This document shows positions 1 to 64,000 of a stretch of DNA of 64,000 bases, piece after piece. The position numbers and the translations under genes were made by a program. How positions within the stretch are numbered: the stretch's first letter is position 1; every line of letters starts with the position of its first letter. Source of the DNA: Spiribacter curvatus (GTDB taxonomy: Bacteria; Pseudomonadota; Gammaproteobacteria; Nitrococcales; Nitrococcaceae); the NCBI RefSeq assembly GCF_000485905.1, contig NC_022664.1:310001-374000 (forward strand), read 5' to 3'. The notes under the pieces were generated by a model. That model was not told the origin of the DNA. It did not search any database and saw nothing but the letters and a program-made list of their open reading frames with translations.

Positions 1-172
1 CTGCAGCCACTGCCTCCTGATCGGCATCCCGCAACAGGGCGTCGATATAGGCCTGTTCCGGCAGCTCGCCACGCAGCGCATGGGAGTTGAAGTCGCAGTA
101 GGGGCATTTCTGTACGCACCAGGGTAGGTGGATATAAAGCCCCAGTGGCGGTGCTTTCAGGGTTGCTGCCAT
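1..172 (-). CDS. hemW: Radical SAM heme chaperone HemW (N-terminal part; gene continues beyond the left edge)
   Basis: The first 57 codons read as the N terminus of HemW, the radical SAM protein related to coproporphyrinogen III dehydrogenase that is thought to deliver heme to respiratory enzymes. The frame begins M-A-A-T-L-K-A-P-P-L-G-L-Y-I-H-L-P-W and contains the cluster-binding CVQKCPYC (CX3CX2C), followed by DFNSH, which is diagnostic for the family. The ATG lies inside the last codons of rdgB (overlap of 16 nt), so it is translationally linked to that gene. The C-terminal part is outside the window. Confidence 0.93.
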   Translation of the reverse strand, partial: MAATLKAPPLGLYIHLPWCVQKCPYCDFNSHALRGELPEQAYIDALLRDADQEAVAA

Positions 173-771
173 TCCTGCTCCAGCCGCCGTCGCAGCGCAC
201 TGAGTGCCTGGCCGCGATGACTCAGCATGTTCTTGGTGTCGGCCGGTAGCTCGGCCGCCGTGCAGCCGGCCTCAGGCAGAAAGAAGTGCGGATCATAGCC
301 AAACCCGCTGTCGCCCTGTGGGGTCTCAGTCAGCTGCCCGCTCCACATGCCCTCGGCGATCAACGGAGCGGGATCGGCGGCATGCCGCATTGCCACCAGC
401 ACGCATCGATACGCGGCCCCACGCTCATGGGCACCGAGATCGATCAGCGCATCGCGGAGTCGGGCATTATTGTCGGCATCACTCGCGTCCTCCCCGGCCC
501 AGCGCGCCGAGCGGACGCCCGGTTCGCCATCGAGGGCCGGGATTTCCAGGCCCGAGTCATCGGCGATGGCGGGCAGGCCCGTGTGTGCGGCTGCATGACG
601 GGCCTTGATAATGGCGTTCTCGACGAAAGTGCTGCCGGTTTCCTCGGCGGTTGGCACGAAGTAAAACGACTGCGGGATGATCTCGCCGACCTGTCCGCTC
701 AACAGACTGGCCAGCTCGGCGAGCTTGCCCGCATTGCCGCTGGCGAGCACCAGTCGCTCGATCAGTGCCAT
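157..771 (-). CDS. rdgB: XTP/dITP diphosphatase (HAM1/RdgB)
   Basis: 204-residue house-cleaning nucleotide pyrophosphatase that hydrolyses ITP, dITP and XTP to monophosphates and so keeps non-canonical purines out of DNA and RNA. It shows the N-terminal nucleotide-binding SGNAGK (residues 11-16), the DDSGL motif (71-75) and GEPGVRSARWAG, all typical of HAM1 proteins, and has the usual family length. The ATG at 769-771 was chosen because homology begins there; a longer frame extends into rph. It starts 1 nt after the rph stop, so rph-rdgB-hemW form one tightly coupled minus-strand operon. Confidence 0.95.
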   Translation of the reverse strand: MALIERLVLASGNAGKLAELASLLSGQVGEIIPQSFYFVPTAEETGSTFVENAIIKARHAAAHTGLPAIADDSGLEIPALDGEPGVRSARWAGEDASDADNNARLRDALIDLGAHERGAAYRCVLVAMRHAADPAPLIAEGMWSGQLTETPQGDSGFGYDPHFFLPEAGCTAAELPADTKNMLSHRGQALSALRRRLEQEWQQP

Positions 772-772
772 G

Positions 773-1489
773 TCAGCGCTCCAGTGCCAGACGCTGGGCC
801 GCGACCAGCTCGTCGATGCCGGCGGCCGCCAGGTCGAGCATCGAGTCGAGCTCGGTGCGCCGGAATGCATGGCCCTCGGCAGTGCCCTGCACCTCTATGA
901 AATGGCCGGCCTCATTCATGATGACGTTCATGTCGGTTTCCGCTTCAGAGTCCTCGGCGTAATCGAGATCGAGGACCGGCATGCCCTGATGGATGCCTAC
1001 CGATACGGCGGCAATGTGCCCATGCAGCGGATTGCGGCGGATCCTGCGCTTATCGAGAAGTGTCTGGATGGCGTCGGCGAGCGCGACATAGCCGCCGGTG
1101 ATGGCGGCGGTGCGGGTACCACCGTCGGCCTGGAGTACATCACAGTCGACGACGACGCGCCGTTCGCCCAGCGCTTCGAGGTCCACGGCCGCGCGCAGGC
1201 CGCGTCCGATCAGGCGCTGGATCTCGATGGTGCGCCCCTGCTGCCGACCCCGGGTCGCCTCACGGTCGGTACGGCTGCCGGTCGCACGGGGCAGCATGCC
1301 GTATTCGGCGGTCACCCAGCCGCGCCCCTTGTTACGGAGCCATGGTGGTACCCGATCTTCAACAGAGGCGTTGCACAGCACCCGAGTGTCGCCAAACTCC
1401 ACCAGTACCGACCCCTCGGCATGTCGGGTGAAGCCGCGGGTAAGGCGGATGGGACGGAGTTGATCGGGGTTTCGGCCGCTGGGGCGCAT
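773..1489 (-). CDS. rph: Ribonuclease PH
   Basis: 238-residue phosphorolytic 3'-5' exoribonuclease that trims tRNA 3' ends. The N terminus [13 protein letters not shown], the phosphate-binding region [22 protein letters not shown] (residues about 80-100, only the key R and GRQ residues cited) and the C-terminal EVQGTAEG are RNase PH signatures, and the length fits. The ATG at 1487-1489 has an AGGAG about 6 nt upstream; the frame could be read further upstream but that would run into the gmk promoter region. First gene of the rph-rdgB-hemW operon, divergent from gmk. Confidence 0.96.
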
Positions 1490-1550
1490 GCAGGTCTCCT
1501 GGGTGTTTGGCAAGGTGCGAAAAGATGCCCGCAAGGGTAACATTGCGGGG

Positions 1551-2192
1551 ATGGAAACGGGCACGACAGGCACTCTCTACATCGTCTCGGCGGCCTCAGG
1601 CGCCGGTAAGACCTCGCTGCTTCGCGCGTTGATGGCGCGCGACGACCGGTTGTGTTTCTCGGTCTCGCATACCACACGGCAGCCGCGTCCCGGCGAGCGC
1701 GATGGGCACGATTACTACTTTGTGGACGACGCGGGTTTTCAGGCGCTGGTGGAGGCCGATGCGTTCCTTGAACACGCCCGTGTCTTCGACCGTCGTTATG
1801 GGACCTCCTGGGCGGCGATCGAAGCCGATCTCGCCGCGGGCCGGGACGTGCTGGTGGAGATCGACTGGCAGGGCGCGCGACAGATCCGTGAGCGGATCCC
1901 CGGGTGTGCCTCCGTTTTTATCCTGCCGCCATCGCGGTCTGCGCTGGAAGCACGTCTGCGGGCGCGCGGCCAGGACAGCGACGATGTGATTGAGTCGAGA
2001 ATGGCGGCGGCGGTCAGCGAAATGAGCCATTGCCACGAGTACGACTTCATCGTCTGGAACGACGACTTTGCGGTGGCGCTGGCCGATCTGGAGGCGATCA
2101 TCCGTGCTAAACGGCTGCAGGCGGGCTATCAGCTGAGCGTCCACGCCGAGGCGCTGTCCGCCCTGACCGGCCTCGACAAACCACCGGTGTGA
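1551..2192 (+). CDS. gmk: Guanylate kinase
   Basis: 213-residue GMP/dGMP kinase. A Walker A loop (SGAGKTS, residues 16-22) follows the first beta strand, and the GMP-binding stretch [19 protein letters not shown] is canonical. The ATG at 1551 matches the family N terminus; an in-frame start 63 nt upstream would overlap the divergent rph gene. The ribosome site is weak (GCGGGG). Downstream come rpoZ and spoT, the usual gammaproteobacterial order, so the gene sits at the head of the guanine-nucleotide/stringent-response block. A YicC-type gene often found beside gmk is absent here. Confidence 0.96.
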
Positions 2193-2229
2193 CCGGCAGC
2201 TGCGGGGTTTCTGGCTGGACAATCAGACC

Positions 2230-2259
2230 TTTATTGAATGCGGCGTTTCGCGCTAGACT
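2230..2259 (+). promoter_or_regulatory. Possible promoter for rpoZ-spoT
   Basis: In the 108-nt gap between gmk and rpoZ, an AT-rich stretch carries a TAGACT -10-like hexamer (2254-2259) with TTTATT 18 nt upstream (2230-2235); an alternative TTGAAT is only 14 nt away. Location before rpoZ is sensible, but the -35 match is poor. Confidence 0.3.
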
Positions 2260-2300
2260 AAAGTCAATTCCGATTTGCGCTGATTCTGGAGAAAGCCGCC

Positions 2301-2645
2301 ATGGCACGAGTTACGGTCGAGGACTGCCTTGACAACATCGATAATCGCTTCGAACTGGTGCTGGCCAGCACCCGTCGGGCCCGCCAGATCGCCCATGGCG
2401 CCCAGCCACTCGTGGACTGGGAGAACGACAAGCCGACCGTGGTTGCACTGCGCGAGATTGCCGAAGGATACGTCACCTCAGAGATCCTGAATGTCGAGGC
2501 CGAGGCGGCCGAGGCATTGGGGGCGTTGGACGACGCCGCCAATCCGGCGGAGAGCGCTGATGCTCAGGTTGAAGACGCAGTCGGCGATGACGCGGACCAG
2601 CCCGTGACGCCGGCCGAGAACAACGAAGAGAGGCCCGGCGACTGA
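2301..2645 (+). CDS. rpoZ: RNA polymerase omega subunit
   Basis: 114-residue omega subunit that assists beta-prime folding and, with it, forms a (p)ppGpp site in proteobacteria. It begins [20 protein letters not shown] and contains [10 protein letters not shown], the conserved core. A GGAGAAA site lies 6 nt before the ATG. The last about 45 residues form a low-complexity acidic tail rich in Ala, Asp and Glu, longer than the E. coli protein (91 aa). Directly upstream of spoT, the standard arrangement. Confidence 0.96.
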
Positions 2646-2655
2646 ACCGGGCGCC

Positions 2656-4827
2656 ATGGCCAGCAGCGATGCAGCATTAACGCCTGAAACGGCGGGGCTT
2701 GACTCCGCAAGCCGGGCGGCTGAACTGTGCTCGCTGCTCGAGGATTACCTCGATCCGCACAATGTTCAGAAGGTGTATCGGGCCTATCGATTCGGCGCCG
2801 ATGCCCATCAGGGCCAGCGCCGATTGTCGGGCGAGCCCTACATCACTCACCCCCTCGCCGTCGCCCGGACGCTCGGTGAAATGGGACTCGACGCGGACAG
2901 CCTCTGCGCGGCCATCCTGCATGACGTCATCGAAGACACGCCGACCGCGAAAGCGGAGATCGCTGAAGCGTTCGGCAGCGAGGTCGCTCAGCTCGTTGAC
3001 GGGGTCTCGAAGCTCACTCAGATCAACTTCCGCAGTAAGGCGGAAGCCCAGGCTGAGAACTTCCGCAAGATGATTCTGGCGATGTCGAAAGACATCCGCG
3101 TCATCCTGATCAAACTCGCCGATCGACTCCACAACATGCGCACGATCTTTGTGATGCCGCCCAGCAAACGCACGCGCATTGCACGGGAGACCCTCGAGAT
3201 CTATGCGCCGATCGCGCAGCGTCTGGGCATTAACAGCATCCGGGTCGAGCTTGAGGACCTTGGTTTCGCCGCACTGCATCCCATGCGCTACCGGGTGCTC
3301 AAAGCGCGTGTCCGTGAGCAGCTGGGGGCCCGTCGCGAACTCCTCGACAACGTCCGCGACGAGATTCAGACGAGCCTGACCGAGGCGGGGATTGAGGCGC
3401 AGATCACCGCCCGGCAGAAGCATCTGTGGAGCATCTACGAGAAGATGCGCAGCAAGCAGGCCGGGTTCGAAGACATATTCGACGTCTACGGTTTCCGCGT
3501 TGTCGTTGGCGATGTCGATACCTGCTATCGCGTCCTGGGGCATTGCCACGGGCACTACAAGCCACTGCCCGGGCGGATCAAGGACTATATCGCCATCCCC
3601 AAGGCGAATGGCTACCAGAGTCTGCACACCACATTGCTCGGACCGCGCCGCATACAGCTTGAGGTCCAGATCCGCACCGCCGAGATGGATCGGGTTGCCG
3701 AGGCTGGCATCGCGGCGCACTGGCTCTATAAGGAGCCGGGGCAGCCGAGCAATGCAGCCCAGACCCGTGCCCGTGAATGGGTGCATGGCTTGCTGGAGAT
3801 TCAGGAGAACGTCGGCAACTCGCTGGAGTTCATCGAGAACGTCAAGATCGATCTTCTGCCCGACGAGGTCTACGTCTTCACGCCCGGCGGCGACATCATG
3901 GAGCTGCCCAAGGGTGCGACCGTGGTGGACTTCGCCTACGCGGTACATTCCGAAGTCGGTGATGCCTGCATCGCGGCGAATATCGACAATCGACTGGCAC
4001 CGCTGCGCACACCACTCATGACCGGTCAGACGGTGGAGATCATCACCGCGCCCATCGCCCGGCCGAATCCGGCGTGGCTGGATTTCGTGGTCACCGCCAA
4101 GGCCCGGGCCGCCATCCGCCACAGCCTCAAGCGGCTGCAGGGAGCCGAAGCAACCGACCTTGGCCGACGGCTCGTGGAGCGCGGCCTGAATGCCATGGAT
4201 CTGAGTCTCGGTGACCTCACCGATCAGCAGATCGACCAGGCGCTGACCTCGTTCGGCGTCGAGCGCGTTGACGAGGTCTTCGAGGAGGTCGGCCTTGGCC
4301 AGCGGATGCCCTGGTTTGTGGCACGTTACCTCGCCGAGGGCGATGACGCGGCCCGCGGTATCACACGGACAGGGGATGGCAGCGGCTCACTGACGCTTCA
4401 CGGCAATGAGGGTGCGGTGGTCACGTTTGCGCGTTGCTGCCGCCCCATTCCCGGTGACCCGATCGTCGGATTCGCCAGTGCCGGTCGCGGTGTGGTCGTC
4501 CATCATCAGGCTTGCAGGAACATCCGCGAGTATCGCAAGCATCCCGAGAAATGGGTGGACGTTCAGTGGGATGCCATCGCCGAAGGCGAATACCCGGTCG
4601 CGGTCGATATGGATGTCATGAACAATCGCGGCGTGCTGGCCAGTGTGGCGGCGGTAGTCTCCGATCTCGATTCCAACATCGACGCGGTTGAAATCGAGGA
4701 GAGGGAAGGCATGATTGCGACCCTGCGGCTGGTGATGGGCGTCCGCGATCGCGTCCACCTGGCCCGCATTATGCGCCGGCTGCGCGGTCTCTCGGCCGTG
4801 CTGCGCATTTCCCGGCGCCGCCACTGA
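2656..4827 (+). CDS. spoT: Bifunctional (p)ppGpp synthetase/hydrolase SpoT
   Basis: 723-residue RelA/SpoT protein controlling the alarmone (p)ppGpp. The hydrolase domain is intact, with HD (residues 89-90) and EDT (93-95); the synthetase region has RIKD (307-310), the basic RxKD form found in bifunctional enzymes rather than the acidic ExDD of monofunctional RelA. A TGS domain (about 400-465), a Cys-Cys-containing zinc-finger-like segment (FARCCRPIPGD, about 595) and a C-terminal ACT domain follow. The start at 2656 is 10 nt after rpoZ and has a weak ribosome site, suggesting coupling. Confidence 0.96.
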   Translation: MASSDAALTPETAGLDSASRAAELCSLLEDYLDPHNVQKVYRAYRFGADAHQGQRRLSGEPYITHPLAVARTLGEMGLDADSLCAAILHDVIEDTPTAKAEIAEAFGSEVAQLVDGVSKLTQINFRSKAEAQAENFRKMILAMSKDIRVILIKLADRLHNMRTIFVMPPSKRTRIARETLEIYAPIAQRLGINSIRVELEDLGFAALHPMRYRVLKARVREQLGARRELLDNVRDEIQTSLTEAGIEAQITARQKHLWSIYEKMRSKQAGFEDIFDVYGFRVVVGDVDTCYRVLGHCHGHYKPLPGRIKDYIAIPKANGYQSLHTTLLGPRRIQLEVQIRTAEMDRVAEAGIAAHWLYKEPGQPSNAAQTRAREWVHGLLEIQENVGNSLEFIENVKIDLLPDEVYVFTPGGDIMELPKGATVVDFAYAVHSEVGDACIAANIDNRLAPLRTPLMTGQTVEIITAPIARPNPAWLDFVVTAKARAAIRHSLKRLQGAEATDLGRRLVERGLNAMDLSLGDLTDQQIDQALTSFGVERVDEVFEEVGLGQRMPWFVARYLAEGDDAARGITRTGDGSGSLTLHGNEGAVVTFARCCRPIPGDPIVGFASAGRGVVVHHQACRNIREYRKHPEKWVDVQWDAIAEGEYPVAVDMDVMNNRGVLASVAAVVSDLDSNIDAVEIEEREGMIATLRLVMGVRDRVHLARIMRRLRGLSAVLRISRRRH

Positions 4828-4858
4828 ACATCACGATCAATCCAACAGGGAGTCGCCC

Positions 4859-5251
4859 ATGACACGCCGTATCATTCAGACCGATCAGGCGCCGGCAGCG
4901 ATCGGCCCCTATTCACAGGCGGTCCAGGTCGGTGACGTAGTTTTCATCTCCGGGCAGATCCCTCTGGACCCCGCGACGATGGCACTCGTCGACGCCGATA
5001 TCGATACCCAGACCCGGCGGGTGTTCGATAATCTGCGGAATGTCTGTGTCGCTGCGGGCGGTGAGCTGGCCTCGATCTGCAAGCTGTCTATTTTCATGAC
5101 CGATCTGGATCACTTCGCGAGCGTTAATTCGATTATGTCCGAGTACTTTGCGGAGCCGTATCCGGCGCGGGCCGCGGTGGGCGTGCGTGAACTGCCGAAG
5201 GGCGCCATGGTTGAAGTCGAAGCGATTCTGAGTCTGGCAGAAGACCGCTGA
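4859..5251 (+). CDS. ridA: RidA family reactive imine/enamine deaminase
   Basis: 130-residue YjgF/YER057c/UK114 protein that hydrolyses 2-aminoacrylate and related enamines produced by PLP enzymes. The conserved GPYSQAV, FISGQIPLDP and the active-site arginine in PARAAVGV are present, as is the C-terminal GAMVEVEAIL. A clear AGGGAG precedes the ATG. It sits 31 nt after spoT and 3 nt before recG; the spoT-ridA-recG order is common in gammaproteobacteria. Confidence 0.95.
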   Translation: MTRRIIQTDQAPAAIGPYSQAVQVGDVVFISGQIPLDPATMALVDADIDTQTRRVFDNLRNVCVAAGGELASICKLSIFMTDLDHFASVNSIMSEYFAEPYPARAAVGVRELPKGAMVEVEAILSLAEDR

Positions 5252-5254
5252 TCG

Positions 5255-7333
5255 ATGGTCGAAGGCGCTGCGGTGTCCGGGACACCGGTGGTCCGGCTGC
5301 CGGGCATCGGTCCACGGCTCGCTGACAGGCTGGCACGGTTGGGCCTGGTCCGTGTCGAGGACATGCCGTTCCACCTGCCGATACGCTACGAGGACCGAAC
5401 CCGGGTGCTTGCCATTGGCGAGCTCCGTCCCGGGCTCTCAGCGCTGGTCGAGGGCGAGGTGACCGCCACCGAAATCGTGGGTGGCCAGCGGCGACGTCTG
5501 ATCTGTCGAATCAGTGATGGAACCGGCAGCCTCGAGCTGGTGTTCTTCCATTTCTACGCCAGCCAGCAGCGCCAGATGGCGCGTGGCGTTCATCTGCGTG
5601 TATTCGGCGAGGCCCGGGCGGGTCCGGTGGTGCCTCAGATCATTCATCCGGACTGGCAGCGCGTCGAGCCGGGATCGACCCCCACGGCGGGTGAATTCAA
5701 GCCAATCTATCCGGCGACCGAGGGAATCACCCAGCCGGCGCTGAGGCGGGCAATCAGTGCCGCGCTGGCAAAACCCGGCGCCGTCACCGAATGGCTGCCG
5801 GCGACACTGCGAAGGTCGCTGGATCTGCCTGCGCTCGAGCACGCCCTTGCACTGGTTCATGCGCCACCACCGGATGCCGATCCGGAGGCCCTTCTGGAGG
5901 GCCGGCATCCGGCCGTCCGCCGACTTGCTTTTGAGGAACTGCTTGCCCATCGGCTGAGTCTGCTGCGGCTGCGCGCGGCACAGCAGCAGGTCATGCCGGC
6001 GCCCGTGATCCCGCGGGATGCGACGCTGGTCGGGCGTTTCCTGCAGGGACTGGGGTTCGATCTGACCGGCGCTCAGCATCGCGTGCATGATGAAGTGGTG
6101 GCTGACCTTGGCCAGCCTGCGCCGATGCTGCGACTCATACAGGGCGATGTCGGTTCCGGGAAGACGGTGGTTGCGGCGCTGGCGGCGCTGCACGTTGTAG
6201 CAGCCGGCTGGCAGGTCGCCATCATGGCGCCGACGGAACTGTTGGCCGAGCAGCACGAGCGCAGCTTCCGCGACTGGCTCGAACCCCTTGGCGTGCGGGT
6301 GGGGTGGTTGAGCGGGCGCGCCGGCGCTGCCCGGCGTCGCGGAACGCTGGCGGGGCTGGCGGATGGTGATATCCAGGTGGTGGTCGGGACCCATGCGCTT
6401 TTCCAGGCCGATGTCGTATTCCGCTCCCTGGGGCTGGTCGTGATCGATGAGCAGCATCGCTTTGGCGTCCACCAGCGCCTCGCACTGCGCGATAAGGGCA
6501 GTGAGCAGAGCCAGCCCCACCAGCTCGTGATGACGGCCACGCCCATTCCGCGGACGCTGGCGATGACCGCCTATGCCGATCTCGATACCTCGGTGATCGA
6601 CGAGCTGCCGCCCGGGCGGCAGCCGGTGCAGACTGTGGCGCTGCCGGATACCCGCCGCGACGCCGTCATCGAGCGTATCCGGGCGGTTGGTGCGGAGGGC
6701 CGGCAGGCCTACTGGGTCTGCACTCTGGTGGAGGACTCCGATGTCCTTGAGGCCGAGGCCGCGGAGGCGACCGCCGAGCGACTGCGCGAGCAGCTGCCGG
6801 CGCTTGTGATCGGTCTTGTACATGGCCGCCTTCCCGCTGCCGAGAAAGAAGCCGTCATGGCCCGGTTCGAGGCTGGTGAGATCGATCTGCTGGTGGCTAC
6901 CACCGTTATTGAGGTTGGCGTCAACGTCCCCAATGCCTCACTGATGATCATTGAGAACGCCGAGCGACTGGGGCTCTCACAACTCCACCAGCTCCGCGGT
7001 CGGGTCGGTCGGGGGCATGCTCGGAGCAGCTGTGTGCTGCTGTATCATGGGCGGCTGGGTGAGACGGCGAAATCACGACTCGGCGTACTGCGCGAGAGCA
7101 ATGACGGCTTTCGCATCGCCCGGCGTGACCTGGAGATCCGTGGGCCGGGTGAGGTGCTGGGGACCCGTCAGACGGGCGCGCTGACCTATCGTATTGCCGA
7201 TCTGATGCGCGATGGTGACCTGCTGGACTCAGTGCAGGCGGCGGCCCAGTCGCTGCTCCGTGATGAACCGGTCGTCGTCTCGGAACTGATCCGTCGTTGG
7301 GTGGGCGAGGGCGAGCGCTACGCGCAGGTATGA
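5255..7333 (+). CDS. recG: ATP-dependent DNA helicase RecG
   Basis: 692-residue double-strand DNA translocase that remodels stalled forks and Holliday junctions. An N-terminal wedge/OB region (LPGIGPRLADRLARLGL, then HLPIRYEDRT) precedes two helicase lobes with Walker A GDVGSGKTVVA (about residue 297), Walker B/DEQH (about 397), motif III MTATPIPRTLA, and HQLRGRVGRG (motif VI). Length and domain order match E. coli RecG. Start follows the ridA stop by 3 nt. Confidence 0.96.
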   Translation: MVEGAAVSGTPVVRLPGIGPRLADRLARLGLVRVEDMPFHLPIRYEDRTRVLAIGELRPGLSALVEGEVTATEIVGGQRRRLICRISDGTGSLELVFFHFYASQQRQMARGVHLRVFGEARAGPVVPQIIHPDWQRVEPGSTPTAGEFKPIYPATEGITQPALRRAISAALAKPGAVTEWLPATLRRSLDLPALEHALALVHAPPPDADPEALLEGRHPAVRRLAFEELLAHRLSLLRLRAAQQQVMPAPVIPRDATLVGRFLQGLGFDLTGAQHRVHDEVVADLGQPAPMLRLIQGDVGSGKTVVAALAALHVVAAGWQVAIMAPTELLAEQHERSFRDWLEPLGVRVGWLSGRAGAARRRGTLAGLADGDIQVVVGTHALFQADVVFRSLGLVVIDEQHRFGVHQRLALRDKGSEQSQPHQLVMTATPIPRTLAMTAYADLDTSVIDELPPGRQPVQTVALPDTRRDAVIERIRAVGAEGRQAYWVCTLVEDSDVLEAEAAEATAERLREQLPALVIGLVHGRLPAAEKEAVMARFEAGEIDLLVATTVIEVGVNVPNASLMIIENAERLGLSQLHQLRGRVGRGHARSSCVLLYHGRLGETAKSRLGVLRESNDGFRIARRDLEIRGPGEVLGTRQTGALTYRIADLMRDGDLLDSVQAAAQSLLRDEPVVVSELIRRWVGEGERYAQV

Positions 7334-7345
7334 GGGAATTCCAGC

Positions 7346-7912
7346 ATGGCTGAGCCGGGACTGCGTCACTGGCGCCCACGGGGCGTTCCCGGCGCCCGGC
7401 CGCGTCCCGGTGCGTTGCGTGACTGGCTGGATGAGCCCGGTTCACTGACCCGGCGACTGCGCGGTCTCGCCGGTGAGGCATTCAGTGTCCAGGTGCTGGC
7501 AGAGTACTGGGGTCGGGTCTGGCCTGATGAACGTCAACGCCTGCGCTGCCGGGATGAAGAGTGGCTATGGGTTCGCGAGGTCCGGCTCGGTCGGGGTGAC
7601 CAACCGCTGGTCTATGCGCGGAGCGTCATCCCGCGTAGCAGTCTCCGGGGGCCGCTTCGGCGTCTGCGCTCGCTGGGTCGGCAACCACTGGGGGCGCTGC
7701 TGTTCGGGCGCTATCCGGTCGTCCGCGGGGCGATTGAGGTCGCGCCCCTCACGCCGGCGTCGAGGCTCGGTGCCCGGGCGCTGGCGCAGGGGGCTGCTCC
7801 CTGCTGGGCGCGGCGCTCGGTATTCGCGATCACCGGCCGGCCACTGCTGGTCACCGAGGTCTTTCTGCAACCCCTGATCGAGGAGCTCGCGCATGACCCC
7901 ATCCCTGACTGA
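7346..7912 (+). CDS. ubiC: Chorismate pyruvate-lyase UbiC
   Basis: 188-residue cytosolic enzyme converting chorismate to 4-hydroxybenzoate plus pyruvate, the first committed step of ubiquinone synthesis. Family landmarks are WVREVRL, the [10 protein letters not shown] strand, [11 protein letters not shown] and the C-terminal WARRSVF...LLVTEVFLQ. Its 3' end overlaps the start of ubiA by 20 nt, so the two ubiquinone genes are coupled. Confidence 0.9.
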
Positions 7913-8774
7913 CTGGGGACATCGGCTGTCGCTGTATGCAAGGCTGGCCCGCCTCAATCGGCCGATCGGTAATTTCCTGCTGCTCTGGCCGACACTCTGG
8001 GCGCTGTGGCTGGCGGCGGAGGGGGTGCCACAGCCCGATGTGCTGGTGGTCTTTGTGCTCGGCGTCCTGGTGATGCGCGCTGCCGGCTGCGTGATCAATG
8101 ATTACGCGGACCGCGACTTCGACCGGCACGTCAAGCGCACACAGTCACGACCCTTGACCACGGGGGCGGTGACCGAGCGCGAGGCCCTGGTCCTTTTTGC
8201 CGTGCTGTGCCTGATCGCCTTCGCGCTGGTGCTGCTCATGAATCGACTGACGGTCCTGCTGTCGCTGGGCGGTGTCCTGCTCGCGGCGACCTATCCGTTC
8301 ATGAAGCGCCATACCCATCTTCCTCAGGTCCATCTGGGTGCGGCATTCGGCTGGGCAGCGCCCATGGCCTTCGCCGCGCAGACCGGTGCCGAGCCCATTC
8401 TCGCGTGGCTGGTGTTCGCGGCATCGGTGGTGTGGGCGACGGTCTATGATACCGAATACGCCATGGTCGATCGTGACGACGACCTCAAGGTGGGGATCAA
8501 ATCCACGGCTGTCCTGTTCGGTGTCCATGACCGGGCGATGATCGCCCTGCTGCAGATGCTGCTCACCCTGTTGCTGGCTGTTATCGGCTGGCGTGCAGGT
8601 CTGGGCCTGCCCTATATGCTCGCGCTGGTGATTGCCAGTAGCCTGTTCGTCCGCCAGCAGTGGTTGATCCGCGACCGCAGTCGCGAGGGCAGCTTCCGTG
8701 CGTTTCTCAATAACAACATCTACGGCGGCGTCGTTTTTGCGGGCATCGTCGGGTCGTATCTGACCATGGGCTAG
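7893..8774 (+). CDS. ubiA: 4-hydroxybenzoate polyprenyltransferase UbiA
   Basis: 293-residue integral membrane prenyltransferase attaching the polyprenyl tail to 4-hydroxybenzoate. Two aspartate-rich Mg-diphosphate motifs are visible: NDYADRDFD (residues 69-77) and [12 protein letters not shown] (about 180-192), with about eight hydrophobic helices between and around them. It follows ubiC with overlapping frames. Its TAG stop shares a CTAG palindrome with the stop codon of the convergent comF. Confidence 0.96.
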
Positions 8775-9493
8775 ATGGCCCGGGCGAGGGCGATGACCTC
8801 AATGCGCTCAACGCCGCCCTGCCGCAGGCAGTCGGCCACCGCGGCGAGGCTTGCGCCGGTGGTGATGACATCATCCACCAGCGTGACGACGCGGGGTGGT
8901 GGTTGTTGCAATTGAAACGCATTGTGCAGGGCGACCCGACGATCGGCCGCGCTCCGGCCCCGTTGGGGTGGGGTGTTGCGGTGCCGACGGATCAGCGACG
9001 CCTTCATTGGGCCTCCCAGCCAGCGGGCGATCAGTGCCGACTGGTTGAATCCGCGCGCGCGGTAGCGCGCCGGATGCAGGGGCATGGGCACCAGTGGGCC
9101 ATGGCAGGGGGCATGGCGCTCGCGGAGCGACTCGGCGGCCAGCTCGGTGAGCAGCCGCCCGGCGGCCAGGTTCTCGTGTAGTTTGAAGCTGCGGATGAGC
9201 TCATCAACCCCCTCCCCGTAGGTCCACAGCACCCGGGCGCGGTGGAACGGCGGCGGATCGGCGAGGCATCCGGTGCACTCCGACGCCCCGGAGGCCAACG
9301 GTAATCCGCAGCGCCGGCATGCCGCGCTGATCCAGGGCAGATCCTCGCGACAGCCGGGGCAGAGTCCGCAGCAGAGGCTGCGGGCGTGGCAGAACCAACA
9401 GCGCCCGCTGAACAGATTATGCAGACAGGCCGATCGCCGGCCGGGTTGACGCCATGGCAGCGTCGACGCACGTCGTGTGATTGCCGCTTTCAT
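8771..9493 (-). CDS. comF: ComF family phosphoribosyltransferase-like protein
   Basis: 240-residue ComF/GntX-type protein, implicated in DNA uptake or use of extracellular DNA. The N terminus carries a Cys-rich zinc-binding region (CWFCH...CCGLCPGC...CRRCGLP...CTGC), and the C terminus has the PRTase PRPP loop [12 protein letters not shown]. The ATG at 9491-9493 gives a normal family length; ribosome site is weak. It is divergent from bioC, as in several gammaproteobacteria where comF and bio genes are neighbours. Confidence 0.88.
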
Positions 9494-9579
9494 ACCGCCA
9501 CGCTGGCGGTTGGATCGTACCAAGACCAGTGGCCGACGGTGATCTGCCGACGAATGGCCGAATATGTCACGATAAGTGG

Positions 9580-10476
9580 ATGTCAGATCTATCCGATGAT
9601 CCCCTCCAGCTTGATTCGCGTGTCCTCCGTCGACGCCTGGAGAAGGCCGCTCCGGGGTTCGACGAGGCTGCTGTGCTGCATCGCGAGGTCGGCCGCCGGC
9701 TGGTGGAGCGGCTCGACTACATCCGTCTCCAGCCTGCCTCGATGCTCGATCTGGGATGTGCGAGCGGGTTGAACACCGGGGCGCTGCGTAAGCGCTATCC
9801 GAAGGCGGACTATGTCGCGATGGATCTTGCCGCGCCCCTGGTCGCCCAGGCGCGCCGCCGTGCCGGGCGCTGGCGACGTGTCCCGGGCGTGTGCGCGGGG
9901 ATGGATCACCTGCCATTCCGCAACGACAGCTTCGATCTCGTGTTTTCAAGCCTGGCGCTGCACCGCGTCCCCGATCTGTCAGCGACGGCCCGTGAGCTGC
10001 AGCGCGTCCTTCGCCCGGATGGTGTGCTCCTGTTCGCGACCTTTGGTCCGGATACGCTCGATGAACTGCGGTCGGCCTGGCAGGCGGTGGATGACACTCC
10101 GCATGTCCACGGTTTCGTCGATATGCACGATATCGGCGATGCACTGGTCAAGGCACGGCTGGCGGATCCAGTCATGGATATGGAGCATTTCACGCTTACA
10201 TACGCCAATGTCCGCTCGCTGGTCCGTGACCTGGATGCGCTTGGCCTGCGCAATGCATTGACGGCGCGTCAGTCCGGGCTGACATCGCCACGCCGCTGGC
10301 GGGCCATGGAGTCGGCCTACGAGGCGAGCGCTGATGCGGAGGGCCGTATCCCGGCGACCTGGGAGGTGGCTTATGGGCATGCCTGGGGAACAGACGCCCA
10401 GATGCAGGTAACGGGCGATGACGGTGCGGTGCGGATGCCGCTCGATACACTGTCGGTGCCGCGACGACAGCGATGA
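9580..10476 (+). CDS. bioC: Malonyl-ACP O-methyltransferase BioC
   Basis: 298-residue SAM-dependent methyltransferase that methyl-esterifies malonyl-ACP to start pimelate synthesis for biotin. It has the SAM-binding MLDLGCASGLNTG (about residue 52), a second acidic strand end DYVAMDLA, and the BioC-typical LLFATFGPDTLDELRSAW. The ATG at 9580 was chosen from homology; upstream in-frame codons have no family match. No bioB, bioF or bioD lies next to it, so the other biotin genes must be elsewhere. Confidence 0.85.
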   Translation: MSDLSDDPLQLDSRVLRRRLEKAAPGFDEAAVLHREVGRRLVERLDYIRLQPASMLDLGCASGLNTGALRKRYPKADYVAMDLAAPLVAQARRRAGRWRRVPGVCAGMDHLPFRNDSFDLVFSSLALHRVPDLSATARELQRVLRPDGVLLFATFGPDTLDELRSAWQAVDDTPHVHGFVDMHDIGDALVKARLADPVMDMEHFTLTYANVRSLVRDLDALGLRNALTARQSGLTSPRRWRAMESAYEASADAEGRIPATWEVAYGHAWGTDAQMQVTGDDGAVRMPLDTLSVPRRQR

Positions 10477-10563
10477 CGTTGATTGTTTGGTTTTGTTGCT
10501 TTCCTCGACGCATGGAATTCACTAAACTTGACGTATATCAGTTAAAACTGAGCGGAGAGGCCG

Positions 10564-11145
10564 ATGACCACTCGGACCGAAAGCGAGGGAGATCGCGGAC
10601 GCCGCTTTGTGCTGGCGCCCAATATCGAGGTGAACTGGCGGCAGACGGTGTGGATTTTTATCGGCATCAGCTCGGTCTGCCTGGGCGTCGCCCTGGTCTG
10701 TACCTGGTTCGGTTTCTGGCCGGTGCTGCCCTTTGCCGGTCTTGAGGTGACCGCACTGGGCTGGGCGCTCTATACATCGGCGCGCCGCTCCCTGGATCGA
10801 GAAGTGATCTACGTCGTGGACAATATGGTCACGGTCGAGAAAGGATGCGGCCGGGCCGAGCAGCGCTGGGAGATGGACCGCAGCTGGACCGAGGTTCAGC
10901 TGCGCGAGCTCCACCGGCATTGGGGCGAGACTCGATTGGTCCTGCGCTCGCGGGAGCAGACGCTGACCATCGGAGCATTCCTCGATGCGCAAGAGCGGCG
11001 CAGTCTGGACCGGGCGCTCCGTGCCTGCATCGGGCCAATGGCCCGGTGGGGAGACGATCGCCCGGTGGCGGCGATTGATTCCGACGAGCCAAGGGCGTCC
11101 TGGGCCTCAGGCATCGCTGCAAACGCTGGAGAAAAAACGGGATGA
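10564..11145 (+). CDS. DUF2244 membrane protein
   Basis: 193-residue protein with two adjacent transmembrane helices (about residues 28-48 and 52-72) followed by a soluble C-terminal half, the DUF2244 architecture. Function is unknown. It is found beside cytochrome oxidase genes in many proteobacteria, and here its stop overlaps the coxB start by 4 nt (ATGA), implying a link to oxidase assembly or expression. A GGAGAGG site precedes the ATG. Confidence 0.82.
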   Translation: MTTRTESEGDRGRRFVLAPNIEVNWRQTVWIFIGISSVCLGVALVCTWFGFWPVLPFAGLEVTALGWALYTSARRSLDREVIYVVDNMVTVEKGCGRAEQRWEMDRSWTEVQLRELHRHWGETRLVLRSREQTLTIGAFLDAQERRSLDRALRACIGPMARWGDDRPVAAIDSDEPRASWASGIAANAGEKTG

Positions 11146-12002
11146 CAGCAATGACCCGACTCGCTCAATGGGTGGCGATGGCCGCCGCGCTGATCGCCGC
11201 ACCCGCCAGTGCGGATTTCAGCCTGCTCAACATGACGCAGGGCGTCACGGAATCAAGCCGTGACATCTACGGCCTGCACATGACGATATTCACCATCACA
11301 GTGGTGATTGGCGTCGGTGTGTTTGGTGCCATGTTCTATTCCATCTTCCGGCATCGTAAATCGCGGGGCGTGGAACCATCGAAGTTCCATCACAGCACGA
11401 CGATGGAGATTGTCTGGACGGTCATTCCGCTGGTGATTCTGGTGGCGATGGCGGTGCCGGCCACCCAGGTGCTGATCGACCTTGACGATACGACCAACTC
11501 GGAGATGACGGTCGAGGTGACCGGTTATCAGTGGTTCTGGGGGTATAAGTACAAGGGTGAGGACGTACAGTTCCTGAGCCGCCTGGACACCGACAGTGAT
11601 CGCGCCCGGCGTCTGGACTCGGGAATACAGCCCGCCTCGGTCGATAACTACCTCCAGAATGTCGACCAGCGGCTGGTGCTGCCGGTTGACACGCGCGTGC
11701 GCTTCCAGATCACGGGTGCCGATGTCATCCACTCGTGGTGGATGCCGGATCTCGGCTGGAAAAAGGATGCGATTCCCGGCTATGTCAACGAGATGTGGAC
11801 GGAAATCGAGGAGCCTGGCGTTTACCGCGGTCGCTGCGCTGAGCTATGCGGCCGTGACCACGGATTCATGCCCGTCGTGGTCGAGGCACTGCCCAAGGCA
11901 GAGTTCGACGAATGGCTCGCGAACCGCCAGGCCGGCGGCACGGGTATGACCGCCGATAGCGATGAGACACCGGAGACCGATGGCGAGCTCGCCGCCCGGT
12001 AA
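11142..12002 (+). CDS. coxB: Cytochrome c oxidase subunit II
   Basis: 286-residue subunit II of an aa3-type oxidase, receiving electrons from cytochrome c through its CuA centre. A signal peptide ends near ASA-DF (residue 24), two transmembrane helices follow (about 48-70 and 90-110), then a periplasmic cupredoxin domain with CAELCGRDHGFM, which contains both CuA cysteines, the His and Met ligands. GYQWFWGYKY is the aromatic electron-entry region. No fused cytochrome c domain is present; the tail is short and acidic. Confidence 0.97.
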   Translation: MTAMTRLAQWVAMAAALIAAPASADFSLLNMTQGVTESSRDIYGLHMTIFTITVVIGVGVFGAMFYSIFRHRKSRGVEPSKFHHSTTMEIVWTVIPLVILVAMAVPATQVLIDLDDTTNSEMTVEVTGYQWFWGYKYKGEDVQFLSRLDTDSDRARRLDSGIQPASVDNYLQNVDQRLVLPVDTRVRFQITGADVIHSWWMPDLGWKKDAIPGYVNEMWTEIEEPGVYRGRCAELCGRDHGFMPVVVEALPKAEFDEWLANRQAGGTGMTADSDETPETDGELAAR

Positions 12003-12030
12003 CGAGAATCAGACAGGGGAGACGGTTGAG

Positions 12031-13605
12031 ATGACGGCAACAACCTATGATCACGCGGCGCACGAGGGGGAGCCGACTGGCTTCAAGCGCTGGCTGGTGA
12101 CGACGAATCATAAGGACATCGGTTCGATGTACCTGCTGTTCTCGCTTGCTATGTTCCTCCTTGGCGGTGCGATGGCTCTCGTGATCCGTGCTGAGCTGTT
12201 CCAGCCCGGTCTGCAGATCGTCGATCCGTATTTCTTCAACCAGATGACCACCATGCACGCGCTGGTGATGATCTTCGGCGCGGTCATGCCGGCGTTCACC
12301 GGTCTCGCCAACTGGATGATACCGCTCATGGTCGGGGCGCCCGACATGGCGCTGCCGCGTATGAACAACTGGAGCTTCTGGCTGCTGCCGTTCGGCTTCG
12401 CCGTACTCCTGTCGACGCTGTTCATGCCGGGTGGTGGTCCCGCCGGTGGCTGGACCATGTACCCGCCACTGATGCTGCAGACCGGTACGGCCTTTCCGTT
12501 CGTCATCTTCGCGATCCACGTGCTCGGCATCAGCTCGATCATGGGGTCGATCAACGTGATCGCCACCATTCTGAACATGCGCGCTCCGGGTATGAGCCTG
12601 ATGAAAATGCCGCTGTTCGTCTGGACATGGTTGATCACCGCTTATCTGATGATCGCTGTCATGCCGGTGCTCGCCGGGGCAGTCACGATGCTGCTGACCG
12701 ATCAGTATTTCGGCACCACGTTCTTCAGCGCCGCTGGCGGTGGTGACCCGGTGCTCTACCAGCATATCTTCTGGTTCTTCGGGCACCCCGAGGTGTACAT
12801 CCTGATTCTGCCGGCGTTCGGGATCATCTCCACGATCATTCCGACCTTTGCCCGCAAGCCGCTGTTCGGCTACAGCTCGATGGTGTACGCCACCGCCTCC
12901 ATCGCGTTCCTGTCGTTCATCGTCTGGGCGCATCACATGTTCACGGTGGGCATGCCGCTGGCCGGCGAGCTCTTTTTCATGTACTCCACAATGCTGATCG
13001 CGGTCCCCACCGGCGTGAAGGTCTTCAACTGGGTCTCGACCATGTGGCGGGGCGCGATGACCTTCGAGGCACCGATGCTGTTCGCGCTGGCGTTCGTGTT
13101 CCTGTTCACCATCGGCGGCTTTTCCGGCCTGATGCTGGCGATCGCGCCGGCCGACTTCCAGTACCACGACACCTATTTCGTGGTGGCGCATTTCCACTAC
13201 GTCCTGGTGACCGGCGCCGTGTTCGCGATCCTTGCGGCCGCGTACTACTGGATGCCCAAGTGGACCGGCCATATGTACAGCGAGCGCTTGGCCCAGTGGC
13301 ATTTCTGGATGTCGGTGATCTTTGTGAATGTGCTCTTCTTCCCGCAGCACTTCCTGGGACTGGCCGGTATGCCGCGTCGTATCCCGGACTATTCAGTGCA
13401 GTTCGCGGACTGGAATATGGTCTCGAGTATCGGCGGATTCGGGTTCGGCTTCGCGCAGCTGATCTTCGTGTGGCTACTCATCAAGTGCATCCGTGGCGGC
13501 CAGCAGGCTGAAGCGAAGGCCTGGGAAGGGGCCTCCGGGCTTGAGTGGGATGTGCCTTCACCGGCGCCGCATCATACGTTTGATACGCCACCGGTCGTTC
13601 GATAA
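12031..13605 (+). CDS. coxA: Cytochrome c oxidase subunit I
   Basis: 524-residue heme-copper oxidase subunit I with twelve predicted helices, reducing O2 to water and pumping protons. Key elements are HPEVYILILPAFG (CuB histidine and cross-linked Tyr), the HHMFTVG pair, and the heme ligands in VAHFHYVL; GHPE places the D/K-channel residues of the A-family. The ATG at 12031 follows an AGGGGAG; a longer frame overlaps coxB and was rejected. Confidence 0.97.
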   Translation: MTATTYDHAAHEGEPTGFKRWLVTTNHKDIGSMYLLFSLAMFLLGGAMALVIRAELFQPGLQIVDPYFFNQMTTMHALVMIFGAVMPAFTGLANWMIPLMVGAPDMALPRMNNWSFWLLPFGFAVLLSTLFMPGGGPAGGWTMYPPLMLQTGTAFPFVIFAIHVLGISSIMGSINVIATILNMRAPGMSLMKMPLFVWTWLITAYLMIAVMPVLAGAVTMLLTDQYFGTTFFSAAGGGDPVLYQHIFWFFGHPEVYILILPAFGIISTIIPTFARKPLFGYSSMVYATASIAFLSFIVWAHHMFTVGMPLAGELFFMYSTMLIAVPTGVKVFNWVSTMWRGAMTFEAPMLFALAFVFLFTIGGFSGLMLAIAPADFQYHDTYFVVAHFHYVLVTGAVFAILAAAYYWMPKWTGHMYSERLAQWHFWMSVIFVNVLFFPQHFLGLAGMPRRIPDYSVQFADWNMVSSIGGFGFGFAQLIFVWLLIKCIRGGQQAEAKAWEGASGLEWDVPSPAPHHTFDTPPVVR

Positions 13606-13608
13606 CCG

Positions 13609-13722
13609 ATGATCAACCGCGAAGTCGACCGGCGCACACGGCGCAGGATCCGCTGGACTGTGGTCCTGCTGGTGCTGGTCGTGCTGGGCATTTATCTGGG
13701 GGTTTTCCTCGATCGCTTCTAG
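13609..13722 (+). CDS. Small single-pass membrane protein between coxA and coxC
   Basis: A 37-codon frame beginning MINREVDRRTRRRIRW, followed by a Val/Leu-rich transmembrane stretch (about residues 17-34) and ending in LDRF. It starts 3 nt after the coxA stop and ends 31 nt before coxC. The basic N terminus plus one helix resembles the very small oxidase assembly/accessory proteins encoded at this place in other proteobacteria, where a Cox11 gene usually follows; no Cox11 gene follows here. Expression is inferred from position only. Confidence 0.55.
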   Translation: MINREVDRRTRRRIRWTVVLLVLVVLGIYLGVFLDRF

Positions 13723-13753
13723 CGATTACACCGGGGGAGAGGGAGCACAGCAT

Positions 13754-14614
13754 ATGGCACAAGCAGAAGGCGGGTATTACGTCCCGCACCAGAGCAATTG
13801 GCCGATCATCGGCAGCGTTGGCGTGACGACGCTGGTCGTCGGCATCGCTATGTATCTGGAGGGAATGGCCGTCAGCACCTGGGTCATGGGGGCTGGCGGG
13901 CTGATTACCGCCTGGTTCGTGTTCGGCTGGTTCCGTGATGTCGTGACCGAAGGTGTGAAGGGGCTCTACAGCGACCAGGTCGACCGGTCGCTGCGCTGGG
14001 GCATGATCTGGTTCATCTTCTCCGAGATCATGTTCTTTGCGGCGTTCTTCGGGGCGCTTTTCTATGCCCGTACACTGTCAGTGCCGTGGCTCTCCGGCGA
14101 GGATGCCGCGACGAGCCGCATGCTGTGGGATTCCATGGCGCTGGACTGGCCAACGGCTGGCCCGGCGAACGCGGGCATGGAATGGCAGCCGATGTCGGCC
14201 TGGCCGCTGCCGACCATCAACACGATGATTCTGCTGACCTCCGGTATGACCCTGACCGTGGCGCACCACGCCCTCAAGGCGGGTAATCGCGCGAAGCTGA
14301 TCGGGTTCATGTGGGCGACTGTTCTGCTGGGCATGATTTTCATCGGCCTGCAGGGCTACGAGTACTATGAGGCGTACGCCCATCTGAACCTGCGTATGGA
14401 CACCGGGATTTATGGGTCGACGTTCTTCATGCTCACCGGCTTCCATGGCATGCACGTGGTGATCGGGACCCTCATGCTGCTGGTCATCACCCTGCGATGC
14501 ATGAAGGGACATTTCCAGCCGGAATCCCACTTTGGCTTCGAGGGTGCCGCCTGGTACTGGCATTTTGTGGACGTGGTCTGGCTGGGGCTCTACATCTTCG
14601 TCTACATCCTCTGA
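13754..14614 (+). CDS. coxC: Cytochrome c oxidase subunit III
   Basis: 286-residue seven-helix subunit III stabilising the aa3 oxidase. It begins GGYYVPHQSNWPIIGS and contains WFIFSEIMFFAAFFGALFY-type helix III (Glu conserved), TLTVAHHALKAG and GFHGMHVVIGT, and ends WHFVDVVWLGLYIFVYIL, all characteristic. A GGGGGAGAGGGAG stretch precedes the ATG by about 9 nt. Confidence 0.96.
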   Translation: MAQAEGGYYVPHQSNWPIIGSVGVTTLVVGIAMYLEGMAVSTWVMGAGGLITAWFVFGWFRDVVTEGVKGLYSDQVDRSLRWGMIWFIFSEIMFFAAFFGALFYARTLSVPWLSGEDAATSRMLWDSMALDWPTAGPANAGMEWQPMSAWPLPTINTMILLTSGMTLTVAHHALKAGNRAKLIGFMWATVLLGMIFIGLQGYEYYEAYAHLNLRMDTGIYGSTFFMLTGFHGMHVVIGTLMLLVITLRCMKGHFQPESHFGFEGAAWYWHFVDVVWLGLYIFVYIL

Positions 14615-14618
14615 GGGG

Positions 14619-14837
14619 TCAGGATAGCGGGCTGCTATTCGGGGAGATGGTGCCCGTCAGAAACCCAATAACGATCAGCACAAACAGGATGATCGACAGG
14701 GTGATGCGAACGGTCAGGGCGTTCAGGGTGCGGCGCGATTCGCCCCGGTCGCGGATGAGATAGAACAGCCCCGATCCAAGGCTCGCGACAATGACGAACA
14801 ATGTGAGCAGTATAGTGAGTCGAATTGCGAGATCCAT
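14619..14837 (-). CDS. DUF2909 twin-transmembrane protein
   Basis: 72-residue protein made almost entirely of two helices (about residues 5-27 and 41-63) joined by a short charged loop RDRGESRRT, matching DUF2909. Function unknown; the family is commonly encoded between coxC and SURF1, which is the position here, though on the opposite strand. Convergent with coxC, divergent from the SURF1 gene. Confidence 0.75.
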   Translation of the reverse strand: MDLAIRLTILLTLFVIVASLGSGLFYLIRDRGESRRTLNALTVRITLSIILFVLIVIGFLTGTISPNSSPLS

Positions 14838-14894
14838 CAGTCATCCCCGATCGTTTTGCGCGCAGTATAAACCAAGATTGGGGCACTGGCTGGC

Positions 14895-15659
14895 TTGACC
14901 CGCGCTCGCCACGGGATTCAGCTCGGCAGATTCGTGTTCGCGCCGAGTGTGCTGCCAACGGTTGTCTACCTGATCCTGTTGGTGGGCCTGATCGGGCTTG
15001 GCCAATGGCAGTTGGATCGTGCCGATCAGAAGCGGACGACCCTCGAGCAACGGGCCGCCGCCACGGAGGCGCCGGTGATTTCCATCAATGAGCAGTCGGC
15101 GACGCTGGACCGCGACGAGTACCGTCGGGCGACAGCGGTCGGGCGTTTCGATACCGATCACCAGTTCCTGCTCGATAACCAGGTGGAAGACGGACGGATT
15201 GGCTACCGTGTGATGACCCCTTTGAGGCTTGAGGAACGGGATACGGCGGTACTGGTTGACCGTGGATTCGTCCCGATCGCCGACAGTCGCCAGAAACTCC
15301 CAGCGTTGCCCCCGGTTGATCCACAGGCACGTATCAGCGGTCGGATCAGCGCTGGACCGTCCGTCGGCATGCGTCTGGGTGATGCCGCGGATGGTACAGA
15401 TCGGTGGCCAAGGCGTTTGCAGTACATGGACTTCGACTACATGAACGCCACGCTCGACTATCCGCTCAGCGATTACCTGCTGGTGGAGGGGTCGCTGGCG
15501 ACTGACGCGGTGGCGCGCTCGAGTGATCGCGATGCATGGCGCTTCGGGCCGGCGCGTCATGAAGGTTACGCGGTGCAGTGGTTTTCGCTGGCCGCTGCGC
15601 TCACGCTGATCTGGCTGGTGGTGAATACGCGCCGGCGACAACAAGGAGATGCCGCTTGA
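14895..15659 (+). CDS. SURF1 family cytochrome oxidase assembly protein
   Basis: 254-residue protein with an N-terminal helix (GLIGLGQWQLDRADQK), a periplasmic domain including LLDNQVEDGRIGYRVMTPL and VLVDRGFVP, and a C-terminal helix (YAVQWFSLAAALTLIWLVV). SURF1 proteins help insert heme a into subunit I. Translation appears to start at TTG 14895; no better ATG is in frame near the conserved start. It is followed by a coupled Sco-like gene and ctaA. Confidence 0.88.
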   Translation: MTRARHGIQLGRFVFAPSVLPTVVYLILLVGLIGLGQWQLDRADQKRTTLEQRAAATEAPVISINEQSATLDRDEYRRATAVGRFDTDHQFLLDNQVEDGRIGYRVMTPLRLEERDTAVLVDRGFVPIADSRQKLPALPPVDPQARISGRISAGPSVGMRLGDAADGTDRWPRRLQYMDFDYMNATLDYPLSDYLLVEGSLATDAVARSSDRDAWRFGPARHEGYAVQWFSLAAALTLIWLVVNTRRRQQGDAA

Positions 15660-16249
15660 TCGAACGACTCAAGGGCCGTTGGCAGCCGTTTGCGCTGTTG
15701 GCGCTATTTATTCTGCCGACCGCCGGCGCGATGGTTATGGTGTTCAGTGACTGGCGCCCCAGTACATTCACCAATAATGGTGATCTGGTCCAGCCCGCCG
15801 AGCAGCTCAGTCCCGAACAGTGGCAAGGGGTGAGTGAAGCGGCACCGACATTGGCCGGTGACTGGCTCATCATCGCTCCGCAGCGCGGCGACTGTGGTAG
15901 TGACTGTCGCGACCGCGTGGATCAACTCAACCGGGCGCAGATCGCCCTCGATCGGGATATCGAACGCGTACAGCTCGTGGTCCTCCAGCCCGACTCGCGA
16001 GAGACACCGGTGTTCGACCCCGTCCCCGGTATCCTTAATCTATCGGCGCCGGCCGCGGTGGTCGATCGTCTCGCCACGCATGAGGGCGAACCGATGGCCG
16101 CGCATATTGTCGACTATCGCGGGTACCACGTGATGCGCTATGCCCGGCCTCTGGATGCCTCGGGGCTGCTGGACGATCTGGAAAGCCTGCTGAGTCTGGC
16201 GAAAGAAGAGGCGGAGCGCCGAGCCCTTGAGGAGGTCGTGACTGAATGA
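15656..16249 (+). CDS. Membrane-anchored thioredoxin/Sco-like CxxxC protein of the oxidase cluster
   Basis: 197-residue protein with one N-terminal helix (about 12-30) and a periplasmic domain carrying C80-G-S-D-C84, the CxxxC spacing of Sco copper chaperones, in a context (DWLIIAPQRGDC) like a thioredoxin-fold active strand. It lacks the downstream Sco histidine context that I can recognise. Start taken as TTG 15656 because AAGGAG lies 7 nt upstream and it overlaps the SURF1 stop. A role in copper delivery or disulfide handling for CoxB is inferred. It overlaps ctaA by 4 nt. Confidence 0.75.
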   Translation: MIERLKGRWQPFALLALFILPTAGAMVMVFSDWRPSTFTNNGDLVQPAEQLSPEQWQGVSEAAPTLAGDWLIIAPQRGDCGSDCRDRVDQLNRAQIALDRDIERVQLVVLQPDSRETPVFDPVPGILNLSAPAAVVDRLATHEGEPMAAHIVDYRGYHVMRYARPLDASGLLDDLESLLSLAKEEAERRALEEVVTE

Positions 16250-17256
16250 ACGCTCACCCCTGGTTTTTCCGCCTGAGTCTGGTTGCAACGGCCATGGCCC
16301 TTTGTGTTGTTGTCCTTGGCGCGTGGGTCCGACTCACCGACGCCGGGCTTGGCTGCCCGGACTGGCCCGGTTGCTATGGTCAGTGGGATGTGCCGAACAC
16401 GCAGGAAGCGATCGCCGCTGCAAACGAGGCCTTCCCGGATACGCCCGTGAATGTTGGTAAGGGCTGGCGGGAAATGGTCCACCGCTATCTCGCGAGCGGA
16501 CTGGGGCTGCTGATTGTCGGGCTGGGCGTGTTCGCCTGGCGCCAGCGCCATCGCCCCGGCCAGCCCTGGCGGGTTCCGCTGCTACTCATTGCTCTGGTCT
16601 GCTTTCAGGGATTGCTGGGGGCATGGACCGTCACCTGGCAGCTCAAGCCGGCGGTGGTGACAGCGCACCTGCTCGGTGGACTCGCCACCCTGTCCCTGCT
16701 CTGGTGGGTGACCCTGCGCAGCAACCACCTTGGGGGTGGTGGCCGGCTGTCTCGAGTCTCTGGACTGGGGGCATTCCTGGCGATCGGAACGCTGGTGGCG
16801 GTCGGTCAGATCAGCCTGGGTGGCTGGACCAGTACCAATTATGCCGCCCTTGCCTGCAACGACTTCCCGGCGTGTAGTCTCGGGGAGTACTGGCCGGATG
16901 AAGCGGATTTCGCCGAGGGCTTCGTGCTGTGGCGGGGCCTTGGCGTCAACTACGAGTTTGGTGTGCTGGACCATCCGGCACGAATGGCGATCCATCTCGT
17001 GCACCGGGTGGGAGCGATTGTCGTGACCCTGGTGTTGGGGGGGCTCGCCTTCTGGCTCTGGCGGGCCGGTGGCCTGGGGCGCACCCTGGGGATGGCTGTC
17101 GCCGGGGCGCTGGTGCTTCAGGTGCTGATCGGCATCGGTAACGTGCTCTACAACTTGCCGCTGGCTCTCGCGGTCGCGCACAATGCGGGCGCAGCATTGC
17201 TGATGCTGGTGCTTGTAACCGCCATCCACGTCCGGCAGCCCATTGCGCAACCATGA
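16246..17256 (+). CDS. ctaA: Heme A synthase (COX15/CtaA)
   Basis: 336-residue membrane monooxygenase that oxidises the C8 methyl of heme O to give heme A. Eight helices, with the [23 protein letters not shown] motif region near the N terminus (residues about 22-44), conserved heme-ligand histidines in [11 protein letters not shown] and HLVHRVGA, and a Cys pair in the second periplasmic loop (ACNDFPACS). Overlaps its neighbours on both sides by 4 nt, so it lies inside one cox assembly operon. Confidence 0.95.
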
Positions 17257-18206
17257 GCCGATATCCCGACGCCACAACCCATCCGTCTTCCGGCGTTGCT
17301 GCATTCATGCAGCATACGCTGCAGCACTGGCGTGATTATTACGAACTGACCAAGCCTGGCGTCGTCGCGTTGATGGTATTTACAGCGGTGGTTGGCCAAC
17401 TGTTGGCGAGCCCCGGTGCGATCCCATGGATGGCGCTGACCGTGGGGAATATCGGCATCGCGCTGGCGGCGGGCTCCGCTGCTGCGATCAACCATCTGGT
17501 GGACCGCCGAATCGACGCGCGGATGAAGCGCACCGAAGGACGACCACTGCCCACCGGTGGGCTGCGTACCAGCCATGCCAGTCTGTTCGCGGGGGTACTC
17601 GGGGTGACGGGTCTCTCCCTGCTGTATTTCCTGGTCAATCCGCTGACGGCGTGGCTGACCTTCGGCTCACTGATCGGCTACGCGTTCATCTACACGCTGT
17701 TCCTCAAGCGGGCGACGCCGCAGAACATCGTTATTGGTGGCGCCGCCGGCGCCGCCCCACCGGTGTTGGGCTGGGTGGCCGTGACCGGCAGCATTGACGC
17801 CCATGCGCTGCTGCTGTTCCTGATCATTTTCACCTGGACACCACCGCATTTCTGGGCCCTGGCCATCCATCGCCGCGAAGAGTACGCGAGCGTCGATATC
17901 CCGATGCTGCCGGTGACGCATGGTGACCGGTTCACCCGCTGGCAGATCCTTTTCTACACGGTGTTACTGGTGGGCGTCACACTGCTGCCCTTCGCCACGG
18001 GTATGAGCGGTCCGGTCTATCTCGCCGGTGCGTTGATTCTGGGTGCGCGCTATCTCTGGTTTGGCTATGCGTTGCTTGCGCGGCCGGATGATCGGTCGCT
18101 ACCGATGAAGTCGTTCGGCTTCAGCATTGTCTATCTGATGGCGCTGTTCGCGGTGCTGCTGGTGGATGCCTACCTGCCAGTGGCCTGGGGATTGGTGGCG
18201 GGATAA
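17253..18206 (+). CDS. ctaB: Protoheme IX farnesyltransferase (heme O synthase)
   Basis: 317-residue UbiA-superfamily membrane enzyme converting protoheme to heme O. First aspartate motif [40 protein letters not shown] and [18 protein letters not shown] are signatures of CtaB. The start ATG overlaps ctaA's stop by 4 nt. Last gene of the cox block; a hairpin lies between it and convergent lipA. Confidence 0.96.
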
Positions 18207-18261
18207 CCTTTTCGTTGGAAGGCGGAGCAACCCTCCATAGCATGGCGGAATGGCACCTCAA

Positions 18262-18294
18262 CCGGGGATTCCGGGATCCCCGGCGACGCGTTTT
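18262..18294. terminator. Hairpin between convergent ctaB and lipA
   Basis: CCGGGGAT (18262-18269) pairs with ATCCCCGG (18276-18283) around a 6-nt loop; a TTTT run follows at 18291-18294 on the plus strand. Located in the 93-nt gap between two convergent genes. The T run is displaced 7 nt from the stem, so it may be a weak terminator. Confidence 0.5.
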
Positions 18295-18299
18295 GACAG

Positions 18300-19307
18300 T
18301 CAGCCCTCGCCGGCCGCCTTGTCCAGGCCGACGTTGTTTTTCTCGAGGACGCGGTCGGCGCGATAGCTCGAACGCACCAGCGGGCCCGAGACCACTTCGA
18401 GAAAGCCCTTACCAAGCCCGATCTCGCGGTAGCGCTCGAACTGCTCGGGGGTGACGTAGCGGTCCACCGGCAGGTGATTGACCGTGGGGCGGAGATACTG
18501 CCCGAAGGTCACGATGTCGATACCGATAGCGCGGAGATCGTCCATGGTCTCGATGATCTCTTCGTCGGTCTCGCCCAGACCCAGCATCAGGCTGGTCTTG
18601 GTGAGCACATCGGGGCGACGCTGCTTGGCATACTCGAGCACGTCCAGGGTCTGCTGATAGCCGGCTCGTGGATCACGGACCGGATGGGTAAGGCGCTTCA
18701 CCGTCTCGACGTTCTGCGCAAATACCTCGAGCCCGGTATCGACCACCGTGTCGATCGCCTCATGACGACCGTTGAAGTCCGGGGTCAGGGCTTCGACGGC
18801 GGTGTTCGGATTACGGCGCTTGATCTCGTGGATGCAGTCCGCATAGTGCTGCGCCCCGCCATCGGGTAGGTCATCGCGGTCCACCGAAGTGAGCACCACG
18901 TATTTCAGCCCCATGAGCTCGACCGTGGTCGCTGCGCCGTTGGGCTCGTTGTCGTCGAGCCAGCCCTTGGGGTTACCGGTATCCACTGCGCAGAACTTGC
19001 AGGCGCGCGTGCAGACATCGCCCATGAGCATGATGGTCGCCGTCCCGGCGCTCCAGCACTCGCCCATATTAGGGCACATGGACTCCTCGCAGACGGTGGC
19101 CAGTTTGTGTTCGCGGACGGTGTTGCGGACCTTCTGATAGGTCTCGCCCGTCGGGACTTTGACACGCAGCCAGTCCGGTTTATCGCCGCGCCCGACCGGT
19201 GCGGTGTCACGCTGCGCCTTGACGCCGTTCTTGATTGCACGGATCCCATTATCCTTGTCGACCTTCTGGCCGCTCACAACAACGGGGATGCCCTTGAGTT
19301 CCGGCAT
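18300..19307 (-). CDS. lipA: Lipoyl synthase
   Basis: 335-residue radical SAM enzyme that inserts two sulfurs into protein-bound octanoyl groups. Both clusters are visible: auxiliary CX4CX5C (C73, C78, C84) and radical SAM CX3CX2C (C99, C103, C106). ATG 19307 has an AAGGAG 7 nt upstream. lipB, often adjacent, is not in the window; a small acidic protein gene lies 19 nt upstream. Confidence 0.96.
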
Positions 19308-19326
19308 GTCTGACTCCTTGCCTGGT

Positions 19327-19530
19327 TCAGTCCTTGCCGTAGGGGTTGTTCATGACCGAGAACCAGTTGGCATGCGCCTTATCCGCATCCTTCCGGAACG
19401 CTTCAACCTCCTCGCGGCTCATTTCCTCGCGTAGACGGTCATCGCTGACCGGCCGCGGATCGTGACCCTGCCCGTCATCCGGCGATGCGTTCGGGTCGTG
19501 CTCTGTCTCTTTCGGCCGCTCATTGCTCAT
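19327..19530 (-). CDS. Small acidic hypothetical protein upstream of lipA
   Basis: 67 residues, very rich in Asp/Glu and without hydrophobic segments; begins [20 protein letters not shown] and ends [16 protein letters not shown] site lies 7 nt before the ATG, good evidence that it is translated. I do not recognise the family. Probably cotranscribed with lipA (19-nt gap). The charge profile suggests a soluble, partly disordered protein. Confidence 0.6.
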
Positions 19531-19598
19531 GACGACACCCTCCGAATCCTGATCATCTGTTGTAAAATCCAGTATACGTTCGAAAACGGACTGCCTCT

Positions 19599-19847
19599 AT
19601 GGCCGCAACGTCACAACCCCATGCCCACCGCGAACTGGATCTACGCGGCTTGAGCTGCCCACTGCCCATCCTGCGAACCAAGCAGGCCCTCCGTGACATG
19701 TCGGTCGGTGAGTGCGTTGCGGTGCAGGCGACCGACCCACATGCCGTGATCGACTTCCGTGCCTTGTGTGACACCACCGAGCATCACCTGTTGCATGAGG
19801 AGCAGCACGGTGACGTGCTTACATTCTGGCTTGAGAAGGGCTCCTGA
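19599..19847 (+). CDS. TusA/SirA family sulfur carrier
   Basis: 82-residue protein with LDLRGLSCPLPILRTKQAL; C20 is the persulfide-carrying cysteine of the CPxP motif that defines TusA-like sulfur transfer proteins. In E. coli TusA feeds mnm5s2U tRNA thiolation and molybdopterin synthesis; orthology to TusA itself is not certain. Its 3' end overlaps the convergent sohB by 29 nt. An AT-rich stretch upstream (19555-19598) probably holds the promoter. Confidence 0.85.
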   Translation: MAATSQPHAHRELDLRGLSCPLPILRTKQALRDMSVGECVAVQATDPHAVIDFRALCDTTEHHLLHEEQHGDVLTFWLEKGS

Positions 19848-20823
19848 GCCGGGCCAGCAGCGACTCCGCAACGACGGATAGACGGCGGCTGAACGACGGC
19901 GCCTGGTGCCAGCTCAGACTGATCAGTTCCATGCGCTCGCGACGCTCGAGAAGCAGGTCATCGCTGGTCCCGAGATCATCCACAAGGCCCAGCTCAAGCG
20001 CGCGCTCACCCAGCCAGTGTTCACCGGTCGCGACCCGCTCGAGGTCGAGTCGTGGGCGGTACCGACCAATGTGGTGCTTGAACAGATCGTGGACTTCCTG
20101 GAGTGATTCGCGGAATTTCTCCCGTCCCTCGTCGGTATTCTCGCCAAACACTGTCAGATCGCGTTTGTATTCACCGGCGGTATGCAGCTCGAACTCGATA
20201 TCATGGCGCTTGAGCAGGCCATGGAAGTTAGGCAGCTGCCCGACGACGCCGATGGACCCGATCACGGCGAACGGAGCGGCAACGATTCGATCCGCCACAC
20301 AGGCCATCAGGTAACCACCACTGGCGGCGACGCGGTCGACCGAGATGGTGAGGCGGATGTTCGCCTCACGCAGTCGCGCCAGCTGGCTGGCGGCGAGGCC
20401 ATAGCCCGGGACCATGCCCCCGGGGCTTTCGAGTCGTACCAGGACTTCATCATCGCGCTTGGCACTGGCGATGATGGCGCTGACCTCCTCGCGCAGGGAA
20501 TCGACGGCGGTGGCGCGGATATCGCCATCGAAATCGAGCACGAAAAGACGCGGCAGTCGCCCTTCGCCCTCCTGCTGGCGCTTTTTCCGGCGGCGCTCTT
20601 TCAGACGCGCCAGAAGGTTGGGGCGATTGCGCTCAAGGCCATGCTGGATGCGACGGCTCATCGCCTCATAACGGCGGTTGAGCGGTTCGACCTCGAGCGC
20701 CTCGCGCTGACGGCCGCGGCGCCGGTTGCTCATACCACCGATCATGCCCAGCAGCACCCCGAAGGCGACCAGCAGGGTGAGCACGCGGGCCAGGAAAGAG
20801 GCATAATCCTGCACGAATTCCAT
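19819..20823 (-). CDS. sohB: SohB-type inner-membrane serine protease (S49)
   Basis: 334-residue protease with an N-terminal transmembrane helix (about 10-30), a basic linker and an S49 domain. Catalytic Ser168 lies in RVAASGGY and Lys220 in GEYKRDLT, the Ser-Lys dyad of the SppA/SohB family. AAAGGAGAATGCG precedes the ATG. Substrates are unknown; the family degrades membrane or periplasmic peptides. Convergent overlap of 29 nt with tusA. Confidence 0.92.
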   Translation of the reverse strand: MEFVQDYASFLARVLTLLVAFGVLLGMIGGMSNRRRGRQREALEVEPLNRRYEAMSRRIQHGLERNRPNLLARLKERRRKKRQQEGEGRLPRLFVLDFDGDIRATAVDSLREEVSAIIASAKRDDEVLVRLESPGGMVPGYGLAASQLARLREANIRLTISVDRVAASGGYLMACVADRIVAAPFAVIGSIGVVGQLPNFHGLLKRHDIEFELHTAGEYKRDLTVFGENTDEGREKFRESLQEVHDLFKHHIGRYRPRLDLERVATGEHWLGERALELGLVDDLGTSDDLLLERRERMELISLSWHQAPSFSRRLSVVAESLLARLRSPSQARM

Positions 20824-20921
20824 CGCATTCTCCTTTGATGAATGCCGATCGTGTTAAAGCACCGAGTCTACGCGAGCCAACGCATGAAAGAAGCCACCCG
20901 ACGCAGGGGAGGGAAAGGCCT

Positions 20922-21227
20922 GTGACACAGGAACCGCCATTCATCCACCGCGGCGTTGCGGTGTGGACGCTGCGTGAGCTCGACCGGGCGAGTGATGTGC
21001 CGAAGGGCACGGCTTTTCGGGCGTTCAAGCGCTGTCGGCCGGCGTTGGTGGAAGATCGCGATTTTTTCGTCGAGACCATCGCTGCACCCAGCGATGAGCC
21101 CGCCGCCCGTTTGCTCGAGCAGATGCACCGCGCCCACGCACTGTATCAAAGCAGCCAGGTGGCGATCCTCCTGACTCGCGATGCCTGTACGAAGCTGCAG
21201 GGCGTTGCTAATCTTCATTCACCATGA
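20922..21227 (+). CDS. Small ORF6N/KilA-N-like protein coupled to ctaG
   Basis: 101 residues, starting at GTG 20922 behind a GGGGAGGG tract. The segment VWTLRELDRASDVPKGTAFRAFKR...DFF resembles the N-terminal ORF6N/KilA-N pattern of phage DNA-binding proteins (TL..D..H...GTA.R.F...DFF); this is a motif-level resemblance only. The rest is helical with no membrane segment. Its stop overlaps the ctaG start by 4 nt, so it is probably translated with the oxidase assembly genes. Function unknown. Confidence 0.6.
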   Translation: MTQEPPFIHRGVAVWTLRELDRASDVPKGTAFRAFKRCRPALVEDRDFFVETIAAPSDEPAARLLEQMHRAHALYQSSQVAILLTRDACTKLQGVANLHSP

Positions 21228-22042
21228 ACACGCTCGTCACCTGGCTGCAGCCCTGGGAGCCGTCGCTACCGGTATTCCTTGCCTGTGCGCTGGCGGTCAG
21301 TCTGTACGCCATCGGCATGATGCGGGGCGCGAAACCGGGGTTCTGGGCGGCGCTGTCGTACTTCGCGGGCGTGGCGCTGATCTACGCGGTCACGCAGACC
21401 CATTACGACTATTACTCGCAGTACCTGTTCTCCGCCCATCGTCTGCAGCACCTGGTTCTGCACCACCTCGGGCCTTTCCTGATCGCCCTGGCGATGCCGG
21501 CGACGGTGCTGGCCACTGCCATGCCGGCACGTATCCGGAGTCTGCCGCAGGGGCGCGTGGCACCGGCCTTCCGGGTGCTCAGGATGATCTACCGCGGGTT
21601 CCAGCAGCCATTCATCGCGGGGACGCTATTCGTCGGTTTGATCTATTTCTGGCTGACCCCCGAGATCCATTTCGATGCCATGCTGAGCGTCGATCTCTAC
21701 TGGTTCATGAACTGGACGATGATGCTCGATGGGCTGCTGTTCTGGTGGTTGATCTTCGAGCGTGGCGATCCGGGGTCGACACCGCGGCTCAGCCCCGGCC
21801 GCCGGATTCTTTTACTGGCGCTGGTCATGCCACCGCAGATCGCGCTTGGTGCCTACATCACCTTCAGCGGTCAGAATCTATTCGAAATCTACGATGTCTG
21901 CGGTCGTGCGTTTCCGATCGATCCGCTGCTCGACCAGCAGATCGGCGGACTGATCACCTGGATCCCGGCGGCCATGATGAGTGTCCTCGCCGCGGTGATC
22001 GTGCTGGCATTCCGTCTGGAGGGAAGTGAGAGCCATGCGTGA
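21224..22042 (+). CDS. caa3-type CtaG cytochrome oxidase assembly protein
   Basis: 272-residue polytopic membrane protein (about seven helices) of the Bacillus-type CtaG family, with YLFSAHRLQHLVLHHLGPF, the His-rich helix, and LYWFMNWTMMLDGLLFWWL. These proteins are needed for CuB assembly in some oxidases and are unrelated to Cox11, which proteobacterial texts also call CtaG. Upstream overlap with the ORF6N-like gene and downstream overlap with sco indicate one operon for copper-site assembly. Confidence 0.87.
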   Translation: MNTLVTWLQPWEPSLPVFLACALAVSLYAIGMMRGAKPGFWAALSYFAGVALIYAVTQTHYDYYSQYLFSAHRLQHLVLHHLGPFLIALAMPATVLATAMPARIRSLPQGRVAPAFRVLRMIYRGFQQPFIAGTLFVGLIYFWLTPEIHFDAMLSVDLYWFMNWTMMLDGLLFWWLIFERGDPGSTPRLSPGRRILLLALVMPPQIALGAYITFSGQNLFEIYDVCGRAFPIDPLLDQQIGGLITWIPAAMMSVLAAVIVLAFRLEGSESHA

Positions 22043-22634
22043 GCGTTCAATGAGCCGGATCGCGCGCTGCGCCCTGTTCGTGGTGGTGGCCTTTGCCCTG
22101 ACCGCCTGTGGCGGTCGTGGCTATCAGACCAAAGGGATCGAGGGGTTGCTGCCGGATCTGTCGTTCCGCCTGACCAGTGAGACCGGGCAGACCCTCACCG
22201 CCGCCGACATGCGGGGCGCGCCCACGGTGGTTTTTTTCGGTTTTACCCACTGTCCCGATGTCTGTCCCACGGCGATGGCGCGGGTGACGGCGGCCACCGA
22301 GGCAGCGGGTGAGGATCTGGATGCCTCGCTGCAGGTGTTGTTCGTGTCCGTGGATCCCGGGCGGGATACCCCCCAGCGTCTTGCGGATTACACGAGCTTT
22401 TTCAGCGATCGGGTCACGGGCGCGACAGCGTCAGTTGAACGACTGCGTGAACTCACCAAGCGCTATCGGGCCACTTTTGGCTATGACGAGCCCAATGAGT
22501 TCGGTGACTACAACGTCTCGCACTCCAGTGCGATGTATGTGTTCGACGCGGAGGGTGACGCCCGGGCGTTATTCCGCCCGAGCGATAGTGTGACCGCGAT
22601 GGCGGCGGATCTGCGGCGCATCGCCGAGGGTTAG
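22035..22634 (+). CDS. Sco1/SenC copper chaperone lipoprotein
   Basis: 199 residues. The signal peptide ends in a lipobox LTAC, giving lipidated C25; the thioredoxin-fold domain has THC73PDVC77 and a conserved His163 (NVSHSS), the three copper ligands of Sco proteins. It should deliver copper to CuA of CoxB and reduce its cysteines. ATG 22035 chosen because GGAGGGAAG lies about 10 nt upstream; overlaps ctaG by 8 nt. Its stop overlaps that of convergent ilvD. Confidence 0.93.
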
Positions 22635-24322
22635 TCTTCGAACAGGTCCTTGTCGGTCACGGCGCCGTAGGAGGCCGAGCTCACCAGCCGCGCGAACTTG
22701 CCGAGGACACCGCGACGGTAATTCGGCGGTCGCGGCTTCCAGACGGCGCGGCGTTCAGCCAGCCTTTCATCACTGACCGCGACCTCAAGCCGGTTCTCAT
22801 CGGCATCGATGATCACCGTGTCGCCTTCCTCGACGAGGCCGATATTGCCGCCGGTGGCCGCTTCCGGTGCCACATGCCCCACGACCATACCGTAGGTGCC
22901 GCCGGAGAACCGTCCATCGGTGATCAGGCCGACCGCGTCGCCCAGCCCGCGGCCAATGATCGCGGAGGTGGGCGCGAGCATTTCACGCATGCCCGGTCCA
23001 CCCTTCGGCCCCTCATAGCGGATGATGACCACGTCGCCCGCCTGAATGCTGTCGTTGAGGATCGCCTCCATGGCGAGCTCCTCGGAATCGAACACCCGGG
23101 CTGGACCCTCGATACGGCGCTTCTTGATTCCGCTGACTTTGGCGACGGCACCTTCGAGGGCCAGGTTGCCGCGCAGGATCGCCAGGTGGCCTTCGGCATA
23201 CACCGGGTTATCGAAGTCGCGGATAACGGTCTGATTGGCGGGCGCATTGGCCGGTACAGACGTGAGCAGCTCCTCGATGGTCTGACCGGTGATGGTCATG
23301 CAGTCGCCATGCAGCAGGCCCCTGGCGAGCAGCATTTTCATGACCTGCGGTGTCCCGCCGACGTCGTGGAACTCACTGGTCACGAATCGCCCGGAGGGCT
23401 TGAGATCGCAGAGGACCGGGACGCGCTGGCGGATACGCTCGACATCATCGATGGAGAAATCCACTTCACAGGCATTGGCGATGCCGAGTAGATGCAGCAC
23501 GGCATTCGTCGATCCGCCCAGCGCCATGACCACGCTCACCGCGTTCTCGATGGCCGGTCGGGTCATGATGTCGCGCGGCAGGCGCTGGTGGTGGATGGCA
23601 TCGACCAGTACGTCAGCGGCCTGAGCAGCGACCTCGCGGGACTCGTCATCCACTGCAGAGACCGTGCTCGAGCCCATCAGACTCATGCCCATCGCTTCGA
23701 AGGCGCTCGACATGGTGTTGGCGGTGAACATGCCGCCGCAGGAGCCGGCCCCCGGGCAGGCGTTCATCTCCACGCCCTTGAGGTCTTCGTCCGAGAGGTT
23801 CCCGGCGGCGGACTGGCCCACTGCCTCGAAGGCGCTGACGATGGTCAGGTCCTCGCCCTTGTAGTGGCCCGGCTTGATGGTGCCACCGTAGACAAAGATC
23901 GACGGGATATTCAGCCGGGCGATGCCGATCATCGCCCCGGGCATGTTCTTGTCGCAGCCACCGGTGGCGAGGACGCCATCAAGGCTCTGGCCGTTGCAGA
24001 CGGTCTCAATGGAATCGGCGATGACCTCACGCGAGACCAGCGAGTACTTCATGCCCTCGGTGCCCATGGAGATGCCATCCGAGATGGTGATCGTGCCAAA
24101 GCTCACCGGCATGGCACCGGCATTGCGCAGGGCGTCACTGGCGCGCTCGGCCTGCGCACCGATGCCGATGTTACAGGGCGTGATCGTGCTGTGGGCATTC
24201 CCGACACCGACGATGGGTTTCTCGAAGTCCTCGTCGGTAAAGCCAACGGCCCGCATCATCGCGCGATTGGGGGTACGGGCGCGTCCCTGGGTGACGGCGC
24301 GGCTACGGCGATTATCGGCCAT
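22631..24322 (-). CDS. ilvD: Dihydroxy-acid dehydratase
   Basis: 563-residue Fe-S dehydratase acting late in valine, leucine and isoleucine synthesis. Conserved cluster cysteines are in [18 protein letters not shown] and [19 protein letters not shown]. The length (about 560 aa rather than 616) fits the [2Fe-2S] subgroup, an inference from family knowledge. AAGGA precedes the ATG. The other ilv genes are not nearby. Confidence 0.95.
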
Positions 24323-24364
24323 TTCCAGTCCTTGATTGAGTGATGAAACCAGCAGTATATCGTG

Positions 24365-24393
24365 AAAATACGAAACTCCAGAGCGGCTGGCAA
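24365..24393 (-). promoter_or_regulatory. Predicted sigma-70 promoter for ilvD
   Basis: On the minus strand TTGCCA (-35; plus-strand 24388-24393) and TATTTT (-10; 24365-24370) are separated by exactly 17 nt, 43 nt upstream of the ilvD ATG. The 148-nt divergent gap must also hold a zapE promoter, which I could not assign. Confidence 0.45.
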
Positions 24394-24470
24394 TTGCCCT
24401 GAGTCATCGTCTGGAGCCATCGGGATGGCATACTCTGTCATTGACTCAAGCGAAAGGGCAGGCACAGGCG

Positions 24471-25571
24471 GTGACCACGCCAAGCAGCCGCTATGAGGCC
24501 GATCTGGCCGGTGGGGATTTCGTCGATGATGAAGCGCAGCGCGCCGCGGTCGAGGCGCTGGATGCGCTGCATGCGTCCCTGCTGGCGCAACCGCCGCGGC
24601 CGACGGGGTGGCGCGGCTGGTGGCGCCGTCGCCGCGGCGAGTCGAGCGATGCGATTCCGGGATTATATCTCTGGGGCGGCGTCGGTCGTGGCAAGACCTA
24701 CCTGATGGACACCTTCTATGAATGCCTGCCGGCGTCGATCGGCAAGCGGCGTGTGCACTTTCACCGCTTTATGCAATCGGCGCACCAGCGTCTGCGCTGG
24801 CTGCGTGAGCAGCCTGATCCGCTGCGCAGCCTGGCCGCGGAATGGGCGGCGGATCTGCGGGTACTGTGCTTCGACGAGTTCTTCGTCAGCGATATCGGCG
24901 ATGCCATGATCCTGTCTGGCCTGCTGCATGGTCTGATCGAGGAAGGGGTGACGCTGGTGGCGACGTCGAACATCGCTCCCGCCGGGCTCTACGAGGATGG
25001 TCTCCAGCGCGATCGGTTCCTGCCAGCGATCGATCTCCTCGAGCGCCACCTACAGGTGATCAATGTCGATGGTGGGCTCGACTACCGCCTCCGGCTGCTG
25101 AGCCGTGCACCGATCTATCATGTCCCGGCGGACGATCGCGCCGAGGCGGCGCTGGCAAAGACCTTCGAGCGGATGTGTCCAGAGCGCGATCATGACACGC
25201 CCGAGTTATCCATCAATCAGCGCGACATCCCGGTGCGCGCGCTCGGTGATGGAGTGCTCTGGTGTCGGTTCGCCGACCTGTGCGAAGGCCCGCGCAGTGC
25301 CGATGACTATGTCGAGATCGCCCGTCGATTCCACACTGTCATCCTCTCCGGCTTACCGATCCTCGATCGTGAGCGGGAGGATGCGGCCCGCCGGTTCGCC
25401 TCGCTGGTGGATGAGTTCTACGACCGGGGGGTCAAGCTGATCATTTCCGCCACGGCGGATGTCGAGTGGCTGTATCGGGGAAGACACCTGCATTTCGAGT
25501 TCCGCCGCATTGTCTCGAGGCTCCAGGAGATGCGCTCCCACGAATATCTGGCGATGCCGCACCGGCCGTGA
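24471..25571 (+). CDS. zapE: AFG1-family cell-division ATPase ZapE
   Basis: 366-residue ATPase with Walker A GGVGRGKT (residues 69-76) and Walker B LCFDEFFVSD, plus ATSNIAP, the sensor region. ZapE associates with the Z ring under stress in E. coli; mitochondrial homologue is LACE1/Afg1. GTG 24471 chosen since VTTPSSRYEADLAGG aligns with the E. coli N terminus; an in-frame TTG 30 nt upstream has no ribosome site. Confidence 0.9.
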   Translation: MTTPSSRYEADLAGGDFVDDEAQRAAVEALDALHASLLAQPPRPTGWRGWWRRRRGESSDAIPGLYLWGGVGRGKTYLMDTFYECLPASIGKRRVHFHRFMQSAHQRLRWLREQPDPLRSLAAEWAADLRVLCFDEFFVSDIGDAMILSGLLHGLIEEGVTLVATSNIAPAGLYEDGLQRDRFLPAIDLLERHLQVINVDGGLDYRLRLLSRAPIYHVPADDRAEAALAKTFERMCPERDHDTPELSINQRDIPVRALGDGVLWCRFADLCEGPRSADDYVEIARRFHTVILSGLPILDREREDAARRFASLVDEFYDRGVKLIISATADVEWLYRGRHLHFEFRRIVSRLQEMRSHEYLAMPHRP

Positions 25572-25792
25572 TTGTTGTCCCCAGACCCTGTGGACAAGTT
25601 TGTGGAGGAACACGGGGATGAATGGCGTAAATGCCCTGCTGTCGGGGCTCTTCACAAATTGGCGAATCCTTGACCAGTTTAAAATAACCAGCAAAAACAA
25701 TGAGTTATTATTTATCCACTGATGTCAGGCAGTTACCGCGCTGCGACGCGGTTACCGAGTCTTGCGCTGTGCACAACCGGTTCTGTCAAGAC
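25572..25792. other. AT-rich intergenic gap with three DnaA-box-like 9-mers
   Basis: 221 nt without a gene, between convergent zapE and the HDAC gene. It holds TTGTCCACA (minus strand, 25589-25597), TTATCCACT (plus, 25712-25720) and TTGTGCACA (minus, 25768-25776), each one mismatch from TTATNCACA, and an AT-rich tract at 25677-25715 that is unusual for this GC-rich genome. A CCGCG/CGCGG stem lies at 25736-25751. No rRNA, tRNA or obvious terminator T-run was seen. Confidence 0.4.
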
Positions 25793-26725
25793 CTATTTCA
25801 TGAGTCCGCCGACATGCGCGGCTGCCCCTCTGGCGAGGGCGTCGAGGTCGTATCCGCCCTCGAGCAGTGAGCAGATGTGTCCGCCGCAGCAGTAGTTGGC
25901 CACCGCGACCAACTCGTCGGTGATCCAGGCAAAGTCATCCGTCGTCAACGCGAGCCCCGCCAGCGGATCCTCGATGGCGGCATCGAACCCTGCCGAAATG
26001 ATCAGCAGCTCGGGATCGAAATCGATGAGTGCGGAAATCGCCTCGCAGTGGAACTGCTGGCGATAGTCCGCCGACCCTGTACCGTCCGGCACGGGGATAT
26101 TGAGGATATTGCCGGACCGATTCTCCTTGCGGCTGCCGGTCCCCGGGAACAGGGGGTACTGATGGGTGGAGAGGTAGAAAAGCCCCTCGCGCCCGGTGAA
26201 TATCGCCTGAGTACCGTTGCCGTGATGGACGTCGAAGTCGACCACCGCAATGCGTTGGATCCCGTGGACGGCCTGCGCATGCAAAGCCGCGATGGCGGCG
26301 TTGCTGAACAGGCAAAAGCCCATCGATTCGTCGGGTTCGGCGTGATGCCCCGGCGGCCGTGTGGCACAGAAAACCCGCCGCGCATCGCCGCTCTGGATTG
26401 CATCCACGGCCTGGATCGCCGCGCCGGCCGAACGCAAGGCCGCATCCCCAGATCCCGGCGACAGCGTGGTGTCGGCGTTGAACTGGGAATGACCGCTGGA
26501 GGGGATGGCGGCCATGACGGCGTCGATGTAGTCACTGGCGTGGGCGCGCTCCAGCGCTGTTCGCGACGCCATTTCCGCCTCGTGGCGCTGGAGGTCGTTG
26601 AATCCGGGCGTGTCGAGCGCCGCGAGGACCGCCTCGAGCCGCTCGGTCCGCTCCGGATGATTGCTGCCAGTATCGTGGTGGAGGCAATCGCTGTGGCTGA
26701 TCAACCAGGTCGACACGTCGCTCAC
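25793..26725 (-). CDS. Histone deacetylase family protein
   Basis: 310-residue zinc-dependent amidohydrolase of the HDAC/AcuC/acetylpolyamine family. Active-site His pair H127-H128 in RPPGHHAEP, zinc ligands D165 and H167 in DFDVHHGNGT, and the third Asp in SAGFDAAIEDPL; LEGGYDL closes the fold. True substrate (protein acetyl-lysine, acetylpolyamine or other) cannot be told. GTG start overlaps the stop of the DUF4426 gene by 4 nt, so it belongs to the metXW transcription unit. Confidence 0.9.
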   Translation of the reverse strand: MSDVSTWLISHSDCLHHDTGSNHPERTERLEAVLAALDTPGFNDLQRHEAEMASRTALERAHASDYIDAVMAAIPSSGHSQFNADTTLSPGSGDAALRSAGAAIQAVDAIQSGDARRVFCATRPPGHHAEPDESMGFCLFSNAAIAALHAQAVHGIQRIAVVDFDVHHGNGTQAIFTGREGLFYLSTHQYPLFPGTGSRKENRSGNILNIPVPDGTGSADYRQQFHCEAISALIDFDPELLIISAGFDAAIEDPLAGLALTTDDFAWITDELVAVANYCCGGHICSLLEGGYDLDALARGAAAHVGGLMK

Positions 26726-27162
26726 TCTCCCGGGTAGAAGGTCTGCTGGAATGCCACTGGGTAGACCTCGCCACCGGCATGTGGATTGACTTCGATCTCG
26801 AAAGTGAACGCATCGCCGGCCTCGATCGGGAAGGTACCGACATAGGAGACCCAGCCGTCCTCGCGGACACGTTGGGCGCCGATTTCGGTCAGCTCGTCGT
26901 CCTCGTCACGGGCGAGGATGTCCACCCGACCGGAGACCGCCTCGCCATTGCGGAGGATGGTGACCATCACCATACCCTGGGTGCGGCTGCGCACGATGCC
27001 GTATTCACGGGCGACCCGTTCGTTGAGCATGCCCGTGGGGATGGCGCTGTAGTGGATCTCGTACTCACCGAAACGATCCGACTGCTGCGCATTGACGATC
27101 ATCGGGAAGGCGAGCAACAGGGTTGTCATCCAGGCAGTGATGCGATGAGCGTAGTGACTCAT
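26722..27162 (-). CDS. DUF4426 secreted protein
   Basis: 146 residues with a signal peptide (helix about 10-24, cleavage after NA-QQ) and a beta-rich mature domain (HYSAIPTGML, VYPVAFQQTFYPGE), matching DUF4426. Function unknown. The family typically sits next to metW, as here (12-nt gap). Confidence 0.8.
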   Translation of the reverse strand: MSHYAHRITAWMTTLLLAFPMIVNAQQSDRFGEYEIHYSAIPTGMLNERVAREYGIVRSRTQGMVMVTILRNGEAVSGRVDILARDEDDELTEIGAQRVREDGWVSYVGTFPIEAGDAFTFEIEVNPHAGGEVYPVAFQQTFYPGE

Positions 27163-27174
27163 GTTCAGTCTCCT

Positions 27175-27777
27175 TCAGGCCCGGCAGATCCGGTACAGCG
27201 CGACCTCTCCGAATAGATTGGGAACCCAGCGCGCCATTAATGGGCGTTTGTAGTCATGAGATAACACGCGCCGTTCGATAATGTGAATACTCAGCTGCTC
27301 GCAGAGTGCCTCAAAGTCGTGGATGGTGCAGAAATGGATGTTGGGTGTCTCGTACCAGGCATAGGAAAGCGCATGGCTCATCGGCATACGTCCCTTGACC
27401 GCGAGATGCCAGCGCAGGCGGTAGTAGGCGAAGTTGGGGAACGTGACGATCCCGGTCCGGCCCACCCGCAGCATCTCCCAGAGGAGCTGATCGGGACGCT
27501 GCACGGCCTGCAGTGTCTGGGTGAGGATGACCTGATCGAAGGCATTGTCATCGAAATCGGAGAGCCCTTCGTCGATATCGCTTTCGATGACATTGATGCC
27601 ATTGGCGATGCTCTGGGTGATGCCCGCGGGATCGATCTCCAGGCCATAGCCGGTGGCCTGACGGCGATCGAACAGATGTCTGAGCAGCCGGCCGTCGCCA
27701 CAGCCCAGGTCCAGCACTCGATCTCCGCTACTCACCCAGCCGGCGACAATCTCGAGATCCGAGCGCAGTGGACTCAT
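27175..27777 (-). CDS. metW: Methionine biosynthesis protein MetW
   Basis: 200-residue SAM-methyltransferase-fold protein with [15 protein letters not shown] and the MetW-typical [37 protein letters not shown] region (only key parts cited). MetW supports MetX activity in methionine synthesis in Pseudomonas relatives. Start overlaps the metX stop by 4 nt. Confidence 0.93.
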
Positions 27778-28928
27778 ACCCCGACCTCCGTGGCGACCCG
27801 CTGCATGTACGTGGTGAATACCTCGCGATAGCGCGGCACCGGCATGAGAAAGGCGTCGTGTCCGTGATTGGCGCGGATCTCGGCGTAGCTGACCCGCTTG
27901 TCGGTGTCCAGCAGCGCACGGACAATCTCGTGGCTCGCCGCTGGTGGGAAGCGCCAGTCGCTGGTGAACGAGGCGACGAAAAACGGTGCCGTAACCCCGC
28001 TCAGTGCCACTGATAGGTCGCCATCATGGGCCGCCGCCGGATCGAAGTAGTCCAGCGCCCGGGTCATCAGCAAATAGGTGTTGGCATCAAAACGATCCAC
28101 GAACGACTGACCCTGGTAGCGTAAATAGCTCTCGACCTCGAACTCGACATCGTAGTTGTAGCGATAGCCACCGGGTGTACCCCGCCGGTCGCGCCCGAAT
28201 TTCTCGCCCATGGCCGCTTCCGAGAGATAGGTGATGTGACCGAGCATCCGCGCCAGCATCAGACCGGTACGGGGTCGATCGCCGGTGACGGCATAACGAC
28301 CTTCCTGAAAGTCCGGATCGGAACGGATCGCCTGTCGCGCGACCTCATTAAAGGCGATGTTCTGAGCGGACAGTCGCGGCGCCGCGGCAATCACCACGGC
28401 ATGCCGCAAGCGCTCGGGTTGATCGATGGCCCACTGCAGGGCCTGCATGCCACCCAGGCTGCCGCCCGCCACTGCGGCCCAGCGTTCAACGCCCAGATGA
28501 TCAGCCAGACGGGCCTGACTGCGCACCCAGTCGCGCACTGTCACCAGCGGGAAATCAGCGCCATAGAGCTCGCCGGTCTCGGGGTTGACCGAGGTTGGGC
28601 CGGTGGAACCGTGACAGCCGCCGATGTTGTTGCTGCAGACAACGAAAAAGCGACTGGTGTCGAGCGGCTTGCCAGGTCCGATGCAGGCCTCCCACCAGCC
28701 GGGCTTACGCTCGTCGTGGCTGTGATAGCCCGCTGCGTGATGATTCCCCGACAGCGCGTGGCAGACAAGAATGGCGTTACTGGCGTCGGCGTTGAGTTCA
28801 CCGTAGGTCTCGTAGGCGATCGTATAGCCCGGGAGAACCCGCCCGGAGTCCAGCGCCAGGGGCTCGTCAAAATGCACCGTCTGGGGGGTGATGACCCCGA
28901 CCGATCTCTCCTCAGCCAGCGCTGTCAT
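27774..28928 (-). CDS. metX: Homoserine O-acyltransferase (MetX family)
   Basis: 384-residue alpha/beta hydrolase-fold enzyme acylating homoserine. Nucleophile Ser sits in [31 protein letters not shown] and the C-terminal NHGHDAFL (catalytic His) are conserved. Linkage to metW is typical of the succinyl-CoA-using MetXS group in proteobacteria, but acyl specificity is inference. Starts 2 nt after yggT. Confidence 0.94.
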
Positions 28929-28930
28929 CG

Positions 28931-29509
28931 CTACATCATCAGCCCGGGTGCGATCCGGTCGAGCGGGGGGAGTACCAGCATCTTCACCACCTGGATGGCG
29001 ACAATCGCCGCCAGGGGTGACAGGTCGATCCCGCCGAGATCGGGCAGGACCGCACGGAACGGACGGATGACCGGCTCAGTGAGACCCAGCAGCACGGTGG
29101 TTGCGGGGTTGTAGTCATTGGGGCTGATCCACGAGAGGATTGCCCGGACCACGATGGCGATCAGGTAGACATTGAGCAGCAGGCTGATCAGCTCCGCCGG
29201 TGTGCGCAGCAGCAGATAGTCGACCCGCGGTGTCACGCCAGCGATGGTCATCAGCAGGCTCAACGCGATGATCTGGAGGATGATCATCAGCACGATCGCC
29301 GCGATGTCGATGCCTCCCCAGCTGGGAATGAATCGACGCAATGGCTGCAACACGGGCTGGGTGATGCGCAGCAGGAACTGCGAGAGCGGATTGTAGAAAT
29401 CCGCCCGCGACCACTGCAGCAGGAACCGCAGCATGACCGCCATGATGTACAGGCTGAAAAGCGTGTCCACCAGAAAGGCGAGGGGATTGGCGAGGTAACC
29501 CGGTCCCAT
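28931..29509 (-). CDS. YggT family membrane protein
   Basis: 192-residue protein with two YGGT repeats ([22 protein letters not shown] and [24 protein letters not shown], partly cited) and four to five helices. Family function is poorly defined, with reports linking it to osmotic tolerance and cell division. Between proC and metX, as in Pseudomonas. Confidence 0.9.
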
Positions 29510-29511
29510 GG

Positions 29512-30339
29512 CTACTGATCTCCCAGTTCGTGACCCAGCTCGTCAGCGCGGTGGGCGGCAGCCTGCAGCGCCCGGCGGTAAAGACCGGCCAGATCGCCGC
29601 CCTCCAGTTCGCCGATGGCGGCAGCGGTGGTGCCACCGGGGGAGGTCACCCGGCGCTTGAGTTCGTCGACGTCCTCGTGACTCTCCAGTGCCATGCGTGC
29701 CGCCCCCAGTGCGGTCTCCAGGGTCAGCAGGTGCGCTGTTCTCGCATCCAGACCCATTGACTCACCGGCCGCCTGCATCGCCTCCATCGTGAGGAAGAAA
29801 TACGCGGGACCGCTGCCGGAGATCGCCGTGACGGCATTCATGTCCCGCTCGTCGGTCAGCCACACGACCATCCCCACAGCGCGGAGAATGGTCTCGGCGA
29901 GGTCGCGCTGCTCGTCGGTGACCTGCTCATTGGCATAGAGCGCCGTCGCGCCGGTCTGCACCAGTGCCGGCGTATTGGGCATAGCGCGCACGACCGGGCT
30001 TTCGCCGCCCAGCCAGCGATCGATGTCGGCACAACGCACCCCCGCTGCCACCGAGATCACGAGGCTTTTCTGGTCGCGGATATGGGGCGCGAGCTCGCGG
30101 ACGACATCGGCGATGCGCGCCGGCTTGACCGCCAGCATGATGACATCGGCACCGCGGATCGCCGTGGCATTGTCCTCGAAGGCCTGAACCTCGAAATCCC
30201 GGGTCAGGGCGTCGCGACGTTCGGCATCAGGCTCGGCGATGCGCAGGCCGACGGCTGGGTGGCGATCGGCAATGAGCCCACCGATCAGGCTGCGGGCCAT
30301 ATTGCCGCCACCGATGAAGGCGATGGTGTTTTCACTCAA
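29512..30339 (-). CDS. proC: Pyrroline-5-carboxylate reductase
   Basis: 275 residues; NAD(P)-dependent last step of proline synthesis. N-terminal Rossmann motif IAFIGGGNMARSLIGGL and the family signature SGSGPAYFFL plus RVTSPGGTTAAA are present. TTG start with GGAGAAA upstream; overlaps yggS by 4 nt. Confidence 0.95.
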   Translation of the reverse strand: MSENTIAFIGGGNMARSLIGGLIADRHPAVGLRIAEPDAERRDALTRDFEVQAFEDNATAIRGADVIMLAVKPARIADVVRELAPHIRDQKSLVISVAAGVRCADIDRWLGGESPVVRAMPNTPALVQTGATALYANEQVTDEQRDLAETILRAVGMVVWLTDERDMNAVTAISGSGPAYFFLTMEAMQAAGESMGLDARTAHLLTLETALGAARMALESHEDVDELKRRVTSPGGTTAAAIGELEGGDLAGLYRRALQAAAHRADELGHELGDQ

Positions 30340-31046
30340 GACGGTTTCTCCGGTCGGGGTCCGAAAACGGCCGTACCCAGGCGAACCATCGTCGCCCCCT
30401 CGGCCACCGCCGCTTCCAGATCGTTGGACATGCCCATGGACAGGGTATCGAGTGCCAGCCCGTCATTGATCAACCCGGTCTGCTGCTCACTGAGCTGCCG
30501 GAATGCGGCGCGCTGGGCATCAAACGCGGTGACTGCCTCGGGCAGGGTCATCAGGCCGCGTAGGCGGAGGTTGGGGAGGGCGGCGATGGCATGCGCCAGC
30601 GCCCGCACCTCGGCCGGCTCGGCGCCGGATTTACTCGCCTCACCGCTGACGTTGACCTGCAGGCAGCACTGCAGTGGCGGTAGCCCGTCGGGGCGCTGTT
30701 CCGAGAGGCGCCGCGCGATCTTGAGCCGATCGACGGTATGCACCCAGTCGAATCCCTCGGCAACGGCCCGGGTCTTGTTCGACTGAATCGCCCCGACGAA
30801 ATGCCACTCAATCGGCTCGCCGGCGAGTGCCTCGCGCTTCTCCGCCCCCTCCTGGAGGTAATTCTCGCCAAAGGCATGCTGCCCCTGGGCGATTGCCGTG
30901 CGCAGGGCCGAGACCGGCTGGCGCTTGCTGACCGCGAGCAGCTCGACACTGCCGGTTTCACGATCATAAGCGGCCTCCGCATCGCGGATTCGCTGGCGTA
31001 CGGCGGCCAGCCGCCGGGCAATGTCATCATGCTCGGTTGTCGTCAT
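30336..31046 (-). CDS. YggS family PLP homeostasis protein
   Basis: 236-residue fold-type III PLP protein; the PLP lysine lies in LLAVSKRQP, with HFVGAIQSNKTRAV and RLGTAVFG as signatures. It maintains pyridoxal phosphate pools rather than acting as a known enzyme. In Pseudomonas pilT precedes it; here a 60-nt gap and a PyrK-like gene do instead. Confidence 0.94.
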   Translation of the reverse strand: MTTTEHDDIARRLAAVRQRIRDAEAAYDRETGSVELLAVSKRQPVSALRTAIAQGQHAFGENYLQEGAEKREALAGEPIEWHFVGAIQSNKTRAVAEGFDWVHTVDRLKIARRLSEQRPDGLPPLQCCLQVNVSGEASKSGAEPAEVRALAHAIAALPNLRLRGLMTLPEAVTAFDAQRAAFRQLSEQQTGLINDGLALDTLSMGMSNDLEAAVAEGATMVRLGTAVFGPRPEKPS

Positions 31047-31106
31047 GGGGAAATGATACGGCCGGAGGTGTCACGGCGTCGAATGTCGGCTCAGTGCGGC
31101 CCATCA

Positions 31107-31799
31107 TCAATGGTTTGTAACCGGCAACTCCACCCACTCCACCGCGCCGATGCTCGCTGCCAGTCCATCGCGGAACGGATGCAGGCTGTGCCAGGGTCCG
31201 AAGGCGATGAGCCGCAGCGCCTGACGCGTCTCCGCGGGTGTGTCACTCAGATAGCGCCCCAGAAGGTCGAGGACGCTACCCGTATGCACGCCCGGCCGGT
31301 CGTCGTTGAGGGCAACCCGAGCCGGCACGCCAGCCTGTTCCAGCGCCGTCAGGCCGGCAATTGCGACATCCGCCAGCGCCGGAATGAAAAATCGTGACGG
31401 GACCAGACGGCCAGGGATGCCATATCCCCCGCCGAGCAGTGCCAGCCGCGTCCGCTCGGCATGGCGTTCGGCCAGAGCAATGGCCGGGCCAACGCCAAGA
31501 TCCACGCCGACGATCAGCAGCCGGTCATCACCGTCTGTCTGGATCGGTTGTCCCTGCAGGAATGATACGGTCACCGGTAGGCCCGGCCGCAGTCCCTGTG
31601 GCAGTCGAGCGCCGGGGAGGATGCCCGCCAGCCATCCCTCGCGGGTATCCGCATCACGCACCGGCAGGCAGCAACGCTCGCCATTGATATCCAGCCACAG
31701 CCACTGCCCGGGCGCGGGTGGCTCGGCAGTCCACTCGATGCGGAGCAGCCACCAGTCATCCACGACCGGCGTTGCGTCGATCAGTCGCGCCGGTGTCAT
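31107..31799 (-). CDS. Ferredoxin-reductase-fold (PyrK-like) protein without iron-sulfur cysteines
   Basis: 230 residues. The N-terminal part with APGQWLWLDI looks like the FAD-binding barrel of the FNR/PyrK family, and LLIVGVDLGVGPAIALAERH resembles the NAD-binding glycine-rich strand. The C terminus lacks the four-cysteine [2Fe-2S] module of genuine PyrK, and no pyrD is adjacent. It overlaps the stop of the pyrC' gene by 4 nt, so it is part of the pyrimidine operon. Electron-transfer role is doubtful; function unknown. Confidence 0.55.
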   Translation of the reverse strand: MTPARLIDATPVVDDWWLLRIEWTAEPPAPGQWLWLDINGERCCLPVRDADTREGWLAGILPGARLPQGLRPGLPVTVSFLQGQPIQTDGDDRLLIVGVDLGVGPAIALAERHAERTRLALLGGGYGIPGRLVPSRFFIPALADVAIAGLTALEQAGVPARVALNDDRPGVHTGSVLDLLGRYLSDTPAETRQALRLIAFGPWHSLHPFRDGLAASIGAVEWVELPVTNH

Positions 31800-33079
31800 G
31801 CCTCGTCGGGTCGATGCACCAGCCGGCCGGCGACCAGTGTATGCGTAGCGCGGGCGCTGAATTCCCAGCCCAGGAACGGCGAATTGTGACCGCGGCTGCG
31901 CAGTGTCTCCCGGGTGCAGAACCAGGGCGAGACGGGATCGATGACGGCAAGGTCGGCGGCACCGCCCACTGCCATACGGCCGCCCTCAAGTCCCAACAGC
32001 CGGGCTGGCTCGACGGTGACCGTGGCGAGCGCACGCGGCAGGGACAGGACTTCATCCTCAACCAGACGGAGCACCAATGGCAGGAGCGTGTCGATGCCAC
32101 TGGCACCGGGCGAGGTGCTCGCGAACGGGCCATCCTTGGCGTCCTGATCATGGGGCTGATGGTCTGAACAGATGATACGGATCACCCGATCGGCAACGGC
32201 CTGCCGAAGCGCCTGGCGATCGACGATGTCACGAAGCGGTGGGTCGAGATGGAAGCGGGAATCGTACTCCATCGCGTCCTGATCAGTGAGGAACAATTGA
32301 TGGATCGCCGCATCCGCGGTTAGGTGACGGTTCTCGCCGAGCTCACTGGTCAGAAGACGTGCGCCCTCGGCGCTGGACAGCCGACCGAAATGGACTCGGG
32401 CCCGGCCAGCGCTGGCGACCGCCAACTGACGGCCGAGGCCGGCGGTCTCCGCCGCGGCGGGGATGCCGGGCAGACCCAGCCGTGTCGCGGTTGGCCCTTC
32501 GTTCAGGCAGCCGGTTGCCAGGCACGGATCCACGGGCGTTAGCAGTGCCGGGAGCGAAAAGGTACAGGCGTAGTCGAGGGCCCGCTGCAATACCAGTGAA
32601 TCCTGAATGGGACGACCGCCGTCGGCGACCGCCGGGCAGCCGGCCGCGGCCAGCCCGGCCATGCCGGAGAGCTGCTCGCCGGCCAGTCCCACGGTCAGGG
32701 CTCCGAGTGGCACGACCCGCGCCCCGGCGGCATGATCGGCCCGATGGGTCACCTGTTCGACGACCGACGGGCTGTCCATGACCGGGTGTGTGTCCGGTGG
32801 CATCACCAGCGTCGTGATGCCTGCGGCGGCCGCGGCGTGGCTCTCGCTGGCGATATCCGCCTTACGGGTGGCCCCCGGTTCGCGTAGCCGCGCGCTCAGG
32901 TCGATCAGTCCCGGGATGACCCAGCGTCCCGTAGCGTCCACGGACTTTTCGGGGGTGAAATCATCGATCCGGCCACCGAGCTGGACGATGCGGCCATCCG
33001 CGATCGCGATGTCGCCCACCTCATCGAGTCCGCTTTCCGGATCGAGCAACCGGCCGTTACGAATGAGGATACGACTCAT
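31796..33079 (-). CDS. Non-catalytic dihydroorotase-like PyrC' subunit
   Basis: 427-residue dihydroorotase homologue whose metal-binding DxHxHxR motif reads D60-L-S-A-R-L-R66: both zinc histidines are replaced (S62, R64), and the later CED and HH positions are also changed ([17 protein letters not shown]). In Pseudomonas an equally inactive PyrC' is required to assemble the PyrB dodecamer, and the pyrB overlap here (4 nt) matches that system. An active dihydroorotase must be encoded elsewhere. Confidence 0.85.
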
Positions 33080-34044
33080 GTGGCCTCCCGCGGGGTTTCG
33101 GGTTGAACACCCAGCACCATGGTCATTATCGCCATGCGGATCGCGATGCCGTTGGTGACCTGATCAAGGATGACCGAGCGCGGCCCGTCCGCCAGCTCGG
33201 AGTCGATCTCCACGCCGCGGTTGATGGGACCCGGGTGCATGACGATCGCCTCCGGGTGGGCGGCGCGCAGGCGGGATTCAGTCAGACCGTAATGGCGGAA
33301 ATACTCCGATTCGCCGGGTAGCAAGGCCCCCTGCATACGCTCGCGCTGCAGGCGCAGGGCGATGACCACATCCACATCCCGCAGTCCGGCGCCCAGGTCG
33401 TTATAGACCTGGACGCCGAGGGTATCCACGTCGGCAGGCAGCAGGGTGTTCGGGGCGATGACCCGGATCTCGCCGACGCCGAGGCCGTTCAGCGCATGAA
33501 TCTGTGAGCGCGCCACGCGGGAGTGGCGGATATCTCCGACAATCGCCACGCGAAGTGGCTCGAATGCCCCCTTTTGCTGGCGGATCGTGTAGGCATCGAG
33601 CATCGCCTGGGTGGGATGGGCATGCCAGCCGTCACCCGCGTTGAGAACCGCCACGCCCGGATCGACATGGCGGGCAAAGTATTCCGCTGCGCCGCTCTGA
33701 TCGTGGCGGATGACGAACATGTCGGCCTGCATGGCCTGCAGGTTGCGCAGCATATCGAGCAGGCTCTCACCTTTGGTGGCGGTGGTATCCACCGCGACGT
33801 TGAGCACATCCGCGGAGAGGCGCTTGGCCGCGAGCTCGAAGGTGGTCCGTGTGCGTGTGCTCGACTCGAAGAACAGATTGACCACCGTCCGGCCGCGCAG
33901 CAGCGGAACGGTCTTGATCGATTTGCCGATGACCCCAGCAAACGACTCGGCGGTATCGAGAATACGCGTCAGCAGCTGCGGATCCAGGCCTTCGGTGGTG
34001 AGAAAGTGACGGAGTTCGCCATGTTCGTTGAGCTGCACACTCAT
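33076..34044 (-). CDS. pyrB: Aspartate carbamoyltransferase catalytic subunit
   Basis: 322 residues; condenses carbamoyl phosphate with aspartate. Carbamoyl-phosphate loop [21 protein letters not shown] and [13 protein letters not shown] are present. No pyrI regulatory subunit; the class-A holoenzyme with PyrC' is expected. Overlaps pyrR and pyrC' by 4 nt each. Confidence 0.96.
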
Positions 34045-34553
34045 GGGCTTGCCTCCTCGATCACCAGATGCAGCGGATCGGGTCCACGCAGTTTGACCCG
34101 TTGGCGCGGCGCCAGATCGATGGGTGCGGCAACGATGTCCGCAGCAATCGGTAGCTGGCGGCCGGAGCGCTCGAGTAGGACGGCGAGTCGCACCGCCGCT
34201 GGACGCCCATAATCGAATAGCTCGTTCAGCGCGGCGCGGATGGTACGCCCGGTGTAGAGGATGTCGTCGACCAGGATGATGATGCGGTCATCGATATCGA
34301 GCGGCATCCGCGATGGCCGCACGGCATCGGGTAGGCCGCCACGCGTCAGGTCGTCGCGATAGAACGCGATATCCAGGGTGCCCGGCGCATCCTGCCAGCC
34401 AAGCCGTTGCTGGAGGGCCTGTGCCAGCCAGGCTCCGCCCTGGTGGATACCGACCAGTGTGCACCGCGATGGGCCCTCAGCCTCGGCGAGTGCCGCAACA
34501 CGCTCGGTCAGGGCCGCCAGTAGGGGCTCGATGTCAGGTAGATCTATCTTCAC
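34041..34553 (-). CDS. pyrR: PyrR regulator / uracil phosphoribosyltransferase family protein
   Basis: 170 residues with the PRPP-binding motif [17 protein letters not shown] and the N-terminal GIHQGG. In Gram-positive bacteria PyrR is an RNA-binding attenuator; in gammaproteobacteria with this operon its mechanism is less clear. No attenuator was identified upstream, since ruvX directly abuts. GTG start overlaps ruvX by 4 nt. Confidence 0.92.
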
Positions 34554-34957
34554 GGGCTCTGCTCACTCAACCAGGTCTCGAGGATGATACGCGCCGCCTC
34601 GGCATCGATCACCTTTGCCGGGTGGCCGCGCCCCCGCAGCTCGCTCCGCGCCTCATGACTCGATAGATGCTCGTCGATGCGATGCACACTGCAGCCGGTC
34701 CGTCGCGCCAGTTCCCCTGCGAAACGCTCAGCAAGGCGGGTACTGTGCGAGGCACTGCCGTCGGCGTGACGTGGGATGCCGACGATCAGTGCGCGGGGGC
34801 GCCACTCACGGATCAGCGATTCGAGTGCTGGCCAGTCGGGTATGCCCTGGTCGCAGTCAAGCACCGACAGCGCCCGTGCGTGACCGGTGATGGCCTCGCC
34901 AACCGCGATGCCGAGGCGTTTGGCACCGGCGTCGAATCCCAGATAAGTGTCACTCAT
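34550..34957 (-). CDS. ruvX: Putative pre-16S rRNA nuclease YqgF/RuvX
   Basis: 135-residue RNase H-like protein beginning LGFDAGAKRLGIAVG (first catalytic Asp) with the conserved VGIPRHADGS and IDEHLSSHEA and a late Asp in KVIDAEAA. Family members process 16S rRNA 5' ends. In Pseudomonas a yqgE gene lies between the tonB-like gene and ruvX; it is missing here. Confidence 0.93.
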   Translation of the reverse strand: MSDTYLGFDAGAKRLGIAVGEAITGHARALSVLDCDQGIPDWPALESLIREWRPRALIVGIPRHADGSASHSTRLAERFAGELARRTGCSVHRIDEHLSSHEARSELRGRGHPAKVIDAEAARIILETWLSEQSP

Positions 34958-35535
34958 GACTGTTCCTCGCCGAATGACCAGGTGCGGGTGATGATCAGTT
35001 CATCATTGCCCTGCAGCACCTCCGGCGGCACCGCAGGATAAGGGGCGGCGTCGCGCACCAGCGCGCGTGCCGCATCGCGAAGGGCCGAATGATTGCTGCC
35101 GCCGATGATCCGTATCCCGACGATCTGGCCGTCCGCATCCAGCGAAATGGCCATGATCACCCGACCGGTGATGCCGGCCTCAATCAGCTCGTGCGGATAT
35201 TCCCGATTGCCGATGGTCTCGGTATGCACGATCCAGTCGCGCAGATAGCGTGCTGTCGGTGCGTCATCCGGGGTGCCATCGACCGACCGTTGACGGGTGC
35301 TGGAGGTCGGTTCCGCCTGCCAGGACTCGGGTGCGGCACCGGTTATCAGGCGTAGCGATGAACGCCGGCTTGTTGAAGCGGTCCTGAGGGCCAGCTCGAG
35401 GGGTTCCCGCGTCTCGATCCGGGGTGAGGACAGGGCATTGGGTCCGAAGGGGCCGAAAATCACGATCAGGTGCACCAGTGCCGACAGCAATACCGCCATC
35501 ACCAGGCGATCACGGACCAGGGCGGCATCTTCCAT
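34954..35535 (-). CDS. TonB family protein
   Basis: 193 residues with an N-terminal helix (about 10-28), a disordered periplasmic linker and a C-terminal TonB-like domain (ITGRVIMAISLDADGQIVGIRIIGGSNHSALRDAA region). The proline-rich span of classical TonB is missing and no exbB/exbD are near. Equivalent to the TonB3-type gene beside gshB in Pseudomonas. Energy-transducing function is uncertain. Confidence 0.82.
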   Translation of the reverse strand: MEDAALVRDRLVMAVLLSALVHLIVIFGPFGPNALSSPRIETREPLELALRTASTSRRSSLRLITGAAPESWQAEPTSSTRQRSVDGTPDDAPTARYLRDWIVHTETIGNREYPHELIEAGITGRVIMAISLDADGQIVGIRIIGGSNHSALRDAARALVRDAAPYPAVPPEVLQGNDELIITRTWSFGEEQS

Positions 35536-35541
35536 GAATGA

Positions 35542-36498
35542 TCAGCGATCGCCGCTCAGCTGCCCCTCGATGGCGGTGAACAGCTCGCCGGCGATATTCG
35601 TGCCCTGCTGGGTGTCAATCTCGCGCACGCAGGTCGGCGAGGTGACGTTGACTTCGGTGAGGTAGCCCCCGATGACATCCAGACCGGCAAACAGGATCCC
35701 CTGCTCGATCAGCAGCGGTCGCACCTGCTCGACGATCCAGCGCTCGCGATCGGTCAGGGCGCGGGCAACGCCGCGACCACCGGCGGCCAGGTTGCCGCGG
35801 CTCTCGCCAGCGGCGGGCAGGCGAGCGAGTGCGAAGTCAACCGGTCGGCCATCAATCACCAGGATGCGCCGGTCACCGTCGCTGATCTCGGGCAGATAGC
35901 GCTGCGCCATGACGTACCGGGTGCCCCGTTCGGAGAGCTGCTCGATGATCACGCTGGTATTCGGATCGCCGGCCCGGACCACGAAGATGGCCTCGCCACC
36001 CATGCCGTGGAGCGGCTTGAGGACCGCCTGCCCCTGCGCGTGGATGAAGGCCTTGAGGGGTGCAGCTTTCATTTCCACGACGGTGGGCGTGCAGCACTGT
36101 GGGAAATGGGCGATGGCGAGTTTTTCCTGCACTTTGCGCAGCCCGGCGGGGCGGTTGATGACTCGGACGCCGGCGCGTTCCGCAACCTCAAGGATATGCG
36201 TTGCGTAGACAAAGGCGCTGTCCACCGGTGGGTCCTTGCGCATGAGCAGGGCATCGAGCTGGTCGAGGGGGGCTTCGCGGCGCTCGCCCAGGCTGAACCA
36301 GTCGTGATTGTCATCGCGCACCGTCAGCTCGGCCCCGTCCCCGTAGGCGACCCCGTCGCGCAGGGACAGGTCGGCCAGGGTGTAGTAGTGGACCGTCCAG
36401 CCGCGCCGCTGCGCTTCGAGCAGCATGGCGAGCGTGGTGTCCTTGTACGGGGTGATCCCTTCGATGGGATCCATGACAACGCCGAGGCGGTAGGGCAT
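35542..36498 (-). CDS. gshB: Glutathione synthetase
   Basis: 318-residue ATP-grasp ligase adding glycine to gamma-glutamylcysteine. Landmarks are GVVMDPIEGI, LMRKDPPVD, the ATP loop KPLHGMGGEAIFVV, and NVTSPTCVREID. ATG 36498 has GGAG 8 nt upstream; an in-frame GTG nine nt earlier lacks one. A TATACT -10-like box lies at 36525-36530 on the minus strand. Confidence 0.96.
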   Translation of the reverse strand: MPYRLGVVMDPIEGITPYKDTTLAMLLEAQRRGWTVHYYTLADLSLRDGVAYGDGAELTVRDDNHDWFSLGERREAPLDQLDALLMRKDPPVDSAFVYATHILEVAERAGVRVINRPAGLRKVQEKLAIAHFPQCCTPTVVEMKAAPLKAFIHAQGQAVLKPLHGMGGEAIFVVRAGDPNTSVIIEQLSERGTRYVMAQRYLPEISDGDRRILVIDGRPVDFALARLPAAGESRGNLAAGGRGVARALTDRERWIVEQVRPLLIEQGILFAGLDVIGGYLTEVNVTSPTCVREIDTQQGTNIAGELFTAIEGQLSGDR

Positions 36499-36560
36499 AG
36501 CGGGCACTCCTTTGGCAGGCGCGCAGTATAAGCCATCACTGCGAATGCGTCGCCCGCGCC

Positions 36561-36589
36561 TTGCTTACCTCTGTATCAAAGAATAATTT
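36561..36589 (+). promoter_or_regulatory. Predicted sigma-70 promoter for the fitA-like antitoxin
   Basis: TTGCTT (36561-36566) and TAATTT (36584-36589) with an exact 17-nt spacer, 31 nt before the chosen ATG. Local sequence is richer in AT than its surroundings. Confidence 0.5.
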
Positions 36590-36609
36590 GCACTCATTGA
36601 TCGCAAAAT
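36585..36609 (+). promoter_or_regulatory. Candidate autoregulatory operator (inverted repeat)
   Basis: AATTTGC (36585-36591) and GCAAAAT (36603-36609) form an imperfect inverted repeat, 6 of 7 positions, with an 11-nt spacer, overlapping the -10 box. Position and symmetry suit a ribbon-helix-helix repressor such as the FitA-like protein encoded next. Confidence 0.35.
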
Positions 36610-36619
36610 GGGATGTGTC

Positions 36620-36856
36620 ATGGCGGCAATGACAATTCGTCATCTGGATGAAGCACTGAAGCGCCGCTTGCGCATTCAGGCGGCTGTGCATGGTCGTTCC
36701 ATGGAGGATGAAGCCCGGGACATCCTGCGGGTTGCCCTGACCAGTGACGATGCCGAGGCGGGATCGCTCTATGAGGCAATCCGTCGCCGTATCGAACCGC
36801 TGGGTGGCGTGGAGCTGGATGATCCGCAGCGCGAGTCAGTCAGTTCAACGCCATGA
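36620..36856 (+). CDS. Orphan FitA/VapB-type ribbon-helix-helix antitoxin
   Basis: 78 residues: an N-terminal Arc/MetJ-type ribbon-helix-helix (MTIRHLDEALKRRLRIQAAVHGRSMEDEARDIL, cited in part) followed by a helical toxin-binding tail. FitA-like proteins normally pair with a PIN-domain RNase encoded immediately downstream with overlapping start. Here the ATGA overlap exists (36853-36856) but the following frame stops after 12 codons and runs into rsmE. Start could also be 36608 or 36629. Confidence 0.75.
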   Translation: MAAMTIRHLDEALKRRLRIQAAVHGRSMEDEARDILRVALTSDDAEAGSLYEAIRRRIEPLGGVELDDPQRESVSSTP

Positions 36857-36891
36857 TCGCCGGTCGGAGCGCTACCCCAGATCCCCGATAA
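36853..36891 (+). pseudogene. Possible remnant of the FitB/VapC toxin start
   Basis: ATG overlapping the antitoxin stop (ATGA) opens M-I then loses any PIN-domain similarity and ends at TAA after 12 codons ([12 protein letters not shown]). MI is how many PIN toxins begin, so this may be the start of a deleted toxin. The evidence is mostly positional. Confidence 0.3.
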
Positions 36892-37630
36892 CCGTCTGGA
36901 TGACCGCGAGCGCGGCGACTGGGGCGGTGTCGCTGCGCAGGATGCGCGGGCCCAGGCGGATGCGCTGCCAGCCGCACTCGGTGACGCGCTGGATTTCTTC
37001 GGGCGCCAGCCCGCCTTCGGGGCCGATCAGGGTCGCCAGCTCGGTGGTGGGTTCGAGGTCCTGCGCGGCGCGGTCACCGTCGGTGTCAAAGATGACGCCG
37101 GGCAGGCCGGACACGGTGGCCAGGGCCTCGTCCAGCGCGCAGGGCTTTTCCACCGGTGGAATGCGATTGCGGCCGCACTGCTCGCAGGCGGCCACCGCCA
37201 CGGCCTGCCAGTGGCGCTGCTTTTTGGCCCAGCGCTCGGCATCAAGCCGGACCACGCAGCGGGCGCTGATGACCGGGATGATGCGCGCAACGCCCAGCTC
37301 GGTGGCCTTCTGCATGGAGTAGTCCATGCGCTCACCTTTGCTGATGCCCTGCAGGAGGGTGACACCGACCGGAGCCTCGGCCTCGCGGGCCGAGAAGGCC
37401 TCGATCCGCGCCTGCGCGCGGCGCTTTTGCAGCGTCTCGATGCGGGCGGTGTATTCGCCACCGGTGCCATCAAAAAGCACAAGCCCGTCACCGCTTCGCA
37501 GTCGACGGGCCTGTATATGTCGGATCGCCGGGTCGGGGAGGTCGATGACCTCTCCGACCGGCGGAATGCCTGTTACATGCAGGCGGGTTGCGGGATCAGT
37601 AGCGATAGTGCTCGGGCTTGAACGGACCAT
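36872..37630 (-). CDS. rsmE: 16S rRNA (uracil-1498-N3)-methyltransferase
   Basis: 252-residue SPOUT methyltransferase modifying U1498 of 16S r[21 protein letters not shown] belongs to the N-terminal PUA-like part; [19 protein letters not shown] and [12 protein letters not shown]...[11 protein letters not shown] form the knot. The first usable ATG (37630) lies inside ahcY, giving a 35-nt overlap and about 17 extra N-terminal residues compared with relatives; no ribosome site is visible, so translational coupling to ahcY is likely. Confidence 0.9.
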
Positions 37631-39008
37631 CGACAGTGACACCGATATAATCGGCCTGGTCCTTACGAAGCGCGGTCAGCTGGGCGCCAATCTTTTCGAG
37701 GTGCAGGCGGGCCACTTCCTCGTCGAGGTCCTTCGGCAGCACGTAGACCTTCTTCTCGTAGCTGCCGTCGTTGTTGAACAGCGCCATCTGGGCGAGCACC
37801 TGGTTGGTGAAGCTCGCCGACATCACAAAGCTCGGATGACCGGTGGCGCAACCCAGGTTCATCAGACGGCCCTCGGCGAGCAGAATGATCTTCTTGCCGT
37901 CGGGGAAGCGGATGTGGTCGACCTGCGGCTTGATGTTCTCCCACTCATACTGACGCAGTCCGGCCACGTCGATCTCGTTGTCGAAGTGCCCGATGTTGCA
38001 GACGATGGCCTCGTTTTTCATGGCCTTCATGTGATCGTGGTTGATCACGTTGTAGTTGCCGGTGGCACTGCAGAAGATATCAGCCTTATCAGCCGCCTCT
38101 TCCATGGTGACCACGCGGTAGCCTTCCATCGCCGCCTGCAGCGCGCAGATCGGGTCGATCTCGGTGACCCAGACGCTGGCGCCCAGTGCCTTCAGGCTCT
38201 GTGCACAGCCCTTGCCGACGTCGCCGTAGCCGGCCACCACCGCGATCTTGCCGGCGATCATGACGTCGGTAGCGCGCTTGAGGCCGTCCACCAGTGACTC
38301 GCGGCAGCCATAGAGGTTGTCGAACTTGGTCTTGGTGACCGAATCGTTGACGTTCATGGCCGGGAAGGGCAGCTCGCCAGTCTGCTGCATTTCATACAGC
38401 CGCTTGGCACCGGTCGTGGTCTCTTCAGTCACGCCCTTGATCGCGGCCTGAGTGCGCGCATAGAAACCAGGATTTTCCTGCAGGCGCCGACGGATAGCGG
38501 CGAAAAGGGCGCGTTCCTCGTCGCTGTCCGGATTGTCCAGCACCGAGGGATCCTGTTCGGCCCGGGCCCCCAGCGTGACGGCCAGGGTGGCATCACCGCC
38601 GTCGTCGAGGATCATGTTCGGCTCGCCGTTGGGCCACTCGAGGATCCGGTGGGTGAACTCCCAGTAATCCTCCAGCGATTCACCCTTGTAGGCAAAGACC
38701 GGCGTGCCATTCTCAGCGATGGCCGCGGCGGCATGATCCTGAGTGGAGTAGATGTTGCAGCTCGCCCAGCGGCACTCGGCGCCCAGCGCCTCGAGGGTCT
38801 CGATCAGGACCGCCGTCTGAATGGTCATGTGGATCGATCCCGCCACGCGGGCGCCCTTCAGCGGTTTTTCACCGGCATACTTCTCGCGCAGGGCGATCAG
38901 GCCGGGCATTTCGGTTTCGGCGATATCCATTTCGCGACGGCCAAACGGGGCCAGGCCCGCGTCGGCGATGATCGATCCAGAAAGCTTAGTCTCAACGACA
39001 GCGTTCAT
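37596..39008 (-). CDS. ahcY: Adenosylhomocysteinase
   Basis: 470-residue NAD-dependent S-adenosylhomocysteine hydrolase, clearing the product inhibitor of all SAM methyltransferases. Conserved [39 protein letters not shown] (cited in part), the NAD fold [13 protein letters not shown] and C-terminal KPEHYRY are canonical. ATG 39008 follows GGAG; the longer frame covers the riboswitch and was rejected. Controlled by the upstream SAH riboswitch and next to metK, which makes SAM. Confidence 0.97.
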
Positions 39009-39029
39009 GGGTTGACTCCATGTGTTGCG

Positions 39030-39111
39030 GTTGAGCGCCGTTGTTCGTTGAAACCCCGGCATCGAGCCTCCCACCCTGTCATCTGGCGTGGTGCAGCGCT
39101 CCTCGATGCCC
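39030..39111 (-). ncRNA. S-adenosylhomocysteine (SAH) riboswitch
   Basis: In the 120-nt leader of ahcY, reading the minus strand, GGCATCGAG (plus 39102-39110) pairs with CTCGATGCC (39058-39066) as a 9-bp P1. Inside it is the SAH-class core GAGGAGCGCTGCA, then a variable arm and GGCTCG. The 3' element CGGCGCTCA (39032-39040) can pair with the GAGCGC of the core as the pseudoknot. Sequence, structure and gene context all match the SAH riboswitch, which switches ahcY on when SAH accumulates. The ATG is 21 nt downstream. Confidence 0.93.
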
Positions 39112-39128
39112 GGGCGATTGGGTTAGCG

Positions 39129-40289
39129 CTATAACCCGGCGGCGTCTCTCAGGCTGTCCGCCCGATCAGTGCGCTCCCAGGTGAACGTCTCTTCCTCGCG
39201 GCCGAAATGGCCGAAGCTTGCGGTGGGCTGATAGATGGGTCGAACCAGATCCAGCATCCGCAGAATTCCGTATGGGCGTAGATCGAAGTGCTCACGCACA
39301 AGTTCCACCAGCCGCGTCTCCGATATCTGTCCAGTGCCGAAGGTATCGATGGAGATCGACATCGGCTCGGCGACACCGATGGCATATGCCACCTGGATCT
39401 CGCATTTGTCCGCCAGCCCTGCCGCAACGATGTTCTTGGCAACATACCGGCAGGCATAGGCCGCGGACCGGTCGACCTTGGACGGATCCTTGCCCGAGAA
39501 CGCCCCGCCGCCGTGCCGGGCCATGCCGCCATAGGTGTCGACGATGATCTTGCGCCCGGTGAGCCCGCAGTCGCCGACGGGGCCGCCGATCACGAACTGA
39601 CCGGTCGGGTTGATGAAAAACCGCGTCCGGTCGCTGATCCACTCGGCGGGAATGACCGGTCGGATCACCTCTTCCATGATCGCCTCCCGCAGGTCGGCCT
39701 GCGAGACACTGTCGTCATGCTGGCTCGAGAGCACGATGGTATCCACCGCCACCGGGCGACCGTCCTCGTAGACAAAACTGACCTGCGATTTGGCGTCTGG
39801 CCGCAGCCAGGGCAGGACGCCACTGCGCCGCACGTTGCTGTGGCGCTTGACGAGACGATGGGCGTAGGTGATCGGTGCGGGCATGAGGACGTCGGTCTCG
39901 CGACAGGCATAACCGAACATCATGCCCTGGTCGCCGGCCCCCTGCTCCTCGGGCAGTTCGCGATCCACGCCCTGGTTGATGTCGGGGCTCTGCTTGCCGA
40001 TCGCGTTCAGCACCGCGCAGGTCGCGCCGTCGAATCCTACCTCGGCGCTGTTATAGCCGATATCGACGATGCGGCGACGGACCAGATCCTCCAGATCGAT
40101 CCAGGCCGACGTCGTGATCTCGCCGGCGACAATGACCATGCCCGTCTTGACCAGGGTCTCGCATGCGACCCGCGCCGCGGGATCGTCTTTGAGGATTGCA
40201 TCGAGGATGGCGTCGGAGATCTGGTCGGCGACTTTGTCCGGATGGCCTTCCGAGACCGATTCCGATGTGAAGAGGTACTGACTGCCCAT
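39129..40289 (-). CDS. metK: S-adenosylmethionine synthetase
   Basis: 386 residues; makes SAM from methionine and [31 protein letters not shown] and the second signature [19 protein letters not shown] are present. ATG 40289 from homology; AGGGAG lies about 13 nt upstream. Divergent from tkt. No SAM riboswitch was recognised in the 130-nt gap. Confidence 0.97.
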
Positions 40290-40419
40290 GCTTGGCCGTT
40301 CGCTCCCTGTGGTTCGAACACTGATTAGCCCAGAAGTGTACCGTTGGTTGCCTGCATGCGGGAAGTTCTGGAGAATTGAGGCCTTCCATCCATTGCCGCT
40401 GCGCCGGAGAAACCGCCCC

Positions 40420-42420
40420 ATGCCCACTCGCCGCGAACTCGCGAATGCCATCCGCGCCCTGTCCATGGACGCTGTTCAATCTGCCCAGTCCGGTCATCCG
40501 GGTGCCCCTATGGGAATGGCGGACATCGCAGAAGTCCTCTGGAATGACTACCTCCGGCATAATCCAGCCAATCCGCACTGGCCCAATCGCGATCGATTCG
40601 TGCTCTCCAACGGCCATGGCTCGATGCTCGTTTACTCGCTGCTGCATCTCAGTGGTTATGACGTGCCGATGGATGCCCTGCGGCATTTCCGACACCTCGG
40701 GTCGGGGACACCCGGGCACCCAGAGGTGGGCGACACGCCGGGTGTCGAGACCACAACGGGTCCGCTGGGACAGGGGCTTGCCAACGCGGTGGGCATGGCG
40801 CTGGCGGAGCATATCCTCGCCGGTCAGTTCAATCGCCCCGGGCACCCATTGGTTGACCATCACACCTACTGCTTCCTCGGCGACGGCTGCCTGATGGAGG
40901 GGATCTCCCACGAGGCCTGTTCGCTCGCCGGCACGCTGGGGCTGGGCAAACTGATCGCGGTTTACGACGATAACGGCATCTCCATCGATGGCAAGGTCCG
41001 GAACTGGTTTACCGATGACACGCCCGCCCGGTTCCGTGCTTATGGCTGGCATGTGGTTGAGGAAGTCGACGGTCATGATGCCGAGGCGGTTCGGGCCGCC
41101 ATCGAGACGGCCCGTGCGGTGACTGACCGGCCGTCGCTCATCTGTGCCAAGACCACGATCGGTTTTGGCGCGCCCAATGTCTGCGGGACCCACGGCGTTC
41201 ACGGCGCACCACTGGGCGATGAGGAAATACAGGCAAGCCGCGAGTTCCTCGGCTGGACCCACGCGCCATTTGAGATCCCGGACGCGATCTATGACCGCTG
41301 GGATGCCCGGGCCCGCGGTAACGCCGCCGAGGCGCAGTGGCGAGAGACGCTGGCCGCCTATCGTGAGGCGCATCCCGAGCTTGCCGCCGACTTCGAGCGC
41401 CGCATGGCGGGCGAGCTGCCAACGCATTTCGCTGAGCATGCCCAGGCGTTCATCGAGAAAGCCCAGGCGGAAGGTGGGAATGATGCGAGCCGCAAGCACT
41501 CGCAGGCGGTGCTCAATGGCTTCGGTCCGCATCTGCCCGAGCTCACCGGGGGATCCGCTGATCTGACGGGGTCCAACAACACCTGGTGGAAGGACTGCTC
41601 GGCGGTGAGCGCCGAGGACCCGGGCGGCAATTACCTGTCCTATGGCGTCCGCGAATTCGGCATGACCGCCATCATGAATGGGATGGCACTGCATGGCGGA
41701 CTCATCCCCTATGCCGGGACGTTCCTGGTGTTCTCCGACTACGCCCGCAATGCGGTTCGCATGGCGGCGTTGATGGGCGTGCGCAGCATCCTGGTCTACA
41801 GCCACGATTCCATCGGTCTGGGCGAGGATGGACCCACCCATCAGCCCATCGAGCAGCTCCCCAGCCTGCGACTCATCCCCAACCTTGATGTCTGGCGGCC
41901 CTGTGATCTGACCGAGACGGCGGTCGCCTGGCAGATGGCACTGACCCGCACCAACGGCCCGAGCGCCATGGCCCTGTCGCGCCAGAAGCTGCCCCACCAG
42001 CCGCGGCAGAATGACGGGATCGAGGGGATCCGCCGCGGCGGGTATATACTGCGCGAACCGGCGGTGAATCCGCAGGGTATCGTCATGGCGAGCGGCTCCG
42101 AGGTGGGGATGGCCGTCGAGGCCGCCGATGCACTCGAAGCGCGGGGCTACGCGATACGGGTGGTCTCGGTTCCATGCCTCGAGCGATTCCTCGCTCAGCC
42201 GACCGACTATCGCGAGACGGTCCTGCCGGCCGCGATTGGTGTCCGGGCCGCGGTCGAAGCGGCCGTCCCTGACAGCTGGCGGGCGCTGGTGGGCAACGAG
42301 GTAGGACTGGTCGGGCTCCGTGAGTTCGGCGCCTCAGCGCCTGGTGATACCGTTTATGAACATATGGGGCTGACCGCCGAAGCGGTGGTGAGTGCCCTTG
42401 AGCAGCAATTAGAGCAATAA
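40420..42420 (+). CDS. tkt: Transketolase
   Basis: 666-residue TPP enzyme of the pentose phosphate pathway. N-terminal [15 protein letters not shown], the TPP motif [19 protein letters not shown] ending near DDNGISIDG, and the pyrimidine-domain [16 protein letters not shown] are present. ATG 40420 with GGAGAAA upstream. Heads tkt-gap-pgk-pyk. Confidence 0.96.
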
Positions 42421-42435
42421 CAGGAGTCTGGAAAT

Positions 42436-43446
42436 ATGGCGATCAAGGTAGGAATCAACGGTTATGGCCGTATCGGCCGTAACGTGCTGCGTGGGCTCTA
42501 CGAGGGCGGCCGCAGTGACGAGATCCGGGTTGTGGCCATCAACGATCTGGGCGATGCCGAGACCAACGCCCATCTGACCCGCGTCGATACCGCCCACGGC
42601 CGCTTCCCCGGCACCGTTGAGGTCCGCGATGGCAACCTGGTCGTCAACGGCGACGAGATCAAGGTCATGGCCGAGCGCGATCCTTCCAAACTGCCGTGGG
42701 GCGATCTGGATGTTGACGTGGTCATGGAATGCACCGGGCTTTTCGCCAGCAAGGAAAAGGCCTCGGCGCATCTGCAGGGCGGTGCCCGCAAGGTGCTGAT
42801 CTCCGCGCCGGGTGGTAGTGACGTCGACGCCTCGGTGGTCTATGGCGTCAACCACAGCGTCTTGCGCGCCGAACACCAGGTGGTCTCCAATGCCTCCTGC
42901 ACCACCAACTGCCTGGCGCCGCTGGTCAAGCCGCTCAACGATGCAATCGGCATCGAGCAGGGGCTGATGACCACGATCCATTCCTACACCAACGACCAGG
43001 TGCTGACCGACGTCTATCACAAGGACCTGCGCCGCGCCCGGAGCGCGACTATGTCGCAGATCCCGACCAAGACCGGTGCCGCCGCCATGGTCGGCCTGGT
43101 GCTGCCCGAACTCGACGGCCGCCTTGATGGCTATGCCATGCGCGTGCCGACGATCAACGTCTCCAGCGTTGACCTCTCGTTCATCGCCTCGCGGGACACC
43201 TCCGTGGAGGAAGTCAATCGCGTGGTCCATGAGGCCAGCGAGGGGGCACTCAAGGGCGTACTGGCCTACAGCGACGGGCCCTATGTATCGGTGGACTTCA
43301 ATCACGACGCGCATTCCTCGACGTTCGATGCGACCCTCACCAAAGTGAGCGGCCGGCTGGTGAAGGCCTGCGCCTGGTATGACAATGAGTGGGGCTTTTC
43401 CAACCGGATGCTCGATACCGCGCTGGCCATGATGAAGGCCAAGTAA
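42436..43446 (+). CDS. gap: Glyceraldehyde-3-phosphate dehydrogenase (type I)
   Basis: 336 residues. NAD fold [14 protein letters not shown], catalytic Cys in [12 protein letters not shown], and C-terminal [12 protein letters not shown]. An Asp in AINDLGD at the end of beta-2 suggests NAD preference. AGGAG precedes ATG by 10 nt; pgk starts on its stop codon (TAATG). Confidence 0.96.
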
Positions 43447-44615
43447 TGACGGTACGCACATTGGACGATGTCAGTCTCGCGGATCAGCGGGTACTGGTTC
43501 GTGAGGATCTGAACGTACCGCTGAAGGCGGGCGCGATTGTTGACGAGTCCCGTTTGCGGGCGGCGTTGCCGACACTGCAGCGGCTGCTCGATGGCGGCGC
43601 TCGGGTCATGGTGATGAGCCATCTGGGGCGGCCCAAGAGTGGTGGGTTCGATCCCGAGGCCTCAATGGCGCCGGTGGCCCGACGCCTCGGTGAACTGCTG
43701 GACCGCGAGGTGCCGGTGGTGCGCGACTGGCTGGATGGCGAGACCGTGCCCGAGGCTGGTGGGATCATGCTCTGCGAGAACGTGCGCTTCAACGCCGGCG
43801 AGACGGACAACGATGAGGCGCTCTCGCGACGGATGGCCGCGCTCTGCGATCTATTCGTCATGGACGCCTTCGGTACCGCTCACCGCGCCCAGGCCTCGAC
43901 GCACGGAGTGGCCCGTTTCGCGCCCGACGCCGTTGCCGGGCCTTTGCTGGCGGCGGAGCTCGAGGCACTCGGCAAGGCACTGAAGTCCCCCGATCGACCG
44001 CTGGTGGCGATCATCGGTGGCTCCAAGGTGTCCAGCAAGGTCACTGTGCTCGAGCAGCTCACCGACCGCGTGGATCAGCTCATTGTCGGTGGTGGCATCG
44101 CCAACACCTTCATCGCTGCGGCCGGTCACGGGGTGGGCAAGTCCCTGATCGAGGCCGATTTCGTCGACACCGCCCGGTCGCTGATGGACAAGGCCCGGGC
44201 CGCCGGTGGCGAGATCCCCATTCCCGAGGACGTGATCGTTGCCGATGAGCTGAGCGACTCGGCCGAGGCGCGGGTGCGTGACGTTGATGCGGTCGCTGAC
44301 AGCGAGATGATCCTCGATGTGGGACCGAAGACGGCGGCGGCCTACGCCGAGCGTCTGCGCCAGGCAGGAACAGTGGTCTGGAACGGTCCGGTGGGGGTGT
44401 TCGAGATCGACGCTTTCAGTGCCGGCACCCGGGCACTGGCCGGCGCCATCGCGGAATCCGCGGCGTTCTCCATCGCGGGGGGTGGCGACACGCTGGCCGC
44501 GGTTGCGAAGTACGGCGTTGAGGATCGCATTTCATATATCTCCACCGGCGGCGGCGCATTCCTCGAATTCCTCGAGGGTCGTGAGCTACCCGCCGTGGCT
44601 GTGCTGGATCGATAA
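43446..44615 (+). CDS. pgk: Phosphoglycerate kinase
   Basis: 389-residue two-domain kinase of glycolysis. [29 protein letters not shown], the nucleotide loop GGSKVSSKV and GGGDTLAA are conserved. One-nt overlap with gap. Confidence 0.96.
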
Positions 44616-44628
44616 GGGAGAATCGACG

Positions 44629-46068
44629 ATGAGCCGTCAGACAAAAATAGTTGCGACCCTCGGTCCGGCAACCACCGATGAGGCGTCGCTGCGGGGGATC
44701 GTAGACGCCGGCGTCGACATGGTTCGAATGAACCTCTCGCACGGTGATCACGACGAGCACCGCGACCGCGAGCAGACCCTGCGTCGCACCGCACGGGCCG
44801 CCGGCCGGGTGGTCGGTATGCTCTGCGACCTCCAGGGGCCGAAAATCCGTGTCGAGCGTTTCACCGGCGGATCGGTGGAGCTCGACGAGGGCGCTGCCTT
44901 TTTCCTCGATCCCACACTCGATGGCGATGCGGGCAGTTCCGAGGGAGTGGGCGTGGCCTACGCCGGGCTGCCCACTGACGTGGCCCCAGGCGATATCCTG
45001 CTGCTCGCCGATGGGTTGATCCGTCTGCAGGTCGAGCGCATCGAGGGGACCCGCATTCACACCACGGTGCAGGTGGGTGGCACGCTGGGTGATCGCAAGG
45101 GCATCAATCGGCTGGGCGGGGGGCTGTCCGTTCGTGCCCTGACCGATAAGGATCGCGTGGATATCAAGCTCGCCGCCGAGCTCGAGGCCGACTACATGGC
45201 CGTGTCCTTTCCCCGCGACGGCGCCGACATTGACGAGGCGCGGGCGCTGCTGCGCGAGGCCGGTGGCCATGGCGGCATTGTCGCCAAAATCGAGCGCCAC
45301 GAGGCGGTAGAGGCCCTGGACGAGATCATGGAAGCCGCCGACGCGGTGATGATCGCCCGCGGGGATCTCGCCGTGGAGATCGGCGATGCCGAGCTGCCCG
45401 GCGTACAGAAGCGCATCATGCGCATGGCCCGCGAACGGGACTGTGTGGTGATCACCGCCACCCAGATGATGCAGTCGATGGTCGACAGTCCCATGCCCAC
45501 CCGCGCTGAGGTGCTGGACGTGGCCAATGCGGTGCTCGACGGCACCGACGCGGTCATGCTCTCCGAGGAGACCGCGATGGGGCATTACCCGGCCGAGACG
45601 GTTGGCGCCATGTCGCGGGTCTGCGTGGGGGCCGAGACATATGCCGACGAGACGCGCCCGGTGGGTGGGCTGACACCCGGCGTGCATTTCGATCGCATTG
45701 ACGAGTCTATCGCCAAGACGGCGATAACCACGGCCAACAGCCTTGGGGCGAAGGCGATCGCGGCGCTTACCGAATCCGGTGCAACCGCTATGTGGATGTC
45801 ACGGATCGGCACGGATATCCCGATCTACGCCCTCTCGGAGCAGCCGCGGACGCGACGTAAGGTGACCCTCTACCGGGGCGTCAACCCAATCCGGTTCGAT
45901 CCGACCCAGCGTGAGCATGATGCGGTGAACCGAGAAGCGGTGGCGGAGCTCAAGGGGCTCGGTGCGGTCGGTGATGACGACCTCGTGGTCATTACCAAGG
46001 GGGACCTTGCCGGCGAGCAGGGTGGGACCAACGCCATGAAGGTGGTGAAGGTCAGCGAGATCATCTAG
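44629..46068 (+). CDS. pyk: Pyruvate kinase
   Basis: 479 residues. QTKIVATLGPATTD, MNLSHGDHDEH, the active-site signature IVAKIERHEAVEALDEI, ARGDLAVEIG and MLSEETAMGHYP are canonical; C-terminal effector domain is intact. AAGGGAG 8 nt before the ATG. fba, which commonly follows pyk in this gene order, is absent; the operon ends at a strong hairpin. Confidence 0.96.
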   Translation: MSRQTKIVATLGPATTDEASLRGIVDAGVDMVRMNLSHGDHDEHRDREQTLRRTARAAGRVVGMLCDLQGPKIRVERFTGGSVELDEGAAFFLDPTLDGDAGSSEGVGVAYAGLPTDVAPGDILLLADGLIRLQVERIEGTRIHTTVQVGGTLGDRKGINRLGGGLSVRALTDKDRVDIKLAAELEADYMAVSFPRDGADIDEARALLREAGGHGGIVAKIERHEAVEALDEIMEAADAVMIARGDLAVEIGDAELPGVQKRIMRMARERDCVVITATQMMQSMVDSPMPTRAEVLDVANAVLDGTDAVMLSEETAMGHYPAETVGAMSRVCVGAETYADETRPVGGLTPGVHFDRIDESIAKTAITTANSLGAKAIAALTESGATAMWMSRIGTDIPIYALSEQPRTRRKVTLYRGVNPIRFDPTQREHDAVNREAVAELKGLGAVGDDDLVVITKGDLAGEQGGTNAMKVVKVSEII

Positions 46069-46078
46069 CCCGCCCTGC

Positions 46079-46105
46079 GCTCACCGGTCTCAATGACCGG
46101 TGAGC
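46079..46105. terminator. Bidirectional hairpin between pyk and purC
   Basis: Perfect 11-bp inverted repeat GCTCACCGGTC (46079-46089) / GACCGGTGAGC (46095-46105) with loop TCAAT. The purC stop codon is in the loop and its last codons (R-L-T-G-H) form one arm. No strong T-run follows on either strand, so termination efficiency is uncertain. Confidence 0.55.
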
Positions 46106-46980
46106 CGCCTCTCCGCCTCCCGATACTTCGCCGCTGTCTGTTCAATGACTGTTTCCGGCAGTTCTGGGGCGGGTGGGGTCTTGTCCCAGTCCAGCATCTC
46201 GAGATAGTCCCGGATGTATTGCTTGTCGAAGCTCGGCGGAGAGCTGTCCGGTCGGTACTCGCTGGCCGGCCAGAAGCGGCTGGAGTCGGGAGTCAGCGCT
46301 TCATCGATCCAGACCAGGTCACCGGTGCTGTCGAGACCGAACTCGAACTTGGTATCGGCGATGATGATGCCGCGTTCGCGGGCAAACGCCGCGGCCTCAC
46401 TGTAGAGCGATAGCGTAATGCGGCGCAGGCGCTCGGCCATGTCACGGCCGAGCCCCGCCACCACCGCCTCGAAACCGACGTTCTCATCATGATCACCCGC
46501 CGCCGCCTTGGTTGATGGCGTGAACAGCGGCTGCGGGAGCGGATCGGCCTGCCGCAGACCGCGCTCTAGGCGGATTCCGCAGAGGTGGCCCGTTGCCTGG
46601 TAGTCCTTCCAGCCCGAACCGATCAGATAGCCGCGTGCAATCGCCTCGAACGACAGCGGTTCGACCCGTTTGACGATCGCCGCCCGACCGTCGATCTGCT
46701 CGCGCTCGTCAGGGTCGCTGAGAACAGCCTCAAGCGGCAGGTCGAGGCGTTGGTCTGGCAGTTGACCGGCGAGCCGCTCGAACCAGAAGCCCGACAATCG
46801 GTTGAGGACCGCGCCCTTGCCGGGAATCGGATCCGGTAGCACGACGTCGAAGGCCGACAGTCGATCAGTGGTGACAACGAGCAGCGTGCGGTCATCGACC
46901 GCGTAGACGTCGCGGACCTTGCCCCGCTGCAGGAGTGGCAGGCTCTGGATCTCACTCTGATAGAGGTGCTCGGGCGGCAA
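46090..46980 (-). CDS. purC: SAICAR synthetase
   Basis: 296-residue phosphoribosylaminoimidazole-succinocarboxamide synthase of purine synthesis; the long (non-E. coli, yeast-like) form. [30 protein letters not shown], and IADTKFEFG...[13 protein letters not shown] are conserved. TTG start supported by AGGAG 6 nt upstream. Follows the photolyase gene with 1 nt between. Confidence 0.94.
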
Positions 46981-46981
46981 T

Positions 46982-48469
46982 TCAGGCTCCTTTCTTGATC
47001 TGCTCGAATGCCGCCAGGGCTGCCTGACGGCTTTCCTTCAGGTCGACCAGCGGATGCGGATAGTGCACGCCCAGCGTGACGCCGGCATCACCCAGGACGC
47101 TGGCCGGGGCCTGCCAGGGGGCCTGGCGATGTTTGGCCGGCAGCCCGGCGAGCGCCGGCAGCCACTGTGCGATGTAGGCGCCATCGGCATCAAAGCGCTC
47201 ACCCTGGCGGATTGGATTGAACACCCGGAAATAGGGCGCGGCATCAGCGCCGCTGCCCGCCACCCACTGCCAGCCCAGGCTGTTGCTGGCCAGATCGGCA
47301 TCGACCAGCGTCTCCCAGAACCAGGCCTCGCCGGCCTGCCAGGGCAGACGGAGGTTTTTGACCAGAAACGAGCCCACTACCATGCGCACGCGGTTGTGCA
47401 TCCAGCCCGTGGTGTAGAGCTCGCGCATGCCGGCATCGACCAGCGGAATGCCGGTCTCACCACGCTGCCAGGCGCCGAGGAGCTGATCACCCGGATCCTC
47501 CTGCCAGGGGAAATCGGCGAACCGCGGATTAAGGGGGGCATCGGGGAATTCGGGATGGTGATAGAGCACATGCTGGGCGAACTCCCGCCAGCCGATCTCG
47601 GAGAGGAACATCTCGGCACTGTCGAGTCGGTCGCCCTCGGCGCCATGCCGGGCGAGCTGTGTCTGTACCGCCTGCCAGATCTGGCGTGGGCTGATCTCGC
47701 CGTGATGGAGATGCGGCGAGAGTCGTGAGGTACCGGCCACGGCGGGCTGCTCGCGACCCTCGCGGTAGTCGGCAAGGGCGGTTTCCATAAAGCCGCCAAG
47801 CCGATCCTGAGCGCCCTGCTCGCCGGGCTGCCAGGTGCGACGCAGCCCCTCCGCCCAGTCGACACGCGGCAGTAGATCGAGCGCGTCCAGCGGGGCGGTG
47901 ATACCCGCCGGGGGGACGACTGCACCGGCCAGATCCCGGGCCCCATCGGGCGCGGCGAGATCGGTCGGCACCGAGAGCGGTGGGGCGGGCTCGGCCTGTC
48001 GCCGACAGGCACGCCAGAACGGCGTGAACGCCTTGTAATCGCCACCGGTGCCGGTCTGGATGGTCCAGGGCTCGTGCAGCAGGGCGGCGTTATGGCTGTG
48101 GGCGTCGATGCCCTCGGCCTTGAGACGCTGCTTGACCCGGGTGTCGTGCTCGATCCGCGCCGGCTCGTAGAGCCGGTTCCAGTGCACTGCCTCCGCCCCG
48201 GTCTCGGCGATCAGTTCAACGATCGTCGCCAGGCTCTCGCCCTCGCGGACGATCAGCGGCAGCCCCCGGGCGGCCAGGGCGTCCGCCAGGGCCTGGAGGC
48301 TGTGGTGCAGCCACCAGTTGCTGGCGCTTCCCGGCGCCCAGTCGCCCGCCTCGGCCGGGGCATGGATATACACCGGGATCACGGGGCGTCCCGCGCGCGC
48401 CGCGGCATGCAGTGCCGGATTGTCGGCAAGGCGCAGGTCACGACGGATCCAGTAGAGGGCAGGGCGCAT
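46982..48469 (-). CDS. phrB: Deoxyribodipyrimidine photolyase / cryptochrome family
   Basis: 495-residue FAD flavoprotein repairing UV pyrimidine dimers. The N-terminal antenna fold begins [17 protein letters not shown]; the FAD domain has [54 protein letters not shown] and [20 protein letters not shown] (cited in part), including tryptophans of the electron-transfer chain. Class I CPD type is likely. Divergent from an SDR gene of the lipid/stress cluster. Confidence 0.94.
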
Positions 48470-48498
48470 GGAGGGAGTCCTCGTGTTAAGCGGAGTCG

Positions 48499-48529
48499 TT
48501 GGCCAGCCGCGGCTGTCTCACCGCATAAT
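48499..48529 (+). promoter_or_regulatory. Possible MerR-type long-spacer promoter between phrB and the SDR gene
   Basis: TTGGCC (48499-48504) and CATAAT (48524-48529) are 19 nt apart, and the spacer begins with the perfect palindrome AGCCGCGGCT (48505-48514). A 19-nt spacer with an internal dyad is the layout of MerR-family promoters, but the match is weak and no MerR gene is in the window. Confidence 0.25.
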
Positions 48530-48564
48530 CATACCGATACGGTCATCAGGGGCACAGGGAAACC

Positions 48565-49341
48565 ATGACAGCAACAACGACACAGGGCGGACGCGTCGTC
48601 CTTATTACCGGGGCGAGTGCAGGGATTGGTGAAGCGCTGGCGATCAAGCTTGCCCGGGATCACTGGCAGGTCGTCGTCAGTGCCCGTCGCGAGGCGGCAC
48701 TGCGCGCGATCGGCGAGGCGCATCCGGACATCGCTGACCGAATCCATCCCTATCCACTGGATGTGACCGATCCGCAGGCCTGTGAACAGGTCTTCGCGGC
48801 GGTCGAGGACGAGGTTGGCGAGATCGACACCATCATCCTCAATGCTGGTGACTACGACCCAATGCCCCTCGATGACTTCGATCCGGCGGTGTTCCGGCGC
48901 CTGGCGGAGGTCAATTATCTGGGCACGGTCAACGGCGTCGGCGCCGCGCTGTCGCTCATGCGTCCCCGCGCCCGGGGCCAGATCCTGGTCACTGCCAGCC
49001 TTTCGGCCTATCGCGGTCTGCCCCAGGCAGCGCCTTATGGCGCCAGTAAGGCGGCCGTTCTGAACATGGCCGAGGCGTTGCAGCCGGCGCTGCAGGGAAC
49101 GGGCGTATCACTGCGTGTGATCAACCCCGGTTTCGTGAAGACCCGTCTGACCGAGAAGAACCAATTCCACATGCCGCAGCTCATCTCGCCGGAACGCGCC
49201 GCGGACTATATTCAGGATGAAATCGACGACGAGGGATTCGAGATCGTCTTTCCCAAGCGTTTCGCCTACACACTCAAACTGCTGCGGCTGTTGCCCTATA
49301 AGCTGTATTTCGCGCTGACCCGGCGCATGGTCCAGTCGTGA
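48565..49341 (+). CDS. Short-chain dehydrogenase/reductase
   Basis: 258 residues. NAD(P) motif TGASAGIG, NAGD, catalytic Ser and YGASK, and the C-terminal membrane-leaning segment (YTLKLLRLLPYKLYFAL). SDRs of this kind occur in photolyase/Cfa clusters and act on unknown lipid-linked substrates. AGGGAAA precedes ATG; coupled with the next gene. Confidence 0.88.
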   Translation: MTATTTQGGRVVLITGASAGIGEALAIKLARDHWQVVVSARREAALRAIGEAHPDIADRIHPYPLDVTDPQACEQVFAAVEDEVGEIDTIILNAGDYDPMPLDDFDPAVFRRLAEVNYLGTVNGVGAALSLMRPRARGQILVTASLSAYRGLPQAAPYGASKAAVLNMAEALQPALQGTGVSLRVINPGFVKTRLTEKNQFHMPQLISPERAADYIQDEIDDEGFEIVFPKRFAYTLKLLRLLPYKLYFALTRRMVQS

Positions 49342-49769
49342 CGGCGCTGCAGCGCTATGGCGAGTTCTTTGCCGGCATGCAGCCGACCGATCTGGATCGC
49401 CTCGATATCGTTTTCGTCGAAAACGCACGCTTTCGCGATCCGTTCAACGAAGTCGAGGGAATCGCCGCGATCCGGGCGGTATTCGAGCACATGTACGCCA
49501 ATTGCGCTGAAGCGCGGTTCGAGGTGCTCGAGTCGGTGGGCGGAGAGCGGGTCGGCTATCTGCGCTGGCGTTTTCACTTCCGTCTCAAGCGCGACCGGCG
49601 CAAGCGTCGCCCCGTCGATGGGGTGTCGCGTGTGGTGCTCGCCGAAGACGGGCGCGTCCGTGAACATATCGACTATTGGGATGCCGCCGGCCAGCTCTAT
49701 GAGCAGTTCCCGGTCATTGGGGGGCTGATGCGCTGGCTGCGCTCACGGCTCGCCGTCGCCGACCGTTAG
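49338..49769 (+). CDS. NTF2/SnoaL-like protein
   Basis: 143-residue NTF2-fold protein: RFRDPFNEVEGIAAIRAVFEHM, YLRWRFHF, and EHIDYWDAAGQLYEQFP are the cone-shaped fold landmarks. GTG start overlaps the SDR stop by 4 nt. Stop codon overlaps that of the convergent MFS gene. Likely an isomerase or binding accessory in the cluster; activity unknown. Confidence 0.8.
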   Translation: MTALQRYGEFFAGMQPTDLDRLDIVFVENARFRDPFNEVEGIAAIRAVFEHMYANCAEARFEVLESVGGERVGYLRWRFHFRLKRDRRKRRPVDGVSRVVLAEDGRVREHIDYWDAAGQLYEQFPVIGGLMRWLRSRLAVADR

Positions 49770-51097
49770 CGCGTCGGGTCGACTGCTGCGCTGGGCCCGC
49801 TCTCCGCGTCGTGGACCCGCGCCCGAGTGGCGACCTGCGCCCGCCGGTCGTGGGGGAATCGCCACATCAGCGCGGTCGCGGCGAGCTTGAAGCCGATCGG
49901 GACGGCGCCGTAGAACAGTGCGAGGGCGAAGGTGCCATCCCGGTCCTCGACCTGGGTGGCATCGAATCCGAACCACTCCAGAAGCGGGAAGGCGATGCCC
50001 ACGGCCAGGGCAAGGGCGAGCTTGGTCGCCATGTTCCAGATCCCGAAGTAGAGCCCGGTACGCCGGCCACCACCGGCGGCGGTGTCGAGGTCGACCAGAT
50101 CGGCCTGGATGGCCGCCGGCAGGGCCATGTCCACGGCCACGCCGACCCCGGACAGGAGGCAGATGATCAGAAACGCGGTGGTGTCGCCGGGCCCCAGGAA
50201 CGGCACCGCTGCGAAGATCAGTGAGGTCCAGAGCATCGACAGCGCCCAGGCGCGATGCTTGCCGATCCGCTGCGACAGCCACAGCCAGCCCGGCAGCGCC
50301 GCGATACCGACCACGAAATAGACCAGCAGCAGCGGGCCAGTCCAGCTTTCGGCGCGCAGGACATGGACCACGAACAGCGTGAACAGTGATGCCGGCAGAC
50401 CGTTCGCCAGGCCATTCATGACATAGGCGGCCAGCAGACGCAGGAAGGGGCGATTGTTGCGCAGCAGGTGCCAGCCTTCCCGCCAGCCAACGGGATGCGA
50501 GGTGAGTCGGTACTCGGGGACACGCCAGAGCGTGAGTGCGACCACCGGCGGCAGCACCAGGACCAGCAGCCAGGCGAGGCCCGAGAGCGTCTCGGCATCG
50601 GCCCGACCGGCGCCGGCAAGGGTCGGCCAGGCGATGGCGAGCAGGGTGCCGGCGAGCATAAAGCCCTCGCGGCTTGCGGTCAGGCTGGAGCGCTGATCAT
50701 AGTCTTCCGAGAGCTCGGCACCCCAGGCGGTATAGGGCAGCGACATGAGCGTCCAGCCAAGATAGGCGGCGAGCCCCCAGCCCAGCAGATAGCCCAGTCC
50801 GACTGCCTCGGGCGGCCGAAACAGCGCCCAGGCACTGACCAGTAACACCGGCATGCCGGCGGCGATCAGTGGTCGGCGTCGGCCCCAGCGGGTCTGCAGA
50901 CGATCACCGAGGCTGCCGATGAGCGGGTCGGTGACCACATCCCAGAGCCGTGCGACCAGCAACGCGGTGCCCACGGCGGCAAGGCCAAGTGTTTCGCCAT
51001 AGAACCCCGGCAGGAACACGTACATGGGCACGCCCATGACCGCCAGCGGGACCGCCGGCAGCCCATAGAACAGGATCTGTGCGCGGCTCAGACTCAC
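49766..51097 (-). CDS. MFS transporter (glycoside-pentoside-hexuronide:cation-type)
   Basis: 443 residues, twelve helices, with LWDVVTDPLIGSLGDRLQTRWGRRRPLI, the GPH-family signature loop. GTG 51097 overlaps the cfa stop by 4 nt; a longer frame runs back into cfa. In similar clusters this transporter is thought to move lipids or precursors rather than sugars; substrate unknown. Confidence 0.85.
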   Translation of the reverse strand: MSLSRAQILFYGLPAVPLAVMGVPMYVFLPGFYGETLGLAAVGTALLVARLWDVVTDPLIGSLGDRLQTRWGRRRPLIAAGMPVLLVSAWALFRPPEAVGLGYLLGWGLAAYLGWTLMSLPYTAWGAELSEDYDQRSSLTASREGFMLAGTLLAIAWPTLAGAGRADAETLSGLAWLLVLVLPPVVALTLWRVPEYRLTSHPVGWREGWHLLRNNRPFLRLLAAYVMNGLANGLPASLFTLFVVHVLRAESWTGPLLLVYFVVGIAALPGWLWLSQRIGKHRAWALSMLWTSLIFAAVPFLGPGDTTAFLIICLLSGVGVAVDMALPAAIQADLVDLDTAAGGGRRTGLYFGIWNMATKLALALAVGIAFPLLEWFGFDATQVEDRDGTFALALFYGAVPIGFKLAATALMWRFPHDRRAQVATRARVHDAESGPSAAVDPTR

Positions 51098-52308
51098 GGC
51101 CGACGCAGCAGCACGCGTTTCACGTCGATGCTCTCGGTGCGGAATCCGGCATAGCAGTAGGCCAGGTAATAGCGCCACATATTGATGAAGTAATCATCGA
51201 AGCCGAGTGCGCGGATCCGCGGCAGTGCCTGTACGAAGCGGGCATCCCACTGCAGCAGCGTGGTGGCGTAGTGCTGGCCAAGGCCAGTGGACTCGAGGAC
51301 CTCGAGACCGCCATTGTTGCTCTCCTGCGCCAGCCGCTGCGGCGTCGGTAGCATGCCGCCGGGGAAGATATAGCGCTGGATGAAATCCGGCCGGCGACGG
51401 TATTCCTCGAATCGGTCCTCATCAATCGTAATGCCATGCAACCCGATCCGCCCGCCGGGGCGGACGCGGTCATGGAGCATCCGGAAGTAGGCGGGCCAGT
51501 AGTCCTCGCCCACCGCCTCGAGCATCTCGATGGACACGGCGTGGTCAAAGCGACCGCGGGTATCGCGATAGTCCTCGAGGCGCAGATCCACCTGGTCGGC
51601 GAACCCGGCCTCGGCGATCTGGCGCCGGGCCCAGGCGAGCTGTTCGGTGGACAGGGTCAGGCCGGTGACCTTAATGCCCCGGCGCGCCGCGGCCATTGCA
51701 AAGCCGCCCCAGCCGCAGCCGATCTCGAGGATATGCTCACCGGGCTGGGCACCGAGGGTGTCGAGCAGCCGGTCATACTTATTGCGCTGCGCCTCAACGA
51801 GGGGCTGATCGGGGCGCTCGAAGATCGCCGCCGAGTAGGTCATCGTGTCGTCGAGCCAGTGGCGATAGAACTCGTTACCGAGATCATAATGGGCGGCGAT
51901 GTTGCGGCGGCTGCCCTGCTGGGTGTTCCGGCGCCCGCGATGGTGCAGTGACAGACGCAGGCGATGCAGCCAGGAGGGCTCCATGCGCTGCTGAAAGGCG
52001 TCCTCGTTGCGCAGCATCAGCTCGAGCAGATGTGCCGTGTCGGGGCTCGACCATTCACCGGCCATATAGCTCTCGGCAAAGCCCACTGACCCGCGGGTGG
52101 CGATCCGCGCCACCATGCGGAGGGGCCGATGCAGCCGCATCGTACCGGTGGGGCCGGCCTCGCGGCCCTGAATGAGGAAGGGTTCGCCGTCGGGCATCTG
52201 ACCCTCCATCCGGCCCCGGCGCAGACGGCTGAGCCAGCCCAGCAGAATGCGTCCGGCCAGGGGAAGGGGCGAGGGTAGGTCGATGACCGACTCCTGGTGA
52301 CTCGTCAT
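51094..52308 (-). CDS. Cyclopropane-fatty-acyl-phospholipid synthase family methyltransferase
   Basis: 404 residues. NIAAHYDLGNEFYRHWLDDTMTYSAAIF, LEIGCGWGGFAMAAARR (SAM loop), and FIQRYIFPGGMLPT are Cfa-family hallmarks. Paralogues in these clusters methylate unsaturated acyl chains without necessarily making cyclopropanes (for example the furan fatty acid pathway of Rhodobacter). Exact product unknown. Overlaps both neighbours by 4 nt. Confidence 0.88.
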   Translation of the reverse strand: MTSHQESVIDLPSPLPLAGRILLGWLSRLRRGRMEGQMPDGEPFLIQGREAGPTGTMRLHRPLRMVARIATRGSVGFAESYMAGEWSSPDTAHLLELMLRNEDAFQQRMEPSWLHRLRLSLHHRGRRNTQQGSRRNIAAHYDLGNEFYRHWLDDTMTYSAAIFERPDQPLVEAQRNKYDRLLDTLGAQPGEHILEIGCGWGGFAMAAARRGIKVTGLTLSTEQLAWARRQIAEAGFADQVDLRLEDYRDTRGRFDHAVSIEMLEAVGEDYWPAYFRMLHDRVRPGGRIGLHGITIDEDRFEEYRRRPDFIQRYIFPGGMLPTPQRLAQESNNGGLEVLESTGLGQHYATTLLQWDARFVQALPRIRALGFDDYFINMWRYYLAYCYAGFRTESIDVKRVLLRRP

Positions 52309-53087
52309 TGACTGATCTCCGAATCCGGCGGCGCCGGTTTGCGGTGGAAGCGTCCACCCCGGAGCCAGATCTTGAGGGCCTGCCAGTGAATGGCAGCAAT
52401 CACTTTCAGCGTCATAAAGGGTACCGTCACGGCGGCGCGGAGCAAGCCCCGGTCCCCCCCGCGTCGGCGCTCACCGGTCTGCACCGCAATCAGGGCAGGT
52501 GTCTCCGGGTGATCGACATTATGCCAGTTCACGGTCGCACCATAGCGCTCGTCCGGGGCCTGTATGCGGAACTGATAGTGGCCGTTGCGGGGCAGGAACG
52601 GCGAGACATGGAAGACCTTGGTCGCCGAGTCGCGCAGTCGCTCCGGGAGCGCATCGCCCTTTTCGTGGAGCAGATAGCCATGCCACTGCCCGAAGGTGTT
52701 GCGGACCTCCGCGAGGACGGCGCGGAGCGTCCCGTCGGCATGCCGGCAGAACCACAACGTGAGCGGATTGAATACATAGCCCAGCACCCGCGGGTAACAG
52801 AGGATCTGCACCCGGCCGCCGTCAAGCTCGATGCCTGCCTCCGCGAGTCGCGCATCGATCCACGGGCGTAGGGGGGAGCCATCCTTGGGGCCGTGATCGC
52901 TGTCGCGGAATCCAATCAGGTTGAAGCGGTTGTGCGAGAACAGCCGATGACGACGGGCCGCCTCATCCAGACGGTCGATATCGAGCAGCAGGCTGAACAC
53001 CCGGTAGCTGAAGTGATACCGGGGCTCGATCCGGCGCTCGTGAACCAGCTGGCCGCTGTAGAGCGTGAGTGCGTCGGCCGCCGTCAT
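52305..53087 (-). CDS. DUF1365 family protein
   Basis: 260 residues with the family core YSGQLVHERRIEPRYHFSYRVF, LCYPRVLGYVFNPLTLWFC and NWHNVDH-like segments. DUF1365 genes nearly always adjoin a Cfa-like methyltransferase and an FAD amine-oxidase-like gene, as here. Function unknown, probably acyl-chain modification. Overlaps the upstream gene by 4 nt. Confidence 0.88.
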   Translation of the reverse strand: MTAADALTLYSGQLVHERRIEPRYHFSYRVFSLLLDIDRLDEAARRHRLFSHNRFNLIGFRDSDHGPKDGSPLRPWIDARLAEAGIELDGGRVQILCYPRVLGYVFNPLTLWFCRHADGTLRAVLAEVRNTFGQWHGYLLHEKGDALPERLRDSATKVFHVSPFLPRNGHYQFRIQAPDERYGATVNWHNVDHPETPALIAVQTGERRRGGDRGLLRAAVTVPFMTLKVIAAIHWQALKIWLRGGRFHRKPAPPDSEISQ

Positions 53088-54370
53088 GCCATGGACACTC
53101 CCTGCCAGGGGGCGGGGGCGCCGAGCCGTTCGGCGACGCGGACGGCGCTCGCCAGCGCATCCTCATGGAAGCCATAGCCGTGATAGCTCCCGCAGTACCA
53201 GATCCGGTCATTGCCCTGAATGGTCGGCAGATCCGTCTGGGCATCGATGGCCGCCTGATCGAAGACCGGATGGTCATAGCGCATGCGGCGGATGACCGTT
53301 TCCGACTCGGGCGTCTGCAGTGGGTTGAGGCTCACGAACACGTCCGTCCCGGTGGCCAGGGATTGCAGGCGATTCATCCAGTAAGTCACTGACACTGGAT
53401 GTGTTCCATCGACGCCTTCAGTGGTCAGATGGTTCCACGATGACCACACGGCGCGCCGCCTCGGCATCAGGCGTGTATCGGTATGCAGCCAGGCATCATT
53501 CGTGTTGTAGCCGAAGGCCGACAGTAGCCCGGCCTCATCGGCATGGGGGGCCTCCAGCATGGCGAGGGTCTGATCCCCGTGCGCGGCCATCACCACTTCG
53601 TCGAACTCACCCAGCTCGCCATCCCTGCCGCTGAGACGCACCCCGGTCTCAGTCCGGCAGACCGAGCGCACGGGCATGGCCGTGTGGATGTGGGCAATGG
53701 ACGGGCGCATGCGCTGGATGTACTCGCGACTCCCGCCGCTCACGGTCCGCCATTGAGGCCGGTCCTTAAGCTGGATCAGGCCATGATTGTAGAAAAACTG
53801 CAGGAAGGACCGCGCCGGGAACGCCAGCATTACGTCCTGCGGGCAGGACCAGATCGCCGCGCTCATGGGCAGGAGGTAATAGCGTCGGAATGCCTCGCCC
53901 ATGCCCAGCTGATCAAGCAATTCACCCAGGCTGATGTCATCACCCTGCGCACCGCTTGCCAGCCGCTCGTTGGCGGCCTTATTGAAACGCAGGATGTCGC
54001 GCACCATACCCAGAAACCGCGGGCGGAACAGATTGCGGCGCTGCGCAAACAGCGTCCCCAGACCACTGCCGGCATACTCCAGGTCGATATCGGTCGCGGC
54101 GAATGCGAACGACATGTTCGATGCCTGCGTGGGCACATCGATATGCTCGAACAATGCCTTGAGCTGCGGGTAATTGGGCTCGTTGTAGACAATGAAACCG
54201 GTATCCACGGGGATCGAACCCTCAGGCAGATCGCAGGCCACCGTGTTGCTGTGACCGCCGAGCCGGTCGGCCGCCTCGAACAGCGTGACCTCGTAGCGTT
54301 GCGAGAGGAGCCAGGCGGCACCAATACCGGCGACACCGCCGCCGACTACCGCGATTTTCCGAGATTCCAT
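53084..54370 (-). CDS. FAD-dependent amine oxidase-like protein
   Basis: 428 residues. N-terminal dinucleotide fold IAVVGGGVAGIGAAWLL with downstream EAADRLGGHSNT, as in amine oxidase/phytoene desaturase-type enzymes; includes VDTGFIVYNEPNYPQL and C-terminal YCGSYHGYGFHEDALASA. First gene of the minus-strand FAD-DUF1365-cfa-MFS operon. ATG 54370 chosen by homology; a TAGAAT -10-like box lies about 35 nt upstream. Confidence 0.87.
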   Translation of the reverse strand: MESRKIAVVGGGVAGIGAAWLLSQRYEVTLFEAADRLGGHSNTVACDLPEGSIPVDTGFIVYNEPNYPQLKALFEHIDVPTQASNMSFAFAATDIDLEYAGSGLGTLFAQRRNLFRPRFLGMVRDILRFNKAANERLASGAQGDDISLGELLDQLGMGEAFRRYYLLPMSAAIWSCPQDVMLAFPARSFLQFFYNHGLIQLKDRPQWRTVSGGSREYIQRMRPSIAHIHTAMPVRSVCRTETGVRLSGRDGELGEFDEVVMAAHGDQTLAMLEAPHADEAGLLSAFGYNTNDAWLHTDTRLMPRRRAVWSSWNHLTTEGVDGTHPVSVTYWMNRLQSLATGTDVFVSLNPLQTPESETVIRRMRYDHPVFDQAAIDAQTDLPTIQGNDRIWYCGSYHGYGFHEDALASAVRVAERLGAPAPWQGVSMA

Positions 54371-54484
54371 GCAAAACTCACTGTTGGTTGAGGCGCCACA
54401 TTCTACAGCCTTTGCGGGCGGTCGGCGGCGCGGTATCTTGACCGCTGACAGATGACATTCGCCCTCATGACACCGGAGTAGACC

Positions 54485-54997
54485 GTGACCCCCACGCGTG
54501 AATTCACCCCGCTCAATCTGGCGGTGCTGACCATCTCCGATACCCGGTGCCCGGATGACGACCGTTCGGGGCAGCTGCTGGCGGAGCTGGCGGAGGCCGA
54601 TGGCCACCGCATCACCGGCCGCTCGATCGTCACAGACGACCGTTATGCGATCCGGGCGGCGGTTTCGGTCTGGATCGCGGATGCGGCGGTGAACGCGGTG
54701 ATCTGCACCGGTGGGACCGGATTCAGCCAGCGCGACGTCACACCGGAAGCGGTTGAAGTGCTCTTTGATCGCGGGGTGCCTGGCTTTGGCGAGCTGTTCC
54801 GGCAGCTATCGTACGCAACTGTCGGCACCTCGACCCTGCAATCGCGGGTTATCGCGGGCATTGCCAACCACACCTTGATCGCGGCACTGCCCGGGTCTCC
54901 CGGTGCCTGTCGGGATGGTTGGCAGGGCATCCTCCATGAGCAGCTCGATGTCCGCCATCGCCCCTGCAACCTCGCCGAGCTCGCCCTCGGGGTCTGA
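54485..54997 (+). CDS. moaB: Molybdenum cofactor protein MoaB
   Basis: 170-residue MogA/MoaB-fold protein: VLTISDTRCPDDDRSG and VICTGGTGFSQRDVTPEAV are molybdopterin adenylyltransferase landmarks, and ALPGSPGACRDGW closes the fold. GTG start with CGGAG upstream. Shares one nt with the TetR gene. Confidence 0.92.
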   Translation: MTPTREFTPLNLAVLTISDTRCPDDDRSGQLLAELAEADGHRITGRSIVTDDRYAIRAAVSVWIADAAVNAVICTGGTGFSQRDVTPEAVEVLFDRGVPGFGELFRQLSYATVGTSTLQSRVIAGIANHTLIAALPGSPGACRDGWQGILHEQLDVRHRPCNLAELALGV

Positions 54998-55593
54998 TGG
55001 CGGCCGTGCACCAGCAACGCCCCCGCGGTCAGATGCGGCGGCGGATCCTGCGTCTGGCCGCCGACTGGCTCCAGCAGCGCGGTTATCACGGTTTCAGCTT
55101 CGCCCAGCTGGCAGAGGCACTCGAGGTGCGGAGCAGCGCCATCCACTATCACTTCCCGACCAAAGCGGATCTGGCCACCGCTCTGTTCCGCCAGTACCGT
55201 GAAGCGTTTGCCCGGTGGCGGGCGCAGATGGCGGATAGCCGCTTCGATGCCGGCGAACAGATCGAGCGCTTCGTCGATCTGGAGGCGCGCAACATCGATG
55301 GCGAGCAGGTCTGTCCGCTGGGGGTCGCTGCGGTGGAGTATGCCAGCCTGCCTGCCGGCGCCTGTGCCGAGGCCGAGGCCCTGTGCGACGACCTGCTCGA
55401 CTGGCTCACGGCGACACTGATCGATGGTCGAGCGGCAGGACGGCTCGATTTCCCCGGTGAGGCCGGCGATCAGGCCCGGGCGCTCATGGCGGCGGCGCAG
55501 GGCGGTCTGCAGCTCGCTCGCGTTCATGGTCGCAGCGACTTTGCTGCGGTGCGCCGGGCGATCCTCGCGGGGCTGATCTCAGAGGGCGTCTGA
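54997..55593 (+). CDS. TetR/AcrR family transcriptional regulator
   Basis: 198 residues, N-terminal helix-turn-helix [31 protein letters not shown]...[14 protein letters not shown] (cited in part), then a ligand domain with [14 protein letters not shown] of the YxaF/LmrA-like group. Targets unknown; it could control moaB or the convergently neighbouring lipid cluster. Translationally coupled to moaB (TGATG-type overlap). Confidence 0.87.
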
Positions 55594-55619
55594 GGCGTGG
55601 TTCTGCTAGGATTTGGGCC

Positions 55620-56294
55620 ATGAATGATCTGATTATTGCGCCCTCGATTCTCGCCGCTGATCTCGCCTGTCTGGGCGAGGAAGTCGATCATGTTCTGCGC
55701 GCCGGTGCCGACTGGGTGCACTTCGATGTCATGGATAACCACTACGTGCCCAACCTCAGTTTCGGTCCGGTGGTCTGCCAGGCACTGCGCCGATATGGCA
55801 TCGACGCAACGATCGATGTGCATCTGATGGTGAAGCCGGTGGATCGCATCATTCCTGATTTCGCGGCGGCGGGGGCGGATCTGATCAGCTTCCATCCGGA
55901 GGCCACCGAGCATCTCGATCGCAGCCTGCAGCTGATTCGCGATCAGGGCTGCCAGACCGGGCTGGTGTTCAACCCGGCGACGCCGCTGGATTGCCTGCGC
56001 TATGTGCTCGACAAGGTCGACCTGATCCTCCTCATGTCGGTCAATCCCGGGTTCGGGGGCCAGAAATTCCTGCCGGACACCCTCGATAAGCTGCGCGAGG
56101 CGCGGGCGATGATCGATGCGGCGGAGCGGCCGATCCGCCTCGAGGTGGATGGCGGTGTCGGCCCCGATAATATCGAAGCGGTCGTCGCGGCGGGGGCGGA
56201 CACCGTGGTGGCGGGTTCGGCGATCTTCGGCCAGCCTGATTACGCCGCGGTGCTCACCGACATGCGCGAGCGCGCCGCCCAGGCGGGTTCATGA
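55620..56294 (+). CDS. rpe: Ribulose-phosphate 3-epimerase
   Basis: 224-residue TIM barrel: [43 protein letters not shown] and [12 protein letters not shown] are all present with the metal-binding His and Asp residues. AGGA upstream of ATG. Heads rpe-gph-trpEGDC. Confidence 0.96.
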
Positions 56295-56980
56295 ATCGGT
56301 TCCGGCCGGCCGCGGTGCTCTTCGATTTGGATGGCACGCTGGTGGATAGCGCCCCGGATCTGACCACCGCCGTCAATCGCAGCCTCGCCGACATCGACCG
56401 TCCGGCCCTGACCGAGGATCAGGTCTGTGCCTGGATCGGTAATGGCGCGCGCCGGCTGGTGGCCCGGGCACTGGCTGGCAGGCGCGACATCACCGCTGAA
56501 CCACCCGCCACCGACGCAGCGCTCGCCCGGTTTTTCGTCCACTACCACGACTGCCTGCATGAGGGCAGCCGTCTGTATCCCGGGGTGCGTGATGGCCTCG
56601 AGCGGCTGCAGGCGATGGGACTGCCGATGGGCGTGGTGACCAACAAGCCCGCGGCCTTTACGACGCCGTTAATGGCGTCATTGGGGATTGCTGGATACTT
56701 TGGCGTAGCAGTGAGTGGCGATACCCTCGATGTCAAAAAACCTGACCCGGCGCCGCTCATCCATGCCGCCGGGCAGTTGGGTGTCGCCATCGAAGACTGC
56801 CTCTATGTAGGCGACTCCGATGCGGATCGGGCGGCGGCCGAAGCGGCCGGTTCCCCGCTGGTTCGGGTGCCTTACGGCTATCCCGGTGACGATGCTATCT
56901 TTGCCGACCATCCGGCAGCGATGACCCTCACCGTTGATCAGCTCGCCGTCGGGCTGGCCGAGCCTAGGAAGGTGCTATGA
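56291..56980 (+). CDS. gph: Phosphoglycolate phosphatase
   Basis: 229-residue HAD-superfamily hydrolase: [16 protein letters not shown] (nucleophile Asp), VVTNKP, and [12 protein letters not shown]. Removes 2-phosphoglycolate from DNA repair. Overlaps rpe and trpE by 4 nt each; rpe-gph-trpE is the standard gammaproteobacterial order. Confidence 0.93.
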
Positions 56981-58467
56981 ACGAGGAAACCATCGCTGAG
57001 CGTGCCCGTGAGGGCTTTAACCGCGTGCCCCTGACCCGCGAGCTGCTCGCGGACCTGGAAACGCCGCTGTCCACCTACCTCAAGCTGGCGGCGGCTGCCG
57101 GCAGCTACCTGTTCGAGTCGGTGCAGGGCGGCGAGAAGTGGGGGCGCTACTCGATCATCGGACTGCCCTGCCAACGCCAGTACCGTATCCATGGTCACCG
57201 CATCGAGACCTGGGAAGACGGCGTTTGCTGTCACAACGAATCGGTGAGTGATCCGCTTGACTGGGTCGAGCGTCGTCATCGGGCGGTACGCGCCGCACCG
57301 CCGGAAAACCTGCCCGGGCTGCCGCGTTTTATCGGTGGGCTGGTCGGGTATTTCGGCTATGACACCATCCGCTACATCGAGCCACGGCTCGCGGAATGCC
57401 CCAACCCGGACACCCTCGGCGTGCCGGATATCCTGCTCATGGAATCCGAAGAGGTGCTGGTCTTCGATAATCTCGCCGGCCGGCTCTATCTGGTGGTCAA
57501 CATCGACCCGGCGGAGGCCGACGGTCTGCAGCGTGGCGAGGCGCGGCTCGATACGCTTGCCGAGCAGCTGCGCATTCAGGCTCTGAGCGACCGGCCGCGC
57601 ACGCCACCAAGGGTGGTGGCTGAGGAGGATTTCGATTCCTCCATCGAGCGCGAGGACTATGAGGCGATCGTTGAGCGGATCCGTGACTACATCATCGACG
57701 GTGACTGCATGCAGGTGGTGCCGTCGCGTCGCATGAGTGCCGACTATCATGGCCGGCCACTGGATCTTTATCGCGCGCTGCGCTGTACCAACCCCTCACC
57801 GTATCTGTTCTTCCTGGATTTCGGTGACTTCCAGGTGGTTGGCTCGTCACCAGAGATTCTCGCCCGGCTTGAGGACGGTGAGGCCACTGTGCGCCCCATC
57901 GCCGGGACCCGCCGCCGTGGGGCCACGGCGGATGAAGACCGGGCGCTGGAGGCGGAGCTGCTGGATGATCCCAAGGAGCGCGCCGAACACCTCATGCTGA
58001 TCGATCTGGGCCGCAACGACATCGGGCGGGTGAGCGAACTGGGCAGCGTGCGACTGACCGATCGCATGACCATCGAGCGCTACAGCCATGTCATGCACAT
58101 TGTCTCCAATGTCACTGGCCGCCTGCGTGAGGGACTGGGACCGATGGATCTGCTGCGCGCCACGCATCCGGCGGGCACGCTGAGCGGTGCGCCCAAGATT
58201 CGGGCGATGGAGATCATCGACGAGGTCGAGCCGGTCAAACGTGGTGTCTATGGCGGCGCGGTCGGGTATCTGTCGTGGTCTGGCAACATGGATACCGCCA
58301 TCGCTATCCGCACCGCCGTCATCAAGGACGGCCGGGTTCATGTGCAGGCCGGCGGTGGCGTCGTCCACGACTCCGACCCGGCGGCGGAGTGGGAAGAAAC
58401 GGTCAACAAGGGCCGGGCGCTGTTCCGGGCCGTTGCCATGGCGGAAGCCGGCCTCGATCAGCGCTGA
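56977..58467 (+). CDS. trpE: Anthranilate synthase component I
   Basis: 496 residues; makes anthranilate from chorismate and ammonia. [19 protein letters not shown] in the feedback region, then the catalytic domain with [48 protein letters not shown]. No trp leader peptide was seen since gph abuts directly. Confidence 0.96.
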
Positions 58468-58480
58468 GCAGGAGTGACCC

Positions 58481-59074
58481 ATGCTGTTAATGATCGATAA
58501 CTACGATTCATTCACCTATAACCTTGTGCAGTATCTCGGCGAGCTCGGTGCCGACGTCGAGGTGCACCGCAACGACGCCATCGATCTGGAAACGATCGAG
58601 CGGCTGCGGCCCGAGCGCATCGTGCTCTCGCCAGGGCCGTGCACCCCTGATGAGGCGGGCATCTCGCTGGCGGCGGTGGAGCGCTTTGCCGGGCGACTGC
58701 CGATACTCGGGGTCTGCCTGGGCCATCAGGCGATCGGTCAGGCCTTTGGCGGATCGGTGATCCGGGCGCAGACGGTGATGCACGGCAAGACCTCGTGGGT
58801 GCATCACCGCGATCAGGGCGTGTTCGCCGGCCTGCCCAACCCGCTCGAGGCAACGCGCTACCATTCGCTGGTGGTCGAGTCGGCGACGCTGCCAGCCTGC
58901 CTTGAAGTGACGGCCTGGACGGCGCTCGATAGCGGCGACCGGGAGGAGATCATGGGCGTGCGGCATCGCGAGCTGGATGTCGAGGGTGTGCAGTTCCACC
59001 CCGAATCGATCCTTACCCGGACCGGTCATGACCTGTTACGCAATTTTCTGACCCGGCCGGCGGCCGCGGCCTGA
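58481..59074 (+). CDS. trpG: Anthranilate synthase glutamine amidotransferase (TrpG/PabA)
   Basis: 197 residues. Class I GATase triad: Cys in [11 protein letters not shown], and His/Glu in [11 protein letters not shown] terminus [19 protein letters not shown]. May serve both TrpE and PabB. Next to trpE with 13 nt between, unlike P. aeruginosa where a pyocin cluster separates them. Confidence 0.95.
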
Positions 59075-59090
59075 TACGGGGAGAGCAACG

Positions 59091-60119
59091 ATGGAAATGC
59101 AGGCGGCGATTCGCCGGGTCATGGCGCACGGCGATCTTGAGGATGCCGAGATGACTGCAGTGATGCAGCGGATCATGACCGGTGATGCCACACCGGCGCA
59201 GATCGGCGGCTTTCTGGTCGGTCTGGGGATGAAAGGCGAGACCGTCACCGAGATCGCCGCGGCGGCTGGAGTGATGCGCGAGCTCGCCATGCGGGTGACC
59301 GTCGATCCCACCCACCTGGTCGATACCTGCGGCACAGGGGGCGATGCGCGGGGCACCTTCAATATCTCCACGGCAACGGCGTTCGTGGTGGCGACCGCCG
59401 GCGGCCGTGTCGCCAAGCACGGCAACCGCTCGGTCTCGAGTGCCTCGGGTAGTGCCGATCTGCTGCAGATCGCTGGCGCTCGCCTCGACCTGGAGCCAGC
59501 GGCAGTGGCTGAGTGCATCGATACGGTCGGCGTCGGCTTCATCTTCGCCCCGCAACACCATCAGGCGATGCGTCACGCCATTGGCCCGCGCAAGGAAATG
59601 GGCGTCCGGACGCTGTTCAACCTCCTTGGGCCGCTCACCAATCCCGCCGGCGCCCCCAACCAGCTGCTGGGCGTCTATGACGCGCGCTGGGTGCGGCCAG
59701 TGGCGGAAGTGCTGCGCACCCTTGGCAGTGAGCGTGTGATGGCGGTGCATTCCGAAGACGGCCTCGACGAGATCAGTATTGCCGCACCCACTCAGGTGGC
59801 AGAGCTGCGTCATGGCGAGGTGCGTGAGTACACCATCCGGCCGGAGGATTTCGGACTCCAGTCGGCGTCGCTCGATGATCTGCGCGTCGACTCCGCCGAG
59901 CGCAGTCTGGAGGTGATCAAGGCGATCTTCGATGGCCTGCCCGGACCCGCCGCGGATCTCCTCGCGCTGAACGCCGGAGCGGCCATCCATGTCGCGGGCC
60001 TGACGGATCACCTCGGTGATGCCGTCGCCCACGCCCGCCGCCTGTTGGCGAGTGGTGAGGTGCGCACCCGCTTCGATCGTTTCGTCGCCACCAGTCAGCA
60101 GCTCGGGGCATCGGCATGA
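59091..60119 (+). CDS. trpD: Anthranilate phosphoribosyltransferase
   Basis: 342 residues. [22 protein letters not shown] loop region (cited in part), [15 protein letters not shown], and [21 protein letters not shown] are canonical. GGGGAGAG before ATG. Overlaps trpC by 4 nt. Confidence 0.96.
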
Positions 60120-60922
60120 GCGGCCGGCCCGACACGCCGGATATCCTTCGCCGGATCATCGCGCTAAAGGCCGAGGGAGTGGCCGCACGCCGCCGGCAAG
60201 TCAGCGCCGGGCACCTCGACTCGCAGCTCGCCGATGCGCCGCCGGTGCGCGGGTTTCGGGCGGCACTCGAGGCGCGGGTTGCGGCGGGCCAGGCGGGTGT
60301 CATTGCCGAGATCAAGAAGGCCTCGCCGAGCAAGGGGGTACTGCGTGAGGATTTCGATCCGGCCGCGATCGCCCGCAGCTACGAGCAGGGCGGGGCCGCC
60401 TGCCTGTCGGTCCTCACCGAGGAGGACTTCTTTCGGGGTGCCGATGCCCACCTCAAGGAGGCGCGTGCAGCCTGTCAGTGCCCGGTGATCCGTAAGGACT
60501 TCATTACCGAGGACTACCAGGTGCTCGAGGCCCGGGTGCTGGGCGCCGACTGCGTTCTGCTGATCGTCGCGGCGCTGGATGATGGCCAGCTCCTGGCACT
60601 CTACGAGCGGGCCCGCTCGCTGGGGATGGACGTGCTGGTGGAGGTCCATGACAGCGCCGAACTGGATCGTGCGCTGACCCTCGGCGCGGATCTCATCGGC
60701 ATTAACAACCGCGACCTGCGGACCTTTGAGACGACGCTCGAGACCACGGCGCGTCTCGCGCCCTCGGTGCCCGAGGGCGTACGGCTGGTTACCGAAAGCG
60801 GTATCCATACCCGCGACGATGTGGCGGCGATGCGCGCGCGGGGGATTGATGCTTTTCTGGTGGGTGAGGCCTTCATGCGGGCCGATTCACCCGGCGATCG
60901 ACTCGCCGAGCTCTTCGACTGA
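60116..60922 (+). CDS. trpC: Indole-3-glycerol phosphate synthase
   Basis: 268-residue TIM barrel: [51 protein letters not shown] and [10 protein letters not shown]. Separate from TrpF, as in most gammaproteobacteria outside Enterobacteria. Convergent with crp: stop codons abut. Confidence 0.96.
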
Positions 60923-61561
60923 CTAGTCCGCGGCGTGGACCACGATGGTCCGCCCCTTTGCGGAGATGAGCCGCTCATCCTCCATATCCCGCAGCACACG
61001 GCCGACCATCTCCCGTGAGCAACCCACCAGGCGGCCAAGCTCGATGCGCGTGACCTTGAGCTGCATGCCGTCGGGATGGGTCATCGCATCGGGCTGGTCC
61101 GCCAGATCATGCAGGGTGGCTGTGACCCGACCGCGCACATCCTCGAACGCCAGCGACCGGAAGCGTCGATTGGTGTCCCGCAGGCGGCATGCGATCTGCT
61201 CGAGCAGGGGCTGCAGCACCACGGGGTGTTCGGTCTGCAGACGCGCGAACCGCTTATAGCTGATCTCCGCGAACTCGCAGGTCGTCCGCGTCCGGATCCA
61301 GGCACTGCGTTGTGGTGCCTCCAGGAAAAGCCCCATCTCGCCAATGAAGTCACTGGGGTTGAGATAGGCCAGAATCAGCTCCCGCCCATCGCTGTCTTCC
61401 TCGACCACGCTCACCGATCCCCGCAGCAACAGGTACAGGCGGTCACTGATCGTTCCCTGGTGGATGAGTGTTGAATGGGGGCGATAGCGGCTGCGACCGC
61501 AATGACGCAACAGCTCGACAATGGACGGACGCTGGAAGAACCGATAGCTCGCGGGTGACAT
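60923..61561 (-). CDS. crp: cAMP receptor protein (CRP/Vfr type)
   Basis: 212 residues. cAMP pocket FIGEMGLFLEAPQRSAWIR with the Glu, Arg and Ser of E. coli CRP, dimer helix, and C-terminal HTH LGRLVGCSREMVGRVLRDME. GGGAGG 5 nt before ATG. trpC-crp-osmC order equals trpC-vfr in Pseudomonas. The minus-strand -10-like TATAAC overlaps the osmC -10, so the two promoters probably interact. Confidence 0.93.
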   Translation of the reverse strand: MSPASYRFFQRPSIVELLRHCGRSRYRPHSTLIHQGTISDRLYLLLRGSVSVVEEDSDGRELILAYLNPSDFIGEMGLFLEAPQRSAWIRTRTTCEFAEISYKRFARLQTEHPVVLQPLLEQIACRLRDTNRRFRSLAFEDVRGRVTATLHDLADQPDAMTHPDGMQLKVTRIELGRLVGCSREMVGRVLRDMEDERLISAKGRTIVVHAAD

Positions 61562-61610
61562 AAAAACCTCCCTGTTTTCTGTTTGCTTGTCGGTGACCCG
61601 GGCAATCGAC

Positions 61611-61618
61611 GTTATACT
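61611..61618. promoter_or_regulatory. Overlapping divergent -10 elements for crp and the osmC-like gene
   Basis: TATACT on the plus strand (61613-61618) and TATAAC on the minus strand (plus 61611-61616) share four bases in the 113-nt divergent gap. -35 matches are poor on both sides. No clear CRP site was found. Confidence 0.35.
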
Positions 61619-61674
61619 GAGGACTGATACCGGGAAATGCCCCATATGGAGGGGTCTGGCAGGGAGGATTGGCC

Positions 61675-62118
61675 GTGAAAGCGCATGTACGCTGGCTTGA
61701 CGGGATGGCATTTGAGGCTGAATCGGGTAGCGGGCACCGACTGACGGTGGATGGGCCGCCGGATCTCGGTGGTCGGGATCAGGGGCCAAGGCCCATGGAG
61801 GTGCTGCTCGAGGGACTGGGCACCTGCTCGGCCGTGGATGTGGTGTACATCCTCCAGCGCGGCCGCCACTCGGTGACGGGCTGCGAGGTGGATATCGAGG
61901 CCAGCCGGGCCGATACCCCACCCAAAGTCTTCACTGCGATCCATCTGCACTTCCGCGTCAGTGGCAGCGATCTAAAGGATGCGGTTGTAGGCCGTGCGGT
62001 GAAACTGTCGGCGGAGAAATACTGCTCGGCTTCGATCATGCTGGCGGAGGCCTGCCAGGTGACGCACAGCCATGAAGTGATCGATGCCGGGGAAGTCAGT
62101 CACGGCTTGTCGCCGTGA
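61675..62118 (+). CDS. OsmC family protein
   Basis: 147 residues of the OsmC/Ohr fold, closer to the YhfA-like group: RPMEVLLEGLGTCSAVDVVYIL holds one conserved Cys, and KLSAEKYCSASIML the second. These are peroxide or thiol-related proteins; precise activity unknown. GTG 61675 has GGGAGG 7 nt upstream; a TTG two codons earlier is too near it. Conserved partner of crp/vfr. Confidence 0.86.
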   Translation: MKAHVRWLDGMAFEAESGSGHRLTVDGPPDLGGRDQGPRPMEVLLEGLGTCSAVDVVYILQRGRHSVTGCEVDIEASRADTPPKVFTAIHLHFRVSGSDLKDAVVGRAVKLSAEKYCSASIMLAEACQVTHSHEVIDAGEVSHGLSP

Positions 62119-62135
62119 CGGCCTTTCTGTACACT
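62107..62135 (+). promoter_or_regulatory. Predicted sigma-70 promoter for rplM-rpsI
   Basis: TTGTCG (62107-62112) and TACACT (62130-62135) with a 17-nt spacer, 45 nt before the rplM ATG. The -35 lies in the last codons of the osmC-like gene. The leader could carry the L13 autoregulatory site known in E. coli, but I saw no distinct structure. Confidence 0.6.
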
Positions 62136-62180
62136 CTGGCATCTTAATTCGGGAGCGTTGGCTTCGGAGATACAGCACCC

Positions 62181-62609
62181 ATGAAAACGTTTAGCGCCAA
62201 AGCTGAGAACGTCCAGCGCGACTGGTACGTTGTCGACGCCGCCGGCAAGACCCTCGGAAGACTCGCCTCGGAAATCGCATTCCGGCTTCGGGGCAAGCAC
62301 AAGGCAGAGTTCACGCCGCACGTCGACACGGGCGATTACATCGTCGTCGTGAACGCCGAGCAGGTGGAAGTGACTGGCCGTAAAGCCGAGCAGAAGACGT
62401 ATCACCGGTTTACGGGATATGTCGGTCACATGAAGGCGACGAACTTCGAGACACTGATCAAGGAGCATCCTGAGCGCGCCGTCGAGTTCGCCGTCAAGGG
62501 AATGCTGCCGAAGAATCGTCTCGGCCGCCAGATGCTGAAGAAACTCAAGGTTTACAGCGGCGGCGAACACCAGCACCACGCCCAGCAGCCTCAGGCGCTG
62601 GAAATCTGA
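62181..62609 (+). CDS. rplM: 50S ribosomal protein L13
   Basis: 142 residues: [40 protein letters not shown] and [14 protein letters not shown] are L13 landmarks. First gene of the L13-S9 operon. Confidence 0.97.
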
Positions 62610-62628
62610 ATCGGAGCGACGATAACCG

Positions 62629-63021
62629 ATGGCAGTCGAACAGTATTACGGAACCGGCCGGCGCAAGAAGTCCTCGGCACGCGTGAACATGCGCCCCGGC
62701 AACGGTACGATCACCGTTAATGGTAAGCCGCTTGATGAGTATTTCGGTCGCGAGACGGCACGGATGGTTGTCCGCCAGCCGCTCGAGCTCACCGACACCA
62801 AGGAAAAGGTTGATATCAAGGTCAGCGTCTTTGGTGGGGGCTCCAGTGGCCAGGCTGGCGCCATCCGTCATGGCATCACCCGGGCACTCATTAACTACGA
62901 TGAGGAGCTCAAGGGCGGCCTTCGCAAGGCTGGCTACGTGACCCGTGACGCCCGCATGGTGGAGCGCAAGAAGATCGGCCTTCACAAGGCACGGCGCGCG
63001 ACGCAGTTCTCCAAGCGCTAA
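62629..63021 (+). CDS. rpsI: 30S ribosomal protein S9
   Basis: 130 residues ending in the conserved ...RRATQFSKR tail that reaches the P-site t[15 protein letters not shown] at the N terminus and [15 protein letters not shown] in the middle. 19 nt after rplM and 9 nt before tRNA-Gln, which may be cotranscribed. Confidence 0.97.
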
Positions 63022-63030
63022 AGGGTTTAT

Positions 63031-63104
63031 TGGGGGATCGTCTAGCGGTAGGACTACGGACTCTGAATCCGTCAACCCAGGTTCGAATCCTGGTCCCCCA
63101 GCCA
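63031..63104 (+). tRNA. tRNA-Gln (anticodon CTG)
   Basis: Acceptor TGGGGGA pairs with TCCCCCA (63094-63100); discriminator G and encoded CCA follow. Anticodon arm ACGGA-CTCTGAA-TCCGT has a 7-nt loop with CTG at positions 34-36, reading CAG. T arm is CCAGG-TTCGAAT-CCTGG. Terminator follows immediately. It lies 9 nt after rpsI. Confidence 0.97.
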
Positions 63105-63180
63105 TCCATAAAGGACCCCGCCCCCGGCGGGGTTTTTTATGGATAATTGAGAGCCAGGGTGCGAAGCTGGAAGGTTCGAC
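63086..63180 (+). repeat. 95-bp direct repeat, copy 1 (tRNA 3' end + terminator)
   Basis: Runs from the tRNA-Gln T-arm (AATCCTGGTCCCCCAGCCA) through the terminator to GGTTCGAC. It matches copy 2 at a fixed offset of 166 nt with one difference (G at 63161 against T at 63327). Confidence 0.9.
63105..63143 (+). terminator. Rho-independent terminator after tRNA-Gln
   Basis: ACCCCGCC (63115-63122) pairs with GGCGGGGT (63126-63133), loop CCC, followed by a six-T run (63133-63138); flanking TCCATAAA and TTTATGGA extend the stem. Strong and nearly symmetric. Confidence 0.88.
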
Positions 63181-63251
63181 TGCGACCGCGAGGGAGCAGA
63201 ACGACCGCGCACAGCGCGTGTCGGCCCGAAGGGCGAGGCCGCAGGCCGAGT
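63181..63251. other. Hairpin-rich spacer between the two 95-bp copies
   Basis: 71 nt, no gene. Three consecutive triloop hairpins: CGCGC-ACA-GCGCG (63206-63218), GCCC-GAA-GGGC (63224-63234) and GGCC-GCA-GGCC (63237-63247). Not a tRNA: no matching 5' half. Confidence 0.6.
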
Positions 63252-63346
63252 AATCCTGGTCCCCCAGCCATCCATAAAGGACCCCGCCCCCGGCGGGGTT
63301 TTTTATGGATAATTGAGAGCCAGGGTTCGAAGCTGGAAGGTTCGAC
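63252..63346 (+). repeat. 95-bp direct repeat, copy 2 (contains a 19-nt tRNA-Gln 3' fragment)
   Basis: The first 19 nt (63252-63270) duplicate the 3' end of tRNA-Gln including CCA, without the rest of the tRNA. The copy ends exactly before the AGGGAG ribosome-site-like sequence of the MoaD-like gene. Confidence 0.9.
63271..63309 (+). terminator. Second copy of the rho-independent terminator
   Basis: Identical hairpin: ACCCCGCC (63281-63288) / GGCGGGGT (63292-63299) and T run (63299-63304), within repeat copy 2. It lies between any upstream promoter and the MoaD-like gene. Confidence 0.85.
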
Positions 63347-63354
63347 AGGGAGCG

Positions 63355-63597
63355 ATTATCAAAATCGAGCTTTATGGCGTACTCCGCGAAGTCGCCGGTG
63401 CAGACGCCGTTGAAATACCCGTCAGGGTCCCCTGCCTGATCGCCGACGTGCTACAGGCGCTGATTGAGCACTACCCCGCACTCAGTGATCAGCTGCCTCG
63501 GGTGGCCTGCGCTGTCGGTGACGCGATGCGCGCCCGTCAGGACTATCTGTATGGCGGTGAGACCCTCGTGCTGTTGCCGCCGGTCAGTGGTGGCTGA
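63355..63597 (+). CDS. MoaD/ThiS-like ubiquitin-fold sulfur carrier
   Basis: 80 residues: IELYGVLREVAGADAVEIP at the N terminus and a C-terminal PPVSGG, whose terminal Gly-Gly is the thiocarboxylation site of MoaD/ThiS proteins. No ATG or GTG is in a sensible place; AGGGAG (63347-63352) suggests initiation at ATT 63355 or ATC 63358. An upstream TTG at 63313 would place repeat sequence in the protein and has no ribosome site. moaE is not adjacent. Confidence 0.7.
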   Translation: MIKIELYGVLREVAGADAVEIPVRVPCLIADVLQALIEHYPALSDQLPRVACAVGDAMRARQDYLYGGETLVLLPPVSGG

Positions 63598-63678
63598 TCA
63601 GCACTCATACGCCACCCTTTGCGGTCATTAAGCGGTATGCTGTCGGGTTGTGTATGACAGCCGACCGGAGCGAACGCG

Positions 63679-64000
63679 TTGACCGACCCTCTCACGGAAT
63701 GGATCTCGGAACACGGTGAGGCCGCCATCTGGGCGGATTTCCCGCGCGAGGCACTGGAGGCCGGTGAGCGCCTGATCCAGTCAAGAGCCGTCCTCGACTG
63801 CAGTCCTGGCGGGCAGGGGTTCTTTGCCCGTGTCCAGGCGGACCACCGGCACATCCATTCCGTCGATATCCGCGTTCACCCGCTGCCCTCGCACCGACCG
63901 GTGACGACCCTCTGCAGCTGTCCGGCGGGAGGGGGCTGCGGCCATGCCGTCGCGGCGATTCTCTACTATCTGGGGCGCACGGCGCCTGCCGGTATGACGC
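63679..64000 (+). CDS. SWIM zinc-finger protein, N-terminal part (cut by the right edge)
   Basis: At least 107 codons from TTG 63679 (GGAG at 63666-63669). A SWIM-type motif CSC...C-G-H is seen in LCSCPAGGGCGHAVAAILYYL. Such a domain near the N terminus of a long protein often precedes SNF2/DEAD helicase modules, which would be outside the window; that is inference. No other identity can be given. Confidence 0.75.
   Translation, partial: MTDPLTEWISEHGEAAIWADFPREALEAGERLIQSRAVLDCSPGGQGFFARVQADHRHIHSVDIRVHPLPSHRPVTTLCSCPAGGGCGHAVAAILYYLGRTAPAGMT

Follow-up and report, generated by a model that had tools for sequence, protein, structure and literature searches.

A SAH riboswitch between metK and ahcY in Spiribacter curvatus and the rsmE gene that overlaps ahcY

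Introduction

The gap between metK and ahcY in Spiribacter curvatus raises the question of whether it encodes a SAH riboswitch and whether the control exerted there reaches beyond ahcY to rsmE, the reading frame of which overlaps the 3′-end of ahcY. The initial annotation, made from the sequence alone, proposed a SAH riboswitch controlling ahcY and probably rsmE, and described as unusual a wiring in which SAH would induce a methyltransferase that itself makes SAH. SAH riboswitches upstream of ahcY were reportedly described by Wang and colleagues in 2008. The sequence analysed here, referred to as the window, is the whole 64,000 nucleotide stretch between positions 310,001 and 374,000 of contig NC_022664.1. 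The genus of the window is the Spiribacter lineage, from which 13 aptamers were compared.

Identification of the riboswitch and its neighbouring genes

An Infernal search (cmscan), which had been suggested as a check, compared all 4227 families of Rfam 15 with the 64-kb window and returned a match to the SAH riboswitch family RF01057. The match covered positions 1–78 of the 78 in the model and scored 49.5 bits against a gathering cut-off of 37 (E = 3.9e-06). It was the single RF01057 match in the 1.93-Mb genome and, with a genome-wide E-value of 2.8e-8, it is not a chance match. The aptamer was set between metK and ahcY (Table 1), 18 nt after the metK stop codon and 17 nt before the ahcY ATG. 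The 9-bp P1 (GGCATCGAG/CTCGATGCC), the core GAGGAGCGCTGCA and the pseudoknot strand, annotated as CGGCGCTCA (39040-39032), were all found as originally described; the span given for the element (39030-39111) was correct to a few bases and lacked the strand, which is minus. The core and the pseudoknot strand CAACGGCGCTC agreed with the Rfam consensus. In fold, core, pseudoknot and location the element was like the RF01057 riboswitches before ahcY in the SAH regulons set out by Leyn et al. 2014 (PMC4239095). Its Rfam match, position and conservation in the family agree that it is a genuine SAH riboswitch, a further member of an established class in a familiar setting.

Table 1. Coordinates of the features of the metK-ahcY-rsmE region in the window, and of SAH riboswitches in the loci of the metK-linked set
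Feature	Position	Strand	Evidence or remark
metK, methionine adenosyltransferase	39129..40289	-	TIGR01034 628.7 bits, cut-off 309.4
SAH riboswitch aptamer (RF01057)	39026..39110	-	cmscan, full-length model
P1 5′ strand GGCATCGAG	39102..39110	-	9-bp helix with 39066-39058
Conserved core GAGGAGCGCTGCA	39092..39104	-	Rfam alignment
5′ pseudoknot strand GAGCGC, within core	39101-39096	-	Rfam alignment
P2 hairpin CCAC.../...GTGG, upper part imperfect	39071..39091	-	Rfam alignment; MFE -8.0
P1 3′ strand CTCGATGCC	39058..39066	-	partner of 39110-39102
3′ pseudoknot strand CGGCGCTC	39033..39040	-	Rfam alignment
Possible CATGG/CCATG hairpin holding ahcY Shine-Dalgarno and ATG	39022-39006	-	sequence
ahcY Shine-Dalgarno GGAG	39016..39019	-	sequence
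ahcY, adenosylhomocysteinase, 470 aa	37596..39008	-	TIGR00936 594.7 bits, cut-off 497.6
rsmE, 16S rRNA (uracil(1498)-N(3))-methyltransferase, 252 aa	36872..37630	-	NF008692 273.6 bits, cut-off 196
gshB	36507-35542	-	beyond rsmE
SAH riboswitches, locus L218	160-242, 1440-1529		metK-linked set
SAH riboswitches, locus L139	1583-1661, 2895-2994		metK-linked set
SAH riboswitch, locus L217	1553-1625		metK-linked set
SAH riboswitch, locus L107	4559-4630	-	metK-linked set
SAH riboswitch, locus L057	4503-4577	-	metK-linked set

The identities originally given to ahcY and rsmE held, both proteins scoring above the cut-offs of their NCBIfam models. RsmE also matched PF04452 and PF20260 and was encoded by a single-copy gene (one TIGR00046 match in the genome). 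Between rsmE and gshB, an ORF on the plus strand (36608-36856) encoded an 82-aa protein with a match to FitA-like ribbon-helix-helix antitoxins (PF22513, 61.7 bits).

Conservation of the aptamer among relatives

RF01057 was matched in 20 of the 23 family genomes, 36 of 54 of the order and 154 of 369 in the class sample. All 20 family matches sat directly 5′ of ahcY in the order metK-aptamer-ahcY, and in 99 of the 114 SAH riboswitch-ahcY loci of the gene-order survey described below metK was no more than 500 nt upstream. Over the 20 family loci the four inner pairs of P1 were invariant; the next two positions varied, with four pair types each, and formed standard pairs in 20/20; the outer three pairs were standard in 17, 16 and 14 loci going outward. 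Among those 62 of the 120 surveyed loci that had the exact core, the two varying positions paired in 61 and 59 loci and the outer three in 46, 38 and 41. The commonest form of the 3′ pseudoknot strand was recovered by pattern search in 89 of the 120 loci.

The ahcY leader and the predicted direction of control

By analogy with the known class, a rise in SAH would close P1 and the pseudoknot of the aptamer, ahcY expression would go up and SAH would be cleared. The most likely form of this control is at translation of ahcY, on a common metK-ahcY-rsmE transcript. Three observations favour this: the 18-nt spacing between metK and the aptamer; the result of a sigma-70-type consensus scan of 36400-40600, in which no promoter was better than chance; and the result of a terminator scan of the leader, in which no intrinsic-terminator-like site was found on the minus strand. 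The promoter scan did return one sigma-70-like site at the 5′-end of ahcY (38995-38968, minus strand, 9/12), for which shuffled sequences gave 1.0. A separate rsmE promoter inside ahcY, raised in the initial annotation as an argument against joint control, is represented by this one site at chance level, in a scan that covers the sigma-70 type only. Terminator-like matches on the minus strand were seen inside ahcY at 38480-38468 and 38095-38081.

The possible hairpin around the ahcY Shine-Dalgarno sequence had the same CATGG/CCATG arms in most of the genus and was absent from two genomes (G001 and G002). When the sequence was folded freely or with the aptamer imposed, in a model that leaves out the pseudoknot energy, no ON switch was reproduced. 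In the window the probability that the Shine-Dalgarno sequence is unpaired was 0.42 with the aptamer imposed and 0.43 when folded freely; among 18 family rows, imposing the aptamer raised this probability by >0.1 in one and lowered it by >0.1 in six, and accessibility changed by +0.04 on average over 32 other loci. The folding model thus speaks against a simple ON switch, although with the pseudoknot energy left out a switch is still compatible with this result.

Predicted pairing between the pseudoknot strand and ahcY codons 2-7 had an energy of -12.0 kcal/mol in 12 of 13 genus rows and beat 95% of synonymous shuffles in eight rows. Across 74 other loci no trend towards this pairing was found (mean z +0.64; 1/74 <0.05). 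L038 entered this comparison with a wrong ahcY start. In a synonymous-site comparison of the genus that left out L039, which carries an insertion, all 12 aligned sequences had GCT, a rare codon, at position 3 of ahcY (GCT made up 28 of the 489 Ala codons there, those 12 included). The invariant run at codons 2-4 (three codons) was surpassed by a run of four at codon 229. An anti-pseudoknot pairing with codons 2-7 may be considered a weak lead at the level of the genus only.

The ahcY-rsmE junction

The 35-nt overlap between rsmE and ahcY given in the initial annotation holds for the rsmE ATG at 37630; an alternative GTG start at 37642 would extend the overlap to 47 nt and the protein to 256 aa. 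The same annotation had rsmE without a ribosome site of its own, which is right to the extent that there is no good site: a weak Shine-Dalgarno match is present, with a duplex energy of -3.0 kcal/mol at ATG 37630 compared to -5.9 kcal/mol for ahcY by the same method.

The junction was contained in 11 genus loci, and in every one of them the rsmE frame was open into ahcY. The rsmE ATG was found at -35 in nine of these, with AAG in its place in G013 and G009. A further relative, L148, also had AAG at -35, with in-frame TTG/GTG codons at -38, -47 and -50, such that the ATG was absent from 3 of 12 genus junctions. The sole ATG/GTG/TTG codon of G013 that keeps the conserved N-terminal RL(F/H)V motif lies 149 nt upstream of the end of ahcY, and in G009 a GTG 71 nt upstream of this end keeps it. 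Homologues of RsmE would normally start at about the ahcY stop codon, judging from position 4 of the profile, which aligned with residue 19 of the 256-aa form; the rsmE start would therefore be an extension into ahcY. In G008, which belongs to a sister genus, the first rsmE start codons were approximately 160 and 180 nt past ahcY, and the gap contained a hairpin of -26.5 kcal/mol with a T run behind it, resembling a terminator (L030, about 1512-1700 nt from the aptamer start). Loss of this gap in the Spiribacter lineage is the likely history of the junction.

The AhcY Asp/Asn codon that supplies the rsmE ATG ended in T in all nine sequences with Asp or Asn at this position. Before Gly in the genus loci, GAT accounted for 50 of 123 Asp codons and AAT for 9 of 17 Asn codons, with those nine sequences included in the counts. 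As the genomes are related, this is only suggestive of selection for the rsmE ATG. An AhcY-RsmE frameshift fusion was set aside, as visual inspection of the TAC TGA junction revealed no slippery site.

Given the poor ribosome site of rsmE and the reach of its frame into ahcY, ribosomes translating ahcY probably feed rsmE by translational coupling; expression of rsmE would in that case track that of ahcY and respond, to a small or large degree, to SAH. What is new here is small and consists of the extension of the rsmE frame into ahcY in this genus and the missing ATG at some of its junctions. The overlap and the uncertain rsmE start are the only part of the locus that might reward study; with so tight an overlap, the genus is convenient for testing whether a riboswitch on one gene sets the dose of the next gene via coupling.

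Distribution of the ahcY-rsmE linkage

Gene order was surveyed in 120 loci, comprising 20 from the family, 16 others from the order and 84 hand-picked among the class matches listed, mostly one per family. Six loci in which the aptamer was not directly before ahcY were set aside, leaving 114, and a further 14 loci that had no rsmE and ended <3 kb past ahcY were dropped, leaving 100 assessable loci. Genes were named by tblastn, the queries being proteins of the window plus ORFs from L062, L095 and L096; distant copies may have escaped this search. Pfam supported the L062 metF, L062 rsmE and L095 metH queries; the ‘bioA’ query was supported as a class-III aminotransferase only, and the name bioA for this gene in the surveyed loci is tentative.

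Downstream of a SAH riboswitch-ahcY pair, rsmE was found on the same strand in 42 of the 100 assessable loci and in 31 of 89 outside the genus, under a length filter that spared rsmE-bearing loci; with the filter applied to every locus these counts were 40/98 and 30/88. In the 42 same-strand loci rsmE followed metF (20 loci), metF and a bioA-like gene (9) or ahcY directly (13, of which 11 were from the genus). A crude scan found terminator-like hairpins in the gaps of seven of the 42. In the remaining assessable loci rsmE was convergent (11) or was not found within about 3 kb (47).

A control set was assembled from 80 genomes with no detected riboswitch, of which 65 had ahcY over the cut-off and 59 of those also RsmE; the absence of a riboswitch here refers to a strictly filtered search, in which weak matches can be missed. 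Within 3.1 kb downstream of ahcY on the same strand, rsmE was present in 20 of these 59 genomes, in six of them within 200 nt (G146 was counted by the C-terminal piece of a split ahcY). In this sample the linkage is thus equally frequent where no riboswitch was detected, and the ahcY-rsmE neighbourhood does not depend on the riboswitch.

RsmE (COG1385) is listed in the SAH riboswitch regulon of Moraxellaceae by Leyn et al. 2014 (PMC4239095), so that in both cases RsmE is in an ahcY operon under a SAH riboswitch. The Spiribacter-lineage rsmE differs from the rsmE of that regulon description (PMC4239095) in overlapping ahcY directly, whereas in the other 31 same-strand loci metF (20), metF and a bioA-like gene (9) or nothing (2) stood between the two. 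In the Comamonadaceae SAH regulons of the same source, COG1189, a putative SAM-dependent rRNA methyltransferase, is likewise under a SAH riboswitch, but it belongs to a different protein family. A keyword search returned no other literature on a link between SAH riboswitches and rsmE; this is weak evidence of absence, since PMC4239095, in which the link is worded otherwise, escaped the search too. With rsmE downstream in 42 of 100 SAH-ahcY loci and the Moraxellaceae case already published in PMC4239095, the wiring cannot be called unusual. The rsmE link is known and recurrent, and the finding is sound and largely ordinary: a standard SAH riboswitch with a recurrent ahcY-rsmE link, now placed in the Spiribacter lineage.

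Proposed control of ahcY and rsmE

Taken with the gene order and the overlap, the aptamer in the metK-ahcY gap probably raises ahcY expression with SAH, acting at the translational level on a metK-ahcY-rsmE transcript, with rsmE fed by coupling. The terminator-like matches inside ahcY and the missing rsmE ATG at some genus junctions count against this reading. That control also reaches rsmE, as first annotated, is plausible given how the two genes overlap, how weak the rsmE ribosome site is and that no promoter exceeded chance; such an extension would involve both co-transcription and coupling.

It is possible, though rather unlikely, that the riboswitch governs ahcY only and that rsmE is a passive neighbour, expressed from a weak promoter inside ahcY or by constitutive read-through, with no useful effect of SAH. 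The placement of rsmE need not mean SAH control, since the gene is as often near ahcY without a detected riboswitch (20/59 genomes) as with one outside the genus (31/89 loci, or 30/88 under the uniform filter), and this frequency argues against reading the placement as the sign of a special SAH circuit. A passive rsmE would also fit the terminator-like hairpin that separates the two genes in the sister genus; in the Spiribacter lineage, however, neither gap nor hairpin remains, the frame of rsmE extends into ahcY and its ribosome site is weak. RsmE introduces one methylation per 16S rRNA, which is probably a small share of SAH flux, and the argument that SAH induces a SAH-making methyltransferase as feedback is weak.

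A stronger version of the coupling is doubtful. Here a deletion would have taken the gap, the terminator and the rsmE start region, RsmE in this genus would be made only by ribosomes fresh from ahcY, 16S rRNA methylation would be hard-wired to the SAH switch and, where the ATG was lost, ribosomes may re-initiate close to the ahcY stop on a non-standard codon.

Nucleotides beside P2 and the predicted ligand

SAH contacts are named as G15, C16, A29 and C46 in the structural description of PMC7057144, where C16 and A29 touch SAH in the crystal structure. The letters beside P2 could be parsed by a flank pattern in 87 of the 120 loci (the other 33 were left unparsed): A-A...C-C or G-A...C-C was found in 52 of the 87, and C-C in 55. 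The window departs from the A-A / C-C letters of the Rfam consensus at these positions, having A-C...G-G as do 12 of the 13 genus aptamers (A-T...A-G in the other). Compared to the RF01057 class, the genus therefore has C-G (or U-A) and A.G beside P2, A.C and A.C being commonest elsewhere. The A-A / C-C letters were not taken as class-defining because they are not universal.

These letters bear on whether the aptamer is a relict or altered form that no longer binds SAH well, which we consider very unlikely. None of the 13 genus aptamers has the commonest letters, their scores (38.7-55.1 bits) are below those of many relatives (order maximum 73.5), and P2 of the window is imperfect, with two model pairs non-standard in the Rfam alignment where most family loci fold a fuller hairpin. 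Against this, the core and pseudoknot letters are intact and the change at the inner P2-flank position in the genus gives a Watson-Crick pair. That position was A.C in most of the 87 parsed loci and otherwise G-U, G-C, C-G, A-U or U-A, and so looks like a base pair. The outer position was A.G in the window and, outside the genus, in G008, G108 and G159. Under the numbering assumed here, this A.G presumably adjoins the SAH-touching C16 and A29, and G15, C16, A29 and C46 are all present in the window aptamer if that numbering holds, which further argues against a relict.

A SAM-binding or SAM/SAH riboswitch, which would suit the adjoining metK and the SAM/SAH riboswitches that control metK in the Rhodobacterales regulons of PMC4239095, is most improbable and was rejected, as RF01057 alone reached its cut-off in 35400-40500; the only further match at E ≤ 1 belonged to an unrelated family and fell below threshold.

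The methionine cycle and other riboswitch positions

The usual second gene after ahcY is metF. In contrast to SAH riboswitch-ahcY loci of the known kind, metF was not found downstream of ahcY in any of the 18 family loci extending past ahcY. Searching the S. curvatus genome with MTHFR models returned one weak, atypical protein (L040 1279-2181, minus strand), which scored 18.9 bits with TIGR00676 (cut-off 293.7), 30.6 with PF02219 and 29.8 with PF19345 (mycobacterial type). Across the family, PF02219 was matched only weakly, in 20 of 23 genomes and at 52.8 bits at best. The S. curvatus genome also contained a 1318-aa frame with a S-methyl_trans domain, as in MetH.

SAH riboswitches directly 5′ of metK were observed in five genomes of three families (Table 1). 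Two of these genomes (G126 and G356) had two SAH riboswitches each, one before metK and one before ahcY, and a third genome of one metK-linked family (G301, locus L216) had the riboswitch before ahcY as usual. According to Leyn et al. 2014, metK is outside the control of SAH riboswitches (PMC4239095). A SAH riboswitch was also found ahead of metH-like genes in L095, L134 and L140, the metH-like gene of L095 being backed by Pfam; MetH is listed as a SAH regulon member in PMC4239095. Elsewhere in the window, a RtT RNA (RF00391, 45.7 bits, cut-off 45) was located at 63138-63270 on the plus strand, just 3′ of a tRNA (63031-63101).
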